Positions 1-64,000 of a DNA stretch of 64,000 nucleotides are shown here, one piece after another. Where the stretch lies: NCBI GenBank assembly GCA_947497475.1, contig CANMGS010000002.1:682001-746000 (forward strand), read 5' to 3'. Origin of the DNA: an uncultured Amylibacter sp. (GTDB lineage Bacteria; Pseudomonadota; Alphaproteobacteria; Rhodobacterales; Rhodobacteraceae). Below the pieces are notes generated by a model. It was not told where the DNA came from and ran no database searches. It saw only the letters and a list, made by a program, of their open reading frames with translations. Position numbers and translations under genes: made by a program. Position 1 is the first letter of the stretch. Each line of letters starts with the position of its first letter.

Positions 1-747
1 CGTGAGGAAGCAGAGCGAAACCTACAAGTTGCAGAACAAAGTTTAGCGCAGAGTTCAAAATTGGCAGCTTTAGGTGAAATGTCTGCAGCTGTTAGTCACG
101 AATTGAACCAACCACTTGCTGCTATGCGCACATATTTGGCTGGAGCAAAATTGCTGTTAAAGCGCCGCCGTCCAGAAGAAGCCATTGGTAGTTTTCAACG
201 TATCGATGATTTGATTGAACGTATGGGTGCTATAACACGACAGTTAAAATCATATGCGCGTAAAGGTGAGGATGACCTGCAAGAAGTCGATCTGCGTAAA
301 GCGGTTCAAGGCAGCATGTCTATGATGTCTCCACAGCTTAATCAGCTTGAAATTGAGATTACAGAGACCATGCCAAAGGCCCCTGTTATGGTTTTGGGCG
401 ATATGGTGCGCATTGAACAAGTGATTGTGAACCTTCTGCGGAACGCTATTGATTCTATGAAACTACAAGGCGATCGTCATCTGGATATTTTACTGGTTGC
501 TGGCGACATGGCGAAATTATCTATTAAAGACAATGGGCCGGGCATTGAAAACTTGGATAATTTGTTTGAGCCGTTCTATACCACAAAGCAACCAGGCGAC
601 GGTGTTGGGCTTGGTTTGGCTATTTCTTCTGGGATTGCGAATGATTTAGGTGGGCGACTTCTCGCTCGAAATGTAAACCCACGTGGTGCAGTGTTTGAGT
701 TCCAAATTCCTATGATTAAACAAGAGACTGTAAAAGCGGCGGAGTAA
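1..747 (+). CDS. dctB: C4-dicarboxylate sensor histidine kinase DctB, 3' part
   Basis: The reading frame is open to the first base of the window, so the gene is cut at its 5' end; the TTG at 61 in the ORF track is not the start. What is present is the kinase core: a short coiled segment, the H-box with phospho-acceptor His (SHELNQPLAAMRTYL), the N-box (NLLRNAID), the G1 box (DNGPGIE) and an F/G2 region (FEPFYTTKQ, GVGLGLAIS). The HELNQPL-type H-box is typical of the DctB/DctS family, membrane kinases that sense C4-dicarboxylates. The missing part should carry the periplasmic sensor and membrane segments. It sits 7 bp before dctD, its expected response regulator partner. The DctB assignment rests on the H-box and this pairing. 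Confidence 0.85.
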   Translation, partial: REEAERNLQVAEQSLAQSSKLAALGEMSAAVSHELNQPLAAMRTYLAGAKLLLKRRRPEEAIGSFQRIDDLIERMGAITRQLKSYARKGEDDLQEVDLRKAVQGSMSMMSPQLNQLEIEITETMPKAPVMVLGDMVRIEQVIVNLLRNAIDSMKLQGDRHLDILLVAGDMAKLSIKDNGPGIENLDNLFEPFYTTKQPGDGVGLGLAISSGIANDLGGRLLARNVNPRGAVFEFQIPMIKQETVKAAE

Positions 748-754
748 TAGCCAA

Positions 755-2089
755 ATGGCAGAGCAAATGACGATAGCAATTGTCGACGATGAACAAGACA
801 TGCGCGAGAGTATCTCACAATGGTTAACCCTATCGGGATACAGAACAGTCACCTATCCTAGTGCGGTTCATGCACTTAAGGAAATTGACGCAGATTTTCC
901 AGGTATCATCATTTCCGATGTTCGGATGCCTGAAATAGACGGCATTCAATTTCTAAAGAAAATACAGAGCATTGATAACACACTTCCGATGATCATGATC
1001 ACGGGACACGGCGATGTGTCTATGGCTGTAGAAGCGATGCGCATTGGCGCATATGACTTTCTTGAAAAGCCATTTAACCCAGAACGCATGGCAGAGTTGG
1101 CTAAACGTGCGGTACAAACACGCCGTTTACAGTTAGATAACCGGACTTTACGCCGTGAATTGTCTGATGGAACAGTTCTGTTGCGGAAACTGATGGGAAC
1201 TAGCCCCGTTATGGAACGGTTGCGCGAAGACATCTTGGATTTGGCACAAGCTGATGGTCATATCTTAATTTCTGGTGAAACAGGAACAGGCAAAAGCTTG
1301 ATTGCACATGCGTTACACGCTTGTGGATCGCGCCAAGGTAAGAAGTTCATCACAGTAAACTGTGCGGCTTATACAGAGGATGAATTGGCTAAACGCTTGT
1401 TCGGCCCTAACGAAGATGCGACACCGTTTCTAGAGGCATCTTTAGGCGGCACATTATGCCTTGAGGATATTGAATCTCTACCTGCATCTATTCAGGCAAA
1501 ACTATTGAGTTCGATTACAGAACACGATCGTGGTGAAGTTTCGCAACTGCGAATAATTGCAATTTCAAACGAACCTGATCCGAATAAATCACTGGATGAT
1601 ACAATCCGCCAAGACTTGTATTTCCGTTTGGCGGCAATGCAGATCACCCCTCCTCCATTGCGTCAGCGTGGTGAGGATATTTTGACTTTATTCACGCGTT
1701 ATGCTGAAAACTTTGCGGATGAATATGGTTGTGACCAACCTGAGGTTTCGGCAGAGGATGCAGCGAAGTTATTACAAGCACCTTGGCCTGGTAATATTCG
1801 TCAATTGATCAATTTAGCGGAACGTGCTGTGCTACAAAGCCGCCGTGGTAGTTATTCAATTTCCAGCCTGTTGATGGCAGATGGCGATCAGGAGACACCT
1901 GAGGTAATTGAAGACGGTAAACCATTGAAAGAGCACGTAGAAGCCTTTGAACGTATGCTGATCGATAACACCATGCGCCGTCACAAAGGCTCTATTCAAT
2001 CTGTTATGGAAGAATTAAAACTACCGCGCCGTACTTTGAATGAAAAAATGGCCAAGTATAGTCTGACACGTTCGAATTACGTTGGCTAA
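755..2089 (+). CDS. dctD: DctD-type response regulator lacking the GAFTGA loop
   Basis: 444 aa. It has a receiver domain (residues 1-120; acidic pocket D11/D12, phospho-acceptor D55, T83, K105), an AAA+ domain (about 145-375; Walker A GETGTGKS, arginine region RQDLYFRLA, sensor motif LRQRGEDI and WPGNIRQL) and a C-terminal Fis-type helix-turn-helix (GSIQSVMEELKLPRRTL). Partner of the kinase just upstream, likely controlling dicarboxylate uptake genes outside the window. Oddity: where NtrC-family activators carry the sigma-54-contacting GAFTGA loop, the sequence runs from RLFGPNEDA straight to LEASLGGTLCLED, so the loop is absent. Walker B is also altered (LEDIE instead of LDEIG). Activation through sigma-54 is therefore doubtful; another RNA polymerase form may be used, as known for Rhodobacter capsulatus NtrC. 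Confidence 0.88.
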   Translation: MAEQMTIAIVDDEQDMRESISQWLTLSGYRTVTYPSAVHALKEIDADFPGIIISDVRMPEIDGIQFLKKIQSIDNTLPMIMITGHGDVSMAVEAMRIGAYDFLEKPFNPERMAELAKRAVQTRRLQLDNRTLRRELSDGTVLLRKLMGTSPVMERLREDILDLAQADGHILISGETGTGKSLIAHALHACGSRQGKKFITVNCAAYTEDELAKRLFGPNEDATPFLEASLGGTLCLEDIESLPASIQAKLLSSITEHDRGEVSQLRIIAISNEPDPNKSLDDTIRQDLYFRLAAMQITPPPLRQRGEDILTLFTRYAENFADEYGCDQPEVSAEDAAKLLQAPWPGNIRQLINLAERAVLQSRRGSYSISSLLMADGDQETPEVIEDGKPLKEHVEAFERMLIDNTMRRHKGSIQSVMEELKLPRRTLNEKMAKYSLTRSNYVG

Positions 2090-2096
2090 ACGTTGC

Positions 2097-2158
2097 TTCC
2101 TTAAGTATTTATCACTAGTAGAGAATATAGATTTTCGAAAATTAGAATACTTAAGGAA
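2097..2158 (+). promoter_or_regulatory. 13-bp inverted repeat masking a Shine-Dalgarno
   Basis: TTCCTTAAGTATT (2097-2109) and AATACTTAAGGAA (2146-2158) are perfect reverse complements separated by 36 bp, and the spacer contains a 12-bp palindrome ATTTTCGAAAAT (2131-2142). The right arm contains AAGGAA, the ribosome binding site of the gene starting at 2166, so a folded mRNA would hide it. The arms are A+T-rich with no following T-run, which argues against a simple dctD terminator. A DNA operator is an alternative. Confidence 0.5.
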
Positions 2159-2165
2159 TTAAACG

Positions 2166-2711
2166 ATGACTAAAACCATTTTTACGAATTCATATTTAAA
2201 CTTGGCTGGAGTTATTGGTTTATCTACAGCTGTTGCTTTGTCTACAAATCCCGCTTTTGCAAAAAAGAATAAAAAGGCTTTGATGAACGTTGGTGAAGCA
2301 ATCGCATTGTTTCAAAAAGATTGTTTGGCAAAAGTTGGGAATACACAAGCGAATAAGAAAGCTCTCCGTAAGAGTGGCTTTACTGTTGTTAAAGATGAAA
2401 AAGCGACCACAACCTTAGTTCATCCAACAAAAAGAGCAAATGCTACCGTAATAGGTGGCGACTTACTTTATAGTTGTGAAGTCTCATACCAAGTAAAAGA
2501 TGGTAAACTCTTTTCCAAGAATAAACGATCAGCTGAAAAAGAAGCTACGCTAGCACTTATATTGATAAAAGTGAAAGCGGCTCCCAAGGCAAAAGTATCT
2601 AATATAAAAGGTGCCGGCCGCGCCTTTTTTAAGAAAAACGGATATATTTACACGATCCAAAATAAAAGCAACAGTGCTGTTTCAATGTCAGTGTCAAAGT
2701 TTGTAAACTGA
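2166..2711 (+). CDS. Small exported protein of unknown function
   Basis: 181 aa. The N-terminus is a signal peptide (charged start, hydrophobic stretch, then NPAFA before KKNKK), so a mature lysine-rich basic protein of about 150 residues should reach the periplasm or outside. No domain is recognised. Two cysteines in the mature part (DCLAK and YSCEV) could form a disulfide. AAGGAA lies 7 bases before the ATG, inside the right arm of the inverted repeat described separately. It follows dctD in the same direction, but a role in dicarboxylate use is not supported. Composition is A+T-rich relative to dctD, hinting at an accessory gene. Confidence 0.65.
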   Translation: MTKTIFTNSYLNLAGVIGLSTAVALSTNPAFAKKNKKALMNVGEAIALFQKDCLAKVGNTQANKKALRKSGFTVVKDEKATTTLVHPTKRANATVIGGDLLYSCEVSYQVKDGKLFSKNKRSAEKEATLALILIKVKAAPKAKVSNIKGAGRAFFKKNGYIYTIQNKSNSAVSMSVSKFVN

Positions 2712-2715
2712 TTAA

Positions 2716-3381
2716 CTAGCTTACAAAGCTAGCAACATCTTCTAAATCAGCGCGGATCATACGTGTTTCATTAATCTTTGCGGTATCATCGGCGTAGCCA
2801 AATGAGATGCCGCAAACGATTGCATTGCCTTCTGGAATGTTAGCGACTTTGAATATCGGATCAGGGTACATGGCCAAGGCGCCCTGTGCACAAGAAGCCA
2901 TACCGCGTTCTGTGAGTAGCAACATAAAGCTTTGCAAGAATATCCCCAGATCAAGACTGTTTGTGTGGTTCATATCTGCTGGCATAGATAGGAATGCAGC
3001 GTGTGGTGCGCCGAAGAACTGAAAATTCTTTAAAGCCAGCATATTGCGGGCATTCTTGTCCTCGCGTTTGATACCCATTGTTCCGTAATAGCGGTTGGCG
3101 CAATCGTATTGGCGTTCTTTATGAACCCCTTTCAAAGGGACCGAGCTTGGTTCAAACGCTGGGTTTTGCTGACCGCCGCTCATAATGTGCTTTAGAAGTT
3201 CGTTTTCCAAGTCGCGTAACGGCTTGCCCGAAACAACCGCAAAATGCCATGGTTGCGTGTTTGTATTAGATGGCGACCAACGCGCGATATCAATCAATTC
3301 GCGCAATTCATCATCAGGGATAAGATCAGGTTTATAAGCCCGATACGTACGGCGTGATTTGATGGCATCAGTTACGTTCAT
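2716..3381 (-). CDS. Nitroreductase-family FMN oxidoreductase
   Basis: 221 aa, typical length for the nitroreductase fold. The N-terminal signature (IKSRRTYRAYKPD, then ARWSPSNTNTQPWHFAVV) matches the FMN-binding nitroreductase family. A second flavin-contact region is GMASCAQGALAMYPD, followed by CGISFGYAD. These are soluble FMN-dependent NAD(P)H oxidoreductases acting on nitro compounds or quinones, and the substrate cannot be read from sequence. It ends 5 bp from the convergent exported-protein gene. It is oriented with, and lies 3' of, the DUF1638/corrinoid/Bmt genes after a 59-bp gap, so co-transcription is possible but unproven. Confidence 0.85.
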   Translation of the reverse strand: MNVTDAIKSRRTYRAYKPDLIPDDELRELIDIARWSPSNTNTQPWHFAVVSGKPLRDLENELLKHIMSGGQQNPAFEPSSVPLKGVHKERQYDCANRYYGTMGIKREDKNARNMLALKNFQFFGAPHAAFLSMPADMNHTNSLDLGIFLQSFMLLLTERGMASCAQGALAMYPDPIFKVANIPEGNAIVCGISFGYADDTAKINETRMIRADLEDVASFVS

Positions 3382-3440
3382 TATCCCTACCCTTTGTGGT
3401 TTAGGGAAAGGCTACAAAACCCAATGTGGAACTGCAATAT

Positions 3441-4091
3441 TTAGGCTTTGATGTCACGTAAGGTAACTTCGAGATCACCATAACCCGTATAGCGGCGCTC
3501 AAGGGGTAATCCCAGTTTGTCGGCGCATTCTTGAGCCTTAGTATCTAATGCGGGATCATTGACCTGTGCTTGGTAAACAACCTTGGTGTAGTTCCCAAAA
3601 TACATATCACGCAGCTCTGGATGACGATCCAACCCCATTGGACGTGTTACAAAGGCATCGAACTGTTTGACCAAGAAATCTGTCAGGTAAAATGCAGTAA
3701 TCTCATCTTCAGATGTCTTGGCAAAAACTTCATTACCTTCGAAAAAGCTGTAACAATGCGGGCCTTCGACCATTTCCACGCCCAATTCAGCGCATTTGGC
3801 TTGTAATAAGCCACCTGTTCCACAATCCGCATAGACCACAAAAATCGTTTCATAGTCATCACGGTATTTATGAACAGCCTCTTCAACGGCTTGCGGAATC
3901 TTTTCAGGATACAGATGGTATTTTGCAGGCAAACACTGCAGTTCCATATGGTTCCAATTATTCAGGCGTTTTAAGGCGAGAATTTCATGAGCTAATGCCC
4001 CGCACGCCAAAAGTAAAACGCGCCCAAGGTTATCCTTTGGCGCGTTTAAACCTTTTTCAGTCAATGTGTTATCATCAACTGTTAATGCCAT
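3441..4091 (-). CDS. DUF1638 family protein linked to corrinoid methyl transfer
   Basis: 216 aa, a DUF1638-type protein: conserved stretches include LLACGALAHEIL, LPAKYHLYPEKIP, VVYADCGTGG and EGPHCYSFFEGNE, with conserved cysteines that could bind metal. Function is unknown. In alphaproteobacteria and methanogens this family is commonly found beside methyltransferase and corrinoid genes, as here. It starts 1 bp after the stop of the corrinoid protein gene, which implies translational coupling and a shared role. A part in corrinoid handling or methyl transfer is an inference from context. Confidence 0.8.
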   Translation of the reverse strand: MALTVDDNTLTEKGLNAPKDNLGRVLLLACGALAHEILALKRLNNWNHMELQCLPAKYHLYPEKIPQAVEEAVHKYRDDYETIFVVYADCGTGGLLQAKCAELGVEMVEGPHCYSFFEGNEVFAKTSEDEITAFYLTDFLVKQFDAFVTRPMGLDRHPELRDMYFGNYTKVVYQAQVNDPALDTKAQECADKLGLPLERRYTGYGDLEVTLRDIKA

Positions 4092-4092
4092 G

Positions 4093-4791
4093 TTATGCGC
4101 TTAACTGATTGTGCTTTTTCGCCATGAACTCTTTTGCAGTTTCCACAGCAACAGCCGCATCGCGACAGTAAGCATCTGCACCAATAGCTTTGCCAAACTC
4201 ATCGTTTAGTGGCGCACCACCAACAAGTACCGTGTAATCATCACGCATACCTTTTTCGACCATCGTATCAATAACGACCTTCATGTAAGGCATAGTCGTT
4301 GTCAAAAGCGCAGACATGCCAAGGATGTCGTATTCACCTGATTCCAACTCATCGATGTAGTTTTCAACTGGGTTGTTGATGCCAAGATCTTTAACCTCGA
4401 AGCCAGCACCTTCCATCATCATGGTTACAAGGTTTTTACCGATGTCGTGAATATCACCCTTTACAGTACCGATAACCATGTTGCCCAAACGTGGAGCACC
4501 AGTTTCAGCCAATAGAGGTTTCAGAATGGCCATGCCGCCCTTCATTGCGTTTGCTGCAAGCAATACTTCTGGAACGAATAGAATACCGTCACGAAAATCG
4601 ATACCAACGATACGCATGCCTTCAACCAACGCTTTGGTCAAAACGTCATATGGCATCCAGCCGCGTTCCAATAGGATGTTAACACCCTCTTCGATTTCTT
4701 CCTTCATGCCATCATAAAGGTCATCGTGCATTTGTGGGACGAGTTCATCGTCTGAAAGCTCGGATAGGATGATATCTTCTTCGTCTGACAT
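4093..4791 (-). CDS. Corrinoid (B12)-binding methyltransferase protein, MtbC/MtgC-like
   Basis: 232 aa, the usual length for free-standing corrinoid carrier proteins. The N-terminal half is a helical methionine-synthase-like cap (EEGVNILLERGWMPYDVL, FVPEVLLAANAMKGG). The C-terminal half is a Rossmann-like B12 domain with the histidine ligand motif GDIHDIGKN, followed by SALLTTTMPYM and VGGAPLNDEF. These proteins accept a methyl group from a substrate-specific methyltransferase and present it to a second one. The gene lies between Bmt and DUF1638 on the same strand, so it probably shuttles methyl groups for the neighbouring Bmt. The methyl donor is unknown. No RamA-like reactivase is in the window. 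Confidence 0.9.
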   Translation of the reverse strand: MSDEEDIILSELSDDELVPQMHDDLYDGMKEEIEEGVNILLERGWMPYDVLTKALVEGMRIVGIDFRDGILFVPEVLLAANAMKGGMAILKPLLAETGAPRLGNMVIGTVKGDIHDIGKNLVTMMMEGAGFEVKDLGINNPVENYIDELESGEYDILGMSALLTTTMPYMKVVIDTMVEKGMRDDYTVLVGGAPLNDEFGKAIGADAYCRDAAVAVETAKEFMAKKHNQLSA

Positions 4792-4896
4792 CGGGTATTC
4801 CTTATATAGTATACGGCGTTAACTGATTAGAAGTTCACCGTTTTTAGGCAATTTATCTTTTCATTTTACGACAAAACGCAGCAACACTGCGACGTA

Positions 4897-5907
4897 TTAT
4901 CCTCTGCGGCGCTTGCGGCGTGCTGGTTGGTTGGATGTATCCCCTGTACCATCGTGTTCCGATGAGAATGGCCCAATTGATGCACTGATCTGTTCTAAAC
5001 TAGGTTTTTCACCTTTAGCGGTGCTATCCAAAGCCTTGCGCATAGCGCTTAAATGCTCTGGCATTGTGCCGCAACAGCCGCCAATGATTGTGGCTCCAGC
5101 ATTACGCGCCATAAGCGCATATTCTGCCATTAATTCAGGTGTACCGTCATAATGGATGTGGCCATCCACATATTTTGGGATACCTGCATTGCCTTTGGCA
5201 ATAATCGGGCGTTCCGTTCCTGTGTCTGAGAAACCCATAACTGTACGCAACAGATCAGAGGCACCCACACCACAGTTTGCACCAAATGCGAACGGTTTAT
5301 AATCCATACCAGCGATCATTTCGACCATACCAGTTGACGTCGTACCCATCATTGTACGCCCTGCTGTATCGAAACTCATTGTTCCACACCAATCAGCGCC
5401 CACATTTTGCATGGCTTCTGCAGCCGCTGCATATTCTTCTGGAGCAGAAATTGTTTCGACCCAAAGAACGTCTGCGCCACCTTCAAGCAGGCCATGTGCT
5501 TGTTCTTCAAAAATCTCAACAGCGTCTTCGTGGGATAATGTACCAGCAGCGCCCATAATCTCGCCTGTTGGACCAACAGAGCCTGCAACAACGATATCAC
5601 GATCACATTTATCAGCCACTTCACGACCAATTTCAGCAGCCATACGGGACAGTTCACGGGCACGGTGGCCAGCGTTGTGTAATTTCAAACGCGAGGCATT
5701 TCCGCCAAAGCTATTTGTTAAAAATAGATCAGATCCGGCGTCTACAGCGCTTTGATAAAGTTTGGTAATACGGTCAGGATGTTCTTCATTCCACATTTCA
5801 GGCGCATCACCCGCCATTAAGCCCATATTAAAGAGGTTTGTACCTGTTGCCCCATCTGTCAAAACAAAGCCTTGTTTATCAATGATTTTTTGTAGTATTT
5901 TTGACAT
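4897..5907 (-). CDS. bmt: Betaine/homocysteine S-methyltransferase-family enzyme
   Basis: Homocysteine methyltransferase domain spanning the protein: the N-terminal DGATGTNLF and the zinc-binding cysteines in FGANCGVG and IGGCCGT are all present. Family members move a methyl group from betaine or a related donor to homocysteine. The track begins with a TTG at 5919; ATG at 5907 (MSKILQ) is preferred because GGGA lies just upstream, giving 336 aa. The C-terminus ends in a basic tail (ARRKRRRG). Being followed by a corrinoid protein and DUF1638 is unusual for a purely zinc-dependent enzyme, and suggests methyl flow through B12. Betaine or another methylated osmolyte as donor is an inference. Confidence 0.85.
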   Translation of the reverse strand: MSKILQKIIDKQGFVLTDGATGTNLFNMGLMAGDAPEMWNEEHPDRITKLYQSAVDAGSDLFLTNSFGGNASRLKLHNAGHRARELSRMAAEIGREVADKCDRDIVVAGSVGPTGEIMGAAGTLSHEDAVEIFEEQAHGLLEGGADVLWVETISAPEEYAAAAEAMQNVGADWCGTMSFDTAGRTMMGTTSTGMVEMIAGMDYKPFAFGANCGVGASDLLRTVMGFSDTGTERPIIAKGNAGIPKYVDGHIHYDGTPELMAEYALMARNAGATIIGGCCGTMPEHLSAMRKALDSTAKGEKPSLEQISASIGPFSSEHDGTGDTSNQPARRKRRRG

Positions 5908-5927
5908 TCTTTGTCCCAATTTTATAA

Positions 5928-6014
5928 GTCACAGTACAAATACCGTTATGTTAAATAAGCCTGTGACATAGTTTCAACCATGAAACAAATGCATATTTAG
6001 CATAACAATTATGC
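5928..6014 (-). promoter_or_regulatory. Structured leader region upstream of bmt
   Basis: The 125-bp gap between sufE and bmt holds three inverted repeats read on the minus strand: GCATAA-TTG-TTATGC (6000-6014), GTTTCA-TGGT-TGAAAC (5971-5986) and GTCACAG...CTGTGAC (5928-5967). They could form leader hairpins or protein-binding sites. I looked for a SAM- or SAH-responsive riboswitch because of the methionine-cycle gene downstream, but could not fit a known consensus by eye. Confidence 0.3.
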
Positions 6015-6032
6015 ATTTCATTCAGTTTGCGA

Positions 6033-6458
6033 TTAACCAGCACATGCTTGTGATGCCAACAAACGCAATCTTTCGATCATAGCACGCAGACCATTTGAAC
6101 GCTGAGCAGATAAATGTTGATCCAACCCAAGACTTGCAAAAGAGGCTAATGCATCAATTTCAATGGCATCTTTAACTGTCTTTCCTGCATATAGTGCTTT
6201 CAAGATAGCTATTAGGCCACTTACAATCATTGCGTCAGATGCACCATCAAACTCTAAGATTGCTGATGGGCCTGTACCAGATATCTTTGGCACAATCCAA
6301 ACTTGCGAAGCACATCCATCTACTTTGGTTGCGTCAACTTTTAACGCATCATCAAGCTCGGGCATCGCTTTACCCATTTCAATAACATGGCGGTAGCGAT
6401 CTTCCCAATCATCAAGGAATTCGAAAGTTTCAACGATTTCTTCAAATGTTTCTGACAT
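6033..6458 (-). CDS. sufE: SufE cysteine desulfurase activator
   Basis: 141 aa, the normal length of SufE. The sulfur-accepting cysteine is C49 in the motif KVDGCASQVW. The N-terminal EFLDDWEDRYRHVIEMGK is typical of the family. SufE takes persulfide sulfur from SufS and hands it to the SufBCD scaffold for Fe-S cluster assembly in the cytoplasm. The rest of the suf operon is not in this window, so this is a detached copy. It is divergent from the lipoprotein gene at 6596 and upstream of bmt on the same strand. Confidence 0.92.
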   Translation of the reverse strand: MSETFEEIVETFEFLDDWEDRYRHVIEMGKAMPELDDALKVDATKVDGCASQVWIVPKISGTGPSAILEFDGASDAMIVSGLIAILKALYAGKTVKDAIEIDALASFASLGLDQHLSAQRSNGLRAMIERLRLLASQACAG

Positions 6459-6595
6459 ACTCTTTGTCCATCTTTTTCTATGACCTATGATTGCAAGAAC
6501 AAAACGTCCAGCGTTTTTCGTTAATTTGATGAGAGAAGGCTTTTCTTTGAGGCAGACTTTGGGTATCTGTAATGCCAGAGCAGATGGGAAGATCC

Positions 6596-7120
6596 ATGAA
6601 GAATACTTTTGTTATCGTTGTTGCATGTAGCTTAATCGCTGGATGTTCTGTTTTTGGTAGCTTTGGCGGCTCAGCAGGTAGTAGCGCTGGTGGAAGTTCA
6701 GGTGATAGTTCTGCAGGAAGCTCTGGTGGCAGTTCTGCAGGCCTATTTGGTAAGAAACGCGTTAAAGAAGTAGAATTAGAACAACGTGATCCGACAGTTG
6801 ATAAACGTGTTTTGATCCCTACAGTCACAAAGGTAGTCGTTGATTCTCACCGTGGTGGCGCACTCGTTCATGCAACAGGCACAACTGGCAATATTGGATA
6901 TCACGACTTGCACTTAGCGCCTGTGAATGGCGGCTTTCCTGATGAAGACGGCGTGATCAGCTTTGAATTCAAAGGTGAATTTCCAGAAGTTGCAGTAACA
7001 CCAACAACAGAACGTTCTCGGGAACTTATTGCAGGAAATTCGATTTCAGCAAAACGTTTAGCAGGAGCGCGTAGTATTCGCGTTATAGCGAGAGACAATC
7101 AGATTACAGTGCGTAAGTAA
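6596..7120 (+). CDS. Outer-membrane-type lipoprotein with Ser/Gly linker
   Basis: The track starts at 6572, but the ATG at 6596 (MKNTFVIVV) begins a clean lipoprotein signal ending in the lipobox LIAGC, so that start is chosen (174 aa). After the lipidated Cys comes a low-complexity Ser/Gly linker of about 35 residues (SAGSSAGGSSGD and similar), then a compact C-terminal domain with no recognised motif. The linker would hold the domain away from the membrane. It is transcribed away from sufE and convergent with rnd, whose stop is 2 bp away. No function can be given. Confidence 0.78.
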   Translation: MKNTFVIVVACSLIAGCSVFGSFGGSAGSSAGGSSGDSSAGSSGGSSAGLFGKKRVKEVELEQRDPTVDKRVLIPTVTKVVVDSHRGGALVHATGTTGNIGYHDLHLAPVNGGFPDEDGVISFEFKGEFPEVAVTPTTERSRELIAGNSISAKRLAGARSIRVIARDNQITVRK

Positions 7121-7122
7121 TC

Positions 7123-8280
7123 TTAGACTTTAACGATTTTAACAGAATCTTTATCTGCTGATAAAGCGATTTCACCTTGGCATAATTTCAGGGCATTCTC
7201 GCCAAATACTTTTTTGCGCCAACCACTAAAAGCAGGTAAATTACGCTCGCCTGATGCAATCGCATCCAAATCAGCTGTATTACATATCAATTTAGTCGCA
7301 ACCCCTGCCTCTTCGGCGCTGGCTTTTAATAAAACTCGTAACAAATCCGCAAGACCGTCATTGCCTTGCTTCTTTATACGTTGCTCAGGTGCCTTTGGGA
7401 AATCATCAGGTTTCACTTTTGATGCAGATTTAACAGCAGATAGAATACCATCAGCAATAGCGCCAGCACGTGCATCACGCAGCAATAAGCGTGATCTTTT
7501 GAGCTGATCAATACTTGTAGGTTTTGTCGCGGCTAATTCTAATAACGCATCATCTTTGTATACGCGGTTGCGCGGAATGTTTTTCGTTTGTGCATGTTCT
7601 TCACGAAAACGAGCTAATTCACGAACGTAAGTTAGCATTTTACCAGAACTATTACGGGTTTTAACGCGTTTCCAGGCATCATCAGGATGTACAACGTAAG
7701 TTGCTGGGTTGGTTAGAATACTTAATTCCTCCTCAACCCATTCCTCACGGTTGCGCTTTTCTAGGCTGGCTTTCAGATGTTCATAAATCACGCGCAGATG
7801 TGTCACATCACCAATAGCATAAGTTTTTTGCTTATCGGATAATGGGCGTGTGCTCCAATCTGTAAAACGCGATGATTTATCCAATGCTTCATTTGCAATT
7901 TTACGTACAAGCGTTTCATAACCGACTTGTTCACCATACCCACAAACCATCGCGGCCACTTGCGTGTCAAACAATGGTGATGGAATTACACCTTTGTCGA
8001 CAAAAAAGATTTCCAAATCTTGGCGCGATGCATGAAACACTTTCACAACAGTTTCGTTTTGGAACAAATCATAGATTGGGTCCAAACTTAATTCATTTGA
8101 AAGGGGATCAATTAAGACAGCGTTTTCATTGCCCTGCCCTTTATAGGCCATCTGTATAAGGCAAAGTTTTGAATAATAAGTTCGTTCACGTAAGAATTCA
8201 GTATCTACGGTAACATACTCTTGCGTGGCACACTCTTTACAAAATGCATCTAGGTCGGCTGTCGTGGTTATTATCTTCAT
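7123..8280 (-). CDS. rnd: Ribonuclease D
   Basis: 385 aa, full length for RNase D. The DEDD exonuclease domain starts with VDTEFLRE (D26, E28), continues through VFHASRQDLEIF and ends with YAIGDVTHLRVIYEHL. An HRDC domain follows (ELARFREEHAQTKNIPRNR). It is a 3'-to-5' exoribonuclease that trims tRNA and other stable RNA precursors. It is monocistronic as seen here: convergent with the lipoprotein gene and 72 bp from the next gene on the same strand. Confidence 0.95.
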   Translation of the reverse strand: MKIITTTADLDAFCKECATQEYVTVDTEFLRERTYYSKLCLIQMAYKGQGNENAVLIDPLSNELSLDPIYDLFQNETVVKVFHASRQDLEIFFVDKGVIPSPLFDTQVAAMVCGYGEQVGYETLVRKIANEALDKSSRFTDWSTRPLSDKQKTYAIGDVTHLRVIYEHLKASLEKRNREEWVEEELSILTNPATYVVHPDDAWKRVKTRNSSGKMLTYVRELARFREEHAQTKNIPRNRVYKDDALLELAATKPTSIDQLKRSRLLLRDARAGAIADGILSAVKSASKVKPDDFPKAPEQRIKKQGNDGLADLLRVLLKASAEEAGVATKLICNTADLDAIASGERNLPAFSGWRKKVFGENALKLCQGEIALSADKDSVKIVKV

Positions 8281-8352
8281 ACCAATGGCTTTATGTCGTT
8301 ATCAAAGCTAAGGCAAGTTAAAGCCTTAAACGCAAGCGTTCTCGGCTAATAT

Positions 8353-9297
8353 TTAATTGGCTGCAAATAGCTGGTCATAGACATCTTTCATCGGGGCATA
8401 GATAATGTAGCTTCGTAAATTTGGCGTGAAAAACTCAATAGCAATGGCATCAAATTTTTTACGTATCTGTAAAAAAGCACCTAACGATGTATGAATACTT
8501 GCACTCGCAATTTGGATGGATTTGGCATTTTTACAATTTTCCGCAATAAATTCAGAATTATCTTTTGCTGTCTTTTGCGTAGCACAATATATTTTATCTG
8601 TATAAAATCTATAAGCCTTTAAATCTTTAGCCATGCGACTTCCAAAGTTTACATCAACTAAAGTTGGCAGAAAACTAGTCGAACCCGTGCTGTAAGTACC
8701 TGAATCATCCCATTCGACCTTAACCTTTATCGGTGCAATATGATCTTCAATATCGTTCATCGAAACGAACTTATCTTGATCAATGTTATAAAAACCAGTT
8801 ACCGCCTGTTCATATGACGCTTCAAGATTATGTATGAACCTGAAATTAAAAATCATTCTGCTTGTCTCTGCAGAAAGAATTCCCATACATTCATCTGAGG
8901 TTATACCGTTTTGAACCAGGCCAATATTTCCCTCTTTATTTAAATTATAACAAAAATCTTGATATTCTTTTGCCATAGCATTCGTCTTATACTTTTGAGC
9001 AATATGTTCAGATATTTTCGAAGCTTGTTTTTTAAATTCGTCACGCGACTTTGGCGTCTTTGAATTAAACAGAATATCTTTTGGGAAAATTTTTGGAACC
9101 CGAATATAACCTTCTACGTATTCTGACTTCTCTAATTTGTCAGATTTATAAGTGGCGAGTGGAAATTCATGGAATGATTTCCCTACTTGATATTTGTTCT
9201 TTGTATCAACATGCCAATCACCTGCAATTGCTGGCGATAAAGATGCAAATATAAAAGCTACACTCATGACTTTGCAAAGAAGACACTTAACTCGCAT
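8353..9297 (-). CDS. Exported protein of unknown function
   Basis: 314 aa with a signal peptide: basic start, hydrophobic stretch CKVMSVAFIFASLSPAIAG with likely cleavage after AIA. The mature protein is mixed alpha/beta and rich in Lys, Asp and aromatic residues, with several cysteines (DFCYNL, DECMG, KIYCATQ, AENCKN) that may form disulfides. No domain is recognised. Its A+T content is clearly higher than that of rnd next door and it lies beside a tRNA gene, both compatible with acquisition by transfer, but no att repeats or integrase were seen. Confidence 0.6.
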   Translation of the reverse strand: MRVKCLLCKVMSVAFIFASLSPAIAGDWHVDTKNKYQVGKSFHEFPLATYKSDKLEKSEYVEGYIRVPKIFPKDILFNSKTPKSRDEFKKQASKISEHIAQKYKTNAMAKEYQDFCYNLNKEGNIGLVQNGITSDECMGILSAETSRMIFNFRFIHNLEASYEQAVTGFYNIDQDKFVSMNDIEDHIAPIKVKVEWDDSGTYSTGSTSFLPTLVDVNFGSRMAKDLKAYRFYTDKIYCATQKTAKDNSEFIAENCKNAKSIQIASASIHTSLGAFLQIRKKFDAIAIEFFTPNLRSYIIYAPMKDVYDQLFAAN

Positions 9298-9395
9298 AAA
9301 TACCCCAGAATAAAGAAAAAGTTCTTATAAAATTACAGCATATATGTGTCGTTTAATGCAATAATTTTATTTGGGTGCTTATGTGCGGAAAGTTT

Positions 9396-9470
9396 TGGCT
9401 CCGACGGTAGGGATCGAACCTACGACCAATTGATTAACAGTCAACTGCTCTACCGCTGAGCTACGTCGGA
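9396..9470 (-). tRNA. tRNA-Asn (GTT)
   Basis: Read on the minus strand: TCCGACG acceptor arm, TAGCTCAGCGGTAGAGCA D-arm, anticodon loop with GTT (TGACTGTTAATC), GGTTCGATCC T-arm, CGTCGGA closing arm, discriminator G and encoded CCA at 9396. All four stems pair. The flanking stretches (9298-9395 and 9471-9621) contain no other gene. Confidence 0.95.
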
Positions 9471-9621
9471 ATACCAAGTGCAACATGCGCTGCGAGGCTG
9501 CGTATAACAGCAGCTATTTCAGCCGTCTATAGTGTTTTCGCAAGAAATTAAAAAAAATGTAATATCTACATAAATATCTGAGTGCTTGCACAGACACTCA
9601 CATCAGCATAACCCTTATTTT

Positions 9622-10953
9622 ATGATAGAACAGTGGATTAAATCAAAACTACCGCGCAGTCTGTTTGGCCGAGCAATGATTATTCTTGCGGTTCCTATTG
9701 TTGTGATTCAAATTGTTGTCGCCGCATTTTTTGCAGAACGATTGTTTCGCGACGTATCAGAACAAATGACATCAAACATTTCTTTGGAAATCAATCATAT
9801 CATTGATGGAATCAATCAGTCCTCTTCTCGTGTTGGGGCAATGGCTGCAATTGCTGAAAACGCCAAACCTTTGCGCATCAATGTTGCCTTACCGCCCTCT
9901 TTCTTACATTCACGAGATAGCTGGCTCTGGCATGATTTATCAGGTCGTTATGTGGCAAGATCTCTTCGAGATAATATCCCCGAGCTGGTTTACGTAGATT
10001 TGCAAACAGATCGAAAGTTGGTTCAAATAGGCATTCAGTCAGACAAAGGCCCAATACAGATGACATTTGCCCGAGCACGAGCATCTGCCACAAACCCGCA
10101 TCAGTTGTTAGTCGCGATGATTTTCACAGCATTATTGTTTACCGGGATATCTGTTCTATTCTTAAATAATCAAATCCGTCCGATTAAACGATTATCTGAC
10201 GCTTCCGAAGCCTTTGGACGTGGCTGGTCGATACCTTTCCATCCAAGAGGAGCACGAGAGGTTCGTAGTGCAGGCCATTCATTTTTAGCCATGCGTGCAA
10301 GAATTATTCGCCAAATTGAGCAACGTACCCTGATGTTATCAGGTGTAAGTCATGATCTACGTACACCTTTAACACGTATGAAATTATCTTTGGACTTGCT
10401 GGACACATCAGAAGAGGTCGAGCATTTAAAGCGCGATGTAGCCGAAATGGAGGCGATGTTGACCGAATTTCTAGACTTTGCACGCGGCGATTCTGGTGAA
10501 AAAACGGAAACAGTTGGTGTAAAAGCTTTAACAGAACGTATTGTTCGGAATTATGCGCGTGCAAACGAACCAGTAGAGCTTATTTTTAATGGAGAAACAT
10601 CCACGGATGAAACCTTAAAATGCAGAGAGCGTGCCGTTCAAAGAGCTATAGAAAACTTAATTGGTAATGCTATCCGCTATGGTGAAAAAGCACGTCTTAC
10701 CACTGTTCTAAGCCCAAAAAACGTATCCTTTATTGTCGAAGATGCTGGACCAGGTATCCCAAAAGAAAAACGCGCTGATGCTTTGGAGCCATTTGCGCGC
10801 CTAGATATAGCACGCAACCAAAATAAAGGATCTGGATCAGGGCTTGGTCTCGCAATTACGGCAGATATTGCGCGCAGTCACGGCGGTAAGTTAGAGCTCA
10901 TGCACAGCCAAGATCTTGGCGGTCTCAAAGCTGTTTTATCATTACCACGATAA
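9622..10953 (+). CDS. EnvZ-like sensor histidine kinase (no adjacent regulator)
   Basis: ATG at 9622 (MIEQWIKSKLPRSLFGR) is preferred over the TTG at 9586 because EnvZ-like proteins begin this way, giving 443 aa. Order: TM1 (about 18-37), a periplasmic loop, TM2 (about 163-181), HAMP, H-box with H244 (SGVSHDLRTPLTRMKLSLD), N-box (IENLIGNAIRYG), G1 (DAGPGIP) and G2 (GSGLGLAI). This is the EnvZ type of envelope-stress or osmosensing kinase. An ompR-like regulator is normally directly adjacent; here a tRNA gene lies on each side, so the kinase is orphaned in this window and its partner must be elsewhere. The start has no strong Shine-Dalgarno. Confidence 0.88.
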   Translation: MIEQWIKSKLPRSLFGRAMIILAVPIVVIQIVVAAFFAERLFRDVSEQMTSNISLEINHIIDGINQSSSRVGAMAAIAENAKPLRINVALPPSFLHSRDSWLWHDLSGRYVARSLRDNIPELVYVDLQTDRKLVQIGIQSDKGPIQMTFARARASATNPHQLLVAMIFTALLFTGISVLFLNNQIRPIKRLSDASEAFGRGWSIPFHPRGAREVRSAGHSFLAMRARIIRQIEQRTLMLSGVSHDLRTPLTRMKLSLDLLDTSEEVEHLKRDVAEMEAMLTEFLDFARGDSGEKTETVGVKALTERIVRNYARANEPVELIFNGETSTDETLKCRERAVQRAIENLIGNAIRYGEKARLTTVLSPKNVSFIVEDAGPGIPKEKRADALEPFARLDIARNQNKGSGSGLGLAITADIARSHGGKLELMHSQDLGGLKAVLSLPR

Positions 10954-10968
10954 TAATTATGGAGATTT

Positions 10969-11045
10969 TGGTAGGCCCGGCAGGACTCGAACCTGCGACC
11001 AAAGCGTTATGAGCGCTCTGCTCTAACCAACTGAGCTACAGGCCC
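10969..11045 (-). tRNA. tRNA with CAT anticodon (Ile2 or elongator Met)
   Basis: Minus strand cloverleaf: GGGCCTG acceptor, TAGCTCAGTTGGTTAGAGCA D-arm, anticodon loop CTCATAA, GGTTCGAGTCC T-arm, CGGGCCT, discriminator A and encoded CCA. The first acceptor pair is G1-U72, a wobble. CAT could be elongator Met or Ile2, read as AUA after lysidine modification. The acceptor pairs C4-G69 and C5-G68 resemble E. coli tRNA-Ile2 rather than tRNA-Met, so Ile2 is slightly favoured. It is not an initiator, since it lacks the C1xA72 mismatch. Confidence 0.85.
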
Positions 11046-11082
11046 ACCTTGAATGTCGGAATACTGTGCAGTTTCACTATGG

Positions 11083-12018
11083 TCAAGCAGTAGTCTCAGT
11101 CTTTTTTAGTGAATGCAAAAGATGGACATTATTATTTTTCCTGAATTGATCAATAATCGCATCGATTAACAACTGTGAACGGCGATTTAAGGAATGTTTA
11201 TGAGGGTAGATAATATATATTGGTTTGGGCGCAATGCTAAGTGACGGTAAGACTTCCTCTAATTTACCATTTTTTAAATGCTCATTCACTAATGCTCTGG
11301 GCATACGAGCATATCCAACTTCATTCGCAAGAGCGGATAAAACAACGTTTACTGTATTTGCTGTAAAGCCAACATGTACGGGCATTTTAATCTCAGTATT
11401 ATTGTCAGAAATAGGAATATATCCATTGCTGCGTGCGACACTGTAATCAATAAAGTCGAGGTTCAATATATCCTCGCGTTTTTGTGGTCGACTATGTGTT
11501 TCTAAATATGCAGGGTTTGCGACCAATATGGTTTCGATCATAGCAATTTTACGTGCAATTCCATCTGTATCCCCCAAATTACCTGTGCGAATAGCTAAAT
11601 CATAATCTTCGCGGACAACATCAACCAAACGATCTTCTACACGTAAGACAACATTAAGATCAGGGGTGGTATGTCTTAAATTATAAACAGCGTCTGCAAC
11701 ACCAAGTTCCGCCAGAACTAAGCTTGTGGAAATCGTGAGTGTACCAGATGTTGAATTACCTAATACATCCAGCTCTGCCATCAGTTCTTGTTGTGATCTT
11801 TTCATCTGGTTCGCGTATTTACAAACCACATGACCAGCTTTTGTTGGCCGAACTCCTGTTTTGCCGCGTTCTAATAACTTTTGACCATAATGTTTTTCTA
11901 AAGTTGCTATTTGTTGGCTTATTGCAGGTTGCGTTACGCCAGCCCTTCTCGCGCCTGCGCTTAATGAGCCTTCGTTAATCACGATTAAATAATTTTTTAG
12001 AAAGCCAAGGTGATCCAT
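11083..12018 (-). CDS. LysR-family transcriptional regulator
   Basis: 311 aa, standard LysR length. The N-terminal winged helix is clear (YLIVINEGSLSAGARRAGVTQPAISQQIATLE), followed by a LysR-substrate-type effector domain. GGATAA lies upstream of the ATG. It is divergent from the metallo-hydrolase at 12136, sharing a 117-bp intergenic region with an inverted repeat, the classic arrangement in which a LysR protein controls its divergent neighbour and itself. The effector is unknown. Confidence 0.9.
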   Translation of the reverse strand: MDHLGFLKNYLIVINEGSLSAGARRAGVTQPAISQQIATLEKHYGQKLLERGKTGVRPTKAGHVVCKYANQMKRSQQELMAELDVLGNSTSGTLTISTSLVLAELGVADAVYNLRHTTPDLNVVLRVEDRLVDVVREDYDLAIRTGNLGDTDGIARKIAMIETILVANPAYLETHSRPQKREDILNLDFIDYSVARSNGYIPISDNNTEIKMPVHVGFTANTVNVVLSALANEVGYARMPRALVNEHLKNGKLEEVLPSLSIAPKPIYIIYPHKHSLNRRSQLLIDAIIDQFRKNNNVHLLHSLKKTETTA

Positions 12019-12037
12019 TACTTATCCATAAGGTATT

Positions 12038-12054
12038 CTTATAATTAGTATAAG
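12038..12054. promoter_or_regulatory. Candidate LysR operator
   Basis: CTTATA-ATTAG-TATAAG is an interrupted palindrome that includes the T-N11-A pattern of LysR-type sites. It lies 20 bp upstream of the LysR start and about 80 bp upstream of the divergent hydrolase. Assigned from position and symmetry only. Confidence 0.45.
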
Positions 12055-12135
12055 TGCATCGATACTATTTAAACGTAAAGCATTAATGTAAATTATAAAC
12101 ATATAAAGCGAAAAAATTACATATAGGAGTTTCTT

Positions 12136-13110
12136 ATGGAAACGACACGAAGAACCTTTCTAACCGCTGCAGCTGCAGGAATCGCTGCCCCTGCTCTCAT
12201 AAATGCCACCCCAAGCTTTGCAAAAGCTCCCAAAAATGGCAAACAGATTACTGGTGTGTACACACATCAGGTTGGTAACTTTGAAATTACCGCTCTCTTA
12301 GATGGGGCGTTATTGTTATCACCTGATTGGGTGATAGGATATGATGAAGCAAAAGCCACCGACACATTCGCCAATAAACACCTACCATCACAACCGTCTG
12401 GTCACGCCATCCCTGTGAATGGATATTTGGTTAACACAGGTGAAAAGTTGATTGCCATTGATTGTGGTACAACAAATGATTTCACACCAACAACAGGAAA
12501 TTATCATACTTCTTTGGCTCAGGCTGGTGTCACGCCAGATCAGATTGATCATATCATTACAACACACTTACATGTTGATCACATTGGCGGCCTTACAGAT
12601 GAAAATGGTGCTGCTGTTTTTCCCAATGCAGACGTTATTACAAATCAAGTTGAATGGGATTTTTGGCATGATGATACAATTTTGGCGCAAGCGGATGATA
12701 ACTTTAAGAACTTCATAAATATCGCACGCACCCGTACAGCACCTTATTCAGACCGTATCACGCTGGGTAAAACAGACGCGGACATTGTGAGTGGTATAGA
12801 ACTGGTTTCTTTACCTGGTCATACTCCAGGCCACATGGGGGTTCATTTGCGTTCAGAAGGTGAGGAATTATTGATTTGGGGCGATATTATCCATGCACCA
12901 AAATTACAGTTTGAAAACCCTGACTGGACATTAGCCTTTGATGTTGATCAAGACACAGCAAGAGCGACACGTGCAAAACTATTGGATAAAGTTGCGACGG
13001 ATAAAGTGATGGTCACAGGTATGCACATGGATTTTCCGGGCTTTGGACATGTTGTTCGTAAAGGCGATCAGTATGAATTTGAAGCAGCAGCATGGGATTA
13101 TAATTTATAA
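12136..13110 (+). CDS. Exported metallo-beta-lactamase-fold hydrolase
   Basis: 324 aa. The N-terminus is a Tat-like signal (TTRRTFLTAAAAGIAAPAL, cleavage near SFA), so it should be exported folded with its metals. The zinc-binding motif is THLHVDH (H144, H146, D148, H149), with further ligands expected in LPGHTPGHMG and WGDIIH. This resembles the family of quorum-quenching lactonases and arylsulfatase- or alkylsulfatase-like enzymes, and the substrate cannot be assigned. AGGAG lies upstream of the ATG. It is transcribed alone and closed by a strong hairpin, and is probably controlled by the divergent LysR gene. Confidence 0.88.
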   Translation: METTRRTFLTAAAAGIAAPALINATPSFAKAPKNGKQITGVYTHQVGNFEITALLDGALLLSPDWVIGYDEAKATDTFANKHLPSQPSGHAIPVNGYLVNTGEKLIAIDCGTTNDFTPTTGNYHTSLAQAGVTPDQIDHIITTHLHVDHIGGLTDENGAAVFPNADVITNQVEWDFWHDDTILAQADDNFKNFINIARTRTAPYSDRITLGKTDADIVSGIELVSLPGHTPGHMGVHLRSEGEELLIWGDIIHAPKLQFENPDWTLAFDVDQDTARATRAKLLDKVATDKVMVTGMHMDFPGFGHVVRKGDQYEFEAAAWDYNL

Positions 13111-13117
13111 TACTATT

Positions 13118-13144
13118 AAGAGCGGGTATATCCCGCTCTTTTAG
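13118..13144 (+). terminator. Rho-independent terminator after metallo-hydrolase
   Basis: AAGAGCGGG-TATAT-CCCGCTCTT followed by TTA: a perfect 9-bp stem with a 5-base loop, directly after the hydrolase stop codon. Confidence 0.85.
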
Positions 13145-13239
13145 ACTTGTTATGAGTTTCCCAGTTGTAAAAATAGCTTGGCTATTTTCATTTCAGAATG
13201 CTTAGGGTAAAGGAAATCAAACGCAGTTTGGGGACACTT

Positions 13240-14283
13240 ATGAGCGATTCAAAAAACTCTATCACCTACGCCGATGCAGGCGTTGATATCGATGCTGGTA
13301 ACGAGCTGGTGGAGCGCATTAAGCCTGCTGCGAAATCCACAAAACGTCCAGGTGTAATGGATGGTCTTGGCGGCTTTGGCGCAATGTTTGATTTGAAAGC
13401 AGCGGGGTTTAACGATCCTGTACTTGTTTCTGCAACAGATGGTGTTGGCACGAAACTGCGTATTGCGATTGATACAGGTAAGCTTGACACAGTGGGTATC
13501 GATCTGGTCGCCATGTGTGTAAACGATTTGATCTGCCAAGGTGCCGTTCCCCTGTTCTTCTTGGATTATTTCGCAACAGGTAAGTTGGAAATCGATAAAG
13601 CCACAGATGTAATCAACGGTATTGCCGAAGGTTGTCGCCAAGCAAATACAGCTTTGGTTGGTGGTGAAACCGCTGAAATGCCAGGCATGTACGAAGGCGA
13701 AGATTTTGATCTTGCTGGTTTTGCCGTTGGGGCAATGGAACGCGGTGCGATGTTGCCAACAGGTGTTGCAGATGGTGATGTTCTAATTGGCTTGCCTTCC
13801 ACAGGCATTCATTCAAACGGTTATTCATTGGTGCGTAAGATTGTTGAGATGGCTGGTTTGGATTGGAATGATCCGTCCCCATTTAGTGACGGCCCTGCAG
13901 CTGATGCACTTCTTGAGCCAACAAAAATCTATGTGCGCCCTGCTGTGGCAGCATTAGAAACAGGCCATTTGAAAGCGTTGGCGCATATCACAGGCGGCGG
14001 TTTGACAGAGAACCTTCCACGTGCTTTGCCTGAAGGTTTAGGTGCAGAGATTGACCTAAACGCTTGGGAACGTTTGCCAATTTTTGATTGGTTGATCAAG
14101 CAAGCTGGTTTGGAACAGGCAGAAGCATTGAAAACATTTAACTGCGGCATTGGCATGATCGCGATTGCATCAGAAGAAAATGCAGCAGGGATAGAAGCAG
14201 CTCTTGCAAGCCAAGACATCACACCTGTACGCATCGGTAAAGTTGTTGCTGGTGAAGGCGTTTCTTACACAGGTTCTTTGTAA
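13240..14283 (+). CDS. purM: Phosphoribosylformylglycinamidine cyclo-ligase (AIR synthetase)
   Basis: The track starts at 13198; ATG at 13240 ([16 protein letters not shown]) is preferred because GGGGA lies just upstream and PurM proteins begin with this YADAGVD region. 347 aa. The signatures are present: [51 protein letters not shown] and [13 protein letters not shown]. It closes the imidazole ring in purine synthesis (FGAM to AIR, using ATP). purN follows with the TAATG stop/start overlap, so the two are co-translated. A small hairpin (AAAATAGC-TTG-GCTATTTT, 13170-13188) lies in the leader. Confidence 0.97.
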
Positions 14284-14855
14284 TGACGAAACGCGTCGCC
14301 ATTTTAATTTCTGGTGGCGGCTCGAACATGGTTTCCCTTGTCGAAGCGATGAAAGCTAGTGACTTCAACGCAGAACCTGTTCTGGTTTTGGCGAATAATG
14401 CTGATGCTGGCGGTTTAGCAAAAGCCAATAGCTTTGGCGTATCCACAGCTGTTGTCGATCACCGCCCTTTTAATGGGGATCGCGAAGCTTTTGAAGTTGA
14501 GTTGAACAAGGTTTTAGATACCCATAAGCCCGATGTGATTTGTTTGGCTGGCTTTATGCGTATCCTCACAGAAAGCTTTATCAATCGTTGGGCTGGCAAG
14601 ATGTTGAACATCCACCCTTCTCTTTTGCCGAAATACAAAGGTTTGAACACACATCAACGTGCTATTGACGCAGGTGATACGGTTGCAGGGTGTTCTGTGC
14701 ATATCGTTACACCAGAATTAGATGCTGGCCCTGTTGTGGGACAGATCGAAGTGCCTATCTTGGATGGTGACACGTCTGAAACTTTGGCGGCACGTGTGAT
14801 TAAAGAAGAACATAAGCTATACCCTTCAGCGCTTAAAACATTTGTAAATGGCTGA
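14283..14855 (+). CDS. purN: Phosphoribosylglycinamide formyltransferase
   Basis: 190 aa. The signatures are the N-terminal ISGGGSNM, the catalytic region LAGFMRILTESFI, NIHPSLLPKYKG with the active-site Asn/His, and the HIVTPELDAGPVVGQ segment. It transfers a formyl group from 10-formyl-THF to GAR in purine synthesis. The start overlaps the purM stop by one base, and the last 8 bp overlap the TfoX-like gene, making a tight three-gene operon. Confidence 0.97.
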   Translation: MTKRVAILISGGGSNMVSLVEAMKASDFNAEPVLVLANNADAGGLAKANSFGVSTAVVDHRPFNGDREAFEVELNKVLDTHKPDVICLAGFMRILTESFINRWAGKMLNIHPSLLPKYKGLNTHQRAIDAGDTVAGCSVHIVTPELDAGPVVGQIEVPILDGDTSETLAARVIKEEHKLYPSALKTFVNG

Positions 14856-15183
14856 AAAACCATCCAGCATCCGTAATCTTGGCCCTGCATCGGATGAGTT
14901 TTATGGGCGTGCAAATATCACAACCGCAGAGCAGTTACGCGATTTAGGCCCAGATGAGGCGTATTTTCTGGCTTTGCAAGCTGGTGGAAAACCTCATTTC
15001 ATTGGCTATTACGCGATGGTGATGGGGATGCAAGGTCGCCCTTGGAACGATTGCCAAGGCTCCGAGAAAAAAGAACTACAAAAACGCTTTGATGCGATCA
15101 AGGCAAGACTTTCGCCAAAAGATAAGGGCCGCTCCCAATTGGAAACGGCCCTTAATGAACTGGGTGTGATTAAGAGAACTTAG
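14848..15183 (+). CDS. TfoX C-terminal-domain protein
   Basis: 111 aa. The IRNLGPASDEFYGRANITTAEQLRDLGPDEAYF segment matches the TfoX/Sxy C-terminal domain, a helix-hairpin-like module. The TfoX N-terminal domain is absent, so this is not a competence regulator in the Haemophilus sense. The ATG lies inside the 3' end of purN (8-bp overlap), so it is coupled to purine synthesis genes. Whether the link is functional is unknown. Confidence 0.8.
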   Translation: MAEKPSSIRNLGPASDEFYGRANITTAEQLRDLGPDEAYFLALQAGGKPHFIGYYAMVMGMQGRPWNDCQGSEKKELQKRFDAIKARLSPKDKGRSQLETALNELGVIKRT

Positions 15184-15234
15184 CCAACTAGCTCTAGGTT
15201 CTCGGACAATTTCGTTGAAATTGCCCTGCCACCT

Positions 15235-15260
15235 GAGTTGGTTGATTAGCCAACCAACTC
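15235..15260 (-). terminator. Hairpin at the 3' end of ndk
   Basis: GAGTTGGTT-GATTAGCC-AACCAACTC forms a perfect 9-bp stem that includes the ndk stop codon and last codons. It lies between the convergent TfoX-like and ndk genes. No strong T-run follows on either strand, so a terminator role is uncertain. Confidence 0.35.
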
Positions 15261-15668
15261 TAGACCGCTAAAGAAGAATGCGATTTCTTCTGCTGCTGTT
15301 TCAGGAGCATCTGAACCGTGCACTGAGTTTTCGCCAATTGATAGTGCGAATTCTTTACGGATTGTGCCAGCTGTTGCTTCTTCTGGGTTTGTAGCGCCCA
15401 TGATTTCACGGTTGCGTGCGATAGCGTTTTCGCCTTCTAGAACTTGAACAACGATTGGTTCTGAAATCATGAATTCGCATAGTTCGCCAAAGAACGGACG
15501 CTCAGAGTGCACACCGTAGAATGTTTGTGCTTGCTTCAATGTCAATTGGATGCGCTTTTGTGCAACAACACGCAAACCGCCTTCTTCGAATTTAGCTACG
15601 ATTTGACCTACAAGGTTACGCTTTGTTGCGTCTGGTTTCACGATTGAGAATGTACGTTCTAGAGCCAT
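15246..15668 (-). CDS. ndk: Nucleoside diphosphate kinase
   Basis: 140 aa, canonical length. The N-terminal [15 protein letters not shown] and the catalytic histidine motif SVHGSDAPE are intact. It transfers the gamma-phosphate between nucleoside triphosphates and diphosphates through a phosphohistidine. It is convergent with the purMN operon and stands alone. Just beyond the stop, at about 15180-15198, an imperfect copy of the last ndk bases (TTAGCCAACTAGCTCTAG versus TTAGCCAACCAACTCTAG) occurs at the end of the TfoX-like gene. Confidence 0.97.
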
Positions 15669-15855
15669 GTCTATATTCCTTTAACAGAGGATGAATTTCT
15701 GCGCCGCAGTAACATGGAAATTCACACTTGGAAAGCATTCAATTATCAGTCGCAATGACCATGCAATTTTTACATTACAGATATGCTGAAATCACACTTC
15801 TTAAATCATAAGTTCAAGATTAAATGGGAATCACAGATAACCAATGGAGTTTGTC

Positions 15856-15999
15856 ATGAAAGATACTATGTTTATCGTTGTTGCGGGTTTGGCTGCAGTT
15901 GTTGCGGTGGTCACTGTTGCAAATGGCGATACCTCACTAAATACACAACAAAATAATACAGTTGTAAAACCAGCTGCTGTTTCCCCTTTCACATCATAA
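15856..15999 (+). CDS. 47-residue single-span membrane peptide (not in ORF track)
   Basis: ATG at 15856 with a good GGAG Shine-Dalgarno 7 bases upstream opens a frame of 47 codons ending TAA at 15997-15999. The peptide starts MKDTMFIVVAGLAAVVAVVT, one hydrophobic span or an uncleaved signal, followed by a short polar tail rich in Asn, Gln and Thr. A perfect 14-bp hairpin follows immediately, so this looks like a complete small transcription unit. Function unknown. The gene is called from start signal, hydrophobic pattern and terminator, without homology. Confidence 0.6.
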   Translation: MKDTMFIVVAGLAAVVAVVTVANGDTSLNTQQNNTVVKPAAVSPFTS

Positions 16000-16006
16000 T
16001 TATTTG

Positions 16007-16038
16007 GAAGTGAACGATCTAAAGAGATCGTTCACTTC
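16007..16038 (+). terminator. Hairpin after the small membrane peptide gene
   Basis: GAAGTGAACGATCT-AAAG-AGATCGTTCACTTC, a perfect 14-bp stem starting 7 bp after the stop codon. The following bases (TAACTTAA) are not a strong T-run, but the stem is long. Confidence 0.65.
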
Positions 16039-16103
16039 TAACTTAATACCGGTTTTGCTAAGATCACCTTGACCCTAACCATATGCTCTGCCATCTGGTC
16101 GGC

Positions 16104-17987
16104 ATGATACGTATCGATGACATTTCCTATTCTATTCAAGGTCGCCAACTATTGGCGGGCGCCTCTGCAACTATTCCATATGGCCATAAAGTGGGCATCG
16201 TTGGCCGTAATGGGACAGGTAAAACCACCCTATTCCATTTAACCACAGGTAAGCTGATCCTTGATGGTGGTACAATCACCACAGCCAAGGGGTTGCGCGT
16301 GGGTGGTGTTAGCCAAGAAGTTCCGTCTAATGATATAAGCTTGCTGGATACAGTTTTGGCTGCAGATACAGAACGTGCAGCCTTAATGGCAGAAGCTGAA
16401 ACGGCCCAAGACCCTGATCGTATTGGAGAAATTTACGAACGCCTGACCGCAATTGACGCCTATTCAGGTGAAGCACGTGCTGCAAGCATTCTAAACGGCC
16501 TTGGTTTTGACCGCGAAGCACAATTGCGAGCTTGTTCTGAATTTTCTGGCGGTTGGCGTATGCGTGTGGCCCTTGCTGGTGTTCTATTCTGGCAACCAGA
16601 AATCCTGATGCTCGATGAACCTACCAACTATTTGGACCTTGAAGGTACGATATGGTTGGAAAACTATCTGGCCAAATACCCGCATACAGTATTGATCATT
16701 TCGCATGACCGTACCCTGTTGAATAAATCAGTTAATTCAATTTTACACCTCTATGATCAAAAACTGAACCTTTACCAAGGGAACTATGACACATTTGACT
16801 CTGTTCGCCGTGCTAAATTGGCAGAACAAGCTTCTATGGCGAAGAAACAAGATGCCGCGCGTGAGCATTTACAGTCTTTTGTAGATCGTTTTCGTGCGAA
16901 AGCTTCTAAAGCCAAACAAGCGCAGTCACGTTTGAAAATGTTGGAAAAGATGGAACCTATTGCCTCTTCTGTCGAGAACGCAGTGGCAACATTCAATTTT
17001 CCAGAACCAACAGAATTATCTCCACCTATTCTACGCTTAGATGGCGTTGATGTTGGTTATGATGGCACGTCTATTTTACGCAATCTAAATCTACGGATTG
17101 ATCAAACAGATCGCATTGCTTTATTGGGCGCTAATGGCCAAGGTAAATCTACACTTTCCAAGCTGTTGGCAGACAAACTTCAACCAATGGAAGGGAAACT
17201 TGTTCGCTCTTCTAAGTTAAAGATTGGTTATTTTGCTCAACACCAAGTTGATGAACTGCATCTTGATGAAACGCCATTACAGCACATTCAACGTGAGCGT
17301 CCTCAAGAAGGTCAAGCACGCTTGCGCGCACGTCTTGCTGCTGGTGGTGTTGGTCAGGAACAAGTCGATACACTAGTCGGAAAACTATCTGGTGGGCAAA
17401 AAGCGCGTTTATCGTTGCTTTTAGCTACATTAGAAGCCCCTCACCTTGTTATCCTCGACGAACCGACAAACCACTTGGATATTGAAAGCCGCGAAGCATT
17501 AGCCATGGCATTAGCTGGCTATCAAGGGGCTGTGGTGCTTGTGAGCCATGATCCGCATTTGATTAATGCCATTGCAGATCAACTGTGGTTGGTTAAAGAC
17601 GGCACAGTGAAGCCATTCCTTGAAGATATGGAAGCCTACAAAACACTTCTATTGTCAGAACGTGGTGCTGGTGGTGCCGCTTCGGAGCAGAAGAAGAAAA
17701 AAGAAAAAGGCCCGAAAGTTAAACGCTTGTCCAATTCAGAACGTAAAAAACTGACAACTCCGTTAAAAGAAGAAGTGACCAAATGCGAAGAACGCATTGA
17801 AAAACTGGAAGAAATGAAGGTGAAGATAGCTGATATGATGGCTGATCCAAATTTTTACGCCCCTGAAAATGCTTCTAAAATCGAAGATTTAACCAAAAAA
17901 CACGGAGAAATCTTGCAAGCGATGGAAAAAGCTGAAACCCTTTGGGAAACTGCAGTTGAAGCTTTGGAAGCCGCAAGACGTAAATGA
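16104..17987 (+). CDS. ABC-F family ATPase (Uup/EttA group)
   Basis: ATG at 16104 (MIRIDDISYSIQGRQLL) is preferred over 16083 because ABC-F proteins begin at the first beta strand; 627 aa. Two ABC domains without membrane segments: Walker A GRNGTGKTT and GANGQGKST, signatures FSGGWRMR and LSGGQKAR, Walker B MLDEPTNYLD and ILDEPTNHLD. A linker region (about 240-290) lies between them and a charged coiled-coil C-terminus follows (EEVTKCEERIEKLEEMK). ABC-F proteins act on the ribosome or in DNA metabolism, and the C-terminal coil resembles Uup. marC follows with a 4-bp ATGA overlap. Confidence 0.92.
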   Translation: MIRIDDISYSIQGRQLLAGASATIPYGHKVGIVGRNGTGKTTLFHLTTGKLILDGGTITTAKGLRVGGVSQEVPSNDISLLDTVLAADTERAALMAEAETAQDPDRIGEIYERLTAIDAYSGEARAASILNGLGFDREAQLRACSEFSGGWRMRVALAGVLFWQPEILMLDEPTNYLDLEGTIWLENYLAKYPHTVLIISHDRTLLNKSVNSILHLYDQKLNLYQGNYDTFDSVRRAKLAEQASMAKKQDAAREHLQSFVDRFRAKASKAKQAQSRLKMLEKMEPIASSVENAVATFNFPEPTELSPPILRLDGVDVGYDGTSILRNLNLRIDQTDRIALLGANGQGKSTLSKLLADKLQPMEGKLVRSSKLKIGYFAQHQVDELHLDETPLQHIQRERPQEGQARLRARLAAGGVGQEQVDTLVGKLSGGQKARLSLLLATLEAPHLVILDEPTNHLDIESREALAMALAGYQGAVVLVSHDPHLINAIADQLWLVKDGTVKPFLEDMEAYKTLLLSERGAGGAASEQKKKKEKGPKVKRLSNSERKKLTTPLKEEVTKCEERIEKLEEMKVKIADMMADPNFYAPENASKIEDLTKKHGEILQAMEKAETLWETAVEALEAARRK

Positions 17988-18598
17988 TTGAATTTTATAT
18001 CACAGCCTTTGTTACGCTTTTCTTGGTAATAGACCCTATTGGGTTGTTACCGATGTTTATTTCCCTGACGTATGATCATGCTCCAAAACGCGCAAGTATT
18101 GCTATTCGAGCCTGTTTAATTGCAATCGTTATCCTTGCTGTTTTTGGACTTGTTGGTGAAAAACTCTTAGATTTCATCGGTATTGGGTTACCTGCTTTCC
18201 GTATTTCTGGTGGTTTATTATTATTCCTGATTGCCGTTGAAATGTTGTTTAACAAACGCGCACAACGTCGCGAAGAACAATCCGAAGATACGCCCGAAGG
18301 CGATGATCCTTCTGTCTTCCCTCTTGCAACGCCATTGATTGCCGGCCCTGGCGCTATGGCTGCCATGATCCTTTTGGCAAGTGACATGCAAAATTCACCC
18401 ACTGCAATTGCAGTTGTAATGGCCGCTATGGTTAGTGTTGTTGCTTTGGTTGGTTTTGGCTTTCTGATGGGAAATGCATTGGAACGCCTTTTAGGCAAGA
18501 CGGGCATTACAGTGATCACGCGTTTGATGGGAATGCTTTTGGCAGCTTTATCTGTTCAGTTCGTTGTTGATGGCTTACGTGGATTGGGTGTTTTGTAA
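17984..18598 (+). CDS. MarC family integral membrane protein
   Basis: 204 aa with six predicted hydrophobic spans, the MarC/UPF0056 layout: N-terminal FVTLFLVIDPIGLLPMF, a conserved RISGGLLLFLIAVEML, a hydrophilic loop near residues 90-105, and PLATPLIAGPGAMAAMI. The family's transport function is unproven, and the original link to multiple antibiotic resistance was withdrawn. It overlaps the ABC-F gene by 4 bp and the protease gene by 1 bp, so the three form one operon. Confidence 0.93.
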   Translation: MIEFYITAFVTLFLVIDPIGLLPMFISLTYDHAPKRASIAIRACLIAIVILAVFGLVGEKLLDFIGIGLPAFRISGGLLLFLIAVEMLFNKRAQRREEQSEDTPEGDDPSVFPLATPLIAGPGAMAAMILLASDMQNSPTAIAVVMAAMVSVVALVGFGFLMGNALERLLGKTGITVITRLMGMLLAALSVQFVVDGLRGLGVL

Positions 18599-19179
18599 TG
18601 ACAGTCGATGATAAAGCATATTTATTTTATCTGGTTATACTGCTTGTCATGGTTGCGGTCTGGTTTTTGTACGATCGCCGTGAAACCATCAGCCAATCCT
18701 TACAACAGGCGCTGATATGGGGATTAATCTTTGTTGGAATGATCACGGCATATGGCTTTAAAGATGTGTTTCAAGCGCAAATATTTCCTTCTTCTGCCGT
18801 TCAAAACGGCGAAGGTAGCGTTACTTTGACCCGAGCAAATGATGGGCATTTTTATGCAACTTTGGCTGTGAATGGGCGAGATGTTGAGTTTGTAGTAGAT
18901 ACAGGTGCCACCTCTATTGTCCTGAGTCAGGACGATGCACAAGCCATTGGAATTGATGTGGAAAATCTAAATTACTTTGGAAAGTCATATACCGCAAATG
19001 GTGTCGTTGATACTGCATCCATTCGACTAAATCATATTACACTGGGCGATATAACTTTTTATGATATGCGCGCATCCGTGAATGGTGGCGAGCTTTTTGG
19101 ATCGTTATTGGGGATGGATTATATCAATCAATTTTCCGAGTTTAAAATTAGCGGAAACACGTTAACATTGACACGTTAA
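18598..19179 (+). CDS. Membrane-anchored retropepsin-like aspartic protease
   Basis: 193 aa. Two hydrophobic stretches at the N-terminus (about 7-22 and 37-55) anchor a C-terminal domain with the aspartyl protease motif FVVDTGATSIVLS, followed by LGDITFYDMRASV and GSLLGMDYINQF. This is the single-domain clan AA family common in alphaproteobacteria, which would act as a dimer, probably facing the periplasm. Third gene of the ABC-F/marC operon, and convergent with holC with a 4-bp overlap. Confidence 0.88.
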   Translation: MTVDDKAYLFYLVILLVMVAVWFLYDRRETISQSLQQALIWGLIFVGMITAYGFKDVFQAQIFPSSAVQNGEGSVTLTRANDGHFYATLAVNGRDVEFVVDTGATSIVLSQDDAQAIGIDVENLNYFGKSYTANGVVDTASIRLNHITLGDITFYDMRASVNGGELFGSLLGMDYINQFSEFKISGNTLTLTR

Positions 19180-19640
19180 GTGTTCTTTTCCGCTTTCATT
19201 TGCCAACGCCCCGTTTCTTGGCTCCAGTATTTGGCGGCAATTCCTGCATCGGTAAGTAATTTCCAATCTGCCCTCGCATCCTGAACAGATGCATCTTCAT
19301 TCCCATTAAAGATTAGACTGACACGCTCGTATTGCGCGACCTCTTCTGGCGTTGTCTTCGCGCCATATACCAACATCATAGCTTTTGCTTTATTTGTGTT
19401 TTCACCATTTGTACTTAGCAATACAGGTTGGTCTGCATCATGTGGCCCACCACTTATGCCATGTGGCAAGAATTGTGGGGAATTACCGCCCCACAATTGT
19501 GTATCAATCCAGCCTAAACGCCCCTCGTCCCCAGATTTCACCAGAACCCGCCAATTGTTTTGAAGCGTGCGTTCCAGTAGTTGAGGTAAGGTTTGCTCTA
19601 ATAATGAACTGGTCAAGTGATAGAAAAAGACTTCGGCCAT
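19176..19640 (-). CDS. holC: DNA polymerase III chi subunit
   Basis: 154 aa, the usual size of HolC. The conserved start (EVFFYHLTSSLLEQTLPQLL) and the segments WIDTQLW, FLPHG and LSTNGENTNKA fit the chi family. Chi links the clamp loader to single-stranded DNA-binding protein at the replication fork. The start overlaps the pepA stop by one base, and pepA-holC is a common pair in proteobacteria. Confidence 0.93.
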   Translation of the reverse strand: MAEVFFYHLTSSLLEQTLPQLLERTLQNNWRVLVKSGDEGRLGWIDTQLWGGNSPQFLPHGISGGPHDADQPVLLSTNGENTNKAKAMMLVYGAKTTPEEVAQYERVSLIFNGNEDASVQDARADWKLLTDAGIAAKYWSQETGRWQMKAEKNT

Positions 19641-21109
19641 TATTCCGCTTCGTGATTATCCGCAATGTAACGATTTAAAGCACGCACGCCCCAACCTGTT
19701 GCGCCTTTGGGTGCAAAGTCTGTTTCTGTTTTAACAGAAGCCACACCTGCGATATCTAGATGTATCCATGGCATATCCTCTTGAATAAAACGCTGTAAGA
19801 ATTGCGCCGCAGTGATAGAACCCGCAGCACGGCCACCAACGTTTTTAATATCTGCAATACGCGATTTGATCAGTTTATCATAACCAGCACCAAGCGGCAT
19901 ACGCCACGCACCTTCGCGTTCGATATTCGCGGCATTTAAGAATTTGCGTGACAACTCATCGTTATTTGAGAACACACCAGCATTTTCATGGCCCAGACCA
20001 ATGATGATAGCGCCAGTCAAAGTCGCAAGATTAATAACCCCAGTTGGTTTAAAAGTTTCTTGAGCATACCAAAGAACATCCGCCAGAACCAAACGGCCTT
20101 CGGCATCTGTGTTAATGACCTCAATTGTGTCACCCTTCATAGATTTCACAACATCACCTGGGCGTTGTGCATTAGCATCTGGCATATTTTCAACAAGACC
20201 AACCAGACCAACAACATTGGCTTTAGCTTTACGCATTGCCAGTGTCTTCATCACACCAGCAACAACACCTGCACCGCCCATATCCATGGTCATATCTTCC
20301 ATACCGCCAGCAGGTTTTAAGGAAATACCACCCGTATCAAACACAACGCCCTTACCAACAAGTGCGAATGGCTGTTCTTTACCGCCGCCATTCCATTCCA
20401 TGATAACGATCTTTGATGGGCTTTCCGAGCCTTGGCCTACACCCAACAAGGAATGCATTCCAAGCTTTTCCATATCCGCCTCTTCCAAAGTTTTCACTTT
20501 AAGACCGTGGCTTTCAAGATCGTGTAAACGTTTTGCAAATTCAGTGGTTGTCAGGATATTCGCTGGTTCATTCACTAAATCACGGGTGAAAAACACACCT
20601 TCGGCAATTGCAGCTTTATCTGAATAATCCACTTCTGCTTCGGATGCATCATTCGCCATTACAGTTAGTTGACCAGAACCAATTGCATCTGATGTTTTAT
20701 GGTTATGGAATTCATATTGACGTAGTGCAAAGCCAAACGCCAATTCAGATGCACGTTTTCCTGTGCCTGTAAGCAATAAAACGTCATCACCTGCCGCAAG
20801 TTTAGCTAAGCTAGAACCCGCTGCACGTGCATCATCAACCGTCACACGTTTTGGCATTTTAATCACAATAACAGAATTTGCGGCCATTCCATTCGGCATA
20901 GACATCACATGGCATCCAGCATTTGGCATATCTTCGAATGTTTTGCTTTCAGCCAAGCGTACCAAACTGCGTTTCATTAATTTATTAACACGGCGTGCTG
21001 GCAATCCAATTTGCCCAGTTGGTGACATGAAAACAGCAACTTTACCTTCAAAAGCAGCAATACTGTCTAGATCAGTTTCAACAAATTTCGGGGTCATTGG
21101 GGCATTCAT
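19640..21109 (-). CDS. pepA: Leucyl aminopeptidase (M17)
   Basis: ATG at 21109 (MNAPMTPKFVE) is preferred over 21124 because AGGAG sits 6 bases before it; 489 aa. The M17 catalytic core is complete: VGKGVVFDTGGISLKP, MDMGGAGVV, NTDAEGRLVLADVLWY and the C-terminal RAAGSITAAQFLQRF. It is a hexameric two-metal cytosolic aminopeptidase, and in E. coli PepA also binds DNA. It is divergent from lptF and upstream of holC, with which it is co-transcribed. Confidence 0.95.
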   Translation of the reverse strand: MNAPMTPKFVETDLDSIAAFEGKVAVFMSPTGQIGLPARRVNKLMKRSLVRLAESKTFEDMPNAGCHVMSMPNGMAANSVIVIKMPKRVTVDDARAAGSSLAKLAAGDDVLLLTGTGKRASELAFGFALRQYEFHNHKTSDAIGSGQLTVMANDASEAEVDYSDKAAIAEGVFFTRDLVNEPANILTTTEFAKRLHDLESHGLKVKTLEEADMEKLGMHSLLGVGQGSESPSKIVIMEWNGGGKEQPFALVGKGVVFDTGGISLKPAGGMEDMTMDMGGAGVVAGVMKTLAMRKAKANVVGLVGLVENMPDANAQRPGDVVKSMKGDTIEVINTDAEGRLVLADVLWYAQETFKPTGVINLATLTGAIIIGLGHENAGVFSNNDELSRKFLNAANIEREGAWRMPLGAGYDKLIKSRIADIKNVGGRAAGSITAAQFLQRFIQEDMPWIHLDIAGVASVKTETDFAPKGATGWGVRALNRYIADNHEAE

Positions 21110-21251
21110 AGCGGGCTCCTGCAATTGGTTTTTCTTGATTTCATCAAGACCTAACGCGATTCAATCCAATTGACCACTATGGACTGTTGTTGGATAAGAA
21201 AATCCTGTAAAGAATCTGTAATCTATATGTTTGGTTTGGGGCCATAGCTGC

Positions 21252-22382
21252 GTGAAACTTGTTGATCAGTATATTGTTAGACAGCTCATTGGGCCTTTCC
21301 TGTTCTTTCTACTAATTTTTGCAGGTATTCTTTGGTTAAACCAAGCATTAAAAATCGTTGATGTTGTAATTGAAAATGGTCAACCTGGTATGGTGTTTGT
21401 TGAACTCAGCGCCTATCTGCTTCCTAGAGTTGTCGAAAGTGTTTTTCCAGTTGCAGCATTTGCTGCGGCTGTGTTTTTGACCAATCGTTTATATTCAGAA
21501 TCTGAGTACGCAGCTTTAAAGGCTGCAGGACAAACACCAATGCAGTTTGCACGACCCTTTATCATTTTTGGGATTATTTGTTTTGTATCGGTTTCCGCTT
21601 TGGCGCATTTCATCACACCAATCAGTAATAATGCATTCCAGAAACGTCAGCATGAAATTCGCCAAGAATTCCTTTCGCAGTTGATAAAAGAAGGATCATT
21701 TGTATCCCCTAAAAAAGGCGTGACGTTTTATTTCGGTAAAGTTCAAGACACTGGTTTATTGGAGGATGTCTTAATTCGCGAAATATCCGCTGATGGTAGA
21801 CAAACAATACATTCTGCGCCGTCAGGGCGCATTGTTGATAAAGCGGATGCTGCAAAGTTGGTACTGATCACAGGGACATTACAACAATTCAACCCAGACA
21901 ATAGACTCTTAAATGTTGTCCAGTTCGATAGCCTTTCTTACGATCTCTCTCAATTTGCGAAGAACCTTGGCCCGCGTGAACAAAGTGCAGCAGAAACAAT
22001 TACACCTAATTTACCATGGTGGATATCTACAGCGTCTCAAAACGATCAGTTTGATGCAATTGATGCCCAATCACGTTTGGTAAAAGCACTCTTTTCATTA
22101 CTCATGCCACTTTTAGGGGCTGCTGTATTGTTTTCTGGTAACTTCAGTCGCGTTGGTTTTTTCTACCGGATTAGTTTTGCAATATTATTACTGTTCAGCT
22201 TGAATACGTTGCGTGGTGCTACGGAAAACTTTGTAATAAAATCCCCATCATTTTCATTCGTTTTATATTCGCCATTAGCCTTATCATTCATAATAATTGC
22301 CACCTTGATCGTGATTACAACAAAAGGTTGGAATAGCTTTACTCTGTCCGATATTTTTAAAAAGCGGCAGGTATCAACATGA
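21252..22382 (+). CDS. lptF: LPS export ABC transporter permease LptF
   Basis: YjgP/YjgQ family permease: hydrophobic spans near the N-terminus (LIGPFLFFLLIFAGILWL), the conserved ESVFPVAAFAAAVFL, a large periplasmic beta-jellyroll domain in the middle (about 120-260) and three C-terminal spans. With LptG it forms the inner-membrane channel that extracts lipopolysaccharide. The start is uncertain: the track uses TTG at 21231, and GTG at 21252 (VKLVDQYIVRQL) is chosen as the better fit to the family, though neither has a strong ribosome binding site. It overlaps lptG by 4 bp. Confidence 0.9.
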   Translation: MKLVDQYIVRQLIGPFLFFLLIFAGILWLNQALKIVDVVIENGQPGMVFVELSAYLLPRVVESVFPVAAFAAAVFLTNRLYSESEYAALKAAGQTPMQFARPFIIFGIICFVSVSALAHFITPISNNAFQKRQHEIRQEFLSQLIKEGSFVSPKKGVTFYFGKVQDTGLLEDVLIREISADGRQTIHSAPSGRIVDKADAAKLVLITGTLQQFNPDNRLLNVVQFDSLSYDLSQFAKNLGPREQSAAETITPNLPWWISTASQNDQFDAIDAQSRLVKALFSLLMPLLGAAVLFSGNFSRVGFFYRISFAILLLFSLNTLRGATENFVIKSPSFSFVLYSPLALSFIIIATLIVITTKGWNSFTLSDIFKKRQVST

Positions 22383-23479
22383 CTTTATATTGGTATTTTA
22401 CAAAAAAATTCGCAGGCGCGTTTGTTAGAGTGTTTTTAATAATTGGCTTATTAATATTCTTTGTTGATACGATGGAAAATATTCGCGCTTTGTCATCGTC
22501 TGGCATAACTTTCCCCAAAGCAATGGCGCTTGCAAGCACACGTTCCCCTTCATTCATACGAGAAGCCATGCCTATTATTGTCATGCTTGCGGGGTTAACT
22601 TTTTGTGTGGGCTTAGCGCGTTCAAACGAATTCGTCGTATCTCGTGCCGCAGGGGTGTCAGCCTTAAAAGGCTTAACATTTCCGATGAGTACAGCATTTT
22701 TAATAGGCCTTGTCTCAATTTTGTTCTTAAATCCATTGGTCGCAAGTTTTTCCACCTATTATGATACCTTAAAAGACGAATATCTGGGACGCACACCAAA
22801 AACAGTTGTCGTAAATGAAGATGGATTTTGGTTGCGCCAGAAAAACGATACTGGCCATATTGTTATTACAGCTGAACAAGCCAACCAAAATGGAACACGT
22901 TTACGCGATGTTACCATGATAGAGTTTGACCAAAACAACAATGCTGTCAGCCGTATAGTCGCAGCCACAGCAACCTTATCAAATAATGAGTGGGTACTTA
23001 TTAGAACAAAGAAATGGGATCTATCATCAATTAATGCCAACCCTGAGGCCAACTCTGAATTAAAATCCGTCATACGTATTCCGACTACAATAACCAGCGA
23101 ACAGATTTTAGAAGGATATCCAAAGCCAGAGACTGTTGTCATTTGGGATCTTCCAAAGTTTGTAGTAGCGATGGAGAGTGCTGGTTTTTCATCCCTACAA
23201 CATCGTGTTCATTTACAAATGGAGCTTGCGCGACCTATTTTATTTGCAGCGATGCTTATAATCGGAGCCGTGTTTACATTACAAAATGCACGGTTAGGTA
23301 ATTTAGGTATTTCCGTATTATTGGCACTTTTATGTGGGTTTTCTCTACATTTTTTGCAAAACCTTGCTAGAACTCTTGGAGAGGCTGGAGAGATTCCCAT
23401 ATTTTTTGCAGCTTGGGCACCACCGATTGCAGCTTTTTTAGCGGCTATTGCGTTGTTTTTACATTTAGAGGACGGATAA
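22379..23479 (+). CDS. lptG: LPS export ABC transporter permease LptG
   Basis: 366 aa, the second YjgP/YjgQ permease: N-terminal anchor LYWYFTKKFAGAFVRVFL, VVSRAAGVSALKG, a periplasmic domain (about 125-260) and three C-terminal spans ending near the stop. It pairs with LptF in the LptB2FG transporter, which moves lipopolysaccharide from the inner membrane to the periplasmic bridge. The 4-bp overlap with lptF implies coupled translation in equal amounts. lptD follows after 5 bp, tying the two ends of the export route into one operon. Confidence 0.95.
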   Translation: MTLYWYFTKKFAGAFVRVFLIIGLLIFFVDTMENIRALSSSGITFPKAMALASTRSPSFIREAMPIIVMLAGLTFCVGLARSNEFVVSRAAGVSALKGLTFPMSTAFLIGLVSILFLNPLVASFSTYYDTLKDEYLGRTPKTVVVNEDGFWLRQKNDTGHIVITAEQANQNGTRLRDVTMIEFDQNNNAVSRIVAATATLSNNEWVLIRTKKWDLSSINANPEANSELKSVIRIPTTITSEQILEGYPKPETVVIWDLPKFVVAMESAGFSSLQHRVHLQMELARPILFAAMLIIGAVFTLQNARLGNLGISVLLALLCGFSLHFLQNLARTLGEAGEIPIFFAAWAPPIAAFLAAIALFLHLEDG

Positions 23480-23484
23480 CAACA

Positions 23485-25629
23485 ATGATCTTGAAACTTA
23501 TATCAAGCGCTTTGTTGGCTGCTAGTTTACTCTCATCCTCTTCATCATATGCATTAGCACAATCAAAGAAACCCGTTGGTTTACTAGCAGATACAGTAGA
23601 TTATAATGCACGCTCCAATCTTTTAAGTGCAACTGGAAATGTGCGGATTGTTTCTGAAGGCCAAATTCTTTCTGCAAAGACAGTAATCTTCAACCAAGCT
23701 ACTGGGCGTTTAACTATCCCAGGCGGTTTTACAATTACCAATCCAGACGGTAGCGTTTTAACTGGAACAGATGCAGACTTATCAGCTGACTTAGAAAATA
23801 ACATTATTAAGGGCGCACGCCTGTTAATTGCCAACCAATTCCAATTGGCAGCAGATCAAGCTCAGTATAAGGAAAACCGGTTTAAAATTCTTGACCGCGT
23901 TGTTGCAAGCACCTGCTATATTTGTAAGTCAGATCCCATTCCATTTTGGCAAATAAGATCAAATCGCGTCATTCACGATGAACTGGAAAGACAGCTATAC
24001 TTTGAGAAAGCACGGTTAGAATTTCTGGGAGTTCCAGTGCTTTATGCGCCACGGTTACGTTTGCCAGATCCAACCGTAGATCGCGCATCTGGTTTTTTAG
24101 TTCCATCATTTTTCACATCTGATCTTTTACAATTTGGGGGAAAGATACCATATTTCTATAAAATTGATGATCATTCAGATGCAACATTCACCGCTTTTTT
24201 TGCATCAGTAGGTAGTTTTGTAACAGAAGTAGAATATCGCAGAGAAACAAAAAATGGCAGTTACAAATTTGATGGCTCAATTCTACTATTGGATGGGCTA
24301 GACAATAACCCTTTTAGATCTTCTTTAAAAGGCGAAGGGCGTTTTCGCTTACGTCATAATTTTGAGTGGGGTTTTACGGTTGATGTTACATCAGACAGAA
24401 CTTACCGCGCCCAATATGGATTTGAAGATGAAGATTCAGTGACTGCGCAAGATAGGTTATTATCTGAAATTTATCTTGAGCAGAACCGCGCAAACAGCTT
24501 CTTTAAAATCAGTGCAGCTAGTATCCAAAGTTTACGAACGAATGAAATTGACGCTCAAATTCCATTGGTTCTACCTGAAGTGTACTGGCGTAATATTCAA
24601 GAAGCTCCACTGGTTGGCGGCAAACTTGCTCTAGAAGCAAATTCCACAACACTATTGCGCTCTTCAGGTAACCGCTTTAGCCGCATTGGGTTTGGCGCAG
24701 ACTGGCAACGTGAATGGAGCCTTAAAAATGGGCTTTTGATTGGTGCTCGTGGTGAATTAGACGCTGAATATTATACATTAGATAATTTCACAGGATTTAC
24801 AGGCTCAACTGCATCTCGCGTCACCCCCACCATATCTGCTGATATTCGATTGCCTTTATCTAAAACAAGTAAAAACGCTATTCATATTATTGAGCCAATC
24901 GTGCAAATCATATGGAATGAAGACGTACAGTCAAATACACCAAACGCAGATAGTGTTCAGGTGGAATTCGAAGAAACAAATCTGTTTTCAACAAACCGTT
25001 TTCCAGGATTTGATCAACAAGAGTTAGGTTTACGTGCCAATGTAGGTGTAAATTACACACGCTACGACCCATCAGGTTGGAATATAAGTGGAACTGTTGG
25101 TCGTATTTTTAGAGAACGTGATTTGGGTCAGTTTTCAAATGCTACAGGTCTATCAGGAAAGAACTCTGATTGGGTAAGCGCCGTTTCATTAGAGTTCCCT
25201 AATTCATTAACATTTTCAAATAGAACACTCTTTAGTAGCGACTTTGAGTTATCCAAAAATGAGACAAGCTTAGAATTTATCTATAAGAAATTGAAGACAG
25301 ATATTAGCTATTTGCAACTTGAAGAAGATGTGGTTGCTGGAGCCAGTGATCGCCGTAGAGAAGCAACATTAAAATTGGATTATACCCCCAACGATAACTG
25401 GACATATTTAGCCGAGTGGCGCCACGATTTTGTGACTGATAGCGCTATTGAAGGCGAGTTTGGCCTACAGTATGAAAATGAATGTGTGAAGGTCGATCTT
25501 TCCCTCTCGCTTCAATACGCTGCCTCTGGTACTGTAACATCAACAAAAGAATTGGGATTAACCGTCTCGCTAATAGGAATAGGTAATAAAGCACGTGCGA
25601 AACGACGTCGTCATAGCTGCGCTTTTTAA
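23485..25629 (+). CDS. lptD: LPS assembly outer-membrane protein LptD
   Basis: ATG at 23485 (MILKLISSALLAASLL) starts a signal peptide and replaces the track start at 23413, which lies inside lptG; 714 aa. After cleavage near YALA comes the OstA/LptA-like domain (LLADTVDYNARSNLLSATGNV), then the long beta-barrel with alternating aromatic strands. Cysteines in ASTCYICKSD and in the C-terminal ECVKVD and HSCAF could form the inter-domain disulfides known for LptD. It inserts lipopolysaccharide into the outer leaflet with LptE, which is not in this window. Confidence 0.93.
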   Translation: MILKLISSALLAASLLSSSSSYALAQSKKPVGLLADTVDYNARSNLLSATGNVRIVSEGQILSAKTVIFNQATGRLTIPGGFTITNPDGSVLTGTDADLSADLENNIIKGARLLIANQFQLAADQAQYKENRFKILDRVVASTCYICKSDPIPFWQIRSNRVIHDELERQLYFEKARLEFLGVPVLYAPRLRLPDPTVDRASGFLVPSFFTSDLLQFGGKIPYFYKIDDHSDATFTAFFASVGSFVTEVEYRRETKNGSYKFDGSILLLDGLDNNPFRSSLKGEGRFRLRHNFEWGFTVDVTSDRTYRAQYGFEDEDSVTAQDRLLSEIYLEQNRANSFFKISAASIQSLRTNEIDAQIPLVLPEVYWRNIQEAPLVGGKLALEANSTTLLRSSGNRFSRIGFGADWQREWSLKNGLLIGARGELDAEYYTLDNFTGFTGSTASRVTPTISADIRLPLSKTSKNAIHIIEPIVQIIWNEDVQSNTPNADSVQVEFEETNLFSTNRFPGFDQQELGLRANVGVNYTRYDPSGWNISGTVGRIFRERDLGQFSNATGLSGKNSDWVSAVSLEFPNSLTFSNRTLFSSDFELSKNETSLEFIYKKLKTDISYLQLEEDVVAGASDRRREATLKLDYTPNDNWTYLAEWRHDFVTDSAIEGEFGLQYENECVKVDLSLSLQYAASGTVTSTKELGLTVSLIGIGNKARAKRRRHSCAF

Positions 25630-25646
25630 ACCAAACAGGTGATAAA

Positions 25647-26861
25647 ATGAAAAAAACTACTCTTTTAATTTGTGGTATGGTCGCCAGCATAACGCTGTCA
25701 GCGCCTACTTATTCAGCTGGTATTTACTCCCCTATTTTACAAGTGAACGAAAGTGTCATTACTCAGTTTGAGTTAGATCAACGTATTAGTATGTTACGTT
25801 CCTTTAGAACGCCTGGTGATTTACGCGAACAAGCAATGGAACAGTTAATTGGTGATCGCTTACGTATGCAAGCGGCGCGCGATGCGGGTATAACAACAAG
25901 TGATGAAGATGTTTTTTCTGGTATGGAAGAGTTTGCTGCACGCGGACAATTTACAGCAGAACAATTACTTGCGTTTTTTCGTCAACAAGGTGTAGAGCGC
26001 GAAACATTTGAATCATTCGTTCGTGCAGGTATTGCTTGGCGAAATGTTATTGGCGCGCGCTTTGCCTCTAAGGTAAATATCGCGGATGAGGAAATTGATG
26101 CACGTTTAGGCGATTCAACATTTGATTTCCCCAAGACGATTAATGTTGCAGAGATCATTTTACCATTCGAAGAGCGTGGCTCAGGTCCAACACGTGCGTT
26201 AGCAGAACGATTGACTGGTTCAATAAAAAGCGAAGAGCAATTTACAGCTGCTGCTCAGAAGTTTTCGAAGTCAGCAACAGCATCTAGAGGCGGTTCACTT
26301 GGGTGGGTTCCATTAAGTAATTTACCACCTCAAGTAGCTTCAATAGTTTCAAAACTACAACCAGGTGAAATGACAGGCCCAATCAGTTTGGGTAATTCTG
26401 TAGCTCTATATCAATTACGCGGTGTACGCGAAGCAAAATCAGCAAGCGATCAAGTTGTTTCTGTTAGCTATTTAGAGGTAGCTGTACCTGCTAGCAATGC
26501 TGGCCAATCTGGGCAAATCACTGAAGCGAATAAGTTAATCAATTCTGGCGATACATGTCTGGATATGGAATCTAATGCAGCTGATTATGGCCCTAATGCA
26601 GTAACAAGCTATACATTTGCAGCACCAGATATCCCTGCACGTATTAATGCTGAACTTGCGCGTTTAGATCCAAATGAAGCGACATATTATGTTGCAGACA
26701 ACAGCAACATCAATGTTCTTATGCTTTGCAACCGTGCCAAAGACATTCCAGAGGGCGCACGCGAACAAATTCGAAACGCTCTCTTTAGCCAACGCGTCGG
26801 CAGTTTTGGAGATGGGTATTTGCAAGAACTGCGCAGTGATGCGCATATTATCGAAAAATGA
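25647..26861 (+). CDS. surA: SurA-like periplasmic chaperone/peptidyl-prolyl isomerase
   Basis: 404 aa with a signal peptide (LLICGMVASITLSAPTYSAG). The SurA N-terminal chaperone region covers about 30-170 (VNESVITQFELDQRISML, EQLIGDRLRMQAARDAG), followed by one parvulin-like domain (about 170-280: AAQKFSKSATASRGGSLGWVPLSNLPP). SurA guides beta-barrel proteins such as LptD to the outer membrane, and surA following lptD and preceding pdxA-rsmA is the order known in many proteobacteria. The second parvulin domain appears degenerate. It overlaps pdxA by 4 bp. Confidence 0.92.
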   Translation: MKKTTLLICGMVASITLSAPTYSAGIYSPILQVNESVITQFELDQRISMLRSFRTPGDLREQAMEQLIGDRLRMQAARDAGITTSDEDVFSGMEEFAARGQFTAEQLLAFFRQQGVERETFESFVRAGIAWRNVIGARFASKVNIADEEIDARLGDSTFDFPKTINVAEIILPFEERGSGPTRALAERLTGSIKSEEQFTAAAQKFSKSATASRGGSLGWVPLSNLPPQVASIVSKLQPGEMTGPISLGNSVALYQLRGVREAKSASDQVVSVSYLEVAVPASNAGQSGQITEANKLINSGDTCLDMESNAADYGPNAVTSYTFAAPDIPARINAELARLDPNEATYYVADNSNINVLMLCNRAKDIPEGAREQIRNALFSQRVGSFGDGYLQELRSDAHIIEK

Positions 26862-27847
26862 AACCAATAGCTTTAACATCTGGCGACCCAAGTGGTGTCG
26901 GTTTAGAAATTACAGGTTTGGCATGGAAGGCACTTAAAGATAAAGTGCCTTTCTTTTTGATTGCAGACCATCAACATGTTCGTTCTGTCACTAATATCCC
27001 TATAAAACTAATAGAGACGCCAGACGATGCCGTAAACGTATGCTCATCTGCATTACCCGTTTTACATATACCATTTGCAGAACATCCCAATTTGGGAAAC
27101 GAACAACCTGCTAATGCACATGCTGTTATTAAATCAATCGAAATGGCAGTTGGTTTTGTTAAATCTGATCAAGCTGCAGCTGTATGTACAAACCCCATTA
27201 ATAAAAAAGTTTTAAAAGACGGAGCTGCTTTTCCCTATCCTGGTCATACTGAGTTTCTTGCCCATTTGGGAGATGTACCAACTTCAGTAATGATGTTGAC
27301 AGCGCCAGAACTACGCGCCGTTCCTGTCACAATACATATTGCATTGTCGGAGGTACCTAATGCACTCACAGACAAGTTAATCGCTGATACAATTCGAATT
27401 ACTCAATATGCATTGAAGCGTGATTTTGGCCTTACTAGTCCAAAAATTGCTGTTGCTGGTTTAAACCCACACGCAGGTGAAGGTGGTACTATGGGCACTG
27501 AAGAAATAGATCGTATAATACCGCTTTTGGATGAATTACGCCAAGAAGGTATTGCACTGATTGGTCCGCTTCCTGCGGATACTATGTTTCACCCACAAGC
27601 ACGCGAGAAATATGACACAGCAGTTTGTATGTACCATGATCAAGCTTTAATACCATTGAAAACATTAAATTTTTCTGCTGGTGTTAATACCACACTTGGG
27701 TTGCCATTCATAAGAACCTCTCCAGACCATGGTACAGCGTTTGATATTGCAGGAAAAGGTATCGCGGATGCAACCAGCCTTATAGAAGCAATCAAACAAG
27801 CCTATCAAATGGCCCAAAATAGAGCACAATATGACAAACTCAGCTGA
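26858..27847 (+). CDS. pdxA: 4-hydroxythreonine-4-phosphate dehydrogenase
   Basis: 329 aa. Signatures: [17 protein letters not shown] at the start, [32 protein letters not shown] with metal-binding histidine, and [11 protein letters not shown]. It oxidises 4-phosphohydroxy-L-threonine in the DXP-dependent pyridoxal phosphate pathway. It is coupled to surA (4-bp overlap) and to rsmA (17-bp overlap). Confidence 0.96.
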
Positions 27848-28670
27848 TGGGCTTCCCGCGCTTCGTGATGTAATTTCCACGCATGAACTTCGTGCGCAAA
27901 AATCTTTGGGTCAAAACTTTCTCTTAGATTTAAATTTAACTGGTAAGATCGCGCGTCAGGCAGGTGATTTATCAAACTGTGATGTTTTAGAAGTTGGCCC
28001 TGGTCCAGGCGGTTTAACACGCGCTCTGCTCTACGAGGGCGCACGCCGCGTTATTGCTATTGAACGCGATGAACGTTGTTTACCTGCCCTAGCAGAAATT
28101 TCTAATCATTATGATGGGCGTTTAAAGATTATATCGGGTGATGCATTAACCATTAACCCACATGAGCATTTCGATGGGCCCGTAAAAATTGTTGCCAACT
28201 TACCTTATAATGTAGGAACTGAATTACTTGTACGTTGGCTAACACCAAAAGAATGGCCACCATTTTGGGATAGTCTAACACTTATGTTCCAACGTGAAGT
28301 GGCCCATCGTATCGTTGCACAACCAGGCAGCAAAGCCTATGGGCGGCTGTCCATTCTTGCTCAATGGCGTTCTGACGCAAAAATTGTAATGGATTTACCA
28401 CCACAAGCTTTTACGCCAGCCCCCAAAGTTTCATCAGCTGTGGTGCATATTACAAAATGTGACCAGCCAAAATTTGACTGTAATGCCAAAGTATTAGAAC
28501 GCGTTGTTGCAACCGCATTTAATCAAAGACGCAAGATGTTACGTGCCAGCCTAAAGTCACTGGCTCCTGATGTCGAAGATAGAATTAACGCCGCAGGAAT
28601 AAAACCCACAGAACGTGCAGAGCAACTTTCCGTAGAAGAGTTCTGCACATTAAGTCGAATGTTTAGTTAA
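27831..28670 (+). CDS. rsmA: 16S rRNA dimethyladenosine transferase RsmA
   Basis: 279 aa. SAM-binding motif [15 protein letters not shown], catalytic NLPYNVG and the N-terminal [12 protein letters not shown] are intact. It dimethylates two adjacent adenines near the 3' end of 16S rRNA, and its loss gives kasugamycin resistance. The start overlaps the end of pdxA by 17 bp. It is the last gene of the lptFGD-surA-pdxA operon and ends 1 bp from the convergent DUF4167 gene, so no separate terminator fits between them. Confidence 0.97.
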
Positions 28671-28671
28671 T

Positions 28672-29244
28672 TTATTCTGCAGCTGTATCTGGCGCTGTTT
28701 CTTTCGTTGCAGATTTTGGTTCTGCTTCTGGTTCCGCTAGCTCAACTTTTTTCTCAGCAGGCTTCTTTGGTTTTGCAGGTTTTTTCTTAGTTTCAGGCGT
28801 ATCAACCAGATTATTTTCAGCTTGAGCAGGAAATAAGTCCCCTGCATCACCAGCGATATCTGGTTGATCACCATCAATCACATCGGAAGCAGCTTTTTGC
28901 TGCTTTTGGTTTTGCTGTTGTTTCTGCTGATTTTGCTGTTGTTGTTGCTGACGCTGCGCTTCTTGAGCTTCGCGGCGTTGGTTAATCTCGCGCTGTGCTT
29001 CGGTTAACAAACGAGAATAATGTTCTGAATGTTGTAAGAAATTTTCTGCATTTACACGATCACCAGACAACATAGCGTCACTAGAAAGGCTTTGATATTT
29101 ATCAATAATTTGTTGTGGTGTACCGCGAACTTTGCCTTCTGGTCCAGAGGAATCAAAAACGCGATTTACAACATTGGCAGGGTTTCCGCGACGGTTGTTA
29201 TTGTTATTCTTATTACGTGAACGTGATTTGTTAGAAGATCTCAT
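28672..29244 (-). CDS. DUF4167 protein (RNA-binding-like, low complexity)
   Basis: 190 aa. The N-terminus is basic and Asn/Arg-rich (SRNKNNNNNRRGN), followed by the DUF4167 core (VFDSSGPEGKVRGTPQQIIDKYQSL, NAENFLQHSEHYSRLL), a Gln-rich run and an acidic, Lys/Pro/Glu-rich tail. The family is restricted to alphaproteobacteria and is usually near prmC-prfA, as here. The basic start suggests nucleic-acid binding, an inference. Simple repeats in the middle make its length variable. The 175-bp gap to prmC holds no other clear feature. Confidence 0.88.
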   Translation of the reverse strand: MRSSNKSRSRNKNNNNNRRGNPANVVNRVFDSSGPEGKVRGTPQQIIDKYQSLSSDAMLSGDRVNAENFLQHSEHYSRLLTEAQREINQRREAQEAQRQQQQQQNQQKQQQNQKQQKAASDVIDGDQPDIAGDAGDLFPAQAENNLVDTPETKKKPAKPKKPAEKKVELAEPEAEPKSATKETAPDTAAE

Positions 29245-29419
29245 ATGATCCGAATGCCTTTGTCGTATTTGAAAAAAATTGCGCCTTTTGGCGATGTCCC
29301 GATTAAGCTTTAGGGGTTTCTAAGGATGAGAATAAATCAATCATCCGACTTCGAAAATTATATCTTAGAAAATCGAGTATACAAGCCCTAATGGTGGATT
29401 TTACAACAAAATACGAATT

Positions 29420-30268
29420 TTAAGCGGTTTTCGGTGCATAAAAGTGCAAAATACGGTCTTTACCCGCCAAATCTTTGATGCATCGTCCATTTAGAAAGCC
29501 ATATCTCTCAAAAATACCCAAAACAGACTCGGCCTGATCCCAACCAATTTCTAGGAACATTTGTCCATCTTTTTTTAAATACTGCGCCGCATCTTTGGCA
29601 ATAAGCTTATATGCTTCCAAGCCATCCCCCTCTGGGGTTAAGGCAATACGAGGCTCCCAATCACGAACTTCTGGCGCAATCTCACCCATTGTCTTTGCTG
29701 TAATATAAGGTGGATTACTGACGATAAGATCATACTTACCTTCAATGTTCTCGAACCAATTCGATTGAATAAATTTAACACGATCGAGAACGCCTAAAGC
29801 GCTCGCATTTTGTTTTGCAATTGCCAAAGCTTTATCTGATAAGTCAGAGGCGACCCCTATAGCATTTTTGAATTCAGACAATAATGTCAGTATGATACAA
29901 CCCGAACCTGTACCTAAATCCAAAATGTTCTGTACGTCTTTTCCTTTTAGAACTTCTTCAATTAAAGTTTCCGTATCTGGACGCGGATCAAGTACATCTG
30001 GTGTAATTTTAAATCGTCGCCCCCAAAATTCACGTGCTCCAATGATTTGAGATACAGGTTGTCTTCGCAAACGCTGCGCAATGGCTTTTTGAAACGTCTC
30101 TTTGACATCAAGAGTAACAGTATCACGCATATGTAATGATAACATACCGCGTTCAATTCCCATTGTATGCGCAAGTAAGCTACGTACATCAGTTCGTGCG
30201 CCATCCCCAAGAACTGGCTTCAATTGATCCAGCCCCCAAGATAACAATTCTTGGGTGGTCTGTGTCAT
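29420..30268 (-). CDS. prmC: Release factor N5-glutamine methyltransferase
   Basis: 282 aa. SAM-binding motif [13 protein letters not shown] and catalytic VSNPPYI are present, with the N-terminal helical domain typical of PrmC. It methylates the glutamine of the GGQ motif in release factors RF1 and RF2. It is directly coupled to prfA, encoding one of its substrates, by a 4-bp overlap. Confidence 0.96.
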
Positions 30269-31320
30269 GGATTCAATTCTGATAGTTTTTGGGCTTGATC
30301 ATCGGCGATCAAAGCGTCGACAATTTCATCCAGATCGCCCTGCATCACTTGATCCAGCTTATAGAGCGTTAAATTGATGCGGTGATCAGTCATACGACCC
30401 TGTGGGAAATTATACGTGCGGATACGTTCGGAGCGATCACCAGAGCCCACCTGCCCTTTACGGCTGGCTGCCCGTTCCTCATCCGCCTCTTGACGCTTCA
30501 TGTCATACAAGCGCGTCCGTAAAGTTTGCATTGCAATTTCACGGTTACGATGTTGCGATTTTTCAGATGATACAACCATAATCCCGGTTGGAATATGAAC
30601 GATGCGCACAGCACTATCCGTTGTATTCACGTGTTGGCCACCAGAACCAGATGCACGCATCGTATCAATGCGCAAATCTGTGGCAGGCAGATCAATATCC
30701 ACCTCTTCGGCTTCTGGTAACACAGCGACTGTTGCAGCTGACGTATGGACACGCCCACCGCTTTCGGTTGTTGGCACACGCTGCACACGGTGCACACCAC
30801 TTTCGAATTTCATTCTAGCAAAAACACCTGCCCCTTTGATATTCGCTACAATTTCACGATATCCACCAAGTTCGGTTTCAGCCTCTTCTATCACCTCGAT
30901 TTTCCAACCTGCCGACTCGCAGTAGCGTTGGTACATTCTGAACAAATCACCAGCGAATAAAGCGGCCTCATCACCGCCCGTACCTGCGCGAATTTCCAAG
31001 ACAGCAGACCGTTCATCCGCTTCATCTTTTGGCAATAAAGACAATTGTAATTCATGCTCAGCATTCGGCAGTGCTGCCTTTAATTCTGGTAATTCTTCCT
31101 CAACCAATTCTTTCATGTCTGGATCGGATAGCATTTCTTCTGCCTCGGCAATATCGGCAACAAGACGTTGATAATCGTTAATTTTATCAACTACAGGCTT
31201 TAAATCCGAATATTCTTTAGACAACGCAGCAATGTCATCAACAGCTGATCCGTCAGCCATTTTAGCTTCTAAAAATTCAAAACGACTCGTGATTTGGATG
31301 AGTTTATCTTCAGGTATCAT
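30265..31320 (-). CDS. prfA: Peptide chain release factor 1
   Basis: ATG at 31320 ([18 protein letters not shown]) is preferred over 31365 because it gives 351 aa and the family's normal N-terminus. The catalytic GSGGQHVN motif and the stop-codon recognition segment [14 protein letters not shown] (a PxT tripeptide, RF1 type) are present. It reads UAA and UAG at the ribosome. prmC follows with a 4-bp overlap, coupling the factor to its modifying enzyme. A divergent small exported-protein gene starts 72 bp upstream. Confidence 0.96.
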
Positions 31321-31392
31321 GCGCCTGACATTGCGGTTTGTAAGGCTGTGGTCAAGAGCAAGCATGACTTTTTCAACAATTTATGCTAATTA

Positions 31393-31671
31393 ATGCATAT
31401 GAAGTGGCTTTTAACGATCATATTCGTATGTGCTGGTTCCATAGCACAAAGTGACAATGCCAAGGTAAAGTGGCCCGATTGCTACTGCACTGATAAAGAC
31501 GGATTGCGTGTGGAATTAGGCAACATGATTTGCATGAAGGTCGATGGGCGTGATTTTATTGCGCGTTGTGAAATGTCATTAAACAACCCCATGTGGCGCG
31601 AAATAAGCAAAGGATGCTTATCTTCCAGCAGTCAACCCGCGGATTCCATCAACCCAACTGTTGATACGTAA
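31393..31671 (+). CDS. Small Cys-rich exported protein
   Basis: 92 aa. The N-terminus is a short signal peptide (KWLLTIIFVCAGSIAQSD). The mature part carries cysteines in PDCYCTDKDG, NMICMKVDG, ARCEMS and KGCLS, a spacing suited to disulfides. The start could be the ATG at 31393 or the one at 31399. It ends inside the convergent DUF1499 gene (54-bp overlap), so its tail ([12 protein letters not shown]) may be fortuitous. It recalls short exported proteins found next to prfA in related bacteria, but no family is claimed. Confidence 0.6.
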   Translation: MHMKWLLTIIFVCAGSIAQSDNAKVKWPDCYCTDKDGLRVELGNMICMKVDGRDFIARCEMSLNNPMWREISKGCLSSSSQPADSINPTVDT

Positions 31672-32082
31672 TTTATTCACACCAAAATCACGATATCCAA
31701 ATCTTGAACGAGAGAAGAAGGAAAGCTTCGATCTATCACCATTTGGCTCTATCTTAATTGTTAAGTAATCAGGGTAAGCAATTAATTTAGATCTTTGAAT
31801 AAATGTTAAAAGCTGACCATCATCCGTATTTGCCAACAATTCTATACGTTCTTGCTGACCCGCATAATCCATAATCATTTGTGAAATCTTTGCTTGTTTT
31901 AGATTGATATTAACCGATGCATCACCTGCTAGTCGGTAATCATTTGGTCGCCCAGTTGATTTTACTGTTTCAGGATCTTGGTGCCAATGTTCGATATTAT
32001 GCGGCGCAAAACGCACATAAGTTAGCAATCCGATTACAACTATAAAAAATAATCCAGCTAATACCATAGAGCCCCGTTTCAT
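31618..32082 (-). CDS. DUF1499 family membrane-anchored protein
   Basis: 154 aa. One N-terminal membrane span ([18 protein letters not shown]) anchors a periplasmic domain. The domain has the DUF1499 pattern with TGRPNDYRL near the start and [23 protein letters not shown] near the end. Function is unknown. It starts within the last bases of ispG (4-bp overlap), so the two are co-transcribed. Its 3' end overlaps the convergent small exported-protein gene. Confidence 0.8.
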
Positions 32083-33209
32083 TCTGCAGCTGTATCAACA
32101 ACCTCTTGCGCATCAATCTCTGCGGCACGCGTTTCGACAAGCCCCACGATATGATCGACCATTTTATCATTATCTAACTTATGGTCCTGTTTACCTGCCA
32201 TATAAACCATGCCAGATCCAGCTCCGCCGCCTGTAAACCCTACGTCAGTCATCAATGCTTCACCTGGCCCATTCACAACACAACCGATAATCGACAATGA
32301 CATTGGTGTTTTAATATGTTCCAAACGTTTTTCTAAAATCTCTACAGTTTTGATCACATCAAAACCTTGGCGCGCACAGCTTGGGCATGAAATAATGTTT
32401 ACACCGCGGTGCCGTAAACCAAGCGATTTTAAAATCTCATAACCGACTTTTACCTCTTCGACAGGATCCGCTGACAAAGATACACGTAATGTATCACCAA
32501 TCCCCATCCAAAGTAGATTACCAAGTCCGATAGCTGACTTAATTGTACCAGAGGTTAAACCACCCGCTTCTGTTATCCCAAGATGAATAGGCGCGTCCGT
32601 TGCATCCGCAAGCCCTTGATATGCAGCTGCAGACAAGAAAACATCAGATGCTTTGACGGAAATTTTATATTCATGGAAATCATTATCTTCCAGAATGCGA
32701 ATATGCTCTAAACCGCTTTCAATCATAGCTTCAGGGCAAGGTTCCGCATATTTATCCAATAAATGTTTTTCCAAAGAGCCCGCATTTACGCCAATACGTA
32801 TAGAGCAGCCATAATCTTTCGCAGCTTTAATAACCTCTGCCACGCGATCCGGACTGCCAATATTACCTGGATTGATCCGCAAGCATGATGCGCCAGCCTC
32901 TGCCGCCTCAATTGCACGTTTGTAATGGAAGTGAATATCAGCAACCAAAGGTACTGGGCTTTCTTTTACAATTTCCTTCATCGCAACTGTAGATGCTTCA
33001 TCAGGGCATGATACACGCACAATATCTGCACCAGCTTCAGCACAAGCTTGAATTTGTTCAACCGTAGCTTTTACATCATGTGTCAGCGTATTTGTCATAG
33101 TCTGCACAGTGATTGGTGCATCACCACCCACTGGTACATTACCCACGTGAATTTGACGGCTTTTACGACGGTGAATGTTACGCCAAGGACGAATATGATT
33201 CAGGGACAT
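32079..33209 (-). CDS. ispG: 4-hydroxy-3-methylbut-2-enyl diphosphate synthase
   Basis: 376 aa. The N-terminal TIM-barrel starts with [22 protein letters not shown]. Cluster-binding cysteines are in [10 protein letters not shown] and [12 protein letters not shown]. It is a [4Fe-4S] enzyme of the non-mevalonate isoprenoid pathway that makes HMBPP from MEcPP. DUF1499 follows with overlap, and the RodZ-like gene lies upstream on the same strand. Confidence 0.96.
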
Positions 33210-33298
33210 TGGGTGGCCTAATCTGGGTCAACTTTAACTTTTAGATATAGTACTGTTTTAGAAGCGTCAAAGCCAATGCGGCAATGTTGCATAAACCT

Positions 33299-34504
33299 TT
33301 AGTTGTTTTGCACGTCTGCTAAAATAGCCTCTGCTGTTTTCTCAACATCAATGTTAAGTGGTGGAGACAGTGGCTGTGTAAATAAGTTTTTCGCCTCAGT
33401 GTAAGCTTCTTCAACATCAGATTGTATTAATGAAACTTTACGGGCGATACCGCCATTGGCTCCAACTGGGCCAAACGTTTTGTCACCGACCATTACATAT
33501 ACAGCACCAGAATTACCCGCTTTTAAAAGCGGGCCTTGCAGATCTTGAGGGACGCGATAACGCTCACCCGCATTAAGAATTTTTTCAAACAAAACGCTAT
33601 TATCTGGCAGATACACGCGAACCCAAGCTGGGCGTGTTGCAACAACGTCAATCGTTGGCGGCCCTTTTTCAATTACGGCGACTGGAGTTGTCTCGACTAT
33701 TACAGGTACAGCGGCTGTTAATGTTGGTGTTGGTGCAAGCGCACCCTGTGTTGATGGGTCAATAGTTGCAATCGGGCCATCGCGTGAAATTATACTTGGT
33801 ACATCCAATTCTTGTGGTCGGTAAAGCTGATCTAGAGAAAGGCTTGCTCCAACGGTACTTTCTAATGATGCTGTTTGCTGATCCAAAATCGGGCTTTCAT
33901 CAATCCCTGTAGTTCCATCGGATAAGACCGAAATATTAGACGCAACACCTGGTGTTTCATTCACTGGCGCAAACTGAACACGTTGCACTTCTTGTAAGAC
34001 ACGCCAGCCACCATATCCAAGACCTGAAACCAGTGCCATCAGAACCAATAAAGACCCAATTGCCGAGAAAGATATTTTTTCATACCAAGGCTGAACAGGC
34101 AAAGCCATAGATGGTTTGGTTGTTACATTGGGGCTATTTGCAGCAACTCCAGGTAAAATTCGCTGCTGACGTTGATTTTGGCTTGGCGTTTCACGGTGTG
34201 AAACCTCTACGTTTTGACCATCAAAACCAGTTTCAGCACAAAATTGCTTAAATGCTTTATCGCCATCTAAGTTTAAGTAACGTGCATAAGATCTTACATA
34301 ACCAGCAATAAATCCGCGTGTTTCAAAAACGTCTAAGTCACCGCTTTCAATAGCAGAAATGTACTTTACGCCTATTTTTAAATCCGTTTGAACATCAATT
34401 AAAGATTTATTCAGCGTTGCGCGTTCACCGCGCAACATATCACCCAATGCTAATGGGTAAGAGTCGAAACCCCGTGGTCTGAAATCTTCAGCGGATGTGC
34501 TCAT
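33299..34504 (-). CDS. RodZ-like cytoskeletal/cell-shape protein
   Basis: 401 aa with the RodZ layout: a cytoplasmic helix-turn-helix (about 18-90; KIGVKYISAIESGDLDVF, RGFIAGYVRSYARYLNLD), a linker, one membrane span (about 147-168) and a periplasmic DUF4115 domain (about 285-375; RPAWVRVYLPDNSVLFEKIL). RodZ ties MreB to the cell wall machinery. The low-complexity segment between the span and DUF4115 is long. The position immediately upstream of ispG on the same strand is a known proteobacterial order. Confidence 0.85.
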   Translation of the reverse strand: MSTSAEDFRPRGFDSYPLALGDMLRGERATLNKSLIDVQTDLKIGVKYISAIESGDLDVFETRGFIAGYVRSYARYLNLDGDKAFKQFCAETGFDGQNVEVSHRETPSQNQRQQRILPGVAANSPNVTTKPSMALPVQPWYEKISFSAIGSLLVLMALVSGLGYGGWRVLQEVQRVQFAPVNETPGVASNISVLSDGTTGIDESPILDQQTASLESTVGASLSLDQLYRPQELDVPSIISRDGPIATIDPSTQGALAPTPTLTAAVPVIVETTPVAVIEKGPPTIDVVATRPAWVRVYLPDNSVLFEKILNAGERYRVPQDLQGPLLKAGNSGAVYVMVGDKTFGPVGANGGIARKVSLIQSDVEEAYTEAKNLFTQPLSPPLNIDVEKTAEAILADVQNN

Positions 34505-34619
34505 CGCGTGCTTACCTATATATCTGCGCTCAATTACCTCGAATCGAGAGGGTATACCCTCTTCAAGTCGATATTAACACAGTTTGCGTATTTCGGTAGC
34601 CCCGCCTACTAAATAAGCT

Positions 34620-35843
34620 TTAGCCAGCCATTTGTGAGCGGTTTAATGCGCAATGGCCCCAAAGCTCATCAAGAGCAACAACCAATTCGCGCACCATCGT
34701 ATCCGTATGGACTGGAGATGGTGTGAAGCGCAAACGTTCAGTCCCACGTGGAACTGTTGGAAAGTTAATCGGTTGAACATAAATTCCATAGTCTTCTAAC
34801 AACTTGTCAGACAACATTTTACATTTAACAGGATCACCAACATGAACAGGCACAATATGGCTGCCATAATCGTCGACTGGCATACCCAATGATTTAACCT
34901 GTTCTTTCAAATTACGTGCGCGTGCTTGATGCTCATCACGCAGTTCTGAATGCTCTTTAAGATATTCAACCGATGCACGCGCCCCTGCTGCAATTGCAGG
35001 AGCTAAAGATGTTGAAAAGATAAAACCTGGAGCATAGGAACGAATTGCATCAGCTAACTTCGCTGAACATGCAACATACCCACCCATAACACCATATGCT
35101 TTGGCTAAAGTACCATTGATCATATCTAAGCGATCCATCAAGCCATCGCGTTCAGCAATACCACCGCCGCGTGGACCGTAAAGTCCAACAGCGTGAACTT
35201 CATCGATGTATGTCAGCGCGTTAAATTCATCAGCCAAATCACAAATCTCTTCGATTGGGCCAAAATCACCATCCATAGAATAAAGTGATTCAAATGCGAT
35301 TAATTTAGGTGCATCTTTCGGAGATTGCTCAAGCAATTCACGCAAATGGGTTACATCATTATGACGAAATACGTGTTTCTCACCAAAACCATGACGAATA
35401 CCTTCGATCATTGATGCATGGTTCAATGCGTCCGAGTAAATTATCAAACCAGGAAACAACCTTGGTAAAACAGATAGTGTCGCTTCGTTTGCATTATAGG
35501 CTGATGTAAAAACTAAGGCAGCTTCTTTAGCGTGCAAATCCGCAAGTGATAATTCTAAATCCTTATGAAACGAGGTGTTTCCAGAAATGTTACGCGTACC
35601 ACCAGAGCCTGCACCAGCAACTTCAATCGCTTTTTGCATAGCATTCAAAACAACTGGGTTCTGGCCCATACCGAGGTAATCGTTGCCGCACCAAACTGTT
35701 ATATCACGTTCTTCACCATTTTCAGTCGTCCATACAGCTTTAGGAAACTGTTGGTTCTTGCGGCGAATGTTTTGAAATACGCGATAACGCCCTTCTTCGT
35801 GCAAGGCATTAAGTGCGGCATCTATTTTGGCTTGGTAGTCCAT
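34620..35843 (-). CDS. hemA: 5-aminolevulinate synthase
   Basis: 407 aa. It has the alpha-oxoamine synthase fold: [53 protein letters not shown] and the PLP lysine in GTLAKAYG. It condenses glycine with succinyl-CoA, the first step of heme, siroheme and B12 synthesis in alphaproteobacteria. This supplies the precursor of the siroheme used by the sulfite reductase cluster further right. The 118-bp gap upstream separates it from the LdtR-like regulator. Confidence 0.97.
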
Positions 35844-35961
35844 CGTATTTTCCTAGCTTATGCGGCAGATATAAGACGAAACTATGTATACTGCACGTTA
35901 AAAAGCTTGCGAGGTACGAAATGTCACAGATTTTTGAAATTTAAATATATTTATGCTTTTT

Positions 35962-36471
35962 TTAGTAAATATATCGAATTTGATCGCCCCAATAACGTTC
36001 TAATCTGTGCAATGTGGCATTCAAATCTCCCAAATTTAAATCACCCAACACCTCTTTGCCTAAAATACCATCGGAATGGCGTCCAAACAAATCTGATACA
36101 ACTTTGCGTATATGGCGGCCGCTCTCTGAAAGCCGAACACGCACAGATCTACGATCAATTTCACAACGTTTGTGTTCCATATATCCTGATTCAACTAATT
36201 TCTTAAGATTGTATGAGACATTTGATCCTTGATAATAGCCACGAGATTTCAATTCACCTGCTGTAACTTCGTTATCACCGATATTAAAAAGTAAAAGGGC
36301 TTGAACTGAATTGATATCCAGCAAACCAAGTCGTTCAAATTCATCTTTAATAACATCTAACAATAATCGATGTAGTCGTTCGACCATAGAAAGGGTTTCT
36401 AAATAGGATCCTAAAAACGCGCTGCCCTGTTGTTTGACTGGGTCAGCGGAAATATTTTCATATACGCTCAT
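35962..36471 (-). CDS. MarR/LdtR-like winged-helix regulator
   Basis: 169 aa. A winged helix-turn-helix lies between about 50 and 125: INSVQALLLFNIGDNEVTAGELKSRG, GSNVSYNLKKLVESGYMEHKR, DRRSVRVRLSESG. It resembles LdtR, a MarR-type regulator known from rhizobia and Liberibacter that controls cell-envelope and stress genes. It lies upstream of hemA on the same strand. Effector and targets cannot be read here. Confidence 0.82.
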   Translation of the reverse strand: MSVYENISADPVKQQGSAFLGSYLETLSMVERLHRLLLDVIKDEFERLGLLDINSVQALLLFNIGDNEVTAGELKSRGYYQGSNVSYNLKKLVESGYMEHKRCEIDRRSVRVRLSESGRHIRKVVSDLFGRHSDGILGKEVLGDLNLGDLNATLHRLERYWGDQIRYIY

Positions 36472-36535
36472 TCTTTACTCCGCCAGATACTGCTCTGCAT
36501 CTTTGATGACGGGAAAAGTCAAACAACTCGTTAAA

Positions 36536-36805
36536 TTATGAGTTTATTTTCGTAAAATAATGCTCTTTTACACGAGAAAGGGCTTTTTCAATCTCTTTAG
36601 GTGTCTCTTGTTGGCCAGTTACCCATACTAAAAGATCTTGGTCATGTTCTGACATCAGGATTTCATGCGCATCTAATTCAGCATCTGTTAAAGATGCCAT
36701 TTTCTCGTCGGCGAAACTGCCGAACATCAAATCCATCTCTTTAATGCCGCGACGCCATGAACGTAAACGCAATCGTTTTAATCGTGTTTCCCGATCTTCT
36801 GCCAT
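36536..36805 (-). CDS. sdhE: Succinate dehydrogenase assembly factor SdhE
   Basis: The 146-aa track ORF begins far upstream; ATG at 36805 (MAEDRETRLKRLRLRSWRRG) has an AGGAG ribosome binding site and gives 89 aa, the normal SdhE size. The conserved RRGIKEMDLMFGSF contains the RGxxE motif that helps attach FAD covalently to SdhA. It is divergent from the aspartate aminotransferase gene at 36928. Confidence 0.93.
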   Translation of the reverse strand: MAEDRETRLKRLRLRSWRRGIKEMDLMFGSFADEKMASLTDAELDAHEILMSEHDQDLLVWVTGQQETPKEIEKALSRVKEHYFTKINS

Positions 36806-36873
36806 ACCATGCTCCTTTTTTGCGTTAGATAACGCAGTGGAAAAAAACCACAAGTCCTGCTTGCACACTATAA

Positions 36874-38130
<1,257 letters not shown>

Positions 38131-38179
38131 AGTCAAAGCCAAGGTACTATCATAAGAAAAACAACGGGTTCTTAGCAGT

Positions 38180-38578
38180 ATGGGTAAAAATTCAGACCTT
38201 TTCTTTCGCGTACGTGAAAACGGTGCGGCGGTTTTCCGTATAGACACTGAAAATCGTCAACGTCGCCTTGAATTGCAACAAATTGCTGTTGCAAATATTC
38301 GCAATGGTCAGATTAAACCGCAAGGCGAACACTCTCCGACGGCTGCTGAACGCAATGACATTGATGCATGGATAGTCGAGCGCCGTAAGCTATTGGCTGT
38401 ACGTAAGGTTGACGACATTAAACGTGCCGTGGATCACTTAAATGACACGGCGCAATGGGTTCAATCAGACGCAACTGACGAGCAAATTGATGAATTTGCG
38501 GATGATCTATTGATGGCAATGCATGATTTGCGCACAGTTCTGGTGCGTAAAAAATCCAATATGCTTATAAAAAAGTAA
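38180..38578 (+). CDS. Conserved hypothetical cytoplasmic protein
   Basis: 132 aa, charged and mostly helical, with no signal or membrane span (SDLFFRVRENGAAVFRIDTENRQ at the start). No known domain is recognised. It is compact, with normal coding character, and lies 49 bp after the aminotransferase on the same strand. It ends one base from the convergent Lrp gene. Confidence 0.75.
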   Translation: MGKNSDLFFRVRENGAAVFRIDTENRQRRLELQQIAVANIRNGQIKPQGEHSPTAAERNDIDAWIVERRKLLAVRKVDDIKRAVDHLNDTAQWVQSDATDEQIDEFADDLLMAMHDLRTVLVRKKSNMLIKK

Positions 38579-39040
38579 TCATACAGGTAGAATCGTCGTC
38601 GTTTTGATTTCTTCCATTGATAATAATGCAGTCACATTGAATATCCGAACATCATCTATCATCGCTTGATAGAACGCATCATAAGCTTTGGCATTTTTCA
38701 CACGGACTTTTAATATATAATCAATATCGCCCGCCAAACGGTGTGCTTCTAACACTTCTGGCCGCTCCATAAGAACCTTAAGAAACTTATCTTGCCACTC
38801 TTTTTCATGTTCAGACGTGCGCACAAGCACAAAGAAGCAAGCTTCTAGCCCAAGCTTTTCAGGATCAAGAATAGCTGTATTTGATTTAATCAAGCCAGAA
38901 TCGCGAAATTTACGAATTCGGTTCCATACAGGCGTCTTAGAAGCCCCTACTTTCTTGGCAATCTCATCAAGACTTTGTGAGGCATCTGATTGTAGCTCCA
39001 TAAGAATTTTTCGATCAATCGCATCTAATTGGTCTGCCAT
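38579..39040 (-). CDS. Lrp/AsnC family transcriptional regulator
   Basis: 153 aa. N-terminal helix-turn-helix (AIDRKILMELQSDASQSLDEIAKKVGASKTPVWNRIRK) and C-terminal RAM ligand domain (EACFFVLVRTSEHEKEW, VLEAHRLAGDIDYILKVRV). It is divergent from cysG with a 150-bp intergenic region. Members at this position may control the sulfur assimilation operon in response to an amino acid such as cysteine, which is an inference from orientation only. Confidence 0.92.
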   Translation of the reverse strand: MADQLDAIDRKILMELQSDASQSLDEIAKKVGASKTPVWNRIRKFRDSGLIKSNTAILDPEKLGLEACFFVLVRTSEHEKEWQDKFLKVLMERPEVLEAHRLAGDIDYILKVRVKNAKAYDAFYQAMIDDVRIFNVTALLSMEEIKTTTILPV

Positions 39041-39190
39041 TCTGTTTTTTCCTTCAAATCGAAACGATTTATTCTTTTAACTCACCAAAGCAGAACAAAT
39101 TTTCTAATTTATATTTATACACCCTATGATATAGGAATTTTATTCTAATAACGCTATATATTCAGAAAGCCAACCCGAAAGGAACAAGCC

Positions 39191-40588
39191 ATGCGCCATT
39201 TTCCGATCTTTATGAACCTCGCTGGTAGACGCGTTATTGTGTCTGGTGCAGGTGAATGCGCGGTTGCAAAATTACGTCTTCTTTTAAAGACCGAAGCCCA
39301 TATTACAGTCATTGGTACGGAACCACACACTGAGGTTCTAAAATGGGCTGGTAACAAGCAGATCACTTATTTTAATCGCCCTATGAAAGAAGGCGACGCA
39401 TTATGTGCCTCTCTTGTATACGGTGCCAACGAAGACGCTGTTGAAGATAAACGCGTGACCGACATTGGCCGCGAAGCTGGTGCATTGATCAATATTGTCG
39501 ATAACTTAGAAGACAGCCAATTCATCACTCCTGCCATTGTTGACCGTGATCCTGTTACAGTTGCGATTGGAACTGAGGGCGCTGCTCCAGTACTTGCACG
39601 TAAAATCAAACAGCAGCTCGAAGAAAGCTTACCAGAACAATTGGGCATCCTTGCGCGTATTGGTCAAGCATTCCGTCCTGTTGCCGATCAAATTCCTATG
39701 GGGCGTCGTCGCCGTGATTTCTGGTCAAAATTCTACTTCAAACGCGGACCTTTGGCATTGGCGAATGGCGGCAAGCCTGCTGTAGAAGAAGAACTTGATG
39801 CTCTTTTAAGCCAGACCCTATCAACAGCAGCTGAAAAAGGCCGTGTTTGGTTGATGGGTGCAGGTCCAGGTGATGCGGAACTTTTGACATTAAAAGCGCG
39901 TAATCTTTTACACGAAGCAGATGTTGTGATCCATGACCAGTTGGTTTCAAAACCAGTATTGGAATTGGCACGTCGCGAAGCGATAGTAATAGAAACTGGT
40001 AAAAAGGGTTTTGGCCCTTCTTGGAAACAAGATGATATCAACGCTTTAATGATCAAACATGCTGCACTTGGCCACCATGTTGTGCGTCTAAAATCTGGCG
40101 ATCCAGTGATCTATGGCCGTTTGGATGAAGAAATGGATGCCCTAACAGATGCAGGCATTCCTTTTAATATCGTTCCAGGTATCACAGCAGCATCCGCAGC
40201 TGCAGCAAGTATTGGTCAATCGCTTACAAAACGTGGTCGTAACTCATCACTTCGTATCCTAACGGGTCATGATGTTGATGGATTTGCTGATCATGATTGG
40301 AAAGAACTAGCGAAATCTGGTTCGACTGCCGTAATTTACATGGGCAAACGTGCCTCTACTTATTTACGTGGCCGCCTAATGATGTTTGGCGCTTCAGAAA
40401 ACACCCCGATCACGATCGTTGAAAACGCATCGCGACCAGATCAAAGAATACTGTCCACCACCCTATTGGGTTTGCCTGATGTAATCAGCAAAGCAGATGT
40501 TGATGGCCCTGCTGTCATCCTACTTGGCCTATCACCACGTGCAGCAATGGACGAAATTGAAACACTTGAAGAAACGGAATTGGCATAA
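39191..40588 (+). CDS. cysG: Siroheme synthase CysG
   Basis: 465 aa. An N-terminal NAD-dependent precorrin-2 dehydrogenase/ferrochelatase half (about 1-200; GRRVIVSGAGECAVAKLRLL) is followed by a C-terminal SAM uroporphyrinogen III methyltransferase half (about 215-455; VWLMGAGPGDAELLTLKARNLLHEADVV, VVRLKSGDPVIYGRLDEE, NIVPGITAASAAAASIG). It makes siroheme, the cofactor of the sulfite reductase encoded two genes later. First gene of the operon, overlapping DUF2849 by one base. Confidence 0.95.
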   Translation: MRHFPIFMNLAGRRVIVSGAGECAVAKLRLLLKTEAHITVIGTEPHTEVLKWAGNKQITYFNRPMKEGDALCASLVYGANEDAVEDKRVTDIGREAGALINIVDNLEDSQFITPAIVDRDPVTVAIGTEGAAPVLARKIKQQLEESLPEQLGILARIGQAFRPVADQIPMGRRRRDFWSKFYFKRGPLALANGGKPAVEEELDALLSQTLSTAAEKGRVWLMGAGPGDAELLTLKARNLLHEADVVIHDQLVSKPVLELARREAIVIETGKKGFGPSWKQDDINALMIKHAALGHHVVRLKSGDPVIYGRLDEEMDALTDAGIPFNIVPGITAASAAAASIGQSLTKRGRNSSLRILTGHDVDGFADHDWKELAKSGSTAVIYMGKRASTYLRGRLMMFGASENTPITIVENASRPDQRILSTTLLGLPDVISKADVDGPAVILLGLSPRAAMDEIETLEETELA

Positions 40589-40887
40589 TGGCTCGTGCAT
40601 TTACACCTAAAGTTCTAACAGCAAACCGTCTTTTGGAAGGTGATGTAATTTATTACAGCGCAAACGGTGATTGGGTCACATCCCATGATGATGCCCTTTA
40701 TCTGACAGATGAAGTGCAGGCGAACGAGCTGTTGGCAGCATGTGGCAAACTTTCCAAATATTTGGTTGGCGCTTATTTGGCCGATGCCGCTTTGGAAGAT
40801 GGCAAACCAGTCCCTACTCATTTCCGCGAAGAATTTCGCACCCGTGGTCCTTCAAATTACCACCACGGCAAGCAAGCAGAGGTATAA
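40588..40887 (+). CDS. DUF2849 protein of sulfite reductase operon
   Basis: 99 aa, DUF2849: KVLTANRLLEGDVIYYSANG then LTDEVQANELLAA. It is a small soluble protein always found between siroheme synthase and the ferredoxin-type sulfite reductase in alphaproteobacteria; biochemical function unknown. The start overlaps the cysG stop by one base and cysI starts 3 bp after it, so an accessory role in reductase function or siroheme delivery is plausible. Confidence 0.9.
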   Translation: MARAFTPKVLTANRLLEGDVIYYSANGDWVTSHDDALYLTDEVQANELLAACGKLSKYLVGAYLADAALEDGKPVPTHFREEFRTRGPSNYHHGKQAEV

Positions 40888-40890
40888 CCC

Positions 40891-42558
40891 ATGTACAGCT
40901 ATAACGAATTTGACAAAGATTTCATCCAAACACGTGTGAAACAATTCCGTTCTCAAGTAGAACGTCGTGTTGATGGCAGCTTAACAGAAGACGAATTTAA
41001 ACCATTGCGTTTGATGAATGGTCTCTATTTGCAATTGCACGCTTATATGCTGCGCGTTGCGATCCCATATGGCACGCTGAATTCACAAAAAATGCATGTC
41101 TTGGCTGATGTGGCGGATAAGTGGGATAAAGGTTACGGCCACTTCACCACACGCCAAAACATCCAATACAACTGGCCAAAACTAAAAGACGTGCCAGATA
41201 TGTTGCAAGCTTTGGCGGACGTGGAAATGCACGCTATTCAAACATCAGGCAACTGTATCCGTAACGTGACAGCAGACCATTTTTCTGGTGCTGCTAAGGA
41301 TGAGATCGAAGATCCGCGCCCAACTGCTGAGTTGTTGCGCCAATGGTCTACAGATCACCCGGAATTCGCATTCTTGGGTCGTAAATTCAAATTCGCCGTC
41401 ACAGGCTCTGAAACAGATCGTGCTGTGATCAAGGCACATGATGTAGGTATTCAAGTTGTTAAGAATGCTGCGGGCGAGATTGGTTATAAAGTACTTGTCG
41501 GTGGCGGTTTGGGCCGTACACCAATGATTGGTAAAGTTTTACGTGAGTTCCTTCCTCGTGAAGACTTACTGCCATATTCAGAAGCAATCATGCAGGTTTA
41601 TAATGCTCTTGGTCGCCGTGACAATAAATACAAAGCACGGATTAAGATCACCGTGCATGAAAACGGCATCGATAAAATCCGCGAATTGGTCGAAGAACGC
41701 TTCATCATCCAACGCGAAGCTTTTGGTGGCTATGATCAAGAGTTGTTCAAAGACATCAAAGCGGCGTTTGCTGCACCGGATTATCTCAATGCGCCAACAA
41801 CAGCGTTTGATGATGCCCTGAGCAGCGACCCTATTTTCCGTTCGTTTGCGGATACAAACCTCTTTGAACACCGCAATCCTGACTATGCAATCGTTTCGAT
41901 CAGCATCAAGAAGCACGGTCAAACACCGGGTGATGCCACATCAGAACAAATGCGCGTTATGGCCGACTTGGCCAAAGAATACGCACATGACGAATTGCGC
42001 ATCAGCCACGAGCAAAACGTGATCCTGCCGCATGTGCATAAATCGCATATCCCTGCGATCCATGCCAAATTGCGTGAACATGGTTTGGCAACAGCCAATA
42101 TTGGCCTGATCTCTGATATCATCGCTTGCCCCGGTATGGATTACTGTGCGCTTGCAACTGCGCGTTCTATTCCTATCGCACAACAAATTGCGACGCGTTT
42201 TGACGAGTTGAAGTTAGAGCATGATATTGGTGAGCTAAAAATCAAAATCTCTGGTTGTATCAACGCCTGTGGTCACCACCACGTGGGCCACATCGGTATC
42301 CTTGGTTTGGATAAAGCTGGTGTTGAAAGCTACCAAATCACTTTGGGTGGCGACGGTTCTGAAAATGCTGCGATTGGTGAACGTGCTGGCCCTGGTTTTT
42401 CTTACACAGAAATCGTGCCTGCAATTGAACGCTTGATCGGCGCTTACTTAGAAGTGCGCGACAGCAAAAACGAAACATTTCTTGAAACGTATCGCCGTTT
42501 GGGATCAGCACCGTTTAAAGCGGCGCTTTATCCTGAAACGCGCGTAGCTGCGGAGTAA
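40891..42558 (+). CDS. cysI: Ferredoxin-type nitrite/sulfite reductase
   Basis: 555 aa, hemoprotein reductase with two siroheme-reductase halves. Siroheme/[4Fe-4S] cysteines are in ACPGMDYCALATARS and SGCINACGHHHVGHIG, and the active-site arginine region is GHFTTRQNIQYNWP. It reduces sulfite to sulfide with six electrons. Gene context (cysG, cysH, fpr) makes sulfite rather than nitrite the likely substrate. Electrons probably come from ferredoxin or flavodoxin reduced by the FNR encoded downstream. Confidence 0.92.
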   Translation: MYSYNEFDKDFIQTRVKQFRSQVERRVDGSLTEDEFKPLRLMNGLYLQLHAYMLRVAIPYGTLNSQKMHVLADVADKWDKGYGHFTTRQNIQYNWPKLKDVPDMLQALADVEMHAIQTSGNCIRNVTADHFSGAAKDEIEDPRPTAELLRQWSTDHPEFAFLGRKFKFAVTGSETDRAVIKAHDVGIQVVKNAAGEIGYKVLVGGGLGRTPMIGKVLREFLPREDLLPYSEAIMQVYNALGRRDNKYKARIKITVHENGIDKIRELVEERFIIQREAFGGYDQELFKDIKAAFAAPDYLNAPTTAFDDALSSDPIFRSFADTNLFEHRNPDYAIVSISIKKHGQTPGDATSEQMRVMADLAKEYAHDELRISHEQNVILPHVHKSHIPAIHAKLREHGLATANIGLISDIIACPGMDYCALATARSIPIAQQIATRFDELKLEHDIGELKIKISGCINACGHHHVGHIGILGLDKAGVESYQITLGGDGSENAAIGERAGPGFSYTEIVPAIERLIGAYLEVRDSKNETFLETYRRLGSAPFKAALYPETRVAAE

Positions 42559-42563
42559 ATATT

Positions 42564-43304
42564 ATGCCTTTTGAAATTTCGAATATTTCGATTGATGAAC
42601 GCGTTCAAATGCTAAACGGATATTACCGCCACCACGCGGCAATCCCTGTTTTGCGTCATGCTTTGAACGATCCAATTGTGGGTGATGTGGCTTTGGTGTC
42701 TTCTTTTGGCGCTGAATCTGTTGTGTTGCTGCAAATGGTATCACTTATCAAACCTGAAACACCTGTATTGTTCATTGATACGGAAATGTTGTTTCCAGAA
42801 ACACTTGAGTATCAAGTTGAGCTTTCTGAAAAGCTTGGCCTGAAAGATGTGCGCGTGATCAAAGCGGATGAAACGGCAATCGCTGAACGCGATCCATCTG
42901 GTACATTACACAAGTCTAACCCTGATGCATGTTGTGCCCTGCGCAAATCAGAGCCTCTTGAAAAAGCATTGGGCGGTTTTGATGCGTGGATTACAGGTCG
43001 TAAGCGTTTCCAATCTGGTCAACGTGCTGAACTGACGTTGTTTGAAAACGAAAATGATCGTCGTATCAAAATCAACCCATTAAGCCATTGGCGTAAAGGG
43101 GATGTGCGCGATTATATCGTTGATAATGATCTGCCGCGCCATCCACTGGTTGCTAAAAACTACCTATCTCTTGGTTGTGCTCCATGTACCAGCCCTGTTA
43201 AAGACGGCGAAAATGAACGCTCTGGCCGTTGGCGTGGGGTTGAAAAAACAGAATGTGGTATCCATTTCGAAAATGGCACTGCAACACGTATGGATACGGA
43301 ATAA
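42564..43304 (+). CDS. cysH: Adenylyl-sulfate reductase (Fe-S type CysH)
   Basis: 246 aa. PP-loop-type core (VALVSSFGAESVVLLQMV, LFIDTEMLFPETLEY) and the catalytic cysteine in TECGIHF. A CC pair (DACCALRKSEPL) plus a CAPC pair (LGCAPCTSPV) supply the [4Fe-4S] ligands that mark the APS-reducing rather than the PAPS-reducing type. It therefore reduces APS to sulfite using thioredoxin. It directly precedes DUF934 in the operon. Confidence 0.93.
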   Translation: MPFEISNISIDERVQMLNGYYRHHAAIPVLRHALNDPIVGDVALVSSFGAESVVLLQMVSLIKPETPVLFIDTEMLFPETLEYQVELSEKLGLKDVRVIKADETAIAERDPSGTLHKSNPDACCALRKSEPLEKALGGFDAWITGRKRFQSGQRAELTLFENENDRRIKINPLSHWRKGDVRDYIVDNDLPRHPLVAKNYLSLGCAPCTSPVKDGENERSGRWRGVEKTECGIHFENGTATRMDTE

Positions 43305-43308
43305 GCCT

Positions 43309-43740
43309 ATGACACAACTTATCAATGATAACGGCTTTGTTGCCGATGATTGGGAGCATGGTTTTCGTGATTGGGAAGGTGTGACATCTTCTTCTTACGG
43401 TGCTGATGCTGGTTATGGCTTGGATGTTCCAAACACTGTGGGTGCTGAACAGATTAAACCGTATTTCAATCAGGCCGCTGTTATTCGTATCGATTTCCCT
43501 TCTTCTGCAGATGGACGCGGTTTTTCAATCGCGCGCCATTTGCGCATGCTGGGCTATACAGGCCGCATTCGTGCGCATGGCCACGTCTTGGCAGATCAAT
43601 ACGCAATGGCGCGCCGTTGTGGTTTTGACGAAGTCGAAATTTCCGATGAGCTAGCAAAACGCCAGCCCGAAGATCAATGGCAGTTCCGTGCAGATTGGAA
43701 AGCCCATGATTACCAATCCCGTATGCGCCAAAAAGCGTAA
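43309..43740 (+). CDS. DUF934 protein of sulfur assimilation operon
   Basis: The track ORF begins inside cysH (43102); ATG at 43309 (MTQLINDNGFVADDWEHGFRD) is chosen because it starts 4 bp after the cysH stop and gives a typical DUF934 protein of 143 aa. Conserved segment VIRIDFPSSADGRGFSIARHLR, then HVLADQYAMARRCGFDEVEI. Members accompany siroheme-type reductases; the role is unknown, perhaps in reductase maturation. Confidence 0.9.
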   Translation: MTQLINDNGFVADDWEHGFRDWEGVTSSSYGADAGYGLDVPNTVGAEQIKPYFNQAAVIRIDFPSSADGRGFSIARHLRMLGYTGRIRAHGHVLADQYAMARRCGFDEVEISDELAKRQPEDQWQFRADWKAHDYQSRMRQKA

Positions 43741-43789
43741 ACTTGAACTCTCTATAACCTCCCTATAGACACTCCCGAAAGTTAGACCC

Positions 43790-44620
43790 ATGACAGAGCA
43801 ATCAGCTGTGACAACAGAAAAAGCAAAACCAGTGCTACCAGATGCACAAACAGTAACATCCGTTCAACATTATACGGATCGTCTGTTTTCTTTCCGCGTA
43901 ACACGCCCACAGTCTTTACGTTTCCGCTCAGGCGAATTCGTTATGATCGGCCTTATGGGCGATCCAGATCCGAATACGGGCAAACAAAAACCATTGCTAC
44001 GCGCCTACTCTATCGCATCTCCATCATGGGATGAGGAGTTGGAATTCTATTCAATCAAAGTCCAAGACGGTCCTTTGACATCTAAATTGCAAAACATCCA
44101 AGTGGGTGATGAAGTGATTGTACGTCCAAAACCAGTGGGTACATTGGTATTGGATGCGTTACTGCCAGCCAAGCGCATTTATTTCATCGCAACAGGTACA
44201 GGTATTGCCCCATTCGCATCTTTGATGCGCGATCCTGATTTGTATGAGCGTTATGACGAAGTCATCATGTGCCACACATGCCGCGAAGTAGACGAGCTAA
44301 AATATGGTGCTGATTTGGTAGCATCCTTGGCTGATGATCCGCTGATTGGCGAGTTTGTAGGGGATAAATTAAAGTATTACCCAACAACAACACGTGACGA
44401 GAGCCCAAAGATGGGTCGTATTACAACGCTCTTAAAAGACGGTACCGTAGCCAAAGACCTTGGCCTACCGCCATTAAACCCAGAAACAGACCGTTTGATG
44501 GTTTGTGGTTCAATGGGTCTGAATACCGACATTAAAGAGATTTGTGAGGCTGCTGGCCTGACAGAAGGCTCTAACAGTGCCCCTGCTGAATTCGTAGTGG
44601 AAAAGGCCTTTGTAGGCTAA
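43790..44620 (+). CDS. fpr: Ferredoxin-NADP reductase
   Basis: 276 aa. FAD-binding domain (LRAYSIASPSWDEELEFYS, KVQDGPLTSKLQ), NADP-binding domain (FIATGTGIAPFASLMRDPD, VMCHTCREVDEL as read near 165) and the C-terminal EFVVEKAFVG, the E-x-A-F ending of the bacterial type. It supplies reduced ferredoxin or flavodoxin to the sulfite reductase encoded upstream. It lies 49 bp after DUF934 and is the last gene before a strong terminator. Confidence 0.94.
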   Translation: MTEQSAVTTEKAKPVLPDAQTVTSVQHYTDRLFSFRVTRPQSLRFRSGEFVMIGLMGDPDPNTGKQKPLLRAYSIASPSWDEELEFYSIKVQDGPLTSKLQNIQVGDEVIVRPKPVGTLVLDALLPAKRIYFIATGTGIAPFASLMRDPDLYERYDEVIMCHTCREVDELKYGADLVASLADDPLIGEFVGDKLKYYPTTTRDESPKMGRITTLLKDGTVAKDLGLPPLNPETDRLMVCGSMGLNTDIKEICEAAGLTEGSNSAPAEFVVEKAFVG

Positions 44621-44641
44621 ACTGTAACAAAACTTATTAAG

Positions 44642-44667
44642 AAAGGCTGGTTTTTCCAGCCTTTTTT
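44642..44667 (+). terminator. Terminator of the sulfur assimilation operon
   Basis: AAAGGCTGG-TTTTT-CCAGCCTTTTTTG: an 8-9 bp stem followed by a T-run, 22 bp after the fpr stop. Confidence 0.93.
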
Positions 44668-44712
44668 GCGTTTTAGGCGGTTAAATGTTACATTTCCTGA
44701 ACTACATGTTAT

Positions 44713-44726
44713 TCACATCGATGTGA
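44713..44726. promoter_or_regulatory. 14-bp palindrome upstream of bufferin operon
   Basis: TCACATCGATGTGA is a perfect palindrome lying 85 bp before the bufferin ATG, between the fpr terminator and the gene. Its symmetry fits a dimeric regulator site. No known consensus was matched by eye; position alone links it to the operon. Confidence 0.45.
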
Positions 44727-44811
44727 GTGGCGCGTTAGACATTTATTTTGTTAAGTCTTAGTCATCGCAAAGAAGCGAACAGTATTAACAGACCCTTCAA
44801 GGAGACATACA

Positions 44812-45114
44812 ATGTCAAATACAGTAAAAACTTTGGTTGTAGCATCAGCAGTTGCAGCAGCACTAACAGCGCAAACAACTTCAGCTTCTGCAGCTGGCAA
44901 AGAAAAATGCTACGGCGTTGCTCTTGCTGGTGAAAACGGCTGTGCAGCTGGTCCAGGTACATCATGTGCAGGTACATCTAAAGTAGATTACCAAGGTAAT
45001 GCATGGTCATTGGTTGCTAAAGGCACATGTGAAGGTATCGAACTACCAGCACTTGCAGACGGCACACCACGTAAAGGTTCTTTAGAAGAACTAACACGCG
45101 ACATCCCTGCATAA
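44812..45114 (+). CDS. bufA: BufA-type bufferin precursor (DUF2282)
   Basis: 100 aa. A signal peptide ([19 protein letters not shown]) precedes a mature part of about 72 residues with four cysteines at 33, 44, 52 and 73 ([27 protein letters not shown]), the DUF2282/bufferin pattern. Bufferins are periplasmic peptides whose central cysteines are modified by the DUF692 enzyme so they can bind copper. AAGGAG lies before the ATG. It is the first gene of an operon with bufB, bufC and a DoxX gene. A local sigma/anti-sigma pair, which accompanies some homologous operons, is not seen. Confidence 0.88.
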
Positions 45115-45176
45115 ATTTAAGTCTTTTGGGTGTGGCAGAAAACCTGCCACACCTATCCTGAATAGGAGTTTTCACA

Positions 45177-46049
45177 ATGCTAGATCAAAGCTCTTCCAAC
45201 ATCCCTAAAATCCCAAACCGCGCGGGCGTTGGTTATAAAGCACAACATTTGAATGGCATTTTGAAAGACCCTTCTGCGATTGGTTGGATCGAAATCCATG
45301 CTGAAAACTATATGGGTGATGGTGGTCGTCCTATAGCGCAGCTAAAACATCTTCGCGAAATGTACCCCGTTTCTTGCCACGGTGTTGGTTTATCTATCGG
45401 TGCAGAAAGCCCACTGGATGCAGATCACCTTGCACGCCTAAAGCATTTGGTCAGCTGGTTAAACCCTGCTTTGTTTTCTGAACATTTGGCCTGGTCCACA
45501 CATGAAACACATTTTTTAAACGATTTACTTCCTGTGCCTTACACAAAAGCGGTCGTTGACCGTGTCGTTGATCACATCGATCAAGTGCAAGACACCGTTG
45601 GTCGTCGTATGCTACTGGAAAACCCATCCACATATTGCGCTTTTGAAGAAAGCGATATGTCTGAAATTGATTTCCTATCAGAAGTCGCATCACGTACAGG
45701 CTGTGGTCTGTTGTTGGATGTTAACAATGTATTCATCTCCGCAACCAATCAACAATACTCCCCAGAGGCCTATATTGATGCTTATCCTTTAGAGCACGTT
45801 GGTGAAATCCATTTAGGTGGGCATGAAGAGGATGCTGACGATCATGGCGAAACACTGTTAATCGACAGCCATTCGCGCCAAGTCGTTGATCCAGTTTGGG
45901 AATTATATAAATACACCCTAAAACAATCTGGCCCACGCCCAACATTGATTGAATGGGATAATGATATTCCAAGCTGGGATGTTCTGGCCAACGAAGCTCG
46001 CCTTGCAGATGATTTGCTGGCAAACGCGCAGTTGGTCGCAGCAGAATGA
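45177..46049 (+). CDS. bufB: BufB multinuclear iron oxidase (DUF692)
   Basis: 290 aa, DUF692/MNIO family with a TIM-barrel. Expected metal ligands are visible in IEIHAENYM, VSCHGVGLSIG, SEHLAWS, LLENPSTY, LLDVNNVFIS, IHLGGHEED and IDSHSR. MNIO enzymes use an iron centre and O2 to convert cysteines of a precursor peptide into oxidised heterocycles; here the likely substrate is the BufA peptide encoded 62 bp upstream. It overlaps bufC by 4 bp, coupling it to its partner. Confidence 0.92.
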   Translation: MLDQSSSNIPKIPNRAGVGYKAQHLNGILKDPSAIGWIEIHAENYMGDGGRPIAQLKHLREMYPVSCHGVGLSIGAESPLDADHLARLKHLVSWLNPALFSEHLAWSTHETHFLNDLLPVPYTKAVVDRVVDHIDQVQDTVGRRMLLENPSTYCAFEESDMSEIDFLSEVASRTGCGLLLDVNNVFISATNQQYSPEAYIDAYPLEHVGEIHLGGHEEDADDHGETLLIDSHSRQVVDPVWELYKYTLKQSGPRPTLIEWDNDIPSWDVLANEARLADDLLANAQLVAAE

Positions 46050-46792
46050 CCGTAAATCAAACAGATTTCACAGCCGCCTTACTTAATGCAGACTTGGCGA
46101 TACCATCAGGCATGGTTGACTATCAAGGCCGCCCTGCAGGGAAACGCTTTGATGTGTACCGCAATAATGTCGTGGTTAGCCTGATTGATGCTATGGAGAC
46201 AGCCTTTCCAGCTATACATAAACTGGTTGGCGATGAGTTTTTTAAAGCGATGGCGGGTATTTATGTTCGCGCGTACCCGCCCACCACACCGATGATGATG
46301 TTTTATGGTGAAGCCTTCCCAGAATTCCTAGAAAGCTTTGAACACGTACAGCAGCTTCCATATTTGGCGGATGTCGCACGTCTGGAACTACAGCGCCGCA
46401 GCAGCTATCACGCAGCTGACAGTACAGCAATCTCTCCAGAAGATTTGGGTGCGATTTCACCTGATGACCTGATGAATGTAAAATTAAAATTGTCGCCAGC
46501 ATTACGTATGCTTCAATCGCCATATCCAGTTCTTTCCATTTGGAATATGAATATGGTCGAAGGCGCTCCGCAACCAGAACCTGTTGAACAAACTGTTTTA
46601 CTATTCCGTCCAGAATTAGACGTAGATATGGTTGAAATAAATGATGCAACACATTGTTTTATATCAAAACTAAAGAATAACACCTTAGGCGCTTCTTATG
46701 AAGAAGCCCTAAGTTTAGATGAAACTTTTGATCTAGGCCAAGCGCTTGGGTTACTACTGACACACCAACTGATCACACAGCTAAACGTATAA
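46046..46792 (+). CDS. bufC: BufC-type partner protein (DUF2063)
   Basis: 248 aa. The N-terminal DUF2063 domain contains FDVYRNNVVVSLIDAMETAFPAIHKLVGDEFF and ARLELQRRSSYHA. In bufferin-type systems this protein works with the MNIO enzyme, probably to present the precursor peptide. The start overlaps the bufB stop (ATGA), so the pair is made together. The C-terminal half is less conserved. Confidence 0.9.
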   Translation: MTVNQTDFTAALLNADLAIPSGMVDYQGRPAGKRFDVYRNNVVVSLIDAMETAFPAIHKLVGDEFFKAMAGIYVRAYPPTTPMMMFYGEAFPEFLESFEHVQQLPYLADVARLELQRRSSYHAADSTAISPEDLGAISPDDLMNVKLKLSPALRMLQSPYPVLSIWNMNMVEGAPQPEPVEQTVLLFRPELDVDMVEINDATHCFISKLKNNTLGASYEEALSLDETFDLGQALGLLLTHQLITQLNV

Positions 46793-46803
46793 AGGGGATG
46801 ATC

Positions 46804-47349
46804 ATGAACGCAATTTTTTCACTATATAATAAGGTGGTAGATCTCATTACGCGCTTGGCGGGTACATGGTTACTACCAACACTCGCACGGTTTGCTTTTA
46901 TAGCAGTATTGCCATTGTTTTTCTGGAAATCCGCTATCACTAAATCAGGCGAAGGCATTCTTGGCTTTTTATCACCTGATGATGGCGCCTATATCCAAAT
47001 GTTCCCAAAAGCATTCGATGCAGTTGGCTATGACAGCAGCGAATTAGGCTTGATTTACACATTAATCGCAATTGCAGGTATCGCAGCAGAATTCTTGCTG
47101 CCCTTATTGATCGCAATTGGTTTATTTACACGACTATCCGCAATCGGCATGATTGGCTTTATTTTCGTAATGTCATTCGTAGATAAGACTGGTCATGGTC
47201 TTGATGCTGCAACATTCGGATCATGGTTCGACCGCTTCCCAGACAGCTTGGTTATGGATCAACGTCTACTATGGATCACATTGCTAATAACAATGATTGT
47301 CAAAGGCGCTGGACCCCTATCATTGGATAAAGTTCTAAAAATTCGCTAA
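46804..47349 (+). CDS. DoxX family membrane protein
   Basis: Start taken at 46804 because AAGGGG is 6 bases before it; the ATG at 46798 directly abuts this site. About 181 aa with four hydrophobic spans (ARFAFIAVLPLFFWKS; TLIAIAGIAAEFLLPLLIAIG; AIGMIGFIFVMSFV; LLWITLLITMIV), the DoxX layout. DoxX genes commonly close bufferin operons, where they may supply redox or membrane functions. A terminator follows directly. Confidence 0.88.
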   Translation: MNAIFSLYNKVVDLITRLAGTWLLPTLARFAFIAVLPLFFWKSAITKSGEGILGFLSPDDGAYIQMFPKAFDAVGYDSSELGLIYTLIAIAGIAAEFLLPLLIAIGLFTRLSAIGMIGFIFVMSFVDKTGHGLDAATFGSWFDRFPDSLVMDQRLLWITLLITMIVKGAGPLSLDKVLKIR

Positions 47350-47358
47350 TAAATTAAG

Positions 47359-47386
47359 GGCCTTAGAGATATCTAAGGCCTTTTTT
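47359..47386 (+). terminator. Terminator of the bufferin operon
   Basis: GGCCTTAGA-GATA-TCTAAGGCC followed by TTTTTT: a perfect 9-bp stem and T-run, 10 bp after the DoxX stop and 2 bp before the convergent ArsC-like gene ends. Confidence 0.93.
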
Positions 47387-47387
47387 A

Positions 47388-47720
47388 CTAGGCTGAGAAT
47401 ACAGTTTGAACATCTTTTCCCCAACCCAGATATGAGCCACCTGCAGTTTCAATGACAGGCCGTTTCATCAATGTTGGGCTTTCAGCCAGTAAATCTAATA
47501 CAGGACGCTCACGTTGCGCCTCGTCTAAGTTCCGCCAGGTCGTTGAACGCGTATTGGTAATTGCATCACCAAATATACTCTGAAACTCAGCCAATTTCGC
47601 CGCAGGCACACCATCCGCGCGCACATCAATATATGTTACCTGATGACCACCTGCAGTTAACGACTTAAGCGCCTTTTTACAGGTATCACAGTTCTTTAGC
47701 CCATATAGCGTTATATTCAT
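47388..47720 (-). CDS. ArsC/Spx-like thioredoxin-fold protein
   Basis: 110 aa. N-terminal CxxC (GLKNCDTCKKALKSL), thioredoxin-like fold, and the C-terminal PTLMKRPVIETAGG, which fits the ArsC/YffB family. It resembles glutathione-dependent arsenate-reductase-like proteins of unknown substrate. No ars genes lie nearby, so arsenic resistance is not supported. It is convergent with the bufferin operon and shares its terminator region. Confidence 0.85.
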   Translation of the reverse strand: MNITLYGLKNCDTCKKALKSLTAGGHQVTYIDVRADGVPAAKLAEFQSIFGDAITNTRSTTWRNLDEAQRERPVLDLLAESPTLMKRPVIETAGGSYLGWGKDVQTVFSA

Positions 47721-47881
47721 TAGATTCTCCGTTATTTGCCGAAATCTATATTCCCTAAAGGAAATGCTTGCAATTGGACAGAATCAACCCATTATTCCCT
47801 TTGTAAAGCTAACTGTTCCACTGATCCGCTGACTTCCCCCGTGATGCCTGCTGACACCGAGAATACTACAGCAGCACCACC

Positions 47882-47901
47882 CCACGGCATGTCGCGCGTG
47901 G
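47882..47901 (+). ncRNA. 5' UTR hairpin upstream of first csp gene
   Basis: CCACG-GCATGTCGCG-CGTGG, a 5-bp stem with a 10-base loop, 20 bases before the csp ATG. The second csp gene has CCGCG-GCATGTCGTG-CGCGG at the same distance. The loop differs by one base, and the central stem pair changes from A-T to G-C, a compensatory change supporting an RNA structure. Confidence 0.6.
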
Positions 47902-47921
47902 AAACACTAAGGAGAAAACGG

Positions 47922-48128
47922 ATGGCAAATGGCACCGTAAAATGGTTCAACCCAACGAAAGGCTACGGCTTTATTCAACCTGAAGATGGCGGAAACGATG
48001 TTTTTGTACACGTAACTGCTGTTCAAGCTGCAGGTTTGCAAGGCTTGGAAGACAACCAAAAAGTTACATATGAATTAGAAACTGGCCGCAACGGCAAGGA
48101 AAACGCGACGAACATCGCTCTTGTTTAA
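47922..48128 (+). CDS. Cold-shock protein, CspA family (copy 1)
   Basis: The 130-aa track ORF starts too early; ATG at 47922 ([20 protein letters not shown]) follows AGGAG at 7 bases and gives 68 aa, the CSP length. The cold-shock domain is complete: [21 protein letters not shown] holds the RNP1-like KGYGFI and DVFVHV is RNP2. These proteins bind single-stranded RNA and DNA and melt RNA structures at low temperature. It is almost identical to copy 2 at 48511, 382 bp downstream. Confidence 0.96.
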
Positions 48129-48151
48129 TTCATTGTTATTTCACGATTTTT

Positions 48152-48177
48152 AACGGCGGCCAGGGGTCGCCGTTTTT
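48152..48177 (+). terminator. Terminator of csp copy 1
   Basis: AACGGCG-GCCAGGGGT-CGCCGTT followed by TTT: a 7-bp stem and short T-run. Confidence 0.85.
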
Positions 48178-48471
48178 GTTTGTGGAAACCCGCTTATCAA
48201 AGTCTCAAAAACCGATACCCCTTGACCGATACCCCTATTCCAGCTTATGTGCCACTTAATATATGATAACAGCGGTCTTCGGATCGTTATACATTAGTAG
48301 AATTCGATGAATTAAGAGACTTACGCAGATTACGGTCTGCACGGTTTCAGCCTCTCTCCTAACAGAGTGTCCGGCCTTTCCAAGTTCCTAAATCTGATGC
48401 TTGAAAGTCCTGTATTAACGGCCGTGCGCCGCCTTGTATTTCTGCAATGGGATCAAGGAGATAACACCAAA

Positions 48472-48491
48472 CCGCGGCATGTCGTGCGCGG
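48472..48491 (+). ncRNA. 5' UTR hairpin upstream of second csp gene
   Basis: CCGCG-GCATGTCGTG-CGCGG, 19 bases before the second csp ATG, the counterpart of the hairpin at 47882. Conservation of loop and distance while the stem varies in a compensating way supports function at the RNA level. Confidence 0.6.
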
Positions 48492-48510
48492 GAAATTAGG
48501 AGATAAACAG

Positions 48511-48717
48511 ATGGCTACTGGCACTGTAAAATGGTTTAACCCAACTAAAGGCTTCGGCTTCATTCAACCTGACCAAGGCGGCGACGACGTGTTTGTACAC
48601 ATCACTGCTGTTCAAGCTGCAGGCCTACAAGGCTTGGATGACAACCAAAAAGTATCTTACGAGCTAGAAACTGGCCGTAACGGTAAAGAAAACGCAACTG
48701 CAATCGCACTTGCATAA
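48511..48717 (+). CDS. Cold-shock protein, CspA family (copy 2)
   Basis: ATG at 48511 ([20 protein letters not shown]), with TTAGGAG upstream, gives 68 aa; the track start at 48367 lies in the leader. Motifs KGFGFI and DVFVHI are intact, and most residues match copy 1. The long leader is typical of temperature-regulated csp mRNAs. Both copies have their own terminator, so expression can differ. Confidence 0.96.
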   Translation: MATGTVKWFNPTKGFGFIQPDQGGDDVFVHITAVQAAGLQGLDDNQKVSYELETGRNGKENATAIALA

Positions 48718-48741
48718 GCTTTTTAAGCTTTCAAAAATTCA

Positions 48742-48769
48742 AAAACGGCGGTCTTCGGATCGCCGTTTT
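48742..48769 (+). terminator. Terminator of csp copy 2
   Basis: AAAACGGCGGTC-TTCG-GATCGCCGTTTT: a 12-bp stem (one G-U pair) capped by a UUCG tetraloop closed by C-G, followed by ATT. Confidence 0.9.
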
Positions 48770-48842
48770 ATTGTGTCTACACTGATGTATGATCGGCGTG
48801 CACAGCACGTGCACAGGGCGTATGATAATTGCCACACGGTAA

Positions 48843-49151
48843 TCAGATAACTGTTGCCACCCAAATTGCCGAAAAAACGCCGCAAATCATCGGCATCCAA
48901 AGATACATCCCAGAACGGAACCAATCCAAACGCACACCGTCAGGGTCCGTCAAGGTTGCATCACGTTCCCAATGGCGGGCATGAGACATCATCAAATATA
49001 ACACCATTACCAAAAACGCAGTTGGAAATGGTAACGGGCCATAAGACATCGCAAAGGGAAGAACAAAAGACAGGCCAACCAGATTGGCTGCTGTTACTTT
49101 AGTAAGTGTCGATACGCCTTCGACACAGTTATAACTATATTCGATATTCAT
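48843..49151 (-). CDS. Small integral membrane protein, possibly zinc-regulated
   Basis: The track start at 49250 is replaced by the ATG at 49151 (MNIEYSYNCVEGVSTL), which has AGGAGC 7 bases upstream; 102 aa. Hydrophobic spans: ANLVGLSFVLPFAMSYG, FPTAFLVMVLYLMMS and MYLWMPMICGVFSAIWVATVI, with a charged loop (HARHWERDATLTDPDGVRLDW) before the last. No family is recognised. A near-perfect Zur-like site lies 106 bp upstream of this start, between this gene and the divergent DUF6525 gene. Confidence 0.65.
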   Translation of the reverse strand: MNIEYSYNCVEGVSTLTKVTAANLVGLSFVLPFAMSYGPLPFPTAFLVMVLYLMMSHARHWERDATLTDPDGVRLDWFRSGMYLWMPMICGVFSAIWVATVI

Positions 49152-49256
49152 GGACTGCTCCTGCACTTTTCGAACATCATCGCGAAAGCTTGTGCCAAGA
49201 TTGAGGATGCTATGGGGCAATATTGTGGCTGTAATTTCGATTGTACCCATACTAAA

Positions 49257-49276
49257 TGTTATGTTATAATATTACA
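49257..49276. promoter_or_regulatory. Near-palindromic Zur-like site
   Basis: TGTTATGTTATAATATTACA matches 18 of 20 positions of the perfect palindrome found in front of the COG0523 GTPase. It lies 29 bp before the DUF6525 start and 106 bp before the divergent membrane-protein start, so it could act on either gene. Confidence 0.55.
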
Positions 49277-49304
49277 CATCAAACTAACCATATGCTGCAC
49301 TTAA

Positions 49305-49556
49305 ATGAGTAATATAGGATCAACATCACTGCGTGCTAAAAAACGCAACTCGAACCCAATGCAAAGCTTTGACAGCCTCCCTGCCCCTTTACGCAGTTGG
49401 CTACACGAAGCTGTCCTGCCATGGTCACCAAAATCAGCGCGACGTATATGGGATCGTGCTGTTTCTAAAGGTAAAGGCACACATGGAGCTTTGATGGCTT
49501 TGCAAAATGCTGAAATACGCACTTTGGCGCGTGATAAAGAGCGTTTGGTCTTATAG
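49305..49556 (+). CDS. DUF6525 family protein
   Basis: 83 aa: STSLRAKKRNSNPMQSFDSLP and LRSWLHEAVLPWSPKSARRIWDRAV match the small DUF6525 family of Rhodobacterales. It is basic, with an RxWxxA-type region but no known catalytic motif; function unknown. It begins 29 bp after the Zur-like site and is followed by the COG0523 GTPase gene at 49684, which carries its own site. Confidence 0.78.
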   Translation: MSNIGSTSLRAKKRNSNPMQSFDSLPAPLRSWLHEAVLPWSPKSARRIWDRAVSKGKGTHGALMALQNAEIRTLARDKERLVL

Positions 49557-49648
49557 TTAACTATCAGTATAACCGAAATTACTCGAAATTTTCATTCAGG
49601 ATAAAATTAACGCGATAGTTTCTATTGTGTTTCTATAATTTCGCAATA

Positions 49649-49668
49649 TGTTATGTTATAACATAACA
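49649..49668. promoter_or_regulatory. Zur-like operator upstream of COG0523 GTPase
   Basis: TGTTATGTTATAACATAACA is a perfect 20-bp palindrome ending 16 bp before the ATG. It is of the TGTTAT/ATAACA type described for zinc uptake regulator (Zur) sites in alphaproteobacteria, and the downstream gene is a classic Zur target. Confidence 0.75.
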
Positions 49669-49683
49669 CAAAGGATTACACTC

Positions 49684-50889
49684 ATGCCCGATACCCGCCT
49701 TCCAGTAACAGTTTTATCTGGTTTCCTTGGTGCAGGCAAAACCACCCTATTAAATCGCGTCTTAAACAACCGTGATGGTTTAAAAGTTGCAGTCATCGTG
49801 AATGATATGTCAGAGGTCAATATTGATGCAGACCTTGTGCGTGCCAATACCGAATTAAGTCATACCGATGAAACCTTAGTTGAAATGTCCAATGGCTGCA
49901 TATGCTGTACATTGCGTGATGATTTATTGCTTGAAGTCCGCCGTTTGTCAGATGAAGGGCGTTTTGATTATCTGCTGATTGAATCTACAGGTATATCTGA
50001 ACCCCTACCCGTTGCGACAACCTTTGAGTTTCGTGATGAAGATGGTCAAAGCCTGTCTGATATCGCGCGTCTTGATACAATGGTGACGGTTGTTGATGCA
50101 GTGAACTTGTTAAACGATTATTCAAGCCATGATTTCTTGGCTGACCGCGGTGAAACCATGGGCGAAGAGGATGATCGCACTTTGGTCAACCTATTGGTCG
50201 AACAGATCGAATTTGCGGATGTTGTGGTGCTGAACAAAGTTGTTGATGCCACAAAAGATCAGGTTGATGCAGCGCTGAAAATCATTCGTAGCTTGAATGC
50301 GGACGCTAAGATTATTCGCAGCAGCTATTCTGATGTGCCAGCAAAAGAGATTTTGAACACAGGGTTGTTTGATTTCGCTTCTGCACATGATCACCCGATG
50401 TGGGCAAAAGAGCTGTATGGGTTTGCTGATCACATACCAGAAAGCGATGAATATGATGTGAAAACATTCGTATACCGCGCACGCCGCCCTTTTGAGCCAG
50501 AGAAAATCTTGGCCGTTTTAAACGGCGCTTTGCCAGGCGTGATCCGCGCCAAAGGTCACTTCTGGATCGCATCACGCCCTGAGTGGGTTGCAGAGTTTTC
50601 ATTGGCGGGTGCCCTGTCATCTGTGAAACCACTGGGTCAATGGTGGGCGACAACGCCAAAGGAAAGATGGCCAGAAAATGAAACCGCCCGCGCCTATATG
50701 GAAACCCATTGGCAAGAACCATGGGGCGATCGCCGTCAGGAAATCGTGTTTATCGGCACAGGTATCAACTGGATGGATTTAACAGCGAAACTGGATGGTG
50801 CGTTGATCCCTGAAGGGATTGCTGAAAGCGTGGAAGAGTTGCCAGAGTACAGTGATCCCTTCCCAAATTGGGCGCAGGCTGCAGCGTAA
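49684..50889 (+). CDS. COG0523 zinc-handling GTPase (ZigA/YciC-like)
   Basis: Start at ATG 49684 ([21 protein letters not shown]), replacing 49648, which lies in the operator; 401 aa. G3E GTPase: Walker [13 protein letters not shown], the zinc-binding CxCC motif [13 protein letters not shown] (C72, C74, C75), ESTGISEP and VLNKV. A CobW C-terminal domain covers about 265-395. Zur-controlled relatives move zinc to client proteins in zinc starvation. The palindrome directly upstream supports that role rather than cobalamin synthesis. Confidence 0.9.
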
Positions 50890-50922
50890 CATTTGTACTG
50901 AGTAGACAGTGTATTAAGTAAA

Positions 50923-50946
50923 GGGCGCGTGGGAAACTACGCGTCC
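50923..50946. terminator. Convergent terminator between GTPase and MBL gene
   Basis: GGGCGCGT-GGGAAACT-ACGCGTCC, an 8-bp stem with one G-U pair, followed by TTATCTTATTTT. It lies between the two convergent genes and could serve both. Confidence 0.65.
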
Positions 50947-50951
50947 TTATC

Positions 50952-51827
50952 TTATTTTCTTGTTATGTTTAAAAATGGTGTCTGGCTTTCGCCAAGACCA
51001 AACTTGATTACTATTTCTCCATCAGAATTAGTGGTTAAACATTTGCGGTCGTTTTCTTCGCCGTTACTACGATTATAAACTACCCAACCACTGCTATTTG
51101 CAGAATACCTTGCATTAGCACTGGTATCACAAAAACTACCGTCCGATACTACTGTAATTTTTGGGCAAACTAGGTTCACAAAATCTGAAACATAGCCTGA
51201 CTCGCGACCATGGTGTGGTGCAAGCAGAACATCCGCATCTCTTACAGCAGATTTGAAATCGGGATTAAGCATTAATTCATCAAAAGATGCTTTTTCATTA
51301 TCACCAGGAATTACAACTTTAATACCAGCATATTCAAAAATGGATACTATGGAATGGTTATTATAATTCGAGATGTCACAAGAAGTAGGCGTAAATGTTG
51401 AAATATTCACCCCACCCCAATTTTGTGGATTAGACGTACTATCAAAGCTATCCTTTGAAATTGGTATGTTGTAACTAGTATTTATATCACAATACTTCTT
51501 AAATTTTTCTACATCCTGCTCTCTTACACCGTCCAAAACATGTTCATTCGGAATATGCTTGGGGCGATTTAGTACTTTTGGCTTTAGGCTATCAATATTT
51601 AAAATATCATCTATATGATCCAAGTGTGGATGCGTAATAATTAAATAATCAAGCTTATCTACCCCAAATTTATCTTTTATATGCGTTAAAGGGCTAAACT
51701 CTGAATTATTTCCAGAATAATCACCTGTACCAAGGTCTATTACTATGTGCCGATTATTAGGTGTTTTTAAATATGTAGCGTGACCATGTTGAACATCCCA
51801 AAAATATAACTCACATTGATTTACCAT
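50952..51827 (-). CDS. ComEC-like metallo-beta-lactamase-fold protein
   Basis: Start at 51827 (MVNQCELYFWDVQHGHATYL) with AGGAAAA upstream; 291 aa. It is a stand-alone MBL domain of the ComEC/Rec2 type: the usual VGQGDA motif at the start appears as DVQHGHA, followed by IVIDLGTGDYSG. The metal motif is THPHLDH (H66, H68, D70, H71), and LLAPHHG supplies another histidine. It has no membrane segment. The 17-bp overlap with the upstream membrane protein gene makes a two-gene unit. The region is clearly A+T-rich compared with thyX and the GTPase, suggesting transfer. Possibly a nuclease or phosphodiesterase. Confidence 0.78.
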   Translation of the reverse strand: MVNQCELYFWDVQHGHATYLKTPNNRHIVIDLGTGDYSGNNSEFSPLTHIKDKFGVDKLDYLIITHPHLDHIDDILNIDSLKPKVLNRPKHIPNEHVLDGVREQDVEKFKKYCDINTSYNIPISKDSFDSTSNPQNWGGVNISTFTPTSCDISNYNNHSIVSIFEYAGIKVVIPGDNEKASFDELMLNPDFKSAVRDADVLLAPHHGRESGYVSDFVNLVCPKITVVSDGSFCDTSANARYSANSSGWVVYNRSNGEENDRKCLTTNSDGEIVIKFGLGESQTPFLNITRK

Positions 51828-52311
51828 TCGCAATTTTCCTAATTCTTGATGAAATAAATAATGTCTGTTTACGATATGAAAGCAAGAATAATAGGAGCAT
51901 AAGGAAAAGGCCAACCCAGACATTTGTGTCAGAACTAATAGGAAACTTATTCTTTACCAAACCGAAGAGATTAATAATGGTTAAAACCAAAAAAACAGCT
52001 GCAAAAGTTCTATAAGTGTTACTTGCTTCTACGAAGACTTCAAGCTTACTATCTTCTTTAATTGCATCTAGATATTTTGAGTATTCTTCAAAACGAATAA
52101 AACCAAACTTTTTAAGTACTGGCTCTAACAGCACTGATCCAAGCCGACTTAATACCAAGCCAACAAAGTAATAAAAGAATGCAGCTACGAATATGTCATC
52201 TTGGATAAAGTTTACTTGAAATATTTCGTTCAATAAAACGATAAAGACAACACCAGGAAGTAGGTAATTGAATAAGTTATAACTACCAATCTTATCCAGT
52301 AACTCTGACAT
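51811..52311 (-). CDS. Four-span membrane protein paired with ComEC-like MBL
   Basis: 166 aa. Hydrophobic spans at about 13-30, 41-60, 102-119 and 131-146; a charged segment (about 65-100: KKFGFIRFEEYSKYLDAIKEDSK) lies between the second and third. The N-terminus (LLDKIGSYNLFNYLLPG) is followed by a hydrophobic run. No known family. It shares 17 bp with the MBL gene, implying translational coupling and a joint function at the membrane. Its stop and the thyX stop region are 1 bp apart, with no obvious att repeats. Confidence 0.7.
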   Translation of the reverse strand: MSELLDKIGSYNLFNYLLPGVVFIVLLNEIFQVNFIQDDIFVAAFFYYFVGLVLSRLGSVLLEPVLKKFGFIRFEEYSKYLDAIKEDSKLEVFVEASNTYRTFAAVFLVLTIINLFGLVKNKFPISSDTNVWVGLFLMLLLFLLSYRKQTLFISSRIRKIANGKSM

Positions 52312-52312
52312 A

Positions 52313-53227
52313 TTACCCCTTAATCATCGCTTCAAACTCACGCCATTCACCCTTGGACATACCGCTGTTTTCTTGGGTCACCTCTTCGCCAGCCAAACGG
52401 CGGCGTAGGCATTCTAGGCCGCGTTCGGATACATTGGCGCCGCCCATGCGGTAGTCTTCGAATGCTGAATAGGCTGCTGGTACCCAGTCTTTGACGATTT
52501 CGCACATTTTTTCGGCGTAGACGCGTATTTCGTATTGGGCGTGGCTGTCGGCGCGTAGGCGTAGGAAGTGGAATAGGTTGTGCAGGTCTACCTTCCAATA
52601 CCATTGGGTATAGACATTGGCTGGCAGGTTCATGCGGGCGAGTTCACGGGCAAGACCCTGTTTGCTGTCATCCCCCTCTGCCATCATTTCTTCGTAATGG
52701 TCATAGGCTTTTTCACTGTCGTCTTTGAGGTATTTCAAAACGGCATCCGCTTCAGCACCGGTTAGAGCTTCACCGCGGCCTTGGTTGTTGATCACGGATT
52801 GGGCGGCAAGGTGTTCCGCTTTTGGAATATAGAATTCGCGGTCCAAGATTGAATAGCGTGCAGAGTATTCGTTTACATTCGCTGTGCGATGGCGGATCCA
52901 TTGGCGCGCAACAAACACTGGAAGTTTGATGTGGAATTTGACTTCGCACATTTCAAACGGTGTGGAATGCCAGTGGCGCATCAGGTAGCGGATTAAACCC
53001 TCGTCATTTGTGACCGCTTTGGTGCCTTTGCCGTATGATACGCGGGCGGCTTGGGTGATGGCGCTGTCATTGCCCATATAGTCGATGACGCGGATCAGGC
53101 CGTGATCCAGAACTTCGTGGGCTGTATACAGGTGGTTTTCCATGCCTTCGGATATCGCGCGGCGTGTTGTGCCCTGTTGTGCGCGTTGATCTTCGATTTC
53201 GGCCTGTTGTTCTGGTGTTAATGGCAT
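52313..53227 (-). CDS. thyX: Flavin-dependent thymidylate synthase
   Basis: 304 aa, at the longer end for ThyX. Signature [15 protein letters not shown] (the RHRxxSxNExSxRY-type motif) and [17 protein letters not shown] are present. It makes dTMP from dUMP with FAD and methylene-THF, and substitutes for ThyA. GC content is higher than that of the neighbouring MBL pair, which argues that the pair rather than thyX is the insertion. Upstream is a 338-bp divergent region with aroQ. Confidence 0.96.
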
Positions 53228-53565
53228 GTTTGTTCCCTGCGTCCCGTTGGTCTTTTTTATGATTCACCTGCCACTATATCTAGCGATAGCGTTTTCGTGA
53301 ACTACTATATCGGGGTATTTTGCAGGTTTTTTTATTTAACGTTGGGTTGAGCAACTTACCCTTAGGGAAATTATTTTATTTCCAATGACAAAAGAGTGAT
53401 ATTCGTCACTCTCTTGAATGGAAGTTCTGATACATACAAATTGTAGAGGATGTTCTTGCTTGGATATTCCTTTCTTCTGCGGGTTGCCCTCTCCCGGCCG
53501 GCAACCCGCCCCTCTCTCTTCTTTATAGTCTGGTTTTTTGACGCGAACCGTGGCAGACATCTTTT
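53228..53565. other. thyX-aroQ divergent intergenic region with GC-rich hairpin
   Basis: 338 bp without a gene. Its main feature is a perfect 10-bp inverted repeat GCGGGTTGCC/GGCAACCCGC (53479-53509, 11-base loop), 57 bp before the aroQ start and followed by a pyrimidine-rich run CCCCTCTCTCTTCTTT. This looks like an attenuator or the end of an unannotated small RNA on the plus strand. The rest is A+T-rich promoter-like sequence. Confidence 0.55.
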
Positions 53566-54000
53566 ATGACACGTATATTGATCCTGAATGGCCCGAATTT
53601 GAACTTGCTTGGCACACGTCAGCCAGAGGTTTATGGCACGACAACGTTGGCAGACATTGAACAGATGTGTGCGGATAAAGCAGGCGATTTGGGTGTGCGT
53701 GTTGAGTGTCGCCAATCGAACCACGAAGGTGTGTTGATTGATTGGATTCATGAGGCGCGTGGGACGTTTGATGGGATTATCATCAATGCGGGCGCATATA
53801 CGCATACATCGATTGCAATTATGGATGCTGTGTCATCGGTTGAAGTGCCAACCTTAGAGCTGCATTTATCCGATATTCATGCGCGTGAAGACTTTCGTCA
53901 TATCAGTTATATTGGGCGCGTCGCTTTTGATGCGATCATGGGCCATGGAGCAGCAGGATATCCGATGGCGATTGAACGGATGGTTCAGGAGCTTACCTAA
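53566..54000 (+). CDS. aroQ: 3-dehydroquinate dehydratase, type II
   Basis: 144 aa, the type II length. Signatures: ILNGPNLNLLGTRQPEVYG (R18, catalytic Y23), INAGAYTHTSIAI and ELHLSDIHAREDF with catalytic His. It dehydrates 3-dehydroquinate in the shikimate pathway and forms a dodecamer. It is convergent with the AEC transporter with a 4-bp overlap. Confidence 0.97.
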   Translation: MTRILILNGPNLNLLGTRQPEVYGTTTLADIEQMCADKAGDLGVRVECRQSNHEGVLIDWIHEARGTFDGIIINAGAYTHTSIAIMDAVSSVEVPTLELHLSDIHAREDFRHISYIGRVAFDAIMGHGAAGYPMAIERMVQELT

Positions 54001-54926
54001 AACGCCAAGGCAGCTAAGGTTAAGGTTATTGGAATTGTCACAAATGTCAGGCACGTTTGAAATGTTATGATTGCGGCCATAAGTGGTGCATCACCATTCA
54101 TTTGATTTGCGAGCGTAAATGATGCAGATGCAGTCGCAACGGATGCAAAGATCAGCGCTATCATTGTTTGCATTTCTGTCAGCCCCATATATTGCGCGAT
54201 GATAAAGGTTGCCAATGGAAACAGGATCATACGACCGATAATAGCAAAGCTCATTGGTTTCCAATCGGCTGCCATTTGTTTGATACGAATGCTGGCACCA
54301 ACACTTAGAAGTGTGATTGGTAGCGTACCCTGCCCCAAAATACGTGTCACATCGTGAAGAACTGGAAGCTCACCATCAAACATAAAATTACAAGCAAACC
54401 CCGCGAGTACAGCTAGAAGCAATGGGTTACGCGCCAAATCACGTGTAATTGCCATAAATATATTTTGGTCTTTATTGTTCGACGTCATCACCACCATCAA
54501 GGATACAACTGAAAAATTTGTTGTTGGTATCAACATCGCAGACGCCAATGTGCCAAGAGCCAAACCTTCTGCGCCATATAAGCGTTCGGTCAATGCCAGA
54601 GCTACAAATGTGTTATGGCGCAAAGAGCCCTGCAGTATCGAACTGGAAACAGCACCCGAGAAAAATGACATGCGCCATATCAAAATTCCATAACATAAAA
54701 CGCATAGAAAACTGCCCAGAATGACTGTTGCGAATGTTCCCACTAATTCTGGATCATATTCAGCCGTAGAGGTTTTATAAAATAGCAATGAAGGCATCAA
54801 AACCCAATAAACCAAGCGGTCATTTAGGCGCCAAAATTCCATTGTTAGAACACCATGGCGGCGCAGTAAGTTACCGACAATCAACAAAGAAAAGATTGGA
54901 GCAATTAAAAGGGCAATGCTAAACAT
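53997..54926 (-). CDS. AEC family transporter
   Basis: 309 aa, about ten hydrophobic spans arranged in two repeats: start FSIALLIAPIFSLLIVGNLL, conserved GSLRHNTFVALALTERLYG, NPLLLAVLAGFACNFMF, GQGTLPITLLSVGASI, and the end ATASASFTLANQMNGDAPLMAAIITFQT. The auxin efflux carrier family exports or imports organic acids such as malate or malonate; substrate unknown. It overlaps aroQ by 4 bp at the 3' end. Confidence 0.92.
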   Translation of the reverse strand: MFSIALLIAPIFSLLIVGNLLRRHGVLTMEFWRLNDRLVYWVLMPSLLFYKTSTAEYDPELVGTFATVILGSFLCVLCYGILIWRMSFFSGAVSSSILQGSLRHNTFVALALTERLYGAEGLALGTLASAMLIPTTNFSVVSLMVVMTSNNKDQNIFMAITRDLARNPLLLAVLAGFACNFMFDGELPVLHDVTRILGQGTLPITLLSVGASIRIKQMAADWKPMSFAIIGRMILFPLATFIIAQYMGLTEMQTMIALIFASVATASASFTLANQMNGDAPLMAAIITFQTCLTFVTIPITLTLAALAF

Positions 54927-55100
54927 GGCAGGAGGAATCCATTGATATAATCTTGGGCCAGCCTGTAGATGAATTCAGCAAGGCGTGTAAACACCAATTC
55001 GTTATGATTAGAGTACAATTCTTTGATTGAATTTTATGTCTTAGACTTCATACTGATCGTAAATCATAGCAATTTCAAAATCACCGTTAAGGTACATTAC

Positions 55101-55871
55101 ATGTCACATGCACAAAAAGCCGCAAATTTCCAAGCTCTTCATATAAAAGGCGACCCTATTATTTTATATAATATTTGGGATGCAGGCAGCGCCCAGACAG
55201 TGGCAAACGCTGGTGCTAAAGCTCTTGCTACGGGCAGTTGGCCCGTTGCTGCGGCTTTTGGATATGAAGATGGTGAAAAGATCCCTCTTGATCTGATGAT
55301 AGAAAACCTATCTCGCATAATTGCAGGTACAGATTTGCCTGTATCTTCAGACATTGAGGGCGGTTATGGCACCTCACCTGATGAAGTGGCTACTACAGTT
55401 ACCAAAGTTATCGCAACTGGTGCTGTTGGTTTTAATTTTGAAGATCAGATCGTCGGTGGTTTGGGGCTATATGATATTGCAGATCAAAAGGACCGTATTA
55501 CCGCTGCACGAACCGCCGCAGATAGTATCGTTGAGAATGTATATATCAATGCACGTACAGATATCTTCCTGAAAGCAAAACCAGATACGCATTCCGATGC
55601 AATGCTAGATGATACCATTGATCGTGCCAAAGCTTATGCGGATGCCGGTGCAAGCGGCTTTTTCGCCCCTGGCTTGGCTGATGCTGACATGATTGAACAT
55701 TTGTGCGCAGAATGCCCGCTTCCCGTGAACATCATAGCATTACCGCATGTACCAGACAGTAAAACATTGGCAAATTTGGGTGTCGCGCGTATTAGCTATG
55801 GCCCTGTTCCATATAAGAAGATGACAGCATGGTTAGAGGATCAAGCACGCAGTGCGTTTGACTATAAGTAA
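55101..55871 (+). CDS. PEP mutase/isocitrate lyase superfamily protein
   Basis: The track start at 55023 is too early; ATG at 55101 (MSHAQKAANFQALH) has AAGG upstream, giving 256 aa. It has the phosphoenolpyruvate mutase/isocitrate lyase fold: YNIWDAGSAQTVANAGAKALATG, VSSDIEGGYG, GAVGFNFEDQ and YINARTDIF. The family includes 2-methylisocitrate lyase-like and oxaloacetate hydrolase-like enzymes; no catalytic KKCGH-type loop is seen, so the reaction is unassigned. It ends 3 bp from the convergent Hsp70-like gene. Confidence 0.88.
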   Translation: MSHAQKAANFQALHIKGDPIILYNIWDAGSAQTVANAGAKALATGSWPVAAAFGYEDGEKIPLDLMIENLSRIIAGTDLPVSSDIEGGYGTSPDEVATTVTKVIATGAVGFNFEDQIVGGLGLYDIADQKDRITAARTAADSIVENVYINARTDIFLKAKPDTHSDAMLDDTIDRAKAYADAGASGFFAPGLADADMIEHLCAECPLPVNIIALPHVPDSKTLANLGVARISYGPVPYKKMTAWLEDQARSAFDYK

Positions 55872-55873
55872 CT

Positions 55874-57124
55874 CTAACGCGAACTTGCAGCAGCAATTGC
55901 AAGCCCATCTACAATAGCAGTAAATGCATCTGAATATTGGTGTTTTGCCTGTGGAAATGCTACTTTTATTGTATCGCCGATAATCGACATTAAACTGGAA
56001 CCACCTACAAAGATGACAGTATGAACATCGTCAACTGTGCAATCTGCCATTTTCAATGTCTCTAATGCGCATTCTTTAATTTGATGGGCATGCTCTGAGA
56101 GGGATGCATTTAAGTGATTGCGGGTGATTGCCGCCATTAAATCTGGCTCAATTATACTAAGATCAATCTTTGCACTATCTTGCTCGGCTTTATTGATTTG
56201 GATTTTCCCTGTTTCCACAGCAAATGCTATCTCATGCGCCAATTCATGCTCCAAAACACTTTCAAGACGTGCAAATAACGGTTTTTCAACAGCCATTCTA
56301 TGCATTTGAGCAACTGAATTACGTGTGTCTTGGCTGTACATAAATGGAATTTTCTCCCAAGTCGCCAGATCATTAAATATCGCATTCGGTGCGGTTAATG
56401 TACCAGATCCAAATTGGTTTTTAATTTCCGTACCTTTACCCAGCAGTGGCATAACATGATCTATGCTTATGCTTTTATCAAAATTAGTCCCACCAATTCG
56501 AACGCCATGACTGGCAATAATTTCAATGGTTTGCCCTTTTGTCTTAAACAAAGAGAAGTCAGATGTACCCCCGCCGATATCAATGATTAGGCCTATTGAA
56601 TCGTCTGTTTCCAATGCACCATTTGCAATAGCTGCGGCTTCTGGTTCATATAGAAAATCAACGCCTTTAAAGCCTGCAAGTTCATAACATTTCGTCAAAT
56701 CGGCAAGTGCTTGCGCATCTTTGGTAGCGTCATTTGAATGAAACAGCACAGGACGACCAGATAAGGCATAATCAAACTCTTGATAGCATGTTTCTTCTGC
56801 ACGTGTTTTCAACTGCTTTAAGAACATAGCAATGATGTCATAAAAACTAAGTGTTTGCCCAATAATGCGGCGTTTTTCATGCATCAACGAAGTGCCTAAG
56901 ACACTTTTGAGTGCGCGCATAAAGCGGCCCTCTTCGCCGCGGATCAATGCGCTGTTTGCAGAACTTCCGATCAAGGTTTTTTGTGTCTCAAAATCAAAGA
57001 AAATAGATGTAGGCAGTGTTTGTTTACCCTGCTCAATCTCAATCAAGTATGGCTTATCATTCACCAATACGCCTGCAGCAGAATTCGAAGTTCCGAAATC
57101 TATGCCTAAGGTGTTACTGGTCAT
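55874..57124 (-). CDS. Hsp70-like ATPase, YegD type (no substrate-binding domain)
   Basis: Start at 57124 (MTSNTLGIDFGTSNSAAGVL) follows GGAGGCGG; 416 aa. Only the actin/Hsp70 nucleotide-binding domain is present: the phosphate-1 motif GIDFGTSNS, phosphate-2 IIDIGGGTSDF and the adenosine region VIFVGGSS. The peptide-binding domain of DnaK is absent, as in YegD-type proteins. Target and partners are unknown. It lies downstream of the saccharopine pair on the same strand, separated by a hairpin. Confidence 0.9.
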   Translation of the reverse strand: MTSNTLGIDFGTSNSAAGVLVNDKPYLIEIEQGKQTLPTSIFFDFETQKTLIGSSANSALIRGEEGRFMRALKSVLGTSLMHEKRRIIGQTLSFYDIIAMFLKQLKTRAEETCYQEFDYALSGRPVLFHSNDATKDAQALADLTKCYELAGFKGVDFLYEPEAAAIANGALETDDSIGLIIDIGGGTSDFSLFKTKGQTIEIIASHGVRIGGTNFDKSISIDHVMPLLGKGTEIKNQFGSGTLTAPNAIFNDLATWEKIPFMYSQDTRNSVAQMHRMAVEKPLFARLESVLEHELAHEIAFAVETGKIQINKAEQDSAKIDLSIIEPDLMAAITRNHLNASLSEHAHQIKECALETLKMADCTVDDVHTVIFVGGSSLMSIIGDTIKVAFPQAKHQYSDAFTAIVDGLAIAAASSR

Positions 57125-57202
57125 TGGTCCGCCTCCATTCAATCCGAAAGACGGCGTTTAGATCAGTTTGTAGGCTGCCTCAAGCATTTTATGAGCTAAA
57201 TC

Positions 57203-57220
57203 GGGCGTATTTGTACGCCC
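57203..57220 (-). terminator. Hairpin between saccharopine gene and Hsp70-like gene
   Basis: GGGCGT-ATTTGT-ACGCCC, a perfect 6-bp stem just after the stop of the gene at 57227 on the minus strand. No clear T-run follows, so its strength is uncertain. Confidence 0.5.
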
Positions 57221-57226
57221 AAAAGT

Positions 57227-58372
57227 TTAGCCTGTATGATCAACGACTTCTAAATGTTGAACGATACTGTCCACTGTTTCCATCCAATCGCCAACAACAG
57301 TAGCATCGGAAGGTGCTGATGATACACCAGCCGCAATTTTTCCTGCGACAACGGCCTCTACTGCAAGGGATACGGTTATAGAGACAAGTTTTGCCATTGC
57401 TGTTGCTTCTGCATCACCCCAAGCGTCTAATGCGTATGTTTTATGGTAAACGGCTTTATCGCCCTGTTCTGCTTTCAGCGCGACACACAGCACTACGCGA
57501 TCTGGTTCACCTTCATCATATGCATGGGCATTCCAAAAACCATCTGACATTTCTATGAGGCGTGCATCACCGCTTGCTCCTTTAAGAGTTTCGATTTCTG
57601 CAAAGATATCCTCCCATGCTTTGGCCCAACCATTTAGGCGCAATGTTCCACGGACAAAGGTTTTTACGTTCCAATCAGGATCAAATTTATAGTCAGCCAT
57701 AAACGGGAGGCTGTCACGATTTGGATAAACCTCGAAACTTTCAGAATGTTCTAAGGGTGCATCATAACTGCTGATGGCATCCCATGGCCGCGAGACATCG
57801 AACGGCTTAAAGTCACGAATAGATTTAGATGGGGATCGCAATGCTTTTAATACACCCAATGGAGACCAGCTGAATTTATAGCGAAAATCATTTGGTATTT
57901 TGGGAATACCGCCGCAATAAGAAATAAAGCTTAGGTCATTGTTTGCATCATAAGCATCAGAAGCACGGTAATCAGAGACCAACCAGTGCGCCATAAGGTG
58001 ATCGATACCTGGATCCAAACCCACTTCATTTACACAACACAGGCCTTTTTTCTTGGCTTCGTTATTCAGTGCTGCCATTTCTGGTGAAATATACGACGAT
58101 GAAACAAAATGTGCGTTCTTAGCGAAACAGGCTTTGGCAATTGGTACGTGCCATTCACCCGGCAACATAGAAATTGCTAAATCTCCAGCACTTAGACTTT
58201 CTTGTAATGCATCGAGATCGAATGCGCGAATTTCAACACTTAAATCACCCAATGCAGTTTTAGCTTTTTCCACTGTACGGTTCCACACCACAACTTTGTG
58301 ACCTGCATCGATTAAGCGACGCAAACCTGGAATAGATGACAGCCCTGTGCCGACCCAATTGATTGTTGTCAT
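57227..58372 (-). CDS. Saccharopine reductase/dehydrogenase family protein (LYS9-like)
   Basis: 381 aa. An N-terminal Rossmann domain (WVGTGLSSIPGLRRLIDAGHKVVVWNR) and a saccharopine dehydrogenase C-terminal domain (VNEVGLDPGIDHLMAHW, with FISYCGGIPKIP) are recognised. This is the L-glutamate-forming type that works on saccharopine and allysine. It lies 11 bp after the lysine-forming partner gene, and the two look like one operon. Together they fit lysine breakdown or synthesis through saccharopine; direction is not decided here. Confidence 0.88.
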   Translation of the reverse strand: MTTINWVGTGLSSIPGLRRLIDAGHKVVVWNRTVEKAKTALGDLSVEIRAFDLDALQESLSAGDLAISMLPGEWHVPIAKACFAKNAHFVSSSYISPEMAALNNEAKKKGLCCVNEVGLDPGIDHLMAHWLVSDYRASDAYDANNDLSFISYCGGIPKIPNDFRYKFSWSPLGVLKALRSPSKSIRDFKPFDVSRPWDAISSYDAPLEHSESFEVYPNRDSLPFMADYKFDPDWNVKTFVRGTLRLNGWAKAWEDIFAEIETLKGASGDARLIEMSDGFWNAHAYDEGEPDRVVLCVALKAEQGDKAVYHKTYALDAWGDAEATAMAKLVSITVSLAVEAVVAGKIAAGVSSAPSDATVVGDWMETVDSIVQHLEVVDHTG

Positions 58373-58383
58373 AGTCTGTCTCC

Positions 58384-59439
58384 CTATAGTTTGTTCACAT
58401 GTGTTTTGAATGTCTCTGCCGCGCGTCCCCAGACACTTTGATCAATTGCATCTATCGTTAACAAGCTTGACAGCAATTGGTCGGCATAATCTTCGCTACT
58501 TTCAACAGGCAGCATTGATGGCAAGTTATCTATTGCCATCACATCCAATAAATTTGGTGCGTCAGCAACACGGATAATTGGATCTGCGAAAGTTGTTGAA
58601 TGATCATATATAGGAATTGGGTTATAATCACTACTAGGATCACATGATACATCAGCAACAACACTTAATACGCGCTCTTTTCCTATACTATCTTTGGGCA
58701 CGAATTGCGGCACACCTGGTGCGGCTAAGATGCAGTTCACAAACATAGTATGATCTAAAATTTCTGGGAATGGCCCCCCATGCGCTGTTTCCGCCATATC
58801 CCATTTAGTTGTCGCAAACCCTAAAGCTTCTGATAAATCAGCAGCACCTGTTCCAACACGTCCCAAAGCACCAATAATAATCGTAGAAGGCAAATCTGTT
58901 ATATCTGCAATTCCAGCCCGCAGTTCGGATATCAGGTCATCTTTACTTTGATACACACCGACAGCGCCAAGCTTTTCACCTTTTTGCTGTGCAATCCATG
59001 CCATTGTGCCAACAGCAGCCCCTGCAAAACCAGCCCAGTAACCGAAAGCAGCAATACGACGTCCAGTTTCAGTGACGAGATATTCCAGATCATACAGTGT
59101 GCCACCTGCCCGTTTGAAACGGTTTAACAATGCTGGCCCTTCCGCTTGGCCTTTGTAAGCATGACCAAACATAATGTGCCGATGTTTAAGATCAGGGCCG
59201 TCTTCATCTAATTCTTTGAGGCCAAAAATGATCGCATCATCTTGGGCATCAATCCATGAATGCTCTTTGGCAATGGCGCAACCTGCATCTGCATAACCTG
59301 TTATTGGAATGGCACGTGTAGAGCTTTCCTCTATCGTTACGCTATGACCTGCGGCCATCAGTTTTTGCGCACCCTCAGGCGTAAGACCTACACGTTGTTC
59401 AAACGCACGTTGTTCAGCGCGCACCCATATATGTGCCAT
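58384..59439 (-). CDS. Saccharopine dehydrogenase, L-lysine-forming type (LYS1-like)
   Basis: ATG at 59439 (MAHIWVRAEQRAFEQRVGLT) has GGGAG upstream and replaces the 59472 start; 351 aa. The N-terminus has the family's RAEQRAFEQRVGLTPEGA, followed by GHAYKGQ and GRVGTGAADLSEALG. It catalyses the NAD-dependent interconversion of saccharopine with lysine and 2-oxoglutarate. Its partner lies immediately downstream. Neither gene is fused to the other, unlike animal AASS. Confidence 0.9.
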   Translation of the reverse strand: MAHIWVRAEQRAFEQRVGLTPEGAQKLMAAGHSVTIEESSTRAIPITGYADAGCAIAKEHSWIDAQDDAIIFGLKELDEDGPDLKHRHIMFGHAYKGQAEGPALLNRFKRAGGTLYDLEYLVTETGRRIAAFGYWAGFAGAAVGTMAWIAQQKGEKLGAVGVYQSKDDLISELRAGIADITDLPSTIIIGALGRVGTGAADLSEALGFATTKWDMAETAHGGPFPEILDHTMFVNCILAAPGVPQFVPKDSIGKERVLSVVADVSCDPSSDYNPIPIYDHSTTFADPIIRVADAPNLLDVMAIDNLPSMLPVESSEDYADQLLSSLLTIDAIDQSVWGRAAETFKTHVNKL

Positions 59440-59884
59440 GAAATCTCCCAAGTCTTTTGAGTTTGATGTCATATATCTATTGGTCGGTCAATTCGGCTTT
59501 GATCAAGAATAGGTACATACTTCGCAGTATTTGATTAATAGTTTTTATCGATTCAAAAAGCTTTATTTATACAACTAAAGAACGGTTATTAAATTCCAGT
59601 ATCAATATGCTCAGACTGCAATTGATTACACACATCCCGATAGGGATAAGTTACGATTTTAAGATCATCTCTAAGGATAGTGCCATATACTGCCTCACAA
59701 AACTGTGAAACTTAGTATGTTTTTTATGTGTCGTATCAAACACATGACCTTAAATTTCAGCTAATTTCCGCCGCTCATTAGCATAGATTTGCCGTTTCAT
59801 AACATCATTAGCACATTCTCTTTCTCATCCTAATAAAGCGCTTAAGTGTCATTGCACAAATTAAAGTATTCGAAAGGATAGAGC
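59440..59884. other. Long divergent intergenic region before the OMP gene
   Basis: 445 bp without a gene on either strand, A+T-rich. It contains small inverted repeats: ATCCC-GATA-GGGAT (59634-59647) and ATGTGT...ACACAT (59726-59745). These may be operators for the divergent saccharopine or outer-membrane genes. The outer-membrane gene has AAGGAT before its ATG. No convincing RNA gene was seen. Confidence 0.5.
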
Positions 59885-60478
59885 ATGTTAAATAAGACAA
59901 TATACAGTGTAATCGCAGTTGCATTCACAACAGGATCAGCTTTTGCGGGAACACTTGCCCCGCCACCAGAAGACACAGAAGTGTTTGAACCAGCACCAGT
60001 TGCAGCAGCACCTACAACACCAAATTGGACAGGTCCTTACCTTGGTGGTCAAATCGGTTTTGCCGATGTGGGATCAAACACAGCGGGCGTTGATGGTGAT
60101 GGCGCAATCGGTGGTATCGTAGCAGGTTATGATTATGACTTTGGCAACTGGGTTGCTGGCGCAGGTATCGATTATGACTTTGCAAATATAGACCTGAACC
60201 CAACGACAGACTTGGAAAATGTTCTGCGTTTAAAACTACGTGGTGGCTATAAACTGGGTCAAGGCTTGTTGTATGCAACAGCAGGTTACGCAAATGCAGA
60301 TACAAACAGCTTAGGCGATGACAATGGTTATTTCGCAGGTGCTGGTTATGAGCGTATCTTGTATGAAAACTTTGGTATTGGCGCCGAAATTCTATATCAT
60401 GAGTTTGATGACTTTAACAGTTCTGGCGTAGATGTGGATGCAACAACATTCCAATTACGCGGTACCTTTAGATTCTAA
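59885..60478 (+). CDS. Outer-membrane beta-barrel protein (Omp25/OmpA-like porin family)
   Basis: 197 aa. Signal peptide (TIYSVIAVAFTTGSAFAG), a proline-rich linker (LAPPPEDTEVFEPAPV), then an eight-strand barrel (NWTGPYLGGQIG, GGIVAGYDYDFGN, LKLRGGYKLGQGLLYATAGYA) ending in aromatic F (LRGTFRF), the outer-membrane insertion signal. This is the alphaproteobacterial porin_OMP_b-brl type. It is transcribed alone, with a strong hairpin after the stop. Confidence 0.92.
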   Translation: MLNKTIYSVIAVAFTTGSAFAGTLAPPPEDTEVFEPAPVAAAPTTPNWTGPYLGGQIGFADVGSNTAGVDGDGAIGGIVAGYDYDFGNWVAGAGIDYDFANIDLNPTTDLENVLRLKLRGGYKLGQGLLYATAGYANADTNSLGDDNGYFAGAGYERILYENFGIGAEILYHEFDDFNSSGVDVDATTFQLRGTFRF

Positions 60479-60497
60479 ATAAACATACATATCAAGC

Positions 60498-60530
60498 AGT
60501 AAAGCGGGTGTTTATTACATCCGCTTTACT
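60498..60530 (+). terminator. Terminator of the outer-membrane protein gene
   Basis: AGTAAAGCGG-GTG...CAT-CCGCTTTACT: a 13-bp stem (one G-U pair) with a TTTATTA loop, starting 20 bp after the stop. Confidence 0.8.
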
Positions 60531-60618
60531 TCGTTTCGTCGCGTCACAAAACAGCTAAGGGCTAGATTAAAGAAAATACTCTGCTTAAACTCTTCTTCGG
60601 GAAATTGGGAGATAAAAA

Positions 60619-61476
60619 GTGGACATTCTTATTAGCGTTGTATTGCCATTATCATTGGCATTCATCATGTTTTCACTGGGCTTAGGGCTCACTTTCGCTG
60701 ACTTTGGTCGTGTATTACAGAAACCATTGTCATTTGGTGTGGGGGCGGTGAACCAAGTTCTGCTTATACCAGTGATGGCACTTATTGTGATTATGCTTTT
60801 TGGTATCACCAAAGAATTAGCTGTTGGTTTCATGATTTTATCATTCTGCCCAGGTGGTGTGACCAGTAATATTCTGACACGTCTTGCAAAAGGTGATGTT
60901 GCTTTATCAGTTACCCTGACCGCCGTTATAAGCTTATCCAGTATTTTGGTTCTGCCATTCTTTCTTGCTTTAGCAGTCGCGCATTTCATGGGCGCAGATG
61001 CAGAGCCTGTAAATGTCACAGACATTGCAATTAAGATGTTTTTGATCAGCACATTGCCCGTTCTATTGGGTTTAACATTCCGCCGCATCTTAAAAGGCGC
61101 TGCAGATCGTGCAGAAGCAATCCTGAGCAAAATCGCAACAGTTTTGTTTGTTGTCATTGTCATCGCGGCTGTTGCAACCAATTGGGACACATTCATTGAA
61201 AACCTAACAACACTTGCGCCTGCTTTGGTAACATTGAATGTCGCATTGCTTGCAGTTGGGTGTTTAACTGCAAAGGCAGCAGGTTTAAGTGCAAATGAAA
61301 TGAAAACCATTGCAATTGAGACTGGCATTCAGAACTCTACACTGGGTATCACGGTTGCCACATTAATTGCAGGCGCTGCAGCAGGCTTTACAGCTTATTC
61401 ATTACCTGCAGCCGTTTACGGCATCACAATGTACTTTGTATTCCTACCTTTGCTGGCATGGTTCCGCAAAATCTAA
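60619..61476 (+). CDS. Bile acid:sodium symporter (BASS) family transporter
   Basis: 285 aa starting with GTG, which has a good GGGAGA ribosome binding site. About nine hydrophobic spans: FIMFSLGLGLTFADFGRVL (first conserved motif), ILSFCPGGVTSNILTRLAKGDVALS and TIAIETGIQNSTLGITVA carry the substrate and Na+ site residues (E, Q, N). Marine relatives carry organic acids, taurine-like compounds or steroids; substrate unknown. It converges with the redoxin gene, and its terminator lies in that gene. Confidence 0.9.
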   Translation: MDILISVVLPLSLAFIMFSLGLGLTFADFGRVLQKPLSFGVGAVNQVLLIPVMALIVIMLFGITKELAVGFMILSFCPGGVTSNILTRLAKGDVALSVTLTAVISLSSILVLPFFLALAVAHFMGADAEPVNVTDIAIKMFLISTLPVLLGLTFRRILKGAADRAEAILSKIATVLFVVIVIAAVATNWDTFIENLTTLAPALVTLNVALLAVGCLTAKAAGLSANEMKTIAIETGIQNSTLGITVATLIAGAAAGFTAYSLPAAVYGITMYFVFLPLLAWFRKI

Positions 61477-61481
61477 GCAGG

Positions 61482-62027
61482 TTACGACCATTTAATAGAG
61501 CACCCCATGCTTGGGGTCTGTTGACGGGGCCCTTGCCCCGTTTTCGCTATCTGGGTCATAGCAACCACCAATTCACGTGTACGCCCTGTTGGGTCGCCCA
61601 TCGCAGCGCTGTCTAAACGTCCACGATACTGCAAGTCGCCTTTGGCATTAAACCCAAAGAAGTCTGGCGTACAAACCGCGCCATATGTTTTGCCGACGGA
61701 TTGACCTTCATCGACAAGATACGGAAATGAGAAGCCATATTTTTGTGAGAAGAGCTTCATATTCGCAGGACTGTCGCTTGGGACATAAGTGTAATCATTC
61801 GACATAACAGCCAAAACACCTATACCTTGATCTTGCAGGTCTTTTGCATCCGCGGCAAGGCGATCGGCAATTGCCAGAACGTATGGGCAATGGTTGCAGA
61901 TAAATGCGATCAATAGGCCGTTTTCGCCCATATAATCAGACATTTTATGAGACACCCCGTCAAAATCATTTAAAATGAAATCAGGCGCTTGCCAGTCAAA
62001 ATCGCAGCTTGGGGTGTCTAAGAGCAT
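61482..62027 (-). CDS. Redoxin/AhpC-TSA-like thioredoxin-fold protein
   Basis: 181 aa. The redoxin core is LLIAFICNHCPYVLAIADRL: a CxxC in the order CNHC, as in thioredoxin-family peroxiredoxin-like proteins of this length. Later motifs GFSFPYLVDEGQSVGKTYG and GRLDSAAM fit. It lies 3 bp after the FAD oxidoreductase on the same strand, so the pair may form an operon in which it takes part in peroxide or thiol handling. The C-terminal tail (TPSMGCSIKWS) has an additional cysteine. Confidence 0.9.
   Translation of the reverse strand: MLLDTPSCDFDWQAPDFILNDFDGVSHKMSDYMGENGLLIAFICNHCPYVLAIADRLAADAKDLQDQGIGVLAVMSNDYTYVPSDSPANMKLFSQKYGFSFPYLVDEGQSVGKTYGAVCTPDFFGFNAKGDLQYRGRLDSAAMGDPTGRTRELVVAMTQIAKTGQGPRQQTPSMGCSIKWS
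61524..61544 (+). terminator. Terminator of BASS gene within redoxin 3' end
   Basis: ACGGGG-CCCTTG-CCCCGT followed by TTT on the plus strand, preceded by a second perfect hairpin ACCCCA-TGCT-TGGGGT at 61502-61517. Both lie in the last codons of the convergent redoxin gene. Confidence 0.55.
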
Positions 62028-62030
62028 GAG

Positions 62031-63338
62031 TTATCCTATCACAGAAAAGCTAGAGTTTTGGTTGATCTCTCGGTTGCGTGAAAACGCATCTAAAGAGATG
62101 TCTTTGTTTATATAATCAAGATGGAAAGAGACTGGGTTTTGATCGTGATCTTGCCCGCCTTCCACAGTTTTAATCAGATGGGTCATCAATTTGCCCACGA
62201 CTGGCGCGTTCTTGAACTGATTTCCGCTGGTCCCAATAGCCATATAAAAGCCGTCTAGATCGCTTTTGTCATAGATTGGCATCCAATCTTCACTAACATC
62301 GTAAAGTGCCACTAGGCCACGTCCCTGCTCTGGTATGCCCAGATCAGGTAGACGTTGTGCTAATCGCATGGCCAGAATTTTACATTGATCCGTAATATTG
62401 TCATCAAACACGTCAGGATCTTCGATCCATTCTTGTGGATCACAAGGCGGATCTTCGGAACCGATCAGAATGTTATTGCCCACCTCTGGGCGTGCATAGG
62501 TGTGAATATCGCTGTCGGAATAAATCACGCCATTCTTTTCATAATTCAAACTGACAGGCGCAGGCACATGTGCAACTTCGTGGCGAAGGGCACGCGTTGT
62601 CATTTTCATTTTATTAACAACGCCTGCCATCTTATTGATAACAAAGGAATGTGGCCCTGCGACATTGATCAAGACTGGCGCATCAATTTGAGTGCCGTCT
62701 GACAGGGTAACACCTTGTACGCGGTTGTTTGATTGACGGATTTCGGTAACTTCTGCGTTGAATTGGAATTCTGACCCCAAAGCTAAGGCAGCTGACTGAG
62801 CGTTTTGTGCTGCAAGCTTTGGGTCGCTCACATATCCACCGCGTGGAAAGAATACGGCGCCTGAAACATTACCACCTGTGGGTTGCCCAAACCCATCATC
62901 ATCTGGACGTTTTGCTGGATCAAAACGTTCCGTGTTTACACCACCAAAGCGTTTATGAATGTCTTGCGTGGCAATATGTTCATAGGGACAGTCCACCTGA
63001 TCCATCATATCGCAGACATTTTTCAAATGATTGTTGTGGTCAGTTTTGATCACCAGACAACCCGTGTCAAAATATTGGATCATATTATCGGTGTTTTCAC
63101 GCCCGATATAGTTTTCCCAATCTTTCCAATAAAACCAGCCCTCATAAGCCAAAGCGCAGGTTTCAAAGGCGGAATAATATGTGCGGATGATCGCACAAGA
63201 GCCAGATGTAGAACCATGACCCGCTTCAGGCAATTTATCTATTGAAAGAGTTTTATACCCCTCTTCGGCCATTTCTTTGGCAATACTTGCACCGATCACG
63301 CCCGCACCGATGATGATAGCATCATATGATTTCGTCAT
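62031..63338 (-). CDS. FAD-dependent oxidoreductase (DadA/sarcosine oxidase type)
   Basis: 435 aa. N-terminal FAD motif AIIIGAGVIGASIAKEMAEEGY, then CAIIRTYYSAFETCALAYEGW and the conserved VLINVAGPHSFVIN. The C-terminal motif GFYMAIGTSGNQFKNAPVVGKLM closes the FAD site. The family oxidises amino acids or N-methylated amines (D-amino acids, sarcosine, glycine) in the cytoplasm; the substrate is not determined. The redoxin gene follows after 3 bp and could deal with the peroxide product. Confidence 0.9.
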   Translation of the reverse strand: MTKSYDAIIIGAGVIGASIAKEMAEEGYKTLSIDKLPEAGHGSTSGSCAIIRTYYSAFETCALAYEGWFYWKDWENYIGRENTDNMIQYFDTGCLVIKTDHNNHLKNVCDMMDQVDCPYEHIATQDIHKRFGGVNTERFDPAKRPDDDGFGQPTGGNVSGAVFFPRGGYVSDPKLAAQNAQSAALALGSEFQFNAEVTEIRQSNNRVQGVTLSDGTQIDAPVLINVAGPHSFVINKMAGVVNKMKMTTRALRHEVAHVPAPVSLNYEKNGVIYSDSDIHTYARPEVGNNILIGSEDPPCDPQEWIEDPDVFDDNITDQCKILAMRLAQRLPDLGIPEQGRGLVALYDVSEDWMPIYDKSDLDGFYMAIGTSGNQFKNAPVVGKLMTHLIKTVEGGQDHDQNPVSFHLDYINKDISLDAFSRNREINQNSSFSVIG

Positions 63339-63488
63339 GCACCCTTCTCCCTATTCATAGAACCTAGGGGGAGCGTAATTGAAATTATGGTTTGTGAAAG
63401 AGATTTATTTGATTTGCACATGAGAAATTTGACCAAGTTATAGTCGTGGTTTGTGGATAGCAAACAGCTCACCATCCACATAAAAATT

Positions 63489-63980
63489 TTATGCCGCCCA
63501 AACGTTTGCTTGGAATGCTTCATCTACTTCTGTGTGTGCAATGTGGTTTGTGTAGTTTGACATCACCTTTAAGCTTGTCCCAACAATCACTTCAAGCATT
63601 GTTTGCTGTGTATATCCAGCATCAAGTAATGCCTTTACTTTATCTTCAGCTGGATAACCACGATCTTCATTTACTGAAATCGCATATTGGCGTAACGCTT
63701 CCAATTTTTGGTCATTAATTGCCGTACCATTGCGTAATGCCTCGATTACATCTTCTGAAACGCCTTGCATTTGTGACAATGTTGTGTGAGCTGCCATACA
63801 ATATGTACATCCGTTTAGACGATTGTTTGTCATTAGGATGATTTGGCGTTCTGTGTTAGACATATTGGACTTATCAAAAATATGAGAAAGCGTTGTATAT
63901 CCCTCTAACAATGAGGGTGCTTCCGACATGTTGCGGTATAGGTTTGGTAAAAAGGTATAAGCATCCTCTGCATCTTTCAT
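63489..63980 (-). CDS. Carboxymuconolactone decarboxylase/AhpD-like protein
   Basis: 163 aa. An AhpD-like CxxC with the expected histidine (GCTYCMAAHTTLSQMQG) lies in the carboxymuconolactone decarboxylase domain. N-terminal FLPNLYRNMSEAPSLLEGYTT is conserved. Members often act as peroxidase or alkylhydroperoxidase partners. It is in the same direction as the FAD oxidoreductase group but separated by 150 bp, so joint transcription is open. The last 20 bp of the window are upstream sequence. Confidence 0.9.
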   Translation of the reverse strand: MKDAEDAYTFLPNLYRNMSEAPSLLEGYTTLSHIFDKSNMSNTERQIILMTNNRLNGCTYCMAAHTTLSQMQGVSEDVIEALRNGTAINDQKLEALRQYAISVNEDRGYPAEDKVKALLDAGYTQQTMLEVIVGTSLKVMSNYTNHIAHTEVDEAFQANVWAA

Positions 63981-64000
63981 GATTTTTTTTGATGCTTCTG

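Follow-up and report, generated by a model that had tools for sequence, protein, structure and literature searches.

A horizontally acquired PDC-M48 gene pair behind thyX in Amylibacter, and a membrane-protein link to 6A-MBL ubiquitin-like operons

PADLOC-DB 2.0.0 (2023) contains PDC-M48, a two-gene "phage defence candidate" (a membrane protein plus a metallo-beta-lactamase-fold, MBL, enzyme) that is unvalidated, as is most of the putative defense candidate (PDC) class (PMC12988326). Row 6a of the survey by Iyer et al. (2006) describes an arrangement of usually two genes, one encoding a fused E2-E1-JAB protein and one an MBL (PMC1779556), now represented by the NCBIfam models NF058523/NF058524 under the name "anti-phage 6A-MBL system." The corresponding domain of the competence protein ComEC is a two-metal nuclease, and mutational studies have addressed its residues H598, D600, D602, H603, D700, and H725 (PMC12455585). 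Literature searches under the names "PDC-M48" and "6A-MBL" found no paper in the library covered. Here, we describe a gene pair from an uncultured Amylibacter sp. that belongs to the first of these systems and shares a membrane-protein family with some loci of the second.

The pair lies in a 64,000-nucleotide stretch of DNA (the window). An MBL-fold enzyme of 291 aa is encoded at 50952–51827 and a four-helix membrane (TM) protein of 166 aa at 51811–52311, both on the minus strand; by their ORF coordinates the two genes overlap by 17 bp (51811–51827), as the earlier note had reported. We take ATG 51827 as the MBL start, rather than the mechanical start of the ORF lister further upstream (51923), because a ribosome-site-like AGGA precedes it (51837–51840, minus strand) and the resulting product fits the family model end to end. 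The TM gene begins one base past the stop codon of thyX (52313–53227, minus strand), and its own ribosome-site-like sequence, AAGGGG (52316–52321, minus strand), is formed by the final two sense codons of thyX; the pair is probably expressed from the thyX transcript. A CobW-type GTPase gene (49648–50889, plus strand) forms the opposite flank. The A+T-rich composition noted earlier holds up: G+C content is 35.0% in the MBL gene and 32.1% in the TM gene, the latter being the lowest among 57 window ORFs, against 43.2 ± 3.6% (mean, s.d.) for those ORFs.

Comparison with a sister species bears out the earlier proposal of a transferred insert. In genome G018, the closest sister, thyX and the GTPase gene keep the same arrangement at 88–91% DNA identity, and the pair is missing; an unrelated 0.5 kb encoding a 111-aa two-span protein replaces the 1.4 kb that carries the pair. 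DNA identity to G018 breaks off at the thyX stop codon, and the inserted segment runs from there to the stop of the GTPase gene (50890–52312). The pair is thus an acquired insert in a cargo slot directly behind thyX, the gene that anchors the slot and itself stands outside the module. Across 14 genomes of the genus, the first same-strand ORF 3' of thyX falls into 13 families, and about eight of those ORFs have a likely start no more than three bases from the thyX stop. Cargo at this position (window 52311–52316; L116, L118, L125–L127, L131, L135, L136) is unrelated in nearly every species. As a control, one family follows fpr in 7 of 12 genomes; in most genomes the gene downstream of fpr is the DUF692 gene of a bufferin-type operon. 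In the window, positions 44812–47349 hold what is likely this operon, kept behind fpr in the genus and predicted to encode a small Cys-bearing secreted protein, a DUF692/MNIO-type enzyme, a DUF2063-type protein, and a DoxX-type membrane protein.

The cargo of sister species at the thyX slot includes an OLD/AbiL/AriA-like ATPase and a DUF4238 protein (Pfam E 2.4e-38) whose gene lies 166 bp past thyX. A DUF4238 protein at the P2 hotspot gives strong resistance to T7 (PMC9122126). The slot thus takes in defense-type genes, although for several of the remaining cargo proteins no family could be assigned; a literature search on thyX as a defense hotspot returned no useful paper.

Both genes match PDC-M48 over nearly their full length: the TM protein matches PDLC04670 (M48A) with E 3.7e-59 over residues 1–160 of 166, and the MBL matches PDLC04675 (M48B) with E 4.9e-145 over residues 1–290 of 291. 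They have the two-gene layout of that system, adjacent with the 17-bp overlap, and differ from it in nothing of kind; what is new is the position behind thyX and the link to 6A-MBL. The earlier note had described the pair as lacking an assigned function and as a candidate new system. Neither description survives: PADLOC models exist for both genes, and because PDC-M48 has been in PADLOC-DB since 2023, the pair is no new system. It belongs to a candidate defense system already on record and was acquired by horizontal transfer.

The pair is rare and patchily distributed, not a set of fixed core genes. Of 61 relatives, 2 carry the TM gene, and among 399 Pseudomonadota genomes a single one has PDC-M48A; the TM family nevertheless spans many phyla and includes one archaeal genome (best 80 of 123 loci). 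The closest MBLs found are from Bacteroidota, 59–64% identical and in the same gene order; transfer from an A+T-rich donor would fit. The other M48 pair of the genus, in genome G003 (L120, 6744–8135), has a diverged MBL and is inserted between rplP and rplN of a ribosomal protein operon.

The genomic surroundings of the family differ between the window and its relatives. No defense genes flank the pair: a PADLOC scan of the 64 window ORFs (E <= 1e-20) returned only the pair itself together with mad2/mad3 and RtcR matches, which we take as generic, and the candidate of a defense island in the window was rejected. The pair's neighbors within the window are housekeeping genes. Proteins flanking genomic relatives, by contrast, match restriction, AbiE, SoFic, and AriA models; this flank scan counts families rather than proteins matched and compares with a single genome, and we give it a supporting role only. 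Among 5426 complete E. coli genomes, 44 contain a diverged pair, and all three examples examined sit in P2-like prophages, in the interval from gpA to gpQ. This interval is a proven defense hotspot (PMC9122126), where old/tin and many systems with tested activity are found (PMC9122126, PMC9519451). The earlier likening of the pair to an anti-phage module of enzyme plus membrane protein therefore stands in part: the PDC-M48 match, the P2 hotspot, the occurrence in ubiquitin-like operons that NCBIfam names anti-phage, and the patchy distribution speak for it, and the missing flanking defense genes speak against it.

The TM gene keeps company with MBL genes in most of its loci. Among genomic TM loci, sampled as the best 80 of 123 so that the fractions are not population frequencies, an MBL is adjacent without a ubiquitin-type gene in 52 of 80 and accompanied by nearby E2/E1/JAB genes in 21 of 80, giving 73 of 80 in which it is adjacent or clustered with such genes; the remaining loci comprise one with a nonadjacent MBL, two with ubiquitin-type genes only, and four with neither. 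In viral contigs carrying the TM gene, an MBL is adjacent in 18 of 21, and in 12 the arrangement is convergent as in P2-like prophages. The window MBL itself had no match in viral contigs or phage records; the phage and viral matches came via the TM protein. A TM tree built from 86 rows requires 34 or more changes of partner type, against a possible minimum of 8 and a mean of 48.9 after shuffling, so that partner types are clustered yet often exchanged; only 12 of the 82 inner branches have good support, and several of the 12 unite different partner types. Exchange also runs in the other direction: next to or close to the window-type MBLs of Adhaeribacter, Methylocystis, and Halobacterium stand TM proteins of other kinds. 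The Methylocystis partner, tried as an M48A member, proved unrelated by hhalign and falls in no Pfam or PADLOC family. On a plasmid of Halobacterium sp. DL1 (L008, 7992–10020), a window-type MBL (33% identical) has in its vicinity a four-span protein that shares the Y...PG / G...G pattern, which suggests a haloarchaeal version of the module.

These pairings bear on whether the two proteins could be a toxin and its antidote, the TM protein acting on the membrane as a toxin that the MBL counters, or the reverse. Two small overlapping genes, one of them for a membrane protein, are what such a module would look like, but each gene is found without its counterpart: intact TM genes lack a nearby MBL (L028, L064), E. 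coli MLI108K2 has an intact TM gene beside a frameshifted prophage MBL gene (L122, 3221–4313), and a Rahnella MBL has no recognizable TM neighbor. Given the TM gene without a working MBL and the MBL without a TM gene, we reject a toxin–antitoxin pair as the main reading and regard it as very improbable.

The enzyme is most similar in structure to the ComEC nuclease domain. AlphaFold2 gives an MBL-type model (mean pLDDT 93.8) whose best PDB match is the ComEC beta-lactamase-like domain (9ic4, E 3.6e-18); the model is also Pce-like in fold. The motifs DVQHGHA (residues 11–17) and THPHLDH (65–71) are present as previously described. The metal-binding motif HPHLDH (H66–H71; 51615–51632, minus strand) is the predicted counterpart of ComEC H598-x-D600-x-D602-H603, D176 (51300–51302, minus strand) that of D700, and H205 of the PHHG motif (H205–H206; 51210–51215, minus strand) that of H725; D176 and H205–H206 are invariant in 39 MBLs. 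By this mapping, the metal site comprises H66, H68, D70, H71, D176, and H205. Fold and metal-site residues are therefore those of ComEC, with H68 in place of D600 and R208 in place of S728, whereas the window MBL is a soluble protein in its own right and lacks both OB domain and competence channel. Its similarity to the ComEC, 6A-MBL, and Avs1a models is weak and below cut-off, at 51 bits against 190.05 for the ComEC equivalog and 19.9 bits against a curated 220 for the 6A-MBL MBL model. With the MBL proteins of Lamassu (LmuA, E 3.1e-7) and Avs1 (Avs1a, E 0.0023) it has the superfamily in common, but the 64 window ORFs (PADLOC, E <= 1e-20) include no partner ATPase or SMC-type gene. One subgroup of MBL partners (L077, L078, L083, L084) has lost the first metal-binding His, as in TNYDEDH or SNYDEDH; for this reason some MBL partners may be inactive as nucleases.

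A ComEC- and Pce-like fold could also belong to an enzyme of mobile-element or membrane housekeeping, a hydrolase acting on a lipid, nucleotide, or phosphocholine-like substrate together with a membrane partner and carried as neutral or niche cargo. The PGAP annotation of relatives as "ComEC/Rec2 family competence protein" and a window free of defense neighbors point the same way. Against such a role stand the joint absence of ComEC channel and OB domain, the rare and patchy occurrence described above, and the recurrent link to E2/E1/JAB operons and the P2 defense hotspot, and we consider it unlikely.

The new observation at this locus is that the TM gene ties PDC-M48 to the 6A-MBL ubiquitin-like operons. 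Both systems have a ComEC-type MBL, and M48A-family TM genes occur in some 6A-MBL loci (L033, L027); the published two-gene description has no membrane protein, whereas the window pair does. Locus L033 reads TM, MBL, E2-E1-JAB: the MBL scores 350.9 bits against an NCBIfam cut-off of 220, cap2_3 scores 471.4 against 320, and the E2-E1-JAB protein contains the Pfam domains Prok-E2_A, ThiF, and Prok-JAB. No E2-E1-JAB (cap2_3) gene lies beside the window pair, and its own genome has no NF058523 match at E <= 1e-40. Among 399 Pseudomonadota genomes, a TM gene stands behind the E2-E1-JAB gene in five of five loci over the NF058523 cut-off, either directly or after one MBL gene (L152/L160). The TM genes of these five (L160–L164) belong to families other than M48A, and three of the five have a second MBL, which is PDC-M48B (E 1.1e-108 to 5.9e-145). 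At a sixth locus, below cut-off (L165), the gene that overlaps JAB is patatin-like, and a transposon-like insert splits the E2-E1 part from the JAB part. In CBASS, patatins act as effectors that attack the membrane, and the place taken by a TM gene in five 6A-MBL loci and by a patatin-like gene in the sixth therefore has the look of an effector slot.

The TM protein itself is modeled with four long helices (AlphaFold2, mean pLDDT 89.8), at residues 13–31, 40–68, 89–120, and 127–164, in agreement with the four-span protein of the earlier note. Fifteen residues are invariant in 86 sequences—K7, Y11, F14, L17, P19, G20, Y48, G51, R56, S59, E95, N98, R101, K148, and R156—and gather at helix ends that helix order and charge would place at the cytosolic face. 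A PDB fold search with the model gave no usable match. The first two helices (residues 6–82) resemble, weakly (E 0.0026), Csx27, the accessory membrane protein of type VI-B CRISPR; hhalign of the TM family to one Csx27-like partner reached a probability of only 34.9%. Partners of distant MBLs have the Y...PG / G...G / R pattern in common, and no Cas13b accompanies the pair.

How the membrane protein and the enzyme work together admits two live roles for the former. In one, the TM protein would anchor the MBL at the inner membrane face, where it would cut entering phage or plasmid DNA like an inward-turned, two-piece ComEC. In ComEC, this nuclease fold is joined with a membrane channel (PMC8579336, PMC12455585), the catalytic residues of the MBL are kept, and the invariant TM residues lie at helix ends presumed to be cytosolic. 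A specific docking surface would, however, disfavor the swapping of very different MBLs on one TM family, and the other TM partners of window-type MBLs, the loss of the first metal ligand in some MBL partners, and the replacement of the TM gene by a patatin-like gene weigh against tethering as well. Placement of the enzyme at the membrane, as previously suggested, is thus kept as one of the two roles and judged the less likely one; a tethered nuclease is the main rival reading, and we think it somewhat unlikely overall.

In the reading we prefer, with a probability of roughly 0.45, the pair is an anti-phage module of the abortive-infection type, with the MBL reacting to infection and the TM protein damaging the membrane. 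The cytosolic ComEC-type MBL would be set off by phage, or by foreign nucleic acid of another kind, and act as a metal-dependent nuclease or phosphodiesterase; the MBL or its product would then switch on the four-helix TM protein, whose damage to the membrane would abort the infection. We infer this function, the enzyme's substrate, and the order of events from the PDC-M48A/B match, the MBL beside the TM gene in 73 of 80 loci (best 80 of 123), the P2 hotspot, the 6A-MBL operon link, the kept metal-site residues, and the defense-type cargo of the thyX slot. We favor a responding MBL and an effector TM protein because the patatin-shared slot, the exchange of partners in both directions, and TM genes lacking an MBL fit this assignment. 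Counted against the module are the unvalidated status of PDC-M48 itself, the housekeeping neighbors, and the absence of window-type MBLs from phage records; against the TM protein as effector, that no fold relative indicates a pore and that the patatin-like evidence is one interrupted locus with a weak PDB match (E 1.2e-5). The MBL proteins of Avs1 and Lamassu are thought to be effectors themselves, which also counts against an effector TM protein.

PDC-M48 and 6A-MBL may, we tentatively suggest, form one modular superfamily: a core of ComEC-type MBL and small membrane effector, an optional E2-E1-JAB cassette, and a membrane-killing effector, TM or patatin-like and interchangeable, that the two-gene 6A description left out. 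The link suggests that a component of 6A-MBL systems has probably been missed, and with one TM family found both with MBLs alone and in E2-E1-JAB operons, a single membrane protein may have a part in two strategies of immunity. With just two genes, the short version makes it feasible to tell apart what the enzyme and the membrane protein each do, and the cargo slot 3' of thyX offers a further site for defense-gene searches in the genus.
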